This document shows, piece by piece, positions 1 through 29,555 of a stretch of DNA of 29,555 bases. The DNA is taken from positions 1 through 29,555 of IMG/VR virus record IMGVR_UViG_3300047300_000345, one strand, 5' to 3'. The DNA is from a virus. Within the stretch, counting starts at the first letter, position 1, and every line of letters starts with the position of its first letter. The notes beneath the pieces are model-generated. The model made no database searches. It had not been told where the DNA came from and saw only the letters and a list, made by a program, of their open reading frames with translations. Both the position numbers and the translations under genes were made by a program.

Positions 1-20
1 CTTAAATAGTATATTATAGT

Positions 21-260
21 ATGGACCCTAATGAAACCCTTCCTGTGGAAAACCAAGAACAAGCTAGTAGTAGTCGTCTGTCTTATTATAGAGAAACCAC
101 CAACAGTTATGGTCAAACCATCTACGTACCGGTAGTTGATGTACGAGACGGAATGGCTGAAAGAGCTCTGACAGAACAAATCCTCAAGGCCTCCAACCAG
201 AGTCGGTACATGTCGTACAACCGCTACCATGTTTCTAAGAAAAACCAAAATATCCTATGA
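21..260 (+). CDS. Small conserved-looking phage protein, unknown function (79 aa)
   Basis: No function is recognised. The product is a polar 79-residue protein with no membrane segment, signal peptide or cysteine motif. A TAA in the same frame at 3-5 rules out an earlier start, so the ATG at 21 is the first usable one. The 20 bases in front are very A/T-rich and contain GTATATTATAGT at 9-20, partly resembling the two late-promoter candidates further on, although it sits too close to the ATG to be a normal promoter. The gene overlaps the next by 4 nt (ATGA), which suggests cotranscription and coupled translation in the small-gene operon ahead of the DNA-handling genes. Confidence 0.7.
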   Translation: MDPNETLPVENQEQASSSRLSYYRETTNSYGQTIYVPVVDVRDGMAERALTEQILKASNQSRYMSYNRYHVSKKNQNIL

Positions 261-571
261 TACACAAGTGTAAGATTCATTGTCACACTATGGACCCATC
301 CCAGCTTGACCTTATGGGACTGGAGGATGATCCCGGAAAGTGGATGCCTTTCTCCTTCCTGATAGGAATAGTGACGGCATGTAAGCTGGCTACAGATGAC
401 AGTAGTTTATCAGCTTACGGATGCACCACGGTGTTTACAACCACCGGTGACTCCTATGTTATAGACACTCCTTATGAAGAGTTTGAAAAAATATTTGAAG
501 AATACCATTTATCTCTAGAGGATGATAATGAGGGAGAGACCGGAAACGGAGAAAATGATATCACACTGTAA
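257..571 (+). CDS. Hypothetical crAss-like phage protein (104 aa)
   Basis: Function unknown. The N-terminal 12 residues contain a Cys/His cluster (HKCKIHCH). The middle has a strand-rich segment TTVFTTTGDSYVIDTPYEEF at about residues 57-76, a pattern I associate with small conserved proteins of Bacteroidota phages: a short beta hairpin followed by an acidic helix. The last 20 residues are acidic and probably disordered. It starts inside the stop of the previous gene (ATGA overlap) and is followed by a 21-nt A-rich gap. No membrane segment is seen. It reads as a cytoplasmic accessory protein, with no basis for a specific role. Confidence 0.75.
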   Translation: MIHKCKIHCHTMDPSQLDLMGLEDDPGKWMPFSFLIGIVTACKLATDDSSLSAYGCTTVFTTTGDSYVIDTPYEEFEKIFEEYHLSLEDDNEGETGNGENDITL

Positions 572-592
572 ACCCTAAGAAAAAACCCCCCT

Positions 593-934
593 ATGTCTGA
601 AGAACAAAAAGTCCCCACTAAGGAGGAAGTAATCAGCTTTTTCCAAGAACAAATTGACGTTAAGAAGGTACAACTAGAGCTCCAGGAACTGAACACCAAA
701 CTAGCGGTGGCCAGAGCCGAGGAGCTAAAAGCCTTGTCTTTTATAGGACAAGTGACCAATCCTAAACAAGACGGTGGTTATGAGGGTGGTGTTCCTCACA
801 CCATTACACAAGAAGATATAGATGCCAACCCAGAGCTCACAGAACAGGGATTGAAAGTGGGAGATGAGGTGATCATCCCTTCTGAACAACCAACCCAACA
901 GTCTAAAAAGGAACGCTCTCTAAAGAAAAAGTAA
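593..934 (+). CDS. Hypothetical protein with N-terminal coiled coil (113 aa)
   Basis: Function unknown. Residues about 8-50 form a charged amphipathic helix rich in E, K, L and Q (EEVISFFQEQIDVKKVQLEL onward), a likely coiled coil. A Gly-rich linker follows (about 60-68), then a short globular part with GLKVGDEVIIP near residues 85-95, and a basic tail ending in repeated lysines. The ATG is preceded by an A-rich stretch (AAGAAAAAACCCCCCT), the usual start context in this genome, with no Shine-Dalgarno sequence. Two bases separate it from the GNAT gene. The helix plus basic tail could suit a nucleic-acid-associated or oligomeric role, but that is inference. Confidence 0.75.
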   Translation: MSEEQKVPTKEEVISFFQEQIDVKKVQLELQELNTKLAVARAEELKALSFIGQVTNPKQDGGYEGGVPHTITQEDIDANPELTEQGLKVGDEVIIPSEQPTQQSKKERSLKKK

Positions 935-936
935 AG

Positions 937-1371
937 ATGCAGACCCTGTATTCTCTAAAGGATTACAAAGAGACATTCAAGTTTGAACGGGAACACCCCA
1001 AACCCCTTAGATGGGATGACAAGTATAAACTCTGGATGCTGGAACAAAATGACAAATGTCAAGGACTCTGGCTTAGAGATAAGACCCACGGTATTATAGC
1101 AGAAATCATTGTCAGCTGGGAGAGTAGTAATGTACTACACGGTGAGTCCATTACAGTGTTACCGGAGTTTCAGAAGAAAGGATATGGTAAACATCTTGTA
1201 GAAGAGATGCTTGACTGGGGAGAGAACATGGGGTATAAACACTTTATAGGAGAGGCTAGAAAGATTTCTTCCTGGAGTCTGTTTGAAAAGTTGGGTGCCA
1301 AACCCATACTGGAATATGAAAACTGGAACGACAGTGGAGAAAACTACATGTTTTTTAAAATGATGATTTAA
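937..1371 (+). CDS. GNAT-family N-acetyltransferase
   Basis: A 144-residue protein of normal length for a single GNAT domain, predicted to move an acetyl group from acetyl-CoA to an amine. The signature is clear: beta-4 strand ESITVLPEFQ is followed by the pyrophosphate-binding loop Q-K-K-G-Y-G at about residues 79-84 (the R/Q-x-x-G-x-G motif), then the helix HLVEEMLDWGENMGYK, and the later SWSLFEKLGAKP segment typical of the C-terminal half of the fold. The substrate cannot be read from sequence; phage GNATs may modify host or phage proteins. Its last base is shared with the next start (TAATG), indicating translational coupling. Confidence 0.85.
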   Translation: MQTLYSLKDYKETFKFEREHPKPLRWDDKYKLWMLEQNDKCQGLWLRDKTHGIIAEIIVSWESSNVLHGESITVLPEFQKKGYGKHLVEEMLDWGENMGYKHFIGEARKISSWSLFEKLGAKPILEYENWNDSGENYMFFKMMI

Positions 1372-1742
1372 TGGCAACCGTAAACCAAGTAGATAAAAGA
1401 GTTAAGCTATCACGCTGGTCAATTGTTAAGTATCAGCTGATAACACATTGTTACCTAGCTATGATAACACTTAGTGAGAGTGATCTTGACTGTCTGACGT
1501 TTTTAGCTATAAACGGAGAACAGGAGCTTACATCTTTTTGTAACATGGCTTTCAACGAAAAGATCTTTTCTTCTACCCAATCGGTACGTAACTGCCTCAC
1601 TAAAGCAGAAAAGAAAAACCTGATAAAGAAAGAAGGAAAAAACAAGAAGAAGATCTATATAAACCCTGAGCTAAATGTACATGCAACAGGTAACATCCTG
1701 TTGGACTACAAATTTTTAAGTATTGAAACCGACCAAGGCTAA
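1371..1742 (+). CDS. Probable winged-helix DNA-binding protein (123 aa)
   Basis: The product looks like a winged helix-turn-helix domain. LSESDLDCLTFLAINGEQEL (about residues 35-54) resembles the first helices, SSTQSVRNCLTKAEKKNLIK (about 65-84) the recognition helix region, and the K-rich KKEGKNKKKIYINPEL the wing hairpin. It is small and basic, fitting a transcriptional or replication regulator. It is coupled to the GNAT gene by a TAATG overlap and overlaps the HU/IHF-like gene by 20 nt. Pairing of such a protein with an HU-like protein is something I recall from crAss-like phages. The fold call is inferred from pattern only; the DNA target is unknown. Confidence 0.65.
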   Translation: MATVNQVDKRVKLSRWSIVKYQLITHCYLAMITLSESDLDCLTFLAINGEQELTSFCNMAFNEKIFSSTQSVRNCLTKAEKKNLIKKEGKNKKKIYINPELNVHATGNILLDYKFLSIETDQG

Positions 1743-2154
1743 AACCTTTATACCAAAAGTAGCTAATGACACAGGTGTTTCTGAAGATGCTGTAGCAGCT
1801 GTAATAGGTTTCTACTGGCAGGAAGTACGTAAGTCCCTATCCTGCTTAAAGCATCCAAGAATTCATCTCACTAACCTTGGTGACTTTGTAATAAAACACT
1901 GGAAGATTGATGAGAAGATAGAAAAGCTAGAACGTTTTGAAGAGTATAACAGGCAGAAAGGTCTTCAGCAGATGACGGCCCGGTTTAAAACAGTAGAAAC
2001 TCTTTTTGATCTGAAAGCTCTTAAACAGATTATAGAAGAAGAGAAACAAAGAGCTGAGTTTATCAAACTACACAAAACTAAAACCCATGTCAGTAAAGGA
2101 GAACGTAATCAGACTTTGGAAGACCAAGGGTCAGATACTGGAGGGGATAACTAA
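1723..2154 (+). CDS. HU/IHF-like DNA-bending protein, TTG start
   Basis: A 143-residue protein whose first 70 residues match the HU/IHF pattern: FIPKVANDTGVSEDAVAAVI (N-terminal helical dimerisation part) and PRIHLTNLGDFVIKHWKID (the beta saddle start, compare the family's xVxLxxFGxF). HU/IHF dimers bend DNA; in phages they assist genome organisation, replication or packaging. The C-terminal half is a long charged helical extension (RFEEYNRQKGLQQM through EEEKQRAEF) not found in standard HU. The start must be non-ATG: a TAA stop lies at 1717-1719 in frame and no ATG occurs before the domain, leaving TTG at 1723. It overlaps both neighbours, by 20 nt and 68 nt. Confidence 0.75.
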   Translation: MKPTKAKTFIPKVANDTGVSEDAVAAVIGFYWQEVRKSLSCLKHPRIHLTNLGDFVIKHWKIDEKIEKLERFEEYNRQKGLQQMTARFKTVETLFDLKALKQIIEEEKQRAEFIKLHKTKTHVSKGERNQTLEDQGSDTGGDN

Positions 2155-2416
2155 CAGCATCTTTAAAAAAGAAGATGTTGAACAGATAGCTGAATACAGA
2201 ATGAAGATCTGTAACCGATGTCCGCTGATAGATAAAAAGGGTGAGGGTTGTATGATCTTAGGTACAGCTCCGTGCTGTAACCAGAATATGGGAGGTTGCG
2301 GATGTTCACTCAATCTAAAGACCCGGTCTCTTTCTTCTAGCTGTCCCCAGGGTATGTGGGACGCAGAGCTTACACAGGAAGAAGAAGATAAGTTAAACCA
2401 AAAGCTCGGAGTGTAA
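2087..2416 (+). CDS. Cys-rich, probably zinc-binding phage protein (109 aa)
   Basis: Eight cysteines fall in one block: ICNRCP, GEGC, APCC, GGCGC and SSSCP (about residues 42-85). Together with SLNLKTRSLSS this is a recurring pattern in Bacteroidota phage and prophage proteins that I recognise but cannot name. Two zinc sites are plausible. The N-terminal part (KENVIRLWKTKGQILEGITN) is helical and fits the family, so the ATG at 2087 is kept even though it overlaps the HU-like gene by 68 nt. The next gene begins at the base after the stop. Expected to be cytoplasmic. Function unknown; binding of nucleic acid or of a partner protein is a guess. Confidence 0.75.
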   Translation: MSVKENVIRLWKTKGQILEGITNSIFKKEDVEQIAEYRMKICNRCPLIDKKGEGCMILGTAPCCNQNMGGCGCSLNLKTRSLSSSCPQGMWDAELTQEEEDKLNQKLGV

Positions 2417-2809
2417 ATGTCAGTTATAAGTAGTACTAGTGATACTGTTTGCCTGGAGATAGTTCATTCTGTCTATAAGCAAAAAGTTGAGTATGAGCAG
2501 ATGCCGGAAGGTGATCTGTTTCCTCAAAAGAAAGAGGTGCTTAAAAAGCAGATACGTGTAAAGAAGTGGTTTAAGAAAGAGTGTATTTCCAGTGTAGAAG
2601 AATATGTAACTAATAAAAACACCATAGCCAAAAACCGTTCTATTGTTTTTGATAAATACTCACAAAGGTTTTATGCCACCTATCATAATCCGGAAGAAAT
2701 TCTTAGGAACATTCAGCCGGAACCCTATAAAAACCAAATCGGATTTGTCTATGATACTAAGATTCACCCCGGAGGATCACAAGTACACCAGTATAAAAAA
2801 AGAAGATGA
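2417..2809 (+). CDS. Hypothetical basic protein upstream of the nuclease gene (130 aa)
   Basis: Function unknown. It is a lysine-rich soluble protein (KKEVLKKQIRVKKWFKKECI near residues 37-56), with aromatic residues (FDKYSQRFYATYHNPEEIL) in the second half and a basic C-terminus. It abuts the previous stop with no gap and overlaps the nuclease gene by 59 nt in another frame, so its C-terminal 20 residues are dual-coded with the nuclease N-terminus. The arrangement suggests a partner or accessory factor of the nuclease, but nothing in the sequence proves that. Confidence 0.7.
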   Translation: MSVISSTSDTVCLEIVHSVYKQKVEYEQMPEGDLFPQKKEVLKKQIRVKKWFKKECISSVEEYVTNKNTIAKNRSIVFDKYSQRFYATYHNPEEILRNIQPEPYKNQIGFVYDTKIHPGGSQVHQYKKRR

Positions 2810-3587
2810 ACGTGACTGGGTATCTGTCACCTCTTTTATTGGAAACTTTAAACAGCCTTTTGAGGCAGATAGAATAGCAGAAAGATCTTCTAAGAACAAG
2901 AAAAGTAAGTGGTATGGGATGACACCAGATGCTATTAAGGAAGCTTGGAAATCAGAAGCCACCCGGGCCACCACACTGGGAACCTGGTATCACAACTGTA
3001 GAGAGTCTGACATCTGTGCCCTGGAAACTATGGAACGACATGGAGTGACAGTGCCGGTATTTAAACCTCTCGAAATTGAGACCATTAAATACTCTCCGGA
3101 TCAGAAACTAAAAGACGGTGTCTATCCGGAACACATGGTCTACCTGAAATCAGCCGGTCTCTGTGGACAGTCAGACTTAGTAGAAGTGGTGAACGGACAG
3201 GTTCATATAACAGACTATAAGACAAACAAGGAAATAAAGACAGAAGGTTTTACCAACTGGCAGGGACAGAGTCAAAAGATGTTACCACCAGTTAGTCATC
3301 TGGATGATTGTAATCTAAACCATTACAACCTACAGCTTTCTTTATACATGTATATCATTCTTAAACACAATCCTAAACTAAAGCCGGGTAATCTTATCAT
3401 TCACCACATTCTGTTTGAAGAGATAGATAAAGACAAGTTTGGTAACCCCATAACAGCTCTGGACAGTAACGGTGATCCTATTGTAAAAGACATAGTGCAG
3501 TATGACCTACCCTACATGAAGACTGAAATCATTTCTCTTCTGCATTGGTTAGAAGACAACCGTGGCAAACTAAAACCAAAAAACTGA
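2751..3587 (+). CDS. PD-(D/E)XK (RecB/Cas4-like) nuclease
   Basis: A metal-dependent DNA nuclease of the PD-(D/E)XK fold. Visible motifs are an early RDWVSVTSFIGNFKQPF segment (common in phage members), GQSDLVEVV (motif II Asp near residue 141), HITDYKTNK (D-x-K near residues 154-156) and YNLQLSLYMYIILK (the Q-x-x-x-Y motif of RecB and Cas4-type nucleases, near residues 190-200). The length of 278 residues suits the family. An earlier in-frame ATG at 2643 exists, but the family's typical N-terminus (LRF-x-PE-x-H-K-Y) begins at the ATG at 2751, so I chose that. The stop TGA shares its last base with the PhoH ATG. Probable role: DNA processing in replication or recombination, or host DNA breakdown. 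Confidence 0.8.
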   Translation: MILRFTPEDHKYTSIKKEDERDWVSVTSFIGNFKQPFEADRIAERSSKNKKSKWYGMTPDAIKEAWKSEATRATTLGTWYHNCRESDICALETMERHGVTVPVFKPLEIETIKYSPDQKLKDGVYPEHMVYLKSAGLCGQSDLVEVVNGQVHITDYKTNKEIKTEGFTNWQGQSQKMLPPVSHLDDCNLNHYNLQLSLYMYIILKHNPKLKPGNLIIHHILFEEIDKDKFGNPITALDSNGDPIVKDIVQYDLPYMKTEIISLLHWLEDNRGKLKPKN

Positions 3588-4234
3588 TGAAAGAACCTAA
3601 CCGAGTACGTAAAGGTGAGATTAAGTTCAAAGTGCAGCTTAATGAGGAACAGAAAGAAGCTAAAGGATTAATCAGGGAAAATCAGGTGGTTATTATTACA
3701 GGAAGGGCAGGTTGCGGTAAGTCATTGGTATCAGCTCAGGCAGCTCTGGACTTTCTGTTTCAAAAACAGATTGAGAACATTCTGGTAACTAGGGCCACTA
3801 TAGAAGTGGGTAACTCTCTTGGACTCTTACCGGGTTCTTTAGAAGACAAGTTTAACCCCTATTTGGAAGCTTTTATAGAAAACATTGAAAAGTGTATAGA
3901 TAAAATAAAAGTGCAGGAGATCATTAACGAGAAAAGAGTGGTGGCTATGCCGGTGCAGTTTATCCGGGGTAAGACTATAGACGATGTTCTTATAGTGGAA
4001 GAAGCTCAGAACCTGACCAAGGCCCAGATGCTTGCCATACTTACGAGATTGGGAAAAACTGGTAAGATTATTATCAACGGGGATAATGAACAAAAAGACA
4101 TCCGGGATGAGTATAATGGACTAAGCTATGCTATTGAGCTTTCTAAAAAGATAGAAGAGATCAAGTGGATCAAGCTTAAAGAAAACCATAGGTCTGACCT
4201 GGTGGGTAAAATCCTGGAATATGAGTACAAGTAA
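3587..4234 (+). CDS. phoH: PhoH-like P-loop ATPase
   Basis: A 215-residue PhoH-type ATPase. Walker A is GRAGCGKS (about residues 40-47). ILVTRATIEVGNSLGLLPGS is the conserved PhoH segment after it. Walker B is DDVLIVEEAQNLT (about 130-142), followed by ILTRLGKTGKIIINGDNEQ, another hallmark including the sensor motif, and a final LKENHRSDLV. These helicase-like ATPases act on RNA or DNA and are common in phages. The ATG at 3587 is chosen over a TTG at 3545 because it overlaps the nuclease stop by one base (TGATG) and gives a standard N-terminus. It overlaps the next gene by 14 nt. Confidence 0.9.
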   Translation: MKEPNRVRKGEIKFKVQLNEEQKEAKGLIRENQVVIITGRAGCGKSLVSAQAALDFLFQKQIENILVTRATIEVGNSLGLLPGSLEDKFNPYLEAFIENIEKCIDKIKVQEIINEKRVVAMPVQFIRGKTIDDVLIVEEAQNLTKAQMLAILTRLGKTGKIIINGDNEQKDIRDEYNGLSYAIELSKKIEEIKWIKLKENHRSDLVGKILEYEYK

Positions 4235-4475
4235 ATCTAGTATACATGAGTTTGCCACTCCCATACCGGTGCACACCCCTCACGGAGTAGGAGAAGCTTA
4301 CTTGCTCATTGATTACGGAGTTAATGTCAACACCACCTGGGTGGTAAGACTCAGAGGGGGCTATGTAAAACATTATTATTCTGATGACATCCGGATTTAT
4401 GACAACCCGATGAACGGAAACAGCTGGGATGTAGAAATCCCACCAAACTGGAAACAAGATGATAAGATTATTTGA
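4221..4475 (+). CDS. Small hypothetical beta-rich protein (84 aa)
   Basis: No function recognised. The sequence is strand-rich: GVGEAYLLIDYGVNVNTTWV, VVRLRGGYVKHYYSDDIRIY and SWDVEIPPN suggest a small SH3-like or OB-like beta barrel. No membrane segment or signal peptide is present. It starts inside the end of the PhoH gene and itself overlaps the next gene by 17 nt, so it belongs to the same translationally coupled string. A compact barrel of this kind could bind protein or nucleic acid, but that is inference. Confidence 0.7.
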   Translation: MSTSKSSIHEFATPIPVHTPHGVGEAYLLIDYGVNVNTTWVVRLRGGYVKHYYSDDIRIYDNPMNGNSWDVEIPPNWKQDDKII

Positions 4476-4971
4476 CATACAGAACGGAAAGGTGGTACCC
4501 AGTGAACACTGCTACACACTTGGCTCTCTAAAGAAGATTATAGAGGAATATCCTATGGACTATCCAAAGGTGTATGCTTATGTGTTTTACATGACATGTC
4601 CCAACCCTGACCTCAACCCGTTTTTTGATGTACCAGAAGCAGATAAAGAAGAACTCATTCTTAAAGAAATTGATGCTGACTTTTCAACTGATGATGATCT
4701 TATTACAGATGCTATTAAGCTATGTAAAAAACTCTATGAAACCCCGACATACAGAGCCTATGCCGGTATTAAAAGTATGCTGGACCGTCTGGCTAAGTAT
4801 ATGGAGACTACAGAGATTGAACATGGTAGGGATGGAAACATTACAGCTCTTGTAAATGCAGCAGCCAAGTTTGAGTCTATTAGGCAGTCTTTTAAGGGTA
4901 CACTTAGAGATCTGGAAGAAGAACAACAAAGTCAGGTGAGAGGAAATCAAAATTTGGCGTATGACCAATGA
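4459..4971 (+). CDS. Conserved crAss-like phage protein, unknown function (170 aa)
   Basis: A soluble acidic, mostly helical protein. The opening MIRLFDIQNGKVVPSEHCYT is a pattern I associate with conserved proteins of crAss-like phages upstream of the packaging genes. Later parts include DADFSTDDDLITDAIKLC, PTYRAYAGIKSMLDRLAKYM and DGNITALVNAAAKFESIRQS, ending in a charged coil. No catalytic motif is seen. It overlaps both neighbours (17 nt upstream, 11 nt downstream). Its position between PhoH and terminase suggests a role in late DNA metabolism or packaging; this is inference from location only. Confidence 0.75.
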   Translation: MIRLFDIQNGKVVPSEHCYTLGSLKKIIEEYPMDYPKVYAYVFYMTCPNPDLNPFFDVPEADKEELILKEIDADFSTDDDLITDAIKLCKKLYETPTYRAYAGIKSMLDRLAKYMETTEIEHGRDGNITALVNAAAKFESIRQSFKGTLRDLEEEQQSQVRGNQNLAYDQ

Positions 4972-5047
4972 TATATGTCCAATACATTCTATACTGCTTG
5001 ATAATGAGGGCAACTGTCCTACATGTCTGGAGCAGCTAAACTTGTAA
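4961..5047 (+). CDS. Mini-protein with paired Cys/His and CPTC motifs (28 aa)
   Basis: A 28-codon reading frame starting at the ATG inside the end of the previous gene and ending TAA at 5045-5047. The product contains CPIH near the start and CPTC near the end, spaced by about 13 residues. This is the layout of a one-site zinc ribbon, and resembles the tiny Cys-pair proteins seen in other Bacteroidota phages. Overlapping start and metal-site pattern support coding. Its stop codon lies inside the predicted acceptor stem of the following tRNA-like gene, an unusual overlap. Too short to judge by composition, so confidence is moderate. Confidence 0.5.
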   Translation: MTNDICPIHSILLDNEGNCPTCLEQLNL

Positions 5048-5199
5048 GGTGCTGGAACTGGCAGACAGACCCTCTTGTCTCGGGGGTGTGGGTTTTTCTC
5101 TGAGAAAGACAGCATATGGCAGCAAGTGCTGCAGGGGTTGACCACCCACTTTGTGCTGATCCTAAAGACCACGTGGTTGTTCGAGTCAACCCCTTACAG
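5043..5199 (+). tRNA. tRNA-like gene interrupted by an ~88-nt structured insert
   Basis: The two ends fold as a tRNA. The acceptor stem TGTAAGG (5043-5049) pairs perfectly with CCTTACA (5192-5198), followed by G at 5199 and no encoded CCA. The D arm is CTG/CAG (5052-5054, 5066-5068) with loop GAACTGGCAGA, resembling Bacteroidota tRNA-Leu. The anticodon arm is CCCTC/GGGGG (5070-5074, 5082-5086) with loop TTGTCTC; read literally the anticodon is GTC (Asp). The T arm is GGTTG/CAACC with loop TTCGAGT (5175-5191). Between anticodon and T arms lie 88 nt instead of about 5-20. They hold GTGGGT/ACCCAC (5088-5093, 5144-5149), TTTCTC/GAGAAA (5095-5107) and GCAGC/GCTGC (5119-5132). It may be a pseudo-tRNA, a tRNA with a giant variable arm, or one carrying a removable insert. 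Confidence 0.5.
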
Positions 5200-5226
5200 C
5201 TAAACTTTTTAACCAAACCTATAACC

Positions 5227-5760
5227 ATGAAAAAGTTCATTGTGTTTTTATTGCTAGTTATTCTAGCCACTGGTTGTTCACGTAAGCCAGACAACAAGAT
5301 CCATAACCAAAAGACAGAAAAGGGTGATTGGATTAAAGACTCTGTTACTAATAAACCAGTACAGGAGAATGTAGTGTATTACCAGATTTCTCCTACATGG
5401 GGACAGTCTTTTGAGTGGGCTAGTCAAAGAGGTGACAGGGCACTACAAGTTATTGTAGCTCTTATACTGTTTATACTCTTTGTTGCACTTATAGTAGGAA
5501 CTGTAACAGGTGCATCTTGGCTCCCCCAGTATTTTGAAAATCCTGTACGTCTGTATGCTGTATTGTTTGTTTTATTATCTGGAGCTTTTTATTTCTATAC
5601 CGGTAGTGCTTTTGGAGTAAAATGGAACAACGATAAATGGGTTACTAAACAAGTGTATGAAAAAGCTATAAAAGAAGCAGGATCTACACAACCTATCTGG
5701 GACTCCCTACAGAACAACTGTTTAATTATTGATGGTCCTTATAACTGTGAGAAGAAATGA
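5227..5760 (+). CDS. Predicted membrane lipoprotein with two further membrane helices (177 aa)
   Basis: The N-terminus is a lipoprotein signal: MKKF, hydrophobic FIVFLLLVILATG, then Cys at residue 17 (L-A-T-G-C) followed by SRKPDNK. Two more hydrophobic helices lie at about residues 72-95 (ALQVIVALILFILFVALIVG) and 107-125 (VRLYAVLFVLLSGAFYFYTG). The last third is soluble with two cysteines. I chose the ATG at 5227 because it yields the clean signal; the same frame is open upstream through the tRNA-like gene. Its stop overlaps the SNase start (ATGA). Roles to consider are lysis (spanin-like) or superinfection exclusion at the envelope; sequence alone does not decide. Confidence 0.7.
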   Translation: MKKFIVFLLLVILATGCSRKPDNKIHNQKTEKGDWIKDSVTNKPVQENVVYYQISPTWGQSFEWASQRGDRALQVIVALILFILFVALIVGTVTGASWLPQYFENPVRLYAVLFVLLSGAFYFYTGSAFGVKWNNDKWVTKQVYEKAIKEAGSTQPIWDSLQNNCLIIDGPYNCEKK

Positions 5761-6104
5761 ATCTATACACCTATGAAGCCACCGTACTACGTACAGTAGA
5801 CGGGGACACTGCCGAACTAAACATTGACCTGGGCTTTACTATTTTCTGGAAATCTACTTGTAGGTTCTATGGTATAAACACCCCGGAACTTAAAAGCAAG
5901 GATCCGGTAGAAAGGGAAAAAGCCAAAGAAGCTAAGAAGCAGACAGAAGCCAATCTACCCGCAGGAAGTAAAATCAAGATTGTGTCCAGAGAGCTCGACA
6001 AATACGGCAGACCGTTGGTGGATATCTACTGTGGAGAAAACTACAGTGTACACTTAAACCAATGGTTAGTAGACAACGGGTATGCTAAAGTGTATATTCT
6101 GTAA
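5757..6104 (+). CDS. SNase-like (thermonuclease family) nuclease
   Basis: A 115-residue staphylococcal-nuclease fold enzyme, predicted to hydrolyse DNA or RNA with Ca2+. Family landmarks: VDGDT (Asp17, the D21 equivalent), CRFYGINTPEL (Arg36 and Glu44, equivalents of R35 and E43) and DKYGRPLVDI (Arg85, the R87 equivalent). Position 41 is Asn where the S. aureus enzyme has metal ligand Asp40; INTPE is a common variant in phage and bacterial members, so activity is still likely. No signal peptide, so it would act inside the host cell. It is coupled to the lipoprotein gene (4-nt overlap) and followed by a tiny coupled ORF. Confidence 0.85.
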   Translation: MNLYTYEATVLRTVDGDTAELNIDLGFTIFWKSTCRFYGINTPELKSKDPVEREKAKEAKKQTEANLPAGSKIKIVSRELDKYGRPLVDIYCGENYSVHLNQWLVDNGYAKVYIL

Positions 6105-6106
6105 CC

Positions 6107-6172
6107 ATGCATGATAATCTTGTACAGAACATTATTAATTCCATTTACCAGTGGATTAAAAACAACAGGTAA
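6107..6172 (+). CDS. Tiny coupled ORF (21 aa), possibly coding
   Basis: ATG at 6107 opens a 21-codon frame ending TAA at 6170-6172, whose last base is the A of the next gene's ATG. It lies exactly in the gap between the SNase-like and DUF5522 genes, starting two bases after the former's stop. The predicted peptide is amphipathic helical, with a hydrophobic/aromatic face (NIINSIYQWI). The perfect end-to-end fit suggests either a real micro-peptide or a leader ORF that carries ribosomes into the DUF5522 gene. Length is too short for other evidence. Confidence 0.4.
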   Translation: MHDNLVQNIINSIYQWIKNNR

Positions 6173-6558
6173 TGAAAGAGTTCATTAAGGATGTACACTA
6201 TTACATGGACGGAGATAGGGTGGTGTTTACAGAAGAATACCATCTGCAGCGTGGGAAATGCTGTAATAACAAGTGTAAACATTGCCCGTATAAATCTTTA
6301 AAAACAACAAACATGGATCAAACACCAGAATTGACTTTTGGTCAACAACTAGTAGGACTGACATTTAACCCTTCAGCTGACCCCAAAGTACAAAGAGCTA
6401 AAGAACTCTGTGCTGAATTGGCTGACTTGCTCAATGAACACTACAATGAAGACCGTCGTAGTTCATCCTACCTGAAAATAAAACTATTTGAGCATACACT
6501 TGGAGAGATCCTAAATGCTCAGATGAATGTAGTTAAGGTGCTGACACTTAAATACTAA
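6172..6558 (+). CDS. DUF5522 domain fused to Acb2/Tad1-type hairpin domain (candidate anti-CBASS protein)
   Basis: Residues 1-41 match DUF5522, a small Cys-rich domain frequent in Bacteroidota: DGDRVVFTEEYHLQRGKCC then CKHCPY (Cys30, 31, 35, 38 and His37 as likely metal ligands). Residues 48-128 carry a second, unrelated domain with FGQQLVGLTFNPS (56-68), DPKVQRAKELCAELADLLN (70-88) and a final ILNAQMNVVKVLT helix. That is the pattern of the Acb2/Tad1 hairpin family, whose characterised members bind cyclic-nucleotide or gcADPR signals and block CBASS or Thoeris defence. Met48 (6313) has an A-rich leader like other starts here, so the second domain may also be made alone. It lies between an SNase-like gene and a tRNA. 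Confidence 0.7.
   Translation: MKEFIKDVHYYMDGDRVVFTEEYHLQRGKCCNNKCKHCPYKSLKTTNMDQTPELTFGQQLVGLTFNPSADPKVQRAKELCAELADLLNEHYNEDRRSSSYLKIKLFEHTLGEILNAQMNVVKVLTLKY
6295..6315 (+). promoter_or_regulatory. Probable internal translation start for the Acb2-like domain
   Basis: The bases before ATG 6313 read CTTTAAAAACAACAAAC. Other starts here have similar A-rich, G-poor leaders: CAAAAACCAACAAC before 15512 and TTTTTAAAAAACCAAACAT before 20013. Bacteroidota ribosomes rely little on Shine-Dalgarno pairing and favour such unstructured leaders. The start falls exactly at the domain boundary. Confidence 0.5.
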
Positions 6559-6566
6559 CTAAGTAT

Positions 6567-6640
6567 TGTGGGGTGGTGTAACGGTAGCACGTTGGGCTCA
6601 TAACCCAGAGATCCGGATTCGACTTCCGGCCCCGCAACCA
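6567..6640 (+). tRNA. tRNA with CAU anticodon (tRNA-Met; CCA encoded)
   Basis: Complete cloverleaf. Acceptor TGTGGGG/CCCCGCA (6567-6573, 6630-6636) with one T-G pair, discriminator A, and encoded CCA at 6638-6640. The D arm has loop AACGGTA; the anticodon stem is TTGGG/CCCAG with loop CTCATAA, anticodon CAT; the T arm is CCGGA/TCCGG with loop TTCGACT. Three G:C pairs next to the anticodon loop and the CCCCGCAACCA end are initiator-like, but the U1-A72 pair and Y11:R24 in the D stem are elongator-like. CAU could also be tRNA-Ile2 if the wobble C is lysidinylated. A weak AATACT/AGTATT hairpin (6551-6567) lies just upstream. Confidence 0.93.
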
Positions 6641-6661
6641 ATCTTTTAAACAACCTTATAC

Positions 6662-6940
6662 ATGGAAGCTCAAAATGAAGTTTATACAGATCTGGAAGGA
6701 TCGGGTTATGACTTTCTTGAAGAAACTCAAGCTAACCCTAGAACTTTTCTCTATGATTATGTTTTTCATTATAACCATTATACTGGTCTATGGTCTGCTG
6801 TACACAGGACTAGCTATATGGAGTATTGGAATAACAGTGAAACAAAAGGTGTCATCCGTAGTAAAGACATTAACACACTCATAGAGATTATTCAAAAGAC
6901 TCAAGGAAACATTGACCTAGCTGATAAGCTGATTCAGTAA
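6662..6940 (+). CDS. Hypothetical crAss-like phage protein upstream of terminase (92 aa)
   Basis: Soluble protein of unknown function, begun 21 nt after the tRNA with an A/T-rich leader (CTTTTAAACAACCTTATAC). The central part FHYNHYTGLWSAVHRTSYME and the later VIRSKDINTLIEIIQKTQGN look like a real folded domain (small beta sheet then helix) of the sort found near crAss-like terminase genes. Its stop directly abuts the TerL ATG. A 69-residue hydrophobic frame is nested inside it in another frame (6675-6884); I regard this gene as the primary one because of its position, context and non-repetitive composition. Confidence 0.7.
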   Translation: MEAQNEVYTDLEGSGYDFLEETQANPRTFLYDYVFHYNHYTGLWSAVHRTSYMEYWNNSETKGVIRSKDINTLIEIIQKTQGNIDLADKLIQ

Positions 6941-9148
6941 ATGTATAAAGAAGTCCCTACCTATGAAAACGGCCAGTGGTCGGTAACCACGTTTTATACC
7001 CGGGAAGAATTCCGGGACTTTCTGTTGTTTATATTTAATGAACCGGGTAAGTACAACTTTGATGAGACCACCCGGATCTTTAATGCTGAAGCCCGTAAGT
7101 TTCAACAACAGGGATTTTATTGTGCAGCTCCTGTAAAGACTAAAGACTTTATTGCCTACTGGGATGACCAGAAAGAAAAGTGTCGTAATGGTATTATTGT
7201 AAAGAGTTATGACGCAAAAGGTGTCGTAAAGACCTGGTATTTGACGCGAGACTATTACATGTGGTTGAACTTTCTACCCATCTATGACAAGGAAGAAAAA
7301 AAGTTTGACTTTGCTAAGGTGAGAGATGCCCAGTACCACATGGCTCTTTACGAGCATCTGGCTGAACTACACTATAAACACGCTATTATTCTAAAGAAAC
7401 GTCAGATAGCTTCTTCTTATTTCCACATGGCTAAGCTGATAAACACCTACTGGTTTGAAGCCGGTGCTGTGTTAAAGATGGGAGCATCAGCCAAAGACTA
7501 CATCAACGAGAAAGGATCCTGGAAGTTTCTTACTGAGTACAAGAACTTTCTTAATGAACATACCGCCTGGTACAGACCGGCAGAACCTGAAAAGGTATTT
7601 GCTTGGGAACAAAAAATTAAGGTGAGGATAAACGGACGTGATACGTTTAAAGGACTTAAATCTACCATAGCAGGATACACGTTTGAGAAAGACCCTACCA
7701 ACGGTGTCGGTGGTCCTGTTTCTTACTTCTTCCACGAGGAAGCTGGTATTGCTCCTAAGATGAACGATACTTACGGGTTTATGAAACCGGCCCTTAAGAG
7801 TGGTTTTATTATCACCGGTCAGTTTATTGCTGCCGGATCTGTAGGTGACCTGGACCAGTGTGAACCTCTAAAGGAATACATCCTTCACCCGGAAGAAAAC
7901 GGATTTTATGGTGTAGAGTCTACACTACTGGATAAAGAAGGCACTATAGCTGTTACAGGGTTGTTTATCCCGGAACAGTGGAGTATGCCTCCTTTTATAG
8001 ACGAGTATGGAAACTCACTAGTAGAAGAAGCTTTGACTGCCCTGGACGCCCAGTTTGAAAAAGCTAAACGTGACCTGGCCCCGGATGCTTACCAGTTAGA
8101 AATCTCCCAACATCCCCGTAACATAGAAGAAGCCTTTGCTACAAGAAAGGTGAGTGTGTTCCCTCCACACCTGGTATCCAAACAACTACAACGTATATCG
8201 GACAAAGACTACCCAGTGGAATACCTGGAGCTGTCCCGGAATGCTGAAGGAAAGATAGTAGATAAACCTTCCAGAAAGATTCCAATTATGGAGTTTCCTC
8301 TTTCTAAGAAGACAGAAGACAAGGAAGGGGTGATTTGTATCTATGAACGTCCTGTAAAAGACCCGCAGTTTGGGATGTATTACGGATCCGTGGACCCTGT
8401 AGGAGAGGGTAAGACTACTACATCAGATTCCCTCTGTGCTATCTACATCTATAAAAACCCGGTGGAAGTGATCAAAGACTACGGAGATGGTAAGATAGAA
8501 AGTACAATGGAACGTGATAAGATAGTGGCATCCTGGTGTGGAAGGTTTGATGACCTTAACAAAACCCATGAACGCCTGGAACTACTCATAGAATGGTACA
8601 ATGCCTGGACGGTGGTGGAGAACAACGTGGCTTTGTTCATCCAGTACATGATCTCTAAGAAGAAACAACGTTACCTGGTACCCAAGGACATGATCTTATT
8701 TCTAAAAGACATTGGAGCTAATAGAAACGTTTATCAAGAGTATGGATGGAAGAACGTAGGAACACTCTTTAAAGGAACTATTCTTTCCTATGGTATAGAG
8801 TTTTTAAAAGAGGAGCTGGATCATGAGACCAAGACAAACGGAGAGATTGTAAAAACCATCTACGGAGTGGAACGGATTCCTGATCCTATGCTGCTTAAAG
8901 AAATGCAAGCTTACAGGGAAGGAGTGAACGTAGACCGTCTTGTAGCCTTCTGTGCTCTCATAGCTTTTGCCAAGGTGCAACAATCTAACCGTGGAAATAC
9001 AAAACGTGTAGAACGAGTAGATCAAAAGTTGGAGAACTCCCAAAAAATCAGTAAATTAAATTGGGGACCTTTTAGACATATAGGGTCTTCTAAAGGAAGT
9101 TCTACAGGTATGAAAATTCCCAGGAACCCTTTTAAAAACTTACGTTAA
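6941..9148 (+). CDS. terL: Terminase large subunit (TerL), crAss-like
   Basis: A 735-residue genome-packaging motor: an N-terminal ATPase that pumps DNA into the prohead and a C-terminal RNase H-fold nuclease that cuts concatemers. In the ATPase part, IILKKRQIASSYFHMAKL (about residues 147-164) occupies the Walker A position in the deviant form lacking the classical GKS/T, as is common in crAss-like and other phage terminases; VSYFFHEEAGIAP (about 258-270) is the Walker B region. In the nuclease part, YYGSVDPVGEG (Asp near 484), TVVENN (Glu near 558) and NVDRLVAFCALIAFA (Asp near 662) supply the acidic metal-binding residues. It abuts the preceding gene and shares its stop (TAATG) with the next, so terL, the small gene and portal form one unit. 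Confidence 0.93.
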   Translation: MYKEVPTYENGQWSVTTFYTREEFRDFLLFIFNEPGKYNFDETTRIFNAEARKFQQQGFYCAAPVKTKDFIAYWDDQKEKCRNGIIVKSYDAKGVVKTWYLTRDYYMWLNFLPIYDKEEKKFDFAKVRDAQYHMALYEHLAELHYKHAIILKKRQIASSYFHMAKLINTYWFEAGAVLKMGASAKDYINEKGSWKFLTEYKNFLNEHTAWYRPAEPEKVFAWEQKIKVRINGRDTFKGLKSTIAGYTFEKDPTNGVGGPVSYFFHEEAGIAPKMNDTYGFMKPALKSGFIITGQFIAAGSVGDLDQCEPLKEYILHPEENGFYGVESTLLDKEGTIAVTGLFIPEQWSMPPFIDEYGNSLVEEALTALDAQFEKAKRDLAPDAYQLEISQHPRNIEEAFATRKVSVFPPHLVSKQLQRISDKDYPVEYLELSRNAEGKIVDKPSRKIPIMEFPLSKKTEDKEGVICIYERPVKDPQFGMYYGSVDPVGEGKTTTSDSLCAIYIYKNPVEVIKDYGDGKIESTMERDKIVASWCGRFDDLNKTHERLELLIEWYNAWTVVENNVALFIQYMISKKKQRYLVPKDMILFLKDIGANRNVYQEYGWKNVGTLFKGTILSYGIEFLKEELDHETKTNGEIVKTIYGVERIPDPMLLKEMQAYREGVNVDRLVAFCALIAFAKVQQSNRGNTKRVERVDQKLENSQKISKLNWGPFRHIGSSKGSSTGMKIPRNPFKNLR

Positions 9149-9438
9149 TGGAAAACACCGAGTTACACCCTAGTAAACTAGCTATCCTTAGTCGTCTTAT
9201 AAAAGAAAGCAGCCTCACACTTGAAGAGGCTTTACTGCTTTTAAAAGAAGAAGAAAAACTTGTACAGACTTACACTCCAAATAGCTGGCCTTCTACCATT
9301 AGTCCTTATTTTGGATCATCAGCACCTTTAACAGGTACCATTCCTCTAGGTACTGGAAACGTACTTTTTAATACCACTACATCTACAGCCACCACTCTAA
9401 CACCCAACAGCACTACTAAAGCTGACCTAAATACTTAA
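9148..9438 (+). CDS. Small protein between terminase and portal (96 aa)
   Basis: Function unknown. Residues 1-45 form a helical, Leu/Glu-rich part (SKLAILSRLIKESSLTLEEA then LLLLKEEEKLV), with an LEEALLLL heptad-like run; the rest is a low-complexity tail rich in T, S, N and P, probably disordered. It is translationally coupled to TerL (TAATG) and ends 5 nt before the portal gene. A helical head plus flexible tail at this position could serve packaging as a small-terminase-like or portal-bound factor, but no DNA-binding motif can be seen, so this remains conjecture. Confidence 0.75.
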   Translation: MENTELHPSKLAILSRLIKESSLTLEEALLLLKEEEKLVQTYTPNSWPSTISPYFGSSAPLTGTIPLGTGNVLFNTTTSTATTLTPNSTTKADLNT

Positions 9439-9443
9439 AGAAC

Positions 9444-12194
9444 ATGCAAGTATACAACGCCCTTGACCTTAAAGCAGGAAAGAAGGCTTCCTATAATAAA
9501 ATGGGAACCCTTACCCAACCTATTCAGTTCCTACCTGTAAAGGAAAAGGATGAGGAATGGACTGCATGGAACCTGGACTGGTTGGAGTGGCAGGGTATGA
9601 AACAGCTTAGGCGTAATGCCCGCAGGCTGATGAAGAACTATAAGCTGGCTAAAGGTATCATAGACAAGACTGATTACATTGTAGAAGACAACAACGAGAT
9701 GGCTGATCTTATAGACACTCTTACTAAAGAGGATGAGTCAGCCCTGGAACTGAAGTTTTATCCCATCATACCTAACGTAATTAATGTTCTATGTAACGAG
9801 TTTTCTCAGCGTCAGTCCAAAATCATGTTTCGTGCTGTAGACGAGATGTCTTACAACGACATGCTGGAAGAAAAACGTGCCATGATTGAGCAGGTGTTAA
9901 TACAAGATGCTCAACGTAAACAGATGATGACGCTAATGCAACAGGGTATTGACGTAGAGTCTGAAGAAGGTCAACAGGCTATCAACCCTGAAGCTCTTAA
10001 GAAACTACCTGAAATTGAACAGTTCTTTAGAAAAGACTACCGTTCTATGATGGAAGAGTGGGCTGCTCACCAAAAAAGAGTAGACGAAGAACGTTTCAGA
10101 ATGGACGAGTTGGAAGAACGTGGTTTTAGAGACATGCTTATTACAGACCGTGAGTTCTGGCATTTCCGGATGATGGAGGATGATTATGAGATAGAGCTAT
10201 GGAACCCACTACTCACCTTCTATCACAAATCTCCAGAAGTAAGGTATATATCCCAGGGTAACTGGGTGGGTAAGATGGAGCTTTTAAGTGCCTCTGACAT
10301 CATTGACAAATACGGTTGGATGATGACACAGGATCAGTTGGAAGCTATTGAAACCATCTATCCTGTACGTTCTGCCGGTTATGCTGTACAAGGCTACCAA
10401 AATGACGGAACTTATTATGATCCTACCCGTTCTCATGAGTGGAACACCCAAATGCCTTCTTTGGCTTACAGACAGTTTACTTCTTTATACGACAGTAAGT
10501 TTGGTACAGGAGACATAGTGGAGTGGATTTTGGCTGACTCAGAAGATACTATTGACTTTGGAAAACAACACTTGCTACGTTGTACCACTTCTTATTGGAA
10601 GAGTCAGCGTAAAGTGGGTCATCTTACTAAGATTACAGAAGAAGGAGATATTATACAAGACATTGTAACAGAACAGTACAAAGTCACTGATAAACCTCAA
10701 TATAATACTGCTCTATATAAACAAAAGACCAAGGACAACCTGGTTTTTGGAGAACACATAGACTGGATCTGGATCAACGAGACCTGGGGTGGAATAAAGA
10801 TCGGACCTAACCGACCTGCATTCTGGGGACAGAATAATCCCGGTGGTATCAACCCCATCTATCTTGGACTTAATGGTGGTAAACCTGGTCCTATTCCTTT
10901 CCAGTTTAAAGGAGACTCAACTCTTTACGGCTGCAAACTACCTGTGGAAGGTGCTGTATTTGGTGACAGGAACACCCGCAGTATTTCACTAGTAGACCTG
11001 ATGAAGCCATACCAGATAGGCTACAATATTGTAAACAATCAGATTGCTGACATTCTCGTAGACGAGCTTGGTACAGTGATTATGCTAGACCAGAACGCTT
11101 TACCACGTCACTCTATGGGAGAAGACTGGGGTAAAAATAATCTGGCTAATGCCTATGTGGCTATGAAGAACTTCCAGATGTTGCCGCTGGATACCACTAT
11201 CACCAATACTGAAAACCCATTAAGCTTCCAACACTATCAAGTGTTAAACCTGGAGCAGACTAACCGTTTGCTCTCCAGGATCAACCTGGCCACTTATTTT
11301 AAGAACCAGGCTTTTGAAGTGATAGGTCTGAACCCACAACGTATGGGTCAGCAGCTTGGTGTACAGGACAGTGCCAAGGGTCTTGAAATGGCCCAGGCAG
11401 CTTCCTATGCTCAGACAGAACACTTGTTTATACAACACTCTGACTACCTGATGCCTCGTGTTCACCAGATGAGAACAGACCTGGCCCAGTACTATCATTC
11501 TAAGAAACCTTCTATTAGGCTACAGTATATCACTTCTACAGATGAAAAGGTAAACTTCCAGATGAACGGTACAGATCTGCTGCTTAGAGATTTTAATGTT
11601 TTCTGTACTACTAAGGTTAACTCCCGTGCTATCTTGGAACAGCTCAAACAGATAGCTCTTAATAACAACACTACCGGTGCTTCTATCTATGACTTGGGTA
11701 ACATTGTAAAAGCTGATTCTATAGCTGAACTTACTCATGCCCTGAAGAATGCTGAACAGAAAGCCCAGGCTCAGAAGGATGCTGAAATGCAACATCAGCA
11801 GCAGATGCAGCAGGAAATGCTGGCTAGTCAGGAAAAACAAAAGCAGATGGACATTCAGTTTAAAGCTGAAGAAGCCGAGAAGGACCGTCAAAACCAGGTT
11901 ACCGTGGCTGAGATCCGGGCTGCAGGTTATGGTTCTGTAGTGGATATTAACAAAAATGAGGTGTCTGACTTCCAGGATGCTCTAAAAGATATCCGTCAGC
12001 AAGACCAGTATCAACAGACTATGAACTTCAAAAGGGAACAAGAGGTTAATAAAACTGCTACTAACCAACAGAAGATGAACCTTGAAAAGGAAAAACTACA
12101 GGCCCAGAAGGAAATAGCTGATAAACAACTTCAGATAGCTAAGGAGAACAAGAACAAGTATGACGTAAAGTCTGACAACAAAAAGTCTAAATAA
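9444..12194 (+). CDS. Portal protein, crAss-like
   Basis: A 916-residue protein directly after terL, with the length and character of crAss-like portals, the dodecameric ring at the capsid vertex through which DNA enters and leaves. Supporting segments: NLDWLEWQGMKQLRRNARRL near the N-terminus, FYPIIPNVINVLCNEFSQRQ (about residues 109-128), and a large central body including DLMKPYQIGYNIVNNQIADI and NLATYFKNQAFEVIGLNPQR. Residues about 765-815 and 840-905 are long Q/E/K-rich coiled coil (QQQMQQEMLASQEKQKQMDI), the extended C-terminal helices that line the inner channel in large portals. The ATG at 9444 follows the previous stop by 5 nt. It is followed by the first intergenic region with a promoter candidate. 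Confidence 0.88.
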   Translation: MQVYNALDLKAGKKASYNKMGTLTQPIQFLPVKEKDEEWTAWNLDWLEWQGMKQLRRNARRLMKNYKLAKGIIDKTDYIVEDNNEMADLIDTLTKEDESALELKFYPIIPNVINVLCNEFSQRQSKIMFRAVDEMSYNDMLEEKRAMIEQVLIQDAQRKQMMTLMQQGIDVESEEGQQAINPEALKKLPEIEQFFRKDYRSMMEEWAAHQKRVDEERFRMDELEERGFRDMLITDREFWHFRMMEDDYEIELWNPLLTFYHKSPEVRYISQGNWVGKMELLSASDIIDKYGWMMTQDQLEAIETIYPVRSAGYAVQGYQNDGTYYDPTRSHEWNTQMPSLAYRQFTSLYDSKFGTGDIVEWILADSEDTIDFGKQHLLRCTTSYWKSQRKVGHLTKITEEGDIIQDIVTEQYKVTDKPQYNTALYKQKTKDNLVFGEHIDWIWINETWGGIKIGPNRPAFWGQNNPGGINPIYLGLNGGKPGPIPFQFKGDSTLYGCKLPVEGAVFGDRNTRSISLVDLMKPYQIGYNIVNNQIADILVDELGTVIMLDQNALPRHSMGEDWGKNNLANAYVAMKNFQMLPLDTTITNTENPLSFQHYQVLNLEQTNRLLSRINLATYFKNQAFEVIGLNPQRMGQQLGVQDSAKGLEMAQAASYAQTEHLFIQHSDYLMPRVHQMRTDLAQYYHSKKPSIRLQYITSTDEKVNFQMNGTDLLLRDFNVFCTTKVNSRAILEQLKQIALNNNTTGASIYDLGNIVKADSIAELTHALKNAEQKAQAQKDAEMQHQQQMQQEMLASQEKQKQMDIQFKAEEAEKDRQNQVTVAEIRAAGYGSVVDINKNEVSDFQDALKDIRQQDQYQQTMNFKREQEVNKTATNQQKMNLEKEKLQAQKEIADKQLQIAKENKNKYDVKSDNKKSK

Positions 12195-12272
12195 ATCTAC
12201 TCGTTATAGCTCTATTATCCTTAGTTCAGCTTACCCACCTCTACAAAAAGTAAATTCATAAGGTTTAAAGTT

Positions 12273-12286
12273 GTATATTTTTATTG
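12273..12286 (+). promoter_or_regulatory. Candidate late promoter motif (copy 1)
   Basis: GTATATTTTTATTG lies in the 123-nt gap between portal and scaffold-like genes, ending 31 nt before the ATG at 12318. The same 14-mer with one change occurs at 19392-19405, the other long A/T-rich gap that precedes a gene. The 3' part (TTTATTG) resembles the Bacteroidota -7 box TAnnTTTG. The rest of the gap (12195-12272) shows no convincing terminator or ORF. Confidence 0.5.
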
Positions 12287-12317
12287 TAGAAGTACAACAA
12301 AAAACCACTCATAACTT

Positions 12318-13616
12318 ATGCAAAACCAAGCAGCTGTACAGACTAATGTACAACAAATAGATCTTGATATTGACAATTGGTTTGGAGCCCCTGGTGCCGA
12401 AAGTATTGTAACACCTGCTGCTTCAACTAAAGACAAACCCAATATTTTTTCTGCTAAACCAACAGATCTTTCTTTTTTAGATAAAGATGACGATGAGGAT
12501 GAGGATGATAGTAAGAACGATGATGCCGGTAAACCTGATGATGTAGATGATAAAAACGTAAATGCTGCTTCTAAAGACAAGGTTTCCCGTGGAACTTCTA
12601 CAACTGATGATCTTTTTGATGAACTAGAAGAACTAGAAGATCAAAAAGCTAACAAGGGTGGACGTCCCAAAACAGAAAAATCCGGTCTGGTAGAGTTTCT
12701 AAAGAAACGTATTGAGTCAAAAGAAATGTTTGCTTTTGATGACTACGATGAAAGTAAACAGACTTTGGATGAATATCTCTCAGGACTTGGAGAGAAAGAT
12801 GTAGAAGAACTCTGGCAAGCTAACATAGATAATATGAAAAACGAGGTGGCCGCTAAGACCCCTCAAGAGTTTTTTGAGTCTCTTCCAGATGAACTCCAAT
12901 ATGCTGCTAAGTATGTAGCAGATGGAGGACAGGATCTTAAAGGACTTTTCCGTGCACTTGCCCAGGTAGAAGAAGTTCGTTCACTGGATCCTACACAAGA
13001 TGCTGACCAGGAAACTATCATCAGAAACTACCTCCAAGCTACCCAGTTTGGTACTGCAGAAGAGATAGAAGAAGAACTCACTACATGGAAAGATCTTGGT
13101 GTACTGGAAAAAAAGGCTAAACAGTTTAAGCCTAAGCTAGACCAGATGCAGGAGCAGATTGTACAGGCCCAGTTGGCAGAACAAGAAGCCCGTCAACAAC
13201 AACAGCAAGAAGCTGCCCAGGCTTACCAGAAAAATGTTTTTGAGGCTTTACGTCCTGCAGAAATTAACGGTTTAAAGCTTGATAAAAAGACCCAGGCTAC
13301 CCTGTACTCTGGACTCACACAACCTCAGTACCCTTCTATCAGTGGTCGTCCTACAAATCTACTTGGTCATCTTTTAGAGAAATACCAGTTTGTAGATCCT
13401 AACTACCCACTGATTGCAGAAGCTCTCTGGCTTCTTTCTGATCCTGATGGCTACCGTCAACAGCTTGTAAAGAGTGGAAAGAATGCAGCCGTTGAACAAA
13501 CAGTAAGACAGCTTAAAACAGAACAGTCACGTAAGAATGTCAACACCCAGGTAGATGACGATGATGAACCAAGGTCACGTAAGCTGGTGAGACCCACTAA
13601 CATATTTAAACGCTAA
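12318..13616 (+). CDS. Probable scaffolding/internal head protein (432 aa)
   Basis: Lies between portal and major capsid genes, the normal place for a phage scaffold. The composition fits: strongly acidic low-complexity segment at about residues 50-80 (DKDDDEDEDDSKNDDAGKPD), another at 95-112 (DDLFDELEELEDQ), long helical middle with Q-rich coil (EARQQQQQEAAQAYQK near 290-305), and an acidic patch followed by a basic tail (DDDDEPRSRKLVRPTNIFKR). Such proteins guide capsid assembly and may be cleaved or packaged inside the head. No protease motif was seen. It is the first gene after the candidate promoter at 12273, so it may begin a transcript shared with the capsid gene. Role inferred from position and composition. 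Confidence 0.7.
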   Translation: MQNQAAVQTNVQQIDLDIDNWFGAPGAESIVTPAASTKDKPNIFSAKPTDLSFLDKDDDEDEDDSKNDDAGKPDDVDDKNVNAASKDKVSRGTSTTDDLFDELEELEDQKANKGGRPKTEKSGLVEFLKKRIESKEMFAFDDYDESKQTLDEYLSGLGEKDVEELWQANIDNMKNEVAAKTPQEFFESLPDELQYAAKYVADGGQDLKGLFRALAQVEEVRSLDPTQDADQETIIRNYLQATQFGTAEEIEEELTTWKDLGVLEKKAKQFKPKLDQMQEQIVQAQLAEQEARQQQQQEAAQAYQKNVFEALRPAEINGLKLDKKTQATLYSGLTQPQYPSISGRPTNLLGHLLEKYQFVDPNYPLIAEALWLLSDPDGYRQQLVKSGKNAAVEQTVRQLKTEQSRKNVNTQVDDDDEPRSRKLVRPTNIFKR

Positions 13617-13653
13617 ACTTTTTTTTCAATAACCCCTTAAAATCCGATGCCCT
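13617..13653 (+). promoter_or_regulatory. T-rich leader of the major capsid gene
   Basis: The 37-nt gap reads CTTTTTTTTCAATAACCCC then TTAAAATCCGATGCCCT. It shares the pattern T8-9, C, TAACCC, TTAA with the leader of the 519-residue structural gene (17714-17748). Both precede genes with the sequence features of abundant virion proteins, so it may be a translational enhancer or processing site. Confidence 0.35.
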
Positions 13654-15273
13654 ATGGCAACCCCAGTTTTAAACAATGGTATATTTCTACGGGATACCAG
13701 CTATACTACTAGCTCACACGTAGATTCTTACCACCTCTCTAACCTGCTGAAGAGTGCAGAGCCAACCGATCTCGGTCCGGTGGATCTGTGGGCTATGGCT
13801 CAAAAGGTAGAAATGCCTTTGTACCAGATGTCTAGCTTTGGAGGAAAGAATGTTATCTCTGTAGATAACAATCGTGGTGAGTACAAATGGCAGATTCCTG
13901 TAGCTCAAGACCTGCCTTACATCGTTGAAGACATTGAAACCAATAACGCTACTAAAGGTGTTGATGGTACCAACTTCAAGATTAAGCTCAACAAACGTTC
14001 TTTTGGTCATGGTGATATCATCACTTATGACAAGTACAACGGTGTGGAATTGTACATCACTGCTGATGACATCATCCCTGCAGGTGACGGTTTCATCTAC
14101 ACTGTACAGCTCGTAAACAACGACAGTACTAAATTCCTGGACAACAAGTATGTTCGTCAGGGTACCAAGATGTTCCGTAAAGGTTCTGCCCGTGGTGAAT
14201 ACGGAGAGCGTTTTTCTGACATCGGTAACGTATCAGCTGGTTTCCGTGAATTCTACAACTATGTAGGAGGAGCTGAAGCTCACGTACACTACAGCATCTC
14301 TTCTCGTGCAGATTTGATGATGAAAGGTGGTATGAAAGCTGACGGTACTGTACCTGTAATTGAGCTCTGGAGAAACTTCGGTGCCAACGACGATCCTTCT
14401 ATCACTTCTTTGGAGTCTATGGCTGCCAAGATGGGTAAGGATTATGTAAAGAAAGCTTACCAGTCTGGTCAACTTTCTCGTACTTTCTTGACCACTCTTG
14501 AAGCTGCTCACCTGACTAAGATTGCTAATGACATTGAAACCTACCTCATGTGGGGACAGGGTGGAAAGGTTAAGCAAGACGGTCCAGATGACATCCGCTT
14601 GAGTGTGGGTCTTTGGAAGCAGTTGGATAACTCTTTCAAGCGTATTTACAATAAAGGTAGTTTCAACCTGGATCTGTTCAAATCTGAGATCTTCAACTTC
14701 TTCAATGGTAAGGTGGAGTTCCAAGGACCTGATCCTAAGCGTAAGCTGATTGTACAAACCGGTATGGGTGGTATGAAGCTTGTAAACGAGGCTATTAAGA
14801 AAGAAGCAGTTAACTCTGGTTTGGTTCTTAATGCTCACGAGCTTGGAGCTGTTACCGGTAAAGGAATGGACCTCAACTTTGGTTTTGCTTACACTCAGTA
14901 CATTATCCCATTCTTGGCTAACGTACAGTTTGTTCTCAACCCTGCGTTTGACAACATTCATACTAACGACATTGAGAACCCCATCATTGATGGTTTCCCT
15001 CTGTCTTCTTACAATTTCATCATCTTTGATATCACAGACAACACTAACGACAACATCTTCTTGTTGAAGCTTAGCTGGGATAATCAACTGAAGTGGTTCT
15101 ATCAGAACGGTACCATGGACTATATGGGTCGTACTCAAGGATTCCAGTCTTCTGGAAGCTTCAACGGCTACCGTGTGTTCATGACTCAAACAATGCCTGC
15201 CATCTGGGTTAAAGACCCAACCAAGGTGTTGAAGATCGTTATGAGAAACCCTGTAACTGGTGGATCATTCTAA
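13654..15273 (+). CDS. Major capsid protein, crAss-like HK97 fold
   Basis: A 539-residue protein in the capsid position, with the length and motifs of crAss-like major capsid proteins: PTDLGPVDLWAMAQKVEMPL (about residues 37-56), GEYKWQIPVAQDLPYIVEDI (about 74-93), YGERFSDIGNVSAGFREFYN (about 179-198), and KLIVQTGMGGMKLVNEAIKK in the central part. It would form the icosahedral shell. Codon choice is visibly more uniform and G/C-richer than in the fibres (35 of 60 bases are G/C at 13741-13800), as expected for a very highly expressed gene. The ATG at 13654 is used; an ATG at 13647 is out of frame. A strong hairpin follows the stop by 5 nt. A 318-codon antisense frame here is a by-product of that codon bias. 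Confidence 0.9.
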   Translation: MATPVLNNGIFLRDTSYTTSSHVDSYHLSNLLKSAEPTDLGPVDLWAMAQKVEMPLYQMSSFGGKNVISVDNNRGEYKWQIPVAQDLPYIVEDIETNNATKGVDGTNFKIKLNKRSFGHGDIITYDKYNGVELYITADDIIPAGDGFIYTVQLVNNDSTKFLDNKYVRQGTKMFRKGSARGEYGERFSDIGNVSAGFREFYNYVGGAEAHVHYSISSRADLMMKGGMKADGTVPVIELWRNFGANDDPSITSLESMAAKMGKDYVKKAYQSGQLSRTFLTTLEAAHLTKIANDIETYLMWGQGGKVKQDGPDDIRLSVGLWKQLDNSFKRIYNKGSFNLDLFKSEIFNFFNGKVEFQGPDPKRKLIVQTGMGGMKLVNEAIKKEAVNSGLVLNAHELGAVTGKGMDLNFGFAYTQYIIPFLANVQFVLNPAFDNIHTNDIENPIIDGFPLSSYNFIIFDITDNTNDNIFLLKLSWDNQLKWFYQNGTMDYMGRTQGFQSSGSFNGYRVFMTQTMPAIWVKDPTKVLKIVMRNPVTGGSF

Positions 15274-15278
15274 CCTAT

Positions 15279-15322
15279 AGTATCAACCCCGGGGGCATTA
15301 AAATCCCCGGGGAACTGATACT
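15279..15322 (+). terminator. Strong nested hairpin after the capsid gene
   Basis: AGTATCA (15279-15285) pairs with TGATACT (15316-15322), enclosing CCCCGGGG (15287-15294) paired with CCCCGGGG (15305-15312) around an A/T-rich loop. Stability is very high, but only a weak CTTAATT follows instead of a U-tract. It may end or attenuate transcription, or protect the 3' end of the capsid mRNA from exonucleases. Confidence 0.65.
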
Positions 15323-15339
15323 CTTAATTAAGTAACAGT

Positions 15340-15488
15340 ACTCAGCAAGGATAGCTGCTACCAGTATAACTGGCTAAAACACCCTCACTAGGCTGAGTCT
15401 TTTAACCCCTCCTTGGATAGTATCCCAGGACTACCTGTTGTACGCAAACCGTATTGATCACACGGAGAGCTTGCAACTCTCAACAGGT
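15340..15488 (+). ncRNA. Multi-helix structured RNA region, no ORF
   Basis: Three consecutive structured units lie in the 238-nt gap behind the capsid gene. (1) ACTCAGC/GCTGAGT (15340-15346, 15392-15398) encloses CCAGT/ACTGG (15361-15365, 15369-15373). (2) A CCT-GGATA/TATCC-AGG hairpin at 15411-15429. (3) ACCTGTTG/CAACAGGT (15433-15440, 15481-15488) closes a three-way junction with CCGT/ACGG (15449-15452, 15462-15465) and AGAG/CTCT (15466-15469, 15477-15480, loop CTTGCAA). The last unit has the layout of a shrunken tRNA acceptor plus T arm, but the T-loop sequence is wrong for a tRNA. No convincing ORF is present. It could be a small RNA, a leader element for the next gene, or decayed tRNA genes. 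Confidence 0.45.
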
Positions 15489-15511
15489 TCTATTTTTCAA
15501 AAACCAACAAC

Positions 15512-16528
15512 ATGAGTACAGTAACAATGGTGGAGAAATACCCCCAGAACAAAAGGTCTTCTATTGCTATACGTCCCTTTTTTGATCCAATGGTTGATAA
15601 TATGGGACTACAGAAATACGGACTAAGTCTTTTTGACGGAGCGTTTCATGAAGAGAGTATAGCTTGTTTAGACATTAACGGTATCAGAAGATACATCACA
15701 GGTCTTAACGAGTTTGCACCGGAAGTAAAAGCTCTTCCTCTTGACGAGCAGGAAGCTAAGATTAAACAGATTCGTGTAGTGGTTTCTCAGCTTGAGAAAG
15801 AACTGGCCGCTAATGTAATCAACCCGGATGACAGTGATTTTTGGAATAAAGTGAAGCTTCTAAGACCAGATAATAATGACTTCTGGGATAAGGTTAAGAT
15901 AAGATGTGGTAATGAACCTCTCTACCTGGAACCTGAAAAAGATCCTTACGATCTGATTAGACTGTACGCTATAGAGGCTGGTGGTTTTAGTATCGTAGCA
16001 AAGTCTTTAGAAGAAGCCAGACGTCTGCCTGTACCTCCTAAGTTCTACTTAGATAAACTGGAAGAAACTGCTTCTGTACAGACTGAAGTGAAGAAACTCC
16101 GTAACAAAGCTTTGGCTGAACTACAGAAGTTGTTTGACAAGAATCAGAATAAACTGATGTACGTAGCCAAAGTGCTAGATCCTAACAGTGCTCAGTATAA
16201 GAAAACCACTCCTAATGATATCATCTATGACAACATGGATAAGTATATCAACGGAGACCTGGTAGAAAAAGACAAACGTAAAACTGCTCAGAGGTTTTTG
16301 GATGCTGCCAATCTTGATATGGAAAGTCTGAAAATTCGTGCTATTATAAAGGACGCTAACTACTTTAAGTTCATTGCTCCTAAAGCTGACGGGTTTATTT
16401 ACCATATGAAGACCAGTACGATGATGGGAAGAACTGCAACAGATGCTGCTGAGTTTTTAAAAAATCCGCTGAACGAGGAGATCTTAATTGATCTTACTAA
16501 GGCTACGGAAAAATACTGGAATCAATAA
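15512..16528 (+). CDS. Conserved structural protein downstream of capsid (338 aa)
   Basis: Predicted virion or head-completion protein, by position (directly downstream of the capsid gene in crAss-like genomes) and length. It is mixed helical and soluble: RPFFDPMVDNMGLQKYGLSL near the N-terminus, EEQEAKIKQ-type helices at 75-95, a long helix EVKKLRNKALAELQKLFDKN near 192-211, and C-terminal YHMKTSTMMGRTATDAAEFL. Residues about 105-135 contain a short tandem duplication, PDDSDFWNKVKLLR followed at once by PDNNDFWDKVKIRC. The ATG has an A-rich leader (CAAAAACCAACAAC), and the structured RNA region lies immediately upstream. It ends with its own terminator at 16536. The exact role is not readable from the sequence. 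Confidence 0.7.
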   Translation: MSTVTMVEKYPQNKRSSIAIRPFFDPMVDNMGLQKYGLSLFDGAFHEESIACLDINGIRRYITGLNEFAPEVKALPLDEQEAKIKQIRVVVSQLEKELAANVINPDDSDFWNKVKLLRPDNNDFWDKVKIRCGNEPLYLEPEKDPYDLIRLYAIEAGGFSIVAKSLEEARRLPVPPKFYLDKLEETASVQTEVKKLRNKALAELQKLFDKNQNKLMYVAKVLDPNSAQYKKTTPNDIIYDNMDKYINGDLVEKDKRKTAQRFLDAANLDMESLKIRAIIKDANYFKFIAPKADGFIYHMKTSTMMGRTATDAAEFLKNPLNEEILIDLTKATEKYWNQ

Positions 16529-16535
16529 AAACAGT

Positions 16536-16561
16536 ACCCGGGGTATAGTTTTTAACCGGGT
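16536..16561 (+). terminator. Rho-independent-type terminator
   Basis: ACCCGG (16536-16541) pairs perfectly with CCGGGT (16556-16561) across a 14-nt loop, followed by CTTTATATAA. It sits 8 nt after the stop of the 338-residue gene and 14 nt before the next ATG. The short stem suggests partial read-through. Confidence 0.65.
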
Positions 16562-16574
16562 CTTTATATAACCT

Positions 16575-17279
16575 ATGACAAACGCTCTTCTACAGATCAA
16601 GATTAAACAGCGGTTAAACAAACTTGCCAGCCTTGATTATGACAACATAGAGTGTTGGCAGATACAGGAGGCTTTTAATAAAGCCCAGCTTGAATGGGTA
16701 AGAAGGCAGGTGTATGGGATGAACCTCCGTAAAGAAGGAGCAGAACAAAGTACAGGTCTTATAGATGATTTACGTGTACTGTTAAAAACAGCTCATACAC
16801 AAAATCCTGAAGATAAAAAGCTCTATGCTGTTGCATCTCTCCCGGCTGATTATCTATACTATACAAGGATAGATGTACTGGCTAACTCAGACTGTTGTCC
16901 TGATAAACGCAGGATGACAGTGTACGAAGTAGAAGAAGCCAATATAGCTCAGATACTAAACTCTGACCAGAAGAACCCAAACTTTGAGTGGGCTGAAACA
17001 GTAAGTACACTGGTAGGAGATAAGTTAAGAGTGTATACAGAAGGTAAGTTTTCTATAACAGACATTTATTTGATATATTATAGTAGGCCGGTTGATATAA
17101 AGTTTCAGGGCTGTATTGATCCTTCTACAGGATCAGTGATTAAACAAGACGTCACTTGTATTTTCAAAGATGACATTGTAGAAATCCTAGCTGATGAAAC
17201 AGCAGCTATTCTTGCCGGAGACATAGAGAGTATGAACCAGTATCCGAGAGAAACTCAAAACTCACAAAGAAATAGTTAA
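16575..17279 (+). CDS. Head-to-tail connector/ring-type protein (234 aa)
   Basis: Probable component of the neck, comparable to ring or adaptor proteins that sit under the portal in crAss-like virions. The N-terminal half is helical (LLQIKIKQRLNKLASLDYDN, then CWQIQEAFNKAQLEWVRRQV), and the second half is strand-rich (VSTLVGDKLRVYTEGKFSIT, IYLIYYSRPVDIKF), ending in a helix (DDIVEILADETAAILAGDIE). That helix-barrel-helix order resembles gp6-like head-tail connectors (adaptor family). It precedes the DUF5856 gene by 2 nt, so both are likely on one message. Assignment rests on fold pattern and position, not on a signature motif. Confidence 0.65.
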   Translation: MTNALLQIKIKQRLNKLASLDYDNIECWQIQEAFNKAQLEWVRRQVYGMNLRKEGAEQSTGLIDDLRVLLKTAHTQNPEDKKLYAVASLPADYLYYTRIDVLANSDCCPDKRRMTVYEVEEANIAQILNSDQKNPNFEWAETVSTLVGDKLRVYTEGKFSITDIYLIYYSRPVDIKFQGCIDPSTGSVIKQDVTCIFKDDIVEILADETAAILAGDIESMNQYPRETQNSQRNS

Positions 17280-17281
17280 CT

Positions 17282-17713
17282 ATGGCACTAACTAAAATAC
17301 CTAGACCAGGTTCTTATTCTGCAGCCGGTGGATCTCTGGAATCTAAAACAGCTGCTTGTGTAGAAGAACTAATGAACGCTAGGAACTCATTTCATAAACT
17401 ACACTTACGTGTAACAGGACTTGGTTCTTTTGCATCTCATAAAGCTCTTAATGAACTTTATGATGCTCTCCCAGATCATGCTGATGACCTGGCAGAAAAC
17501 TTCCAGGGAGCCGCTGAAAAGATCTTGGACTATCCTGAAAAAGCAGCCAGAAGGCTTGGATCCGTAGATGAAGCTCTTTCTTATCTCAGAGAAATGAAAG
17601 AAATGGTCACCGGATTACAGAGTGAGATGCCTTACTCAGAGATAGTTAATGACCTGGACAATGTTAAGTCAACGATCAACGGTATTAAGTATAAACTGTT
17701 GTTCTTAAAATAA
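17282..17713 (+). CDS. DUF5856-type protein with ferritin/Dps-like helical bundle (143 aa)
   Basis: The central part reads like the first two helices of a Dps/ferritin-like four-helix bundle: FHKLHLRVTGLGSFASHKAL (about residues 37-56), NELYDALPDHADDLAENFQG (57-76), then YLREMKEMVTGLQSE and DLDNVKSTINGIKYKLLFLK for helices three and four. I recognise this as the DUF5856 family found next to structural genes in Bacteroidota phages. His and Asp/Glu residues sit where Dps keeps metal ligands (LHLRVTGLGSFASH, HADDLAE), but iron binding is unproven. The N-terminal 20 residues are Gly/Ser-rich and flexible. Its place between connector and structural genes suggests a virion-associated or DNA-protecting role. 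Confidence 0.7.
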   Translation: MALTKIPRPGSYSAAGGSLESKTAACVEELMNARNSFHKLHLRVTGLGSFASHKALNELYDALPDHADDLAENFQGAAEKILDYPEKAARRLGSVDEALSYLREMKEMVTGLQSEMPYSEIVNDLDNVKSTINGIKYKLLFLK

Positions 17714-17748
17714 TTTATTTTTTTTTCTAACCCTTAATTTTTAATGTT
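17714..17748 (+). promoter_or_regulatory. T-rich leader shared with the capsid gene
   Basis: TTTATTTTTTTTTCTAACCC then TTAATTTTTAATGTT precedes the ATG at 17749. It matches the capsid-gene leader (13617-13653) in the ordered elements T8-9, C, TAACCC and TTAA. The downstream genes are otherwise unrelated. Confidence 0.35.
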
Positions 17749-19308
17749 ATGTTTCTTCCCAATGCATTTAAGAAGAGTTTCCTCCTGTCGTCTACTACTG
17801 TAGCGACTAGTGGTCTCACTTCTGCACTATCTGCAGGCCAGGTGGGTATGTTTGCCCCTGGTACTTTTACTGGTACTACCAACAATAACTCTACCCTGGG
17901 TATTGTTTCTGCCGGTGTTAAACCTTTCGTAGTAGTCGGTGGTTCTTATTTTACTTCCGACAAAATTGGACCCGTTCATGGTGGTTACAAAGAGACTTGG
18001 AAATCCAAGGTTGTAAACCCCAGGTTCATTAGCCGCGTAATGGTGATCAAAGCTAAGAGTCCGGTTAACCAGGTTGTAAGAGTTAATGCCAACGCTAACG
18101 TTGCTGTTAACCAAACTTACCGTCTCCGTCTGGACATCAAAGGTTCTCCTGCTCTGAGGTTCTTGAACCACCAGTTGTATCGTACAGTTGACGCTTCTAG
18201 TGGTCTTGTAGGTACTGACACTACTAAAGTATGGAGAGATCCTATTTCTGTCCTTTTAGGATGGAAAGAGCAAGTTAACTCTAATCCTTTTCTTAGTCAG
18301 TTTGTTCAAGCTCGTGTGTATAAGCACGTAGTGAGTACTGCTGCAACTGCAATTGGTGTAGCTGCAACTACTACTCAGGTGACTATCACTGTTACTAATA
18401 CTAACATGGCGGTTGGTCAGAAAGTAGTTGGTGTTGGTATCCCTGCTAACTCATTCATCAGTTCTTTGGTTTCTACTACCGGTATCGTGGTAAAATATCC
18501 TACACAGGCTGTTGCACCTACAATTTCTGGTACTGTAACTGTAAGGGCTTTTACTGACATCTACTCTGCTAATGAAGTAGCTGCTTTTTCTGGAACCAAT
18601 GCTTACCTGAGTATTTATATTCCTGGTACTACTATTCCAACAGGTCTTGCTGCTAACCCTACAGCTTACGATCCTACTGGAAGTGATGCTACTGCTATAG
18701 GTAGTCAATCTACTGCAGGACAAGAGTCTCACATTGAATTTACTATGGCTTATGTTGATACCACCTTTGGTAATGCAACATTTACTCCCATGGATAAATA
18801 TGATCTGGAGCCTTTGTACGCATATGCTTCTGTAGTTGACGAACTGAATAACACCAACTTCTCAACCTCATTTGCTCAGAACACTACCGCTGTATCGTCT
18901 ACCAATCCGTATCTTTCTAGCCACGGTATTGAAATGCAAACTCCTGTACAAACTTCCGGTTCTGGAGAAACTGTTCTTCGTGATCTGATTCTTGCTAACC
19001 GTTATCTTCAGAATGCTTATCCTGATAGCTCTCGTGTAGAAAGCTTTAGGATGAGGGAGATTGAAGCTGATCCTATGCTTGCTAGTGTAACCAGAAGTTC
19101 TCTCTATGACCAACTTATTGTTGTTCATAATGTTCCACGCTGGAATAACCCTAACAGCATGTTTGACAACGATCAGTATATCCTCCAGTTCTTCTGTGCT
19201 GCCGGATCTACTCTTGATAGCACTACAACTAACAACATTGCTAAATACTTTGTTGATGCTGCTGTAGCTGCTCAAGGTGCAAACTCTGTAGTTCTGGAAC
19301 TCTACTAA
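17749..19308 (+). CDS. Large structural protein with inserted beta domain (519 aa)
   Basis: An abundant-looking virion protein. It shares a leader type with the capsid gene, has similarly biased codons and is followed by the strongest terminator of the window. The N- and C-terminal parts form one body (GYKETWKSKVVNPRFISRVM near residues 79-98; VLRDLILANRYLQNAYPD, PRWNNPNSMFDNDQYILQFF near the end), with repeated Ala/Val strands such as VVRVNANANVAVNQTYRLRL. Residues about 204-267 look like an inserted Ig-like or decoration domain (TTTQVTITVTNTNMAVGQKV, GIPANSFISSLVSTTGIVVK), a module found in many phage structural proteins. It may be a crAss-like tail, sheath-like or head-surface component; the exact part cannot be decided. 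Confidence 0.7.
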   Translation: MFLPNAFKKSFLLSSTTVATSGLTSALSAGQVGMFAPGTFTGTTNNNSTLGIVSAGVKPFVVVGGSYFTSDKIGPVHGGYKETWKSKVVNPRFISRVMVIKAKSPVNQVVRVNANANVAVNQTYRLRLDIKGSPALRFLNHQLYRTVDASSGLVGTDTTKVWRDPISVLLGWKEQVNSNPFLSQFVQARVYKHVVSTAATAIGVAATTTQVTITVTNTNMAVGQKVVGVGIPANSFISSLVSTTGIVVKYPTQAVAPTISGTVTVRAFTDIYSANEVAAFSGTNAYLSIYIPGTTIPTGLAANPTAYDPTGSDATAIGSQSTAGQESHIEFTMAYVDTTFGNATFTPMDKYDLEPLYAYASVVDELNNTNFSTSFAQNTTAVSSTNPYLSSHGIEMQTPVQTSGSGETVLRDLILANRYLQNAYPDSSRVESFRMREIEADPMLASVTRSSLYDQLIVVHNVPRWNNPNSMFDNDQYILQFFCAAGSTLDSTTTNNIAKYFVDAAVAAQGANSVVLELY

Positions 19309-19331
19309 TTAGTAGAATAATCTTTAAAACC

Positions 19332-19365
19332 GGGAGGTGGACAACTCAGTCCATCTCCCTTTTTT
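19332..19365 (+). terminator. Strong Rho-independent terminator
   Basis: GGGAGGTGGAC (19332-19342) pairs with GTCCATCTCCC (19349-19359) over 11 positions with a single G-T wobble, loop AACTCA, followed directly by TTTTTT (19360-19365) and more T-rich sequence. It is the clearest terminator in the window and separates the 519-residue structural gene from the tail-hub block. Confidence 0.9.
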
Positions 19366-19391
19366 GTTTTTGGAGAAGTAGTAAAAAAAAG

Positions 19392-19405
19392 GTATATTAT
19401 TATTG
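19392..19405 (+). promoter_or_regulatory. Candidate late promoter motif (copy 2)
   Basis: GTATATTATTATTG matches 13 of 14 bases of the copy at 12273-12286. It lies 27 nt after the end of a strong terminator and ends 44 nt before the next ATG, exactly where a new transcript is needed. TATTATTG within it is one base from the Bacteroidota -7 consensus TAnnTTTG. Confidence 0.55.
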
Positions 19406-19449
19406 AGAACCTCTACATTATTCCAATCTAACTCATACAAGTTTAATAT

Positions 19450-19992
19450 ATGGCCAGTAAACATCAATTAAGTTTAGAAGTCCTGGACACTAACAACACC
19501 AAGGTGTTTAGGGTTGCTGATACAAGTATGTACAGTGACGACTTGCCTATTGACTGCGGCCTGTTACAGATTACTTCTCCCGGCTTTAACCAGCCTGTAA
19601 ATATAGACGTTCAAAAAGGTTTTAATCTCGTGTTGAACGGCTGCACGCTGGGTATACAACTTACGGGTTGTTCACAAGCCGAGGTGTTACCGGACGGTAT
19701 TTACACTATTCGTTTTTCTGTAGCTCCTAATAGTTCTGTGTATACAGAATATCAGCATCTAAGAATTACCCAAACTACCAATCTCTATTTTAGAGAATTA
19801 TGTAAGCTAGACCTAGCTGCCTGTGAGCCTGATGCTGATGTAAAGGAAAGCCTTAATGAGCTTAACATGATTAAGAACTTTATTGATGCTGCTAAAGCCA
19901 AAGTGGAATACTGTCATGATCCTGCCGCGGGTATGGATCTGTTAGTCTATGCACAGAAAAGGCTGATGAAGTATTTAGATAGTTGTAGTTAA
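19450..19992 (+). CDS. Ring/tail-hub-type structural protein (180 aa)
   Basis: First gene after the terminator and candidate promoter. The first two thirds are strand-rich (LSLEVLDTNNTKVFRVADTS, VNIDVQKGFNLVLNGCTLGI, GIYTIRFSVAPNSSVYTEYQ), like an Ig-type or jelly-roll barrel. The last third is helical (ESLNELNMIKNFIDAAKAKV, LLVYAQKRLMKYLDSC). Seven cysteines are spread along the chain. This barrel-plus-helix protein in front of a zinc-ribbon mini-gene and a second hub-type gene is an arrangement I associate with the ring or tail proteins of crAss-like phages. Role inferred from context; no catalytic features. Confidence 0.65.
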   Translation: MASKHQLSLEVLDTNNTKVFRVADTSMYSDDLPIDCGLLQITSPGFNQPVNIDVQKGFNLVLNGCTLGIQLTGCSQAEVLPDGIYTIRFSVAPNSSVYTEYQHLRITQTTNLYFRELCKLDLAACEPDADVKESLNELNMIKNFIDAAKAKVEYCHDPAAGMDLLVYAQKRLMKYLDSCS

Positions 19993-20012
19993 CTTTTTAA
20001 AAAACCAAACAT

Positions 20013-20159
20013 ATGAACTCTTGTCCTAATTGCGGAAACCCTCTTTCTTGCAGCTGTCAACTTAGAACAGCTTCTGACGGAAAACAAGTATGTACTAATT
20101 GTGCAGCTTTTTATGAACAACAACTGGTGCAGCAACAGACGCAAGCTCCCGGTAATTAA
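20013..20159 (+). CDS. Zinc-ribbon mini-protein (48 aa)
   Basis: A complete 48-residue frame filling the gap between two tail-hub genes. It has CPNCGNPLSCSCQ (CxxC plus CxC) in the first 16 residues and CTNC at about residues 27-30, followed by a Q-rich helical tail. The two CxxC pairs form a classical zinc ribbon. The ATG has an A-rich leader (TTTTTAAAAAACCAAAC), like other genuine starts here, and the stop lies 26 nt before the next gene. Very similar tiny Cys-ribbon proteins recur in Bacteroidota phages. Possible roles are a structural adaptor or a transcription factor; the sequence alone does not say. Confidence 0.8.
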   Translation: MNSCPNCGNPLSCSCQLRTASDGKQVCTNCAAFYEQQLVQQQTQAPGN

Positions 20160-20185
20160 CTTTTTGCGTCATAGTCCGTACACCT

Positions 20186-20791
20186 ATGAGAAACCTTGTA
20201 TCTGCTAAAATAGAACACTATAAAGTGTTTGCCAACGCTGTTGAACAGTTGTTCAAAAGCGTCCGGTATGGTATTACGTCTTGTAAACGTAAAACTTCTT
20301 TAGACTGGGCTATCATGCGGAAACGTATAGTAGACTGGCAGATTAATGAGGATGACGCTGCTCTTACAGATGTTTCTATACAATACACTACATGGTTGCC
20401 GGTTACTTATGAGGTGAACACTTCAGGGTCTATTGGCTCTTCTACTTCTTCAACATCATCTTCTGCAGCAGGTGTAAGCCTCGGTTATAACTACCCAGGA
20501 GGTACAGAAAATATTATAGACGTGAACGCAGGTGGATGTATCACCAGGATTAATCTTAATCCTACGGTGAATATTAATAATACTAGTACAGGATCTACAT
20601 CCCAGTTTGTGTACGAGCAATTAACTGCTGCTACTACTTGGACTATTAACCACGGTCTTGGTTTCAGACCTAATGTATACACTATAGACAATGCCGGTGT
20701 AAACATTATAGGTAATATAGATAGTTCTACATTGACTACTATGGTCATCAGCTTTAGCAAACCTGTTTCTGGATTCGCTTATCTGTCTTAA
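20186..20791 (+). CDS. Tail-hub protein with C-terminal fibre-like beta domain (201 aa)
   Basis: Two parts. Residues 1-75 are helical then strand-rich (HYKVFANAVEQLFKSVRYGI, DWAIMRKRIVDWQINEDDAA), the type of small hub or adaptor protein found before fibres. After a Ser/Thr-rich linker (about 80-95, GSIGSSTSSTSSSAAG), the C-terminal domain has ATTWTINHGLGFRPNVYTID and MVISFSKPVSGFAYLS, a module widely present at the ends of phage fibre and baseplate proteins. The composition suggests an adaptor joining the tail tip to the fibres encoded next, 2 nt downstream. The domain naming is from pattern memory; the adaptor role is inferred. Confidence 0.65.
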   Translation: MRNLVSAKIEHYKVFANAVEQLFKSVRYGITSCKRKTSLDWAIMRKRIVDWQINEDDAALTDVSIQYTTWLPVTYEVNTSGSIGSSTSSTSSSAAGVSLGYNYPGGTENIIDVNAGGCITRINLNPTVNINNTSTGSTSQFVYEQLTAATTWTINHGLGFRPNVYTIDNAGVNIIGNIDSSTLTTMVISFSKPVSGFAYLS

Positions 20792-20793
20792 CT

Positions 20794-23700
20794 ATGCCTA
20801 CAAAAAAGTACCTACACGATATAGATCTGGACCAGAATCAGTTGGTCAATCCGGTGTTGCATAAGTCTGCTACGGCCCCTACAACTCCGGTGGACGGTCA
20901 GTTGTATTACAACACCACTGCTAAGAAGGTGTATTATTACAATGCTACTACTTCTAGCTGGACAGAGGTGGGTTCCAACATTTATAACATAGACGGTACT
21001 CTTACTTCTAACAGGACTGTAACATTGAATGGTAATACTATTACATTTGTTGGTAATACAGCTTCTTTAGGGGTAGAATTTCAAAGTAGAGTAAATGTAA
21101 AGGGTGCGTTAACAGTAAGTGACTTTTTAACCTTTAATGGTTCCACTTCTGCTAACAAGACAATCTATGCTAACAGCTTAACATTTACAACTAACAATAA
21201 TCTTGGATACGGATCTGACCAATCTATATTTACTTTCTCAACTGCTGCTCCAACTATTAATAGTGGTAGTTATACTACTACATTAGTCAATCTACTTATG
21301 CCGGTAAATACCGGTACACAAGGAGCTAACAGTCGGGCTCTCTTGATTGACTTTTCTGTAACTACCAACGCAGGGTTTCTCACTGCTATACAGACTGTAC
21401 GGGGAGATAACTTCTTTAATTCAACTGACGGCAATACTTATATTGGACATTCGTCAGCACCTAGTACTACTGCTAAACTTTCTGTTAATGGAACTATTCA
21501 ATATACAGGTAATTTAATTAGTTCAGGAAGTGGTGGCAACTATACATTATCTCTAAGATCAGGAGCAACTGCTAATGATTTTGGTCGTATAGTAGCATAT
21601 ACGAATGGAGCGTCTCTTACTGAAATGCAGTCTTTAGAGTTTGGATATTATAAAACCAATCTAAATTCTAACTATGAGTTTTCAAACACAAATTATAATG
21701 AGTGGGGGTTTCGTGTTTATGGGACTATAACTGGTACAGCAACTGGTGGCGGTGTTTATAGCAGTCTCTTAATTAATCCCACATTAAATATCACTGGTAA
21801 TTCCAATACCAGTACCTATTATGGTATTCGTATAGCTGCTACAGAAACTAGCACTACTAACACTACTGTTATACCTTTTAGTTACACACATATTGGGGGT
21901 ACTTTTACTGCCAGTAATGTAATTGTTAATAATAGTAAAATAGTAAAATTTACAAATTCTGGTGCTAGTGGTAACTGGGGAGGTGGATTTGGTTTCTATG
22001 GTGGATCTAATGGTAATAATGGCATATTAGCACTTAGGGTTTATTCTAGCGGTACTGCAGATTCTAATAATGCAGTAATGATAGGGGATGTGGCAGAAGC
22101 TGGAGTACAAGGTTCAAGTATAAGATTAGTTGTAAAAAGCAGAGTGGCTAGTGGTTCTGAATCAAGCTATGATGACGTACAAGTAATATATACTGATTCA
22201 AATAGTTATACACGATCAGTTAGTAAAATACTTAACGGATTAGTATTTGGCGTGGGTAATGCTTCTAATTTACCTAGTTCAGGTATTAATGGTACATATG
22301 CAGTAGCTCTAGGTTTCCAGATAGATCCTTTACAAAATGGATGGGGTACTTCTTTTATTATATCAGGTAAGAACGATTCTGGTGTAATGGGAGAGATAGC
22401 CAGGTTTACTGGTAAGAACAAAAACTTATTGGTAGGTACTACAACTGACACAGGTACCTATAAGATCGAAGCTGCGGGTTTAATACGTGGTACTGGTCTA
22501 TATTCTACTACTGGAGATTTAGTAATAGGTACTGACTTAAACTATAGTGCTAGTCAAGGAGCAGGTAATGAAGGTGCTGTGCAAGTGACAGGTACTACTT
22601 CTGGTTACTCTACCAAGATGATTTTCAGACCTTATGGTAATGCTAGTGGTTATAATTCTAACTATTGGGCTATGATTGAGCAGAATGGTACTGGGTTTGG
22701 TATATCTTCTGGTAATTATCATAATTTTAGTTTGTATAATGGTGGATCACTAAGAATGACCCTTTTATCAGCCGATGGTACATATAGTCCTTATACAAAT
22801 AAAGTAAGTATTACTAACAATACAGGATTAGGAGTATTATCAATTACAGGATCTGTAGGGTATAGTACTATAACAACTAGTGTTGATGCAGTCAGCGGCA
22901 CCTTAGTTCCTGGAACATATTATTATAGAATAGTAGCATTTGATGAAAGCAAACACTTAAGTATTACATCAGCACAACTTTCTATAGTAATCCCTGCAGG
23001 TTCTTCTACTAATAAAGTAACTATTACGGGTATTACACTGCCTCTTGGTTGTAGATTTTATAAAGTATATAGGGGAACAGCAGTAAATAATACTTATTCA
23101 TATGTAAGTCCAACTTTTGATGGAGCTAGTACATTTACAGATTTGGGATTTGTTACAAATCCTGGTACATATGCACCTCAAAATATTCCTAATACAGGTA
23201 CATATGCTGGATTTTCAAATCTGGGTATATTATATGCAAAGAACTTTTCTGGTAGACAGATAGTGTTGAATAAAGAATTAGTTACTAGTGATGGATTATA
23301 TGTAGTGTCATTACCGAATACTGATTCTATATCTGAATCTAATATGGGTTCGGGTATAAATTACGTGTTTGGTAATTTACAGTATAACAATACATCAACA
23401 TGGACAGGTGTTAATGTTGCAATAGGAGGTATTACAGGTGCATTGGGTTATACTACAATGAGTAATTCAATTACCATAGGTTCAAATTTTGCATATGGTG
23501 GTGGTCTAATGACTTACACAGATTCTTCAGTAATTGGTTTTTCTATAGGATATGCTATAGCTGGAGGTGCAACTGTAACCAGGTCAACAATCATACAGAA
23601 TGGAACATCACAATTATGGAGTAGTGCAGCTAATACTAGTGGTACGGCTAAATCAGTTACTAGTTCTTTTATCTGGAGATCACCTTGGACTGGTACTGGA

Positions 23701-24258
23701 GATTATAGATTAGACTCTTTCCCAGACACACTTTCTAACGTGGCTATTTTTGGTAGTTATAACTCCATGATTAATGATATATGGTTTGGTAACGGGGGTA
23801 CAGGTTTGTCAAATATTGTTAACTATACTATACATGGGTCTGAAATAGCATATGATCCTAGTGCAGCCACAATTGCAGCAGGTGGTACAACCATGACCTA
23901 TTTTACCAATTCCGCTGCAGGTTCTATTACTATAGCAGGTGGTCGTGGTAGAGGTACTGGTACAGGAGGAGATGTGATTTTACAAACCTCTAGTGCAGCT
24001 GCTTCAGGAACCACGTTACAAACACTTACTTCCAGGTGGTACATCAAATACAATACAGGAACTCTTTCTAATGTAGCTAGTCCTAGTGCTAGTGCAGCTT
24101 TACAAATAGATTCTACGACAAAAGGTTTTTTACCTCCTAGAATGACAACAACTGATAGAAATGCAATAGCATCACCAGTTGCTGGTTTATCTATCTATAA
24201 CACAACAACAAATAAAATTGAAACATGGGATGGTACAGTATGGAACGCTCATTGGTAA
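20794..24258 (+). CDS. Giant tail fibre 1 (1154 aa)
   Basis: A long fibre with a conserved attachment-type N-terminus (MPTKKYLHDIDLDQNQLVNP, then TAPTTPVDGQLYYNTTAKKV and YYYNATTSSWTEVG, a common phage-fibre module) and an extended Gly/Ser/Thr/Asn-rich beta region. The C-terminus carries LQIDSTTKGFLPPRMTTTDR, then GLSIYNTTTNKIETWDGTVW, a module frequent in Bacteroidota phage fibres. The middle (about 21480-24000) is much more A/T-rich than the flanks: 19 of 60 bases are G/C at both 22201-22260 and 23281-23340. That points to a separately acquired, host-range-determining segment. It would mediate recognition of surface glycans. No peptidase_S74 chaperone motif is seen. Confidence 0.85.
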   Translation: MPTKKYLHDIDLDQNQLVNPVLHKSATAPTTPVDGQLYYNTTAKKVYYYNATTSSWTEVGSNIYNIDGTLTSNRTVTLNGNTITFVGNTASLGVEFQSRVNVKGALTVSDFLTFNGSTSANKTIYANSLTFTTNNNLGYGSDQSIFTFSTAAPTINSGSYTTTLVNLLMPVNTGTQGANSRALLIDFSVTTNAGFLTAIQTVRGDNFFNSTDGNTYIGHSSAPSTTAKLSVNGTIQYTGNLISSGSGGNYTLSLRSGATANDFGRIVAYTNGASLTEMQSLEFGYYKTNLNSNYEFSNTNYNEWGFRVYGTITGTATGGGVYSSLLINPTLNITGNSNTSTYYGIRIAATETSTTNTTVIPFSYTHIGGTFTASNVIVNNSKIVKFTNSGASGNWGGGFGFYGGSNGNNGILALRVYSSGTADSNNAVMIGDVAEAGVQGSSIRLVVKSRVASGSESSYDDVQVIYTDSNSYTRSVSKILNGLVFGVGNASNLPSSGINGTYAVALGFQIDPLQNGWGTSFIISGKNDSGVMGEIARFTGKNKNLLVGTTTDTGTYKIEAAGLIRGTGLYSTTGDLVIGTDLNYSASQGAGNEGAVQVTGTTSGYSTKMIFRPYGNASGYNSNYWAMIEQNGTGFGISSGNYHNFSLYNGGSLRMTLLSADGTYSPYTNKVSITNNTGLGVLSITGSVGYSTITTSVDAVSGTLVPGTYYYRIVAFDESKHLSITSAQLSIVIPAGSSTNKVTITGITLPLGCRFYKVYRGTAVNNTYSYVSPTFDGASTFTDLGFVTNPGTYAPQNIPNTGTYAGFSNLGILYAKNFSGRQIVLNKELVTSDGLYVVSLPNTDSISESNMGSGINYVFGNLQYNNTSTWTGVNVAIGGITGALGYTTMSNSITIGSNFAYGGGLMTYTDSSVIGFSIGYAIAGGATVTRSTIIQNGTSQLWSSAANTSGTAKSVTSSFIWRSPWTGTGDYRLDSFPDTLSNVAIFGSYNSMINDIWFGNGGTGLSNIVNYTIHGSEIAYDPSAATIAAGGTTMTYFTNSAAGSITIAGGRGRGTGTGGDVILQTSSAAASGTTLQTLTSRWYIKYNTGTLSNVASPSASAALQIDSTTKGFLPPRMTTTDRNAIASPVAGLSIYNTTTNKIETWDGTVWNAHW

Positions 24259-24273
24259 TAGGTTAGATAACTA

Positions 24274-24681
24274 ATGATAACTAAAGACAATGTCATACGG
24301 AAACTTATGACGGATCTGTTGATCATCCAGTCTTATGTCTATTCCAATGTAAGCAGCAAGTATTGGATGATTATTCAACCGCTCACTGTACAACTTAGTA
24401 CCGGTGACATTATCTCTATTCCCAGAGGGTTTGTATATGACATGGCTACGGTGCCCAAATGGTTGTGGAGCATAGTAAGACCCTTTAATGACGGACTTAT
24501 AGCTTTTCTCATACATGACTATCTGTACATACACCGGGAAAAACACAGTTTGACAAGAAAGCAAGCTGATGATGAGATGCTCTACTGGCTCAATATAACC
24601 AACTCAAACAAGTTTGATAACTATTTAAGATACTTCATCGTCAGACTACTAGGCTGGATGTGGTGGAAAAACATAGTGTAA
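24274..24681 (+). CDS. DUF1353 family protein between two fibres (135 aa)
   Basis: The signature is clear: ISIPRGFVYDMATVPKWLWS (about residues 49-68), the DUF1353 pattern of P-x-G-F-x-x-D-x-A-S/T-V-P, followed by LIAFLIHDYLYIHREKHSLT (His-Asp pair and LY at 84-90) and RKQADDEMLYWLNI. DUF1353 proteins are short and common among phage late and tail genes; their function is unestablished. The conserved His-Asp and Asp pairs suggest a metal or catalytic site, which would suit processing of fibre or cell-wall material, but that is inference. Its TAA shares the last base with the next fibre's ATG (TAATG). Confidence 0.85.
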   Translation: MITKDNVIRKLMTDLLIIQSYVYSNVSSKYWMIIQPLTVQLSTGDIISIPRGFVYDMATVPKWLWSIVRPFNDGLIAFLIHDYLYIHREKHSLTRKQADDEMLYWLNITNSNKFDNYLRYFIVRLLGWMWWKNIV

Positions 24682-27600
24682 TGGCAGAATACATAGATGG
24701 TGCAACAGATATAATGGGAGGATCGGTAACTAGATACACTCTAAATACTACCACTCCCAACCAGGCTGTGATCAGAAAGATCATACCCGGGCCAGGTATA
24801 TCTATTACTTACACAGGTGTTGATTCTGGTACAGGAGATGTTACTATCACTTCTACAGGTGGGAGTGGAGGTAGTGGGCCTATGTTAACACTCACTACAG
24901 TGGGATCTTCAGGTGCAGCCATTTACAATTCTGGTACAGGAGCTTTAAACATCCCTAACTATACTCTAGCAGGACTGGGTGGAGCAACGGATAGTAGCGT
25001 AGTACATTTAGCAGGTACAGAGACAATAACAGGTATAAAAACCTTTAATGCCAACGTTACTTTTGGATCCACATTACGTTATGATAGTACCAATGCTTCT
25101 ATAGGTATCGGTTTGGCCTCAGCTCCCACTGCAAGTACTTTCTTAGAAATAGCTGCATCTACCACTATCAAGTCTGCCATAAGATTTAATTCTGGTGTAG
25201 CTGTTACTACTCCGGCTTCAGGAGATCTTTGGTATGCTTCCGGATCCTTATATTTTTATAATGGTACTACCACAATAGCTTTGTCTAATGGTACTATTAC
25301 CAGTGTCAATGCTTCAGGTACGGTCAGTGGTCTCACCCTAGCCGGTTCTACCTCATCTGGTGTTGTTACACTTACTTTAAGTGGTACACTATCAGTTACT
25401 CCAGCCAACTTTGCTAATCAGACACAGAATACTTTTCTGGCTGCTCCAACTACCGGAGGTTCAGGAGCTCCTACTTTTAGAACTATTACCAGTGCGGATA
25501 TTCCTACATTAAACCAAAATACCACCGGTAGTGCAGCTACACTGACTACTCCCAGGGCTATTTATGGTAATAACTTTGATGGTTCAGCTGCCCTTACTCA
25601 GATCATAGCTTCTACTTACGGGGGCACCGGTAATGGGTTTACCAAGTTTACCGGACCTACTACTACAGAAAAAACGTTTACACTTCCTGATGCCAGTGCT
25701 ACCATACTTACTACCAATGTTACAGTCACTGTAGCTCAAGGGGGTACAGGAGCTACGACACTGACAGGTATTTTGGTAGGTAATGGTACCTCTGCTGTAA
25801 CAGCCATTATGGGTACAGCTAACCAGCTTTTACGTAGAAATGCTGGTGATACTGCCTATGAGTTTTTTACTCCTGCTTATATTTCAGGTAATCAAACAAT
25901 AACTTTATCCGGGGATGTAACAGGATCAGGTACAACGGCTATTACTACCACACTTGCTACAATCACACAAGGTGTCGGTAGCTCTTTTGTTAAGATCACG
26001 TTAGACACTAAGGGAAGAGTTACCGGTAACACAGCAGTAGGTTCTACGGATATTACGACAGCACTAGGTTACACGCCATATAATGCTACCAACCCCAGTG
26101 GATACATCACTTCTACAGGAAGTATAACCGGTAGTGCAGGTTCAGTAACCAATGCTATAACATTCAATACAACAGGAGGTAATGCAGCCGGTACTACTTA
26201 TAACGGCTCTGCAGCCAGAATCATAGATTATACTACAGTGGGAGCAGCCGCTGCTTCTCACACACATGCCTGGTCAGCTATTACATCAGGATTGCCTACT
26301 ACTATTTCTGGATACGGTATCACTGATGCCTATACTAAAACAGAGGTGGATAGTTTCTTACAAGGACTGGATCCCAAAGCTTCTGTAAAAGTAGCTACCA
26401 CAGCTAATATTACCCTTTCTGGTACACAAACCATTGACGGGATAGCTGTAGTGGCAGGAGACCGGGTCTTGGTTAAAGACCAGACCACGGGTTCCCAAAA
26501 TGGGATATATGTAGCAGCAGCTGGTGCATGGTCCAGGGCTACTGACATGGATGCTGCCATAGAGTTTCCCGGTTCTTTTTGTTTTGTAGAACAGGGTACA
26601 GCAAACCAGGATAGTGCCTGGGTGTGTACCAACGATGCTGTAACTCTAGGAACTACAGCTATCACCTTTGTAAAGTTTGCTGGAAGTGGAGCTTATCAGG
26701 CCGCTTTAAATGGTACTGGTTATGTAAAGATGAGTGGTACTACACTTAATTATATATCTAGTATTCCTATTACAGATCTTGCTGCTAGTACTATTTCCGG
26801 TATTTCTTTAGGTAATAGCTTAGCTGCACTTACTATTAATAACAGTGGAACGGGTGCTGCCAGTGGTAGTACGTATAATGGATCTACAGCAGTTACCATA
26901 TCTTATAACTCCATAGGAGCTCAGCCGCTGGCTAGTAATCTAACCAGTTTAGCGGGATTAACCTGGTCAACAGGTACTACCCCGTTTGTAAAGATGACGG
27001 CTGCTAACACGTTCACTCTGGATACCAATGTCTATCTTACTGCTAACCAAACAATCACGTTTACACCTTCTGGAGATATCAGTAGTACCGGTGGAGCCAA
27101 TGCAACCCTACTAACACCAGTAGTTACTACTACAGGTCTTAGAGGTGTAGCTCTACCCACACTAGGAGCTTCTGCAGGATTTTTGAGATATACCGGTACA
27201 GGTACAAACACTTGGGTATTTGACACTTCTACCTATCTTACTTCTATCACTTTGACGGGTGATGTTACCAGTACGGGATTTGCCACTACAATAGCTTCCG
27301 GTGCAGTCACCTTAGCTAAGATGGCCAATCTTGCTGCTAATAGTATTATAGGTAACAATACAGGAGCAGCTGCTACACCACTTGCTCTTACAGGAACCCA
27401 GGTGACAGCTATGCTGGATAACTTCACTTCTACCACTAAAGGACTGGTTCCTTTATCGGGTGGAGGCACTACCAACTTCTTAAGAGCAGATGGTTCTTGG
27501 GCTGCACCAGCTGGTGGAGGAGGAAGTAGCACTACCATAAGTATCAACTCTGGTTCTTACACCACTACTTACACCTTAGCTGCAGCTGATGCTGGAAAGA

Positions 27601-28949
27601 TTACCAACCTGGCTTATGATGGAGCAGGTACAGTAACTATACCCACTGTAGCCTCTTCTTCCATACCAGTAGGAAGTTATTATCTTTTTAGATTAACTGG
27701 TGCCGGAAACGCTCTGTTTAGACCCGCATCAGGCGTTACAATTGTAGGTTCAGAAACGGGTAGTGTAACTTCTACTACTACAAGTCTCTTCAATCTGCTT
27801 CCTACTAATAGTATGGCTCAGCTTACCATGGTTTCTACAGACGTGTGGCAATGGGAGCTGTTAGCCGGAGCTAAATCATCTGTTACCAGAACTCTATCAT
27901 CACCCTGGACCTATACGTTTGTACAGGAAGATCTTGGTAAGAAAGTATATATAACATCAGCTTCTAACTGCACTGTGACCATACCTGCAAACGCTACTAC
28001 AGCAATGCCGATAGGTACGGAAATAGAAGTCATACAAGCAGATGCTGGTTTGGTCAATATTGTGGGAGCTGGTGGTGTAACACTACTATCACCCATGGGT
28101 ACCGTAGTGTTATCTGGTACAAATGCTGTGGGTACACTCAGGAAAACGGGAGCTGACGTATGGTTATTTATTCCTGCACCCGGAGTTGTAACCTTTAACA
28201 GACAAGCCGCTAGTTATACCCTAGTAATATCAGATGCCGTAAAGATAGTAGAGATGAATAGTACAGCTGCAAACACAGTGACTGTTCCTACTAACGCAAC
28301 TGCTGCTTTTCCTATTGGTACTCAGATTACAGTGACTCAATATGGTGTAGGTACTACAAGTTTTGTGGCATCAGCAGGTGTGACTATTAACTCTTCTACT
28401 GGATCTTTAACCATTAATGCTCAGTTTAGTGTTGCCACTTTATTAAAAGTAGGTACGAATGAATGGTATTTATTTGGTGGTATATCTCAAGGTACAGGTG
28501 TTCAGACAAGAATACTTGGAACAAATGGAGCTCAAAGTACTAGTACTACATTAATCAATCTTGGTACAGGTACAACAAACGTACTATCTTTTCCTGTTGT
28601 TGTTGGTAAACAATATTATTTTAGGTTTACAGTAAACTATACTAGTGCAGCCGGTGCCAGATGGGGACTTATTGGTGTTGGTACTACTGCTGCCACTGTA
28701 AAGTATTCAGTAACCATGCCTACTTCTGCAACTGCGGCAGCTGCGATGGGTACTACTTATTTAAGTGGATTGAATACAGCTACCACTGCTACAACTGCTT
28801 CACCTACTAACGGTAACTTTGCTATTATTGAAGGATTTGTTACAGGTGTTACAACAGCAGGATCTATCACTGTACAATACGCATCTAACGCTACTGGAGC
28901 CGTTGTTCCTGTAGCAGGTTCATTGGTTAACTATCAAATGATATTGTAA
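24681..28949 (+). CDS. Giant modular tail fibre 2 (1422 aa)
   Basis: A mosaic fibre. The N-terminal attachment part is DIMGGSVTRYTLNTTTPNQA and IPGPGISITYTGVDSGTGDV. Then come extended Gly/Ser/Thr repeats, and LGYTPYNATNPSGYITS and VGAAAASHTHAWSAITSG shaft modules. A globular module around residues 562-667 (QGLDPKASVKVATTANITLS, IDGIAVVAGDRVLVKDQ, QNGIYVAAAGAWSRATDM) is shared by many unrelated phage fibres. Three tandem beta domains follow at about 953-1267 (see the repeat feature). A C-terminal jelly-roll-like domain (SFPVVVGKQYYFRFTVNYTS to QYASNATGAVVPVAGSLVNY) probably binds receptor. The ATG at 24681 is chosen over a GTG at 24660 because of the TAATG coupling with DUF1353. It is coupled in the same way to the next gene. 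Confidence 0.85.
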   Translation: MAEYIDGATDIMGGSVTRYTLNTTTPNQAVIRKIIPGPGISITYTGVDSGTGDVTITSTGGSGGSGPMLTLTTVGSSGAAIYNSGTGALNIPNYTLAGLGGATDSSVVHLAGTETITGIKTFNANVTFGSTLRYDSTNASIGIGLASAPTASTFLEIAASTTIKSAIRFNSGVAVTTPASGDLWYASGSLYFYNGTTTIALSNGTITSVNASGTVSGLTLAGSTSSGVVTLTLSGTLSVTPANFANQTQNTFLAAPTTGGSGAPTFRTITSADIPTLNQNTTGSAATLTTPRAIYGNNFDGSAALTQIIASTYGGTGNGFTKFTGPTTTEKTFTLPDASATILTTNVTVTVAQGGTGATTLTGILVGNGTSAVTAIMGTANQLLRRNAGDTAYEFFTPAYISGNQTITLSGDVTGSGTTAITTTLATITQGVGSSFVKITLDTKGRVTGNTAVGSTDITTALGYTPYNATNPSGYITSTGSITGSAGSVTNAITFNTTGGNAAGTTYNGSAARIIDYTTVGAAAASHTHAWSAITSGLPTTISGYGITDAYTKTEVDSFLQGLDPKASVKVATTANITLSGTQTIDGIAVVAGDRVLVKDQTTGSQNGIYVAAAGAWSRATDMDAAIEFPGSFCFVEQGTANQDSAWVCTNDAVTLGTTAITFVKFAGSGAYQAALNGTGYVKMSGTTLNYISSIPITDLAASTISGISLGNSLAALTINNSGTGAASGSTYNGSTAVTISYNSIGAQPLASNLTSLAGLTWSTGTTPFVKMTAANTFTLDTNVYLTANQTITFTPSGDISSTGGANATLLTPVVTTTGLRGVALPTLGASAGFLRYTGTGTNTWVFDTSTYLTSITLTGDVTSTGFATTIASGAVTLAKMANLAANSIIGNNTGAAATPLALTGTQVTAMLDNFTSTTKGLVPLSGGGTTNFLRADGSWAAPAGGGGSSTTISINSGSYTTTYTLAAADAGKITNLAYDGAGTVTIPTVASSSIPVGSYYLFRLTGAGNALFRPASGVTIVGSETGSVTSTTTSLFNLLPTNSMAQLTMVSTDVWQWELLAGAKSSVTRTLSSPWTYTFVQEDLGKKVYITSASNCTVTIPANATTAMPIGTEIEVIQADAGLVNIVGAGGVTLLSPMGTVVLSGTNAVGTLRKTGADVWLFIPAPGVVTFNRQAASYTLVISDAVKIVEMNSTAANTVTVPTNATAAFPIGTQITVTQYGVGTTSFVASAGVTINSSTGSLTINAQFSVATLLKVGTNEWYLFGGISQGTGVQTRILGTNGAQSTSTTLINLGTGTTNVLSFPVVVGKQYYFRFTVNYTSAAGARWGLIGVGTTAATVKYSVTMPTSATAAAAMGTTYLSGLNTATTATTASPTNGNFAIIEGFVTGVTTAGSITVQYASNATGAVVPVAGSLVNYQMIL
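27530..28490 (+). repeat. Three tandem ~100-residue beta modules in fibre 2
   Basis: Three consecutive diverged copies within the fibre start near 27540 (YTLAAADAGKIT), 27890 (YTFVQEDLGKKVYIT) and 28205 (YTLVISDAVKIVEM). Each runs through TVTIP (or TVTVP), then P(I/V)G(T/S), then GVTI/GVTL, and ends V-W-x-W/F or E-W-Y-L-F. The DNA copies are too diverged for simple tandem slippage, so this is an old protein-level duplication. Confidence 0.65.
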
Positions 28950-29555
28950 TGAGGGCAGGAGTTAATCAATCATTTAGAAGACCTCTGTTAGTAGGTGCTG
29001 CTGGTTCCTCTGGTGTGATCCAAAAGGATCCTACTTTTCAGGGTTCTGGAAATGGTGTAGATACGGTATACGACCCCCTTAATTTTGATGTAGTTAAAGA
29101 CTCTCAAGTGGTAAATCAGATAGCTATTGCTAATGTAACCACTTCAACCATACTTTCAAGTACAGGTTTTTATGCTTCTTACGGACAATCTTTCACCGGA
29201 GACGGTTCTTATATCACCGGTGCTACTGTTAAATTCAAAGGTAATAGTTTAACAGGTACCATAGTTTATCTAAAGCTCTATGCTCATTCAGGTACTTATG
29301 GTTCTACTGGTGTTCCAACCGGAGCTGCATTAGCAACTTCTAAAGGGATTTATCTACCTTCTTTACCTACTGATGATTTATACCTGGTTAATGATCGTTT
29401 CTATGATCCTTATAAAACTACTAGTGGTACAAACTACTTTTTACAAGTTGAGTTTTTGGATCCAACAGAACGGGCTGTGCTAGGTATTAATGATTCTGGT
29501 ATCACAGGTAGTGGTAATGCTGCTTATAAGACAACAAGTGGTGGATCCTGGACTG
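28949..29555 (+). CDS. Third appendage/fibre protein, truncated by window end (first 202 aa)
   Basis: ATG at 28949 shares its A with the TAA of fibre 2 (TAATG), and the frame stays open to the last base, so the gene is cut by the window. It begins MRAGVNQSFRRPLLVGAAGS, then has a beta-rich domain resembling a jelly-roll or choice-of-anchor module: SFTGDGSYITGATVKFKGNS, GTIVYLKLYAHSGTYGSTGV, GIYLPSLPTDDLY and TSGTNYFLQVEFLDP. Such modules bind carbohydrate or fix appendages to particles. It is probably a further tail fibre or fibre-accessory protein, expressed from the same message as fibre 2. A downstream catalytic domain, if any, is out of view. Confidence 0.75.
   Translation, partial: MRAGVNQSFRRPLLVGAAGSSGVIQKDPTFQGSGNGVDTVYDPLNFDVVKDSQVVNQIAIANVTTSTILSSTGFYASYGQSFTGDGSYITGATVKFKGNSLTGTIVYLKLYAHSGTYGSTGVPTGAALATSKGIYLPSLPTDDLYLVNDRFYDPYKTTSGTNYFLQVEFLDPTERAVLGINDSGITGSGNAAYKTTSGGSWT

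Follow-up and report, generated by a model that had tools for sequence, protein, structure and literature searches.

An apparently undescribed tRNA-shaped RNA family of Bacteroidota and phages, a candidate carrier for tRNA-dependent asparagine synthesis

The tRNA-like locus in the virus record

The window, by which we mean the whole stretch of DNA analysed, is a 29,555-base IMG/VR virus record from a phage that is a distant relative of the crAss-like phages (best TerL matches 25–27% identical). It contains an RNA with a complete tRNA core (Table 1). The general tRNA features are all present: a 7-bp acceptor stem, D, anticodon and T arms, a T loop of the form TTCRANY, U8-A14 and G18 G19, with positions 15-48 compatible with a tRNA. 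The D loop holds G18 G19 and A20a, and no U20a. A sequence-only reading of this DNA had described such a core, with anticodon and T arms 88 nt apart, and the sequence together with its homologs confirmed it; the Leu-like D arm and the Asp-like anticodon, C38 and G73 of that reading were likewise borne out.

Table 1. Coordinates of the tRNA-like RNA and its parts in the window
Feature	Position	Strand	Basis
Whole tRNA-like RNA, 5′ acceptor base U1 to G73	5043–5199	+	sequence, alignment
Acceptor stem, 5′ strand TGTAAGG, first base U1 (GatCAB-type U1-A72 pair)	5043–5049	+	
Leu-type D arm CTG-GAACTGGCAGA-CAG, 3-bp stem, 11-nt loop	5052–5068	+	
Anticodon arm CCCTC-TTGTCTC-GGGGG (G34 U35 C36 U37 C38)	5070–5086	+	
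Expanded variable arm, 88 nt, with conserved V-domain	5087–5174	+	
Helix P1, 5′ strand GTGG paired with CCAC	5088–5091 with 5169–5172	+	covaries
Helix P1b, 5′ strand TCT (5099–5101), and internal loop GAGAAA, facing CTAA (5162–5165)	5099–5108	+	
Helix P2, ACAGCATA paired with TGTGCTGA	5109–5116 with 5152–5159	+	alignment comparison
Additional hairpin GCAGC-AAGT-GCTGC, confined to the window's subgroup	5117–5134	+	
Conserved motif GGGTTGACCAC	5135–5145	+	
CTAA internal-loop strand, P1b 3′ strand AGA (5166–5168) and P1 3′ strand CCAC	5162–5172	+	
T arm GGTTG-TTCGAGT-CAACC	5175–5191	+	
Acceptor stem, 3′ strand CCTTACA (5192–5198), A72 (5198), discriminator G73 (5199)	5192–5199	+	

The RNA escapes standard detection. 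ARAGORN and Rfam missed it in the window, where their sole match was a tRNA-Met at 6567, and at the gathering score Rfam RF00005 matched neither this RNA nor its relatives, among which three sub-threshold matches reached 25–27 bits. The family is absent from Rfam 15, as judged from the window, the phage relatives and the host relatives searched, and blastn against 50,697 annotated phages returned no homolog. We found no description of it in the open-licence literature; an earlier description elsewhere is possible. The family is apparently undescribed.

Other features were noted around the RNA. A 28-codon open reading frame with paired cysteines (MTNDICPIHSILLDNEGNCPTCLEQLNL) at 4961–5047 terminates within the acceptor stem, and a Staphylococcal-nuclease-type protein (PF00565) is encoded slightly downstream, at 5757–6104. 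The 11-bp direct repeat CAGCTAAACTT occurs on both sides of the RNA (5033–5043 and 5197–5207) and may have been left behind by a tandem copy or have arisen by chance. A mobile-element reading of this repeat was dropped, as relatives have the RNA without it.

Members of the RNA family and support for its structure

Phage relatives were collected by TerL-based and pattern-based scans of IMG/VR, and chromosomal relatives were found by a pattern scan of GTDB. At least 252 distinct members are now known to us (151 host, 101 phage). The phage relatives share the same tRNA core, frequently upstream of terL, and phage copies are located in tRNA clusters. Among the GTDB matches listed were Pedobacter, Chitinophaga, Cyclobacterium, Belliella, Saprospiraceae and Cytophagaceae, as well as some Flavobacteriales and one Ignavibacteriales genome; among these matches up to five copies stood at one chromosomal locus, and pairs or arrays whose copies differ in the variable arm occur within a single genome. 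At Pedobacter loci such as L431, L432 and L434, the anticodon stem is CCTCC/GGTGG, with an identical U-U mismatch in both tandem copies. ARAGORN called some short-armed phage members tRNA-Asp(gtc) and overlooked the copies at 21 of 22 chromosomal loci.

From the family we built a covariance model, R1, which in the genomes searched gave members scores of at least 68 bits and other tRNAs at most 61 bits. It identified 41 carriers among 396 genomes drawn from the phylum, and the members found in this way were read out at 30 of the carrier loci.

The structure was examined by aligning 42 members from hosts and phages. Of the alignment cells, 97.2% pair, and for 26 of the 38 pairs both partners have changed. 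Cells changed on both sides numbered 285, as compared with 77.5 after shuffling, and the covariation was 0.525 versus 0.169 in shuffled alignments and 0.08–0.12 when the partners were slid. The insert's own helices show no less covariation than the tRNA arms. By itself, the minimum-energy fold of 5043–5199 is not a cloverleaf (z = –1.2), and folding energy alone is no proof; we regard the RNA as a real conserved structure because of the covariation across homologs.

These data bear on the possibility of a dead or intron-interrupted tRNA remnant. The sequence-only reading had kept a dead remnant as its fallback and expected it to show decay without compensatory changes in relatives. Being missed by tRNA finders would fit a remnant, but compensatory changes were found throughout the structure, at least 252 distinct members exist across the phylum and its phages, and G73 is never lost. 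We consider a remnant extremely improbable and the feature real. Pseudogene and tmRNA readings were rejected on structure and covariation. A group I or II intron was rejected as well, since the insert lies between the anticodon and T arms and not in the anticodon loop, is as short as 5 nt in some members, and has no intron match in the window. We also rejected an allo-tRNA or selC-like tRNA: the acceptor stem has 7 bp and the T stem 5 bp, so that the branch is not lengthened to 8/4, 9/3 or similar.

The variable arm

The sequence-only reading took the gene for a tRNA split by an insert, a view that had to be given up: the insert is the expanded variable arm of a conserved family, ranging from 5 to >110 nt across the family and from 5 to 102 nt in the phage relatives, and in many members it forms a conserved domain backed by compensatory changes. 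The structured nature of the insert was correctly recognised, whereas the helix GTGGGT/ACCCAC drawn for it is not the conserved one; comparison supports P1, P1b and P2. One P1 column pair of the 42-member alignment (47-199) occurs as UA, GC, AU and CG, and the P1b pairs covary in 21–24 of the 42 sequences.

About 48 distinct phage members have a common long variable-arm architecture that consists of an outer helix, a GAUAAA/CUAA internal loop, a second helix and the motif GGGUUGACCAC. The RNA of the window represents a subgroup of this architecture with one additional hairpin; L292, L273, L288 and L265 also have a hairpin at this place. In other phage members (L018, L062, L219, L283 and others), GGGTTGACCAC is followed by a perfect palindrome of varying sequence (GCGCGC, GTGCAC, GCCGGCCGGC or GCATGC), which resembles a kissing-loop dimerisation site and is lacking in the window's subgroup. 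Such palindromes occur in 41 of 48 phage members (9.9 after shuffling) and in 18 of 50 host members (17 after shuffling, no enrichment). As the enrichment is confined to phage members, we discarded the idea that a kissing loop functions throughout the family.

Identity bases for AspRS, GatCAB and decoding

The major Asp determinants are G73, G34, U35, C36 and C38 (PMC9976931), and this AspRS identity set is present in the RNA family. G73, G34 and U35 occur in all 252 members, C36 in 251 and C38 in 249. The regular expression required GT at 34–35 and a pyrimidine at 36–37, and the search patterns were tilted towards GTCTC, but the same identity bases are seen in members retrieved with the covariance model. 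The anticodon is GUC bar single variants, and the GUU of tRNA-Asn was seen in one phage type (L127/L092). Two variants keep U1-A72 and G73: a minimal 77-nt member with the loop CTATCTC (AUC) at L486 538–614 (genome G078), and a member with the loop CTTTCTC (UUC triplet) at L455 1501–1611.

Bacterial GatCAB needs the pair U1-A72 on tRNA-Asn, and G1-C72 and U20a are antideterminants on tRNA-Asp (PMC4206432, PMC9976931). In the RNA family, U1-A72 is present in 150 of 151 host and 89 of 101 phage members, the remaining 12 phage members having A1-U72, while U1 occurs in only 75 of 720 other tRNAs of the loci (Gln and Asn excluded). The canonical tRNA-Asp of the carrier genomes has G1-C72 and U20a. 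The family departs from it in both, with U1-A72 in nearly all members and A20a, in sequence the features of a GatCAB substrate. Read by these determinants, the predicted AspRS identity of tRNA-Asp and the predicted amidotransferase identity of tRNA-Asn are joined in one RNA.

A decoding elongator tRNA would be expected to have U33 and a purine at position 37. Every member has U or C at position 37. At position 33, U is lacking in 21 of the 252 members and in further ones found by the covariance model (C33, A33 or G33); U33 is still kept in most. Judged by these bases, the features needed for decoding are not maintained in the family. This bears on one alternative, in which the RNA is an ordinary translating tRNA-Asp whose variable arm is exceptionally long, or a tRNA with such an arm that answers Asp codons with Asn or Asp. 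Such a tRNA would account for the complete cloverleaf with its Asp identity set, for the position of phage copies in tRNA clusters and for U33 in most members. It is quite unlikely, however, as a canonical tRNA-Asp is also present in the carrier genomes and the RNA is therefore an extra, position 37 is always a pyrimidine, U33 is lost in some members, and U1-A72 would give an amidation substrate and hence a miscoding hazard.

The AsnC-type neighbour

Of 126 host loci, 72 have an AsnC-type gene in divergent orientation that starts 121–262 nt upstream of the RNA; the other 54 loci are without an adjacent AsnC. The neighbouring regulator has AsnC-type HTH and ligand domains. Among proteins of solved structure it is closest to E. 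coli AsnC (E 1e-36), the regulator of the asparagine synthetase gene asnA. In many of the regions between AsnC and the RNA, inspection by eye showed a –7 element of the Bacteroidota type (TAnnTTTG) directed towards the RNA. The adjoining AsnC, a regulator of the asparagine type, probably controls the RNA. At Cyclobacterium-type loci (L314, L318, L366, L396 and L411), an AraC-family regulator occupies the usual divergent position of AsnC.

For the phages only, we considered a decoy that would protect host tRNA-Asp from an attacking anticodon nuclease or stand in for it, or another anti-defence tRNA. Its carriage by phages, and an anticodon loop that is conserved while the remainder drifts, would suit this explanation, but chromosomes carry this RNA too, with links to AsnC and GatB, and no defence gene recurs beside it, so that we judge a decoy very unlikely.

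Co-occurrence with AsnC, GatB and asparagine synthetases

An AsnC query with a cut-off of E ≤ 1e-43 matched 73 of the 396 genomes. AsnC is present in 41/41 carriers, also where it is not adjacent to the RNA (e.g., G004, G043, G070 and G082). GatB was found in 41/41 carriers and in 0/32 AsnC-type genomes without the RNA, a tally for which GatB was searched in part of the RNA-negative genomes and from which carrier G006 stands apart. Tested genomes with GatB but without AsnC lack the RNA too.

Most of the 32 AsnC-type genomes without RNA and GatB resemble a distant Lrp clade. Three others, G008, G128 and G366, are nested in the Sphingobacteriaceae AsnC clade of the carriers, and here the RNA and GatB are jointly missing. 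Since most of these RNA-less genomes appear to fall in the separate Lrp clade, the clean joint loss amounts to one event. Phylogenetic dependence weakens the co-occurrence statistics, and some of the pattern could reflect the history of the clades.

AsnA was found in 3 of 45 carriers and the E. coli-type AsnB signature (∼560 aa, match to 1–385) in one of 45, G006, which also has a weaker AsnC. All seven AsnC-type non-carriers examined show this signature. The AsnB typing was checked on two proteins, of which the one from G008 scored 829 bits to E. coli AsnB and the AsnB-like protein of a carrier 130 bits. We dropped the broader statement that carriers are without any AsnB homolog: most carry distant AsnB-like paralogs, and the claim was therefore narrowed to E. 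coli-type AsnB. The carriers are mostly without AsnA and apparently also without E. coli-type AsnB. All carriers tested have AsnRS, an enzyme that requires free asparagine.

A proposed role as carrier for asparagine synthesis

Based on these observations, we propose that the RNA is probably a dedicated non-decoding tRNA carrier for tRNA-dependent asparagine synthesis, under the control of AsnC. We infer that AspRS would recognise GUC, C38 and G73 and load aspartate on the RNA, that GatCAB would recognise U1-A72, meet neither antideterminant and amidate Asp to Asn on the RNA, and that free asparagine would then be released for AsnRS and metabolism. AsnC would adjust the supply through its control of the RNA, which would be kept off the ribosome. 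It would have to avoid the ribosome because an Asn-charged GUC tRNA would place Asn at Asp codons, and this need would be the reason for the altered anticodon loop (pyrimidine 37, some loss of U33) and the bulky variable domain. The link to AsnC and GatCAB would explain the odd mixture of features in the RNA. Phage copies may maintain the asparagine supply during infection.

In such bacteria U1-A72 is usually found on tRNA-Asn too (PMC4206432), and a non-discriminating AspRS could therefore make Asn without the RNA, which counts against a carrier. The 12 A1-U72 phage members, the three carriers with AsnA, carrier G006 with its E. coli-type AsnB signature and weaker AsnC, the AsnB-like paralogs, the 54 loci without adjacent AsnC and the retention of U33 in most members also speak against it.

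Alternatively, the RNA could be an AsnC-linked regulatory RNA that is charged, perhaps amidated, and reports the Asp/Asn state or titrates AspRS or GatCAB, without making bulk Asn. The AsnC neighbourhood and co-occurrence, the conserved variable domain, and the paired or arrayed copies within one genome that differ in their variable arms are compatible with such a role. We think it rather unlikely, because a metabolic carrier explains the dependence on GatB and the scarcity of synthetases more simply. A more far-reaching version of the carrier proposal, in which the variable domain is itself active and senses or releases asparagine, would unite carrier and regulator in a single molecule, giving a complete system of asparagine synthesis based on RNA; this extension we regard as improbable.

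If the carrier proposal is true, it would explain how asparagine is produced in bacteria lacking asparagine synthetase, and a noncoding RNA of the Bacteroidota would be central to amino-acid biosynthesis, with an AsnC-type regulator of its own. The RNA would be widespread yet apparently unannotated, and phages would carry an auxiliary metabolic RNA.

Comparison with known systems

In Deinococcus, Thermus and Bdellovibrio, tRNA-dependent Asn synthesis takes place on tRNA-Asn, by a non-discriminating AspRS and GatCAB (PMC4206432). The RNA resembles the tRNA-Asn of that route in U1-A72, G73, the predicted loading with Asp followed by amidation by GatCAB, and its occurrence in organisms poor in asparagine synthetases. 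It differs in its GUC anticodon, for which an ordinary discriminating AspRS should suffice, in its Leu-type D arm and expanded variable domain, and in being seemingly unable to decode. Bacteria with AsnRS and GatCAB and without asparagine synthetase, including Bacteroidota, are predicted to use a non-discriminating AspRS on tRNA-Asn (PMC4206432). A carrier RNA would, if true, be another solution: a tRNA given over entirely to metabolism, which the normal AspRS would charge and which would stay off the ribosome.

With canonical tRNA-Asp(GUC), the RNA shares GUC, C38, G73 and G2-C71. Canonical tRNA-Asp has G1-C72, U20a, A37, a short variable loop and a type I D arm, whereas the RNA of the window has U1-A72, A20a, U37, an expanded variable arm and a Leu-type D arm. 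A 3-bp D stem, a long D loop and a long variable arm are also found in the type II tRNAs (Leu, Ser) and in allo- and selC-like tRNAs (PMC7609411). The RNA differs from these by its Asp identity, by acceptor/T stems of 7/5 and not 8/4 or 9/3, and by a far longer variable arm with its own conserved domain.

Some tRNAs work outside translation, as does tRNA-Glu in haem synthesis and a special tRNA-Gly in the cell-wall synthesis of Staphylococcus, where tRNA-Gly copies are specialised away from translation. As in these cases, a charged tRNA would feed a metabolic route. The route proposed for our RNA differs in that it is predicted to yield a free amino acid, and the RNA itself differs in its large additional domain and in having an AsnC-type regulator of its own.
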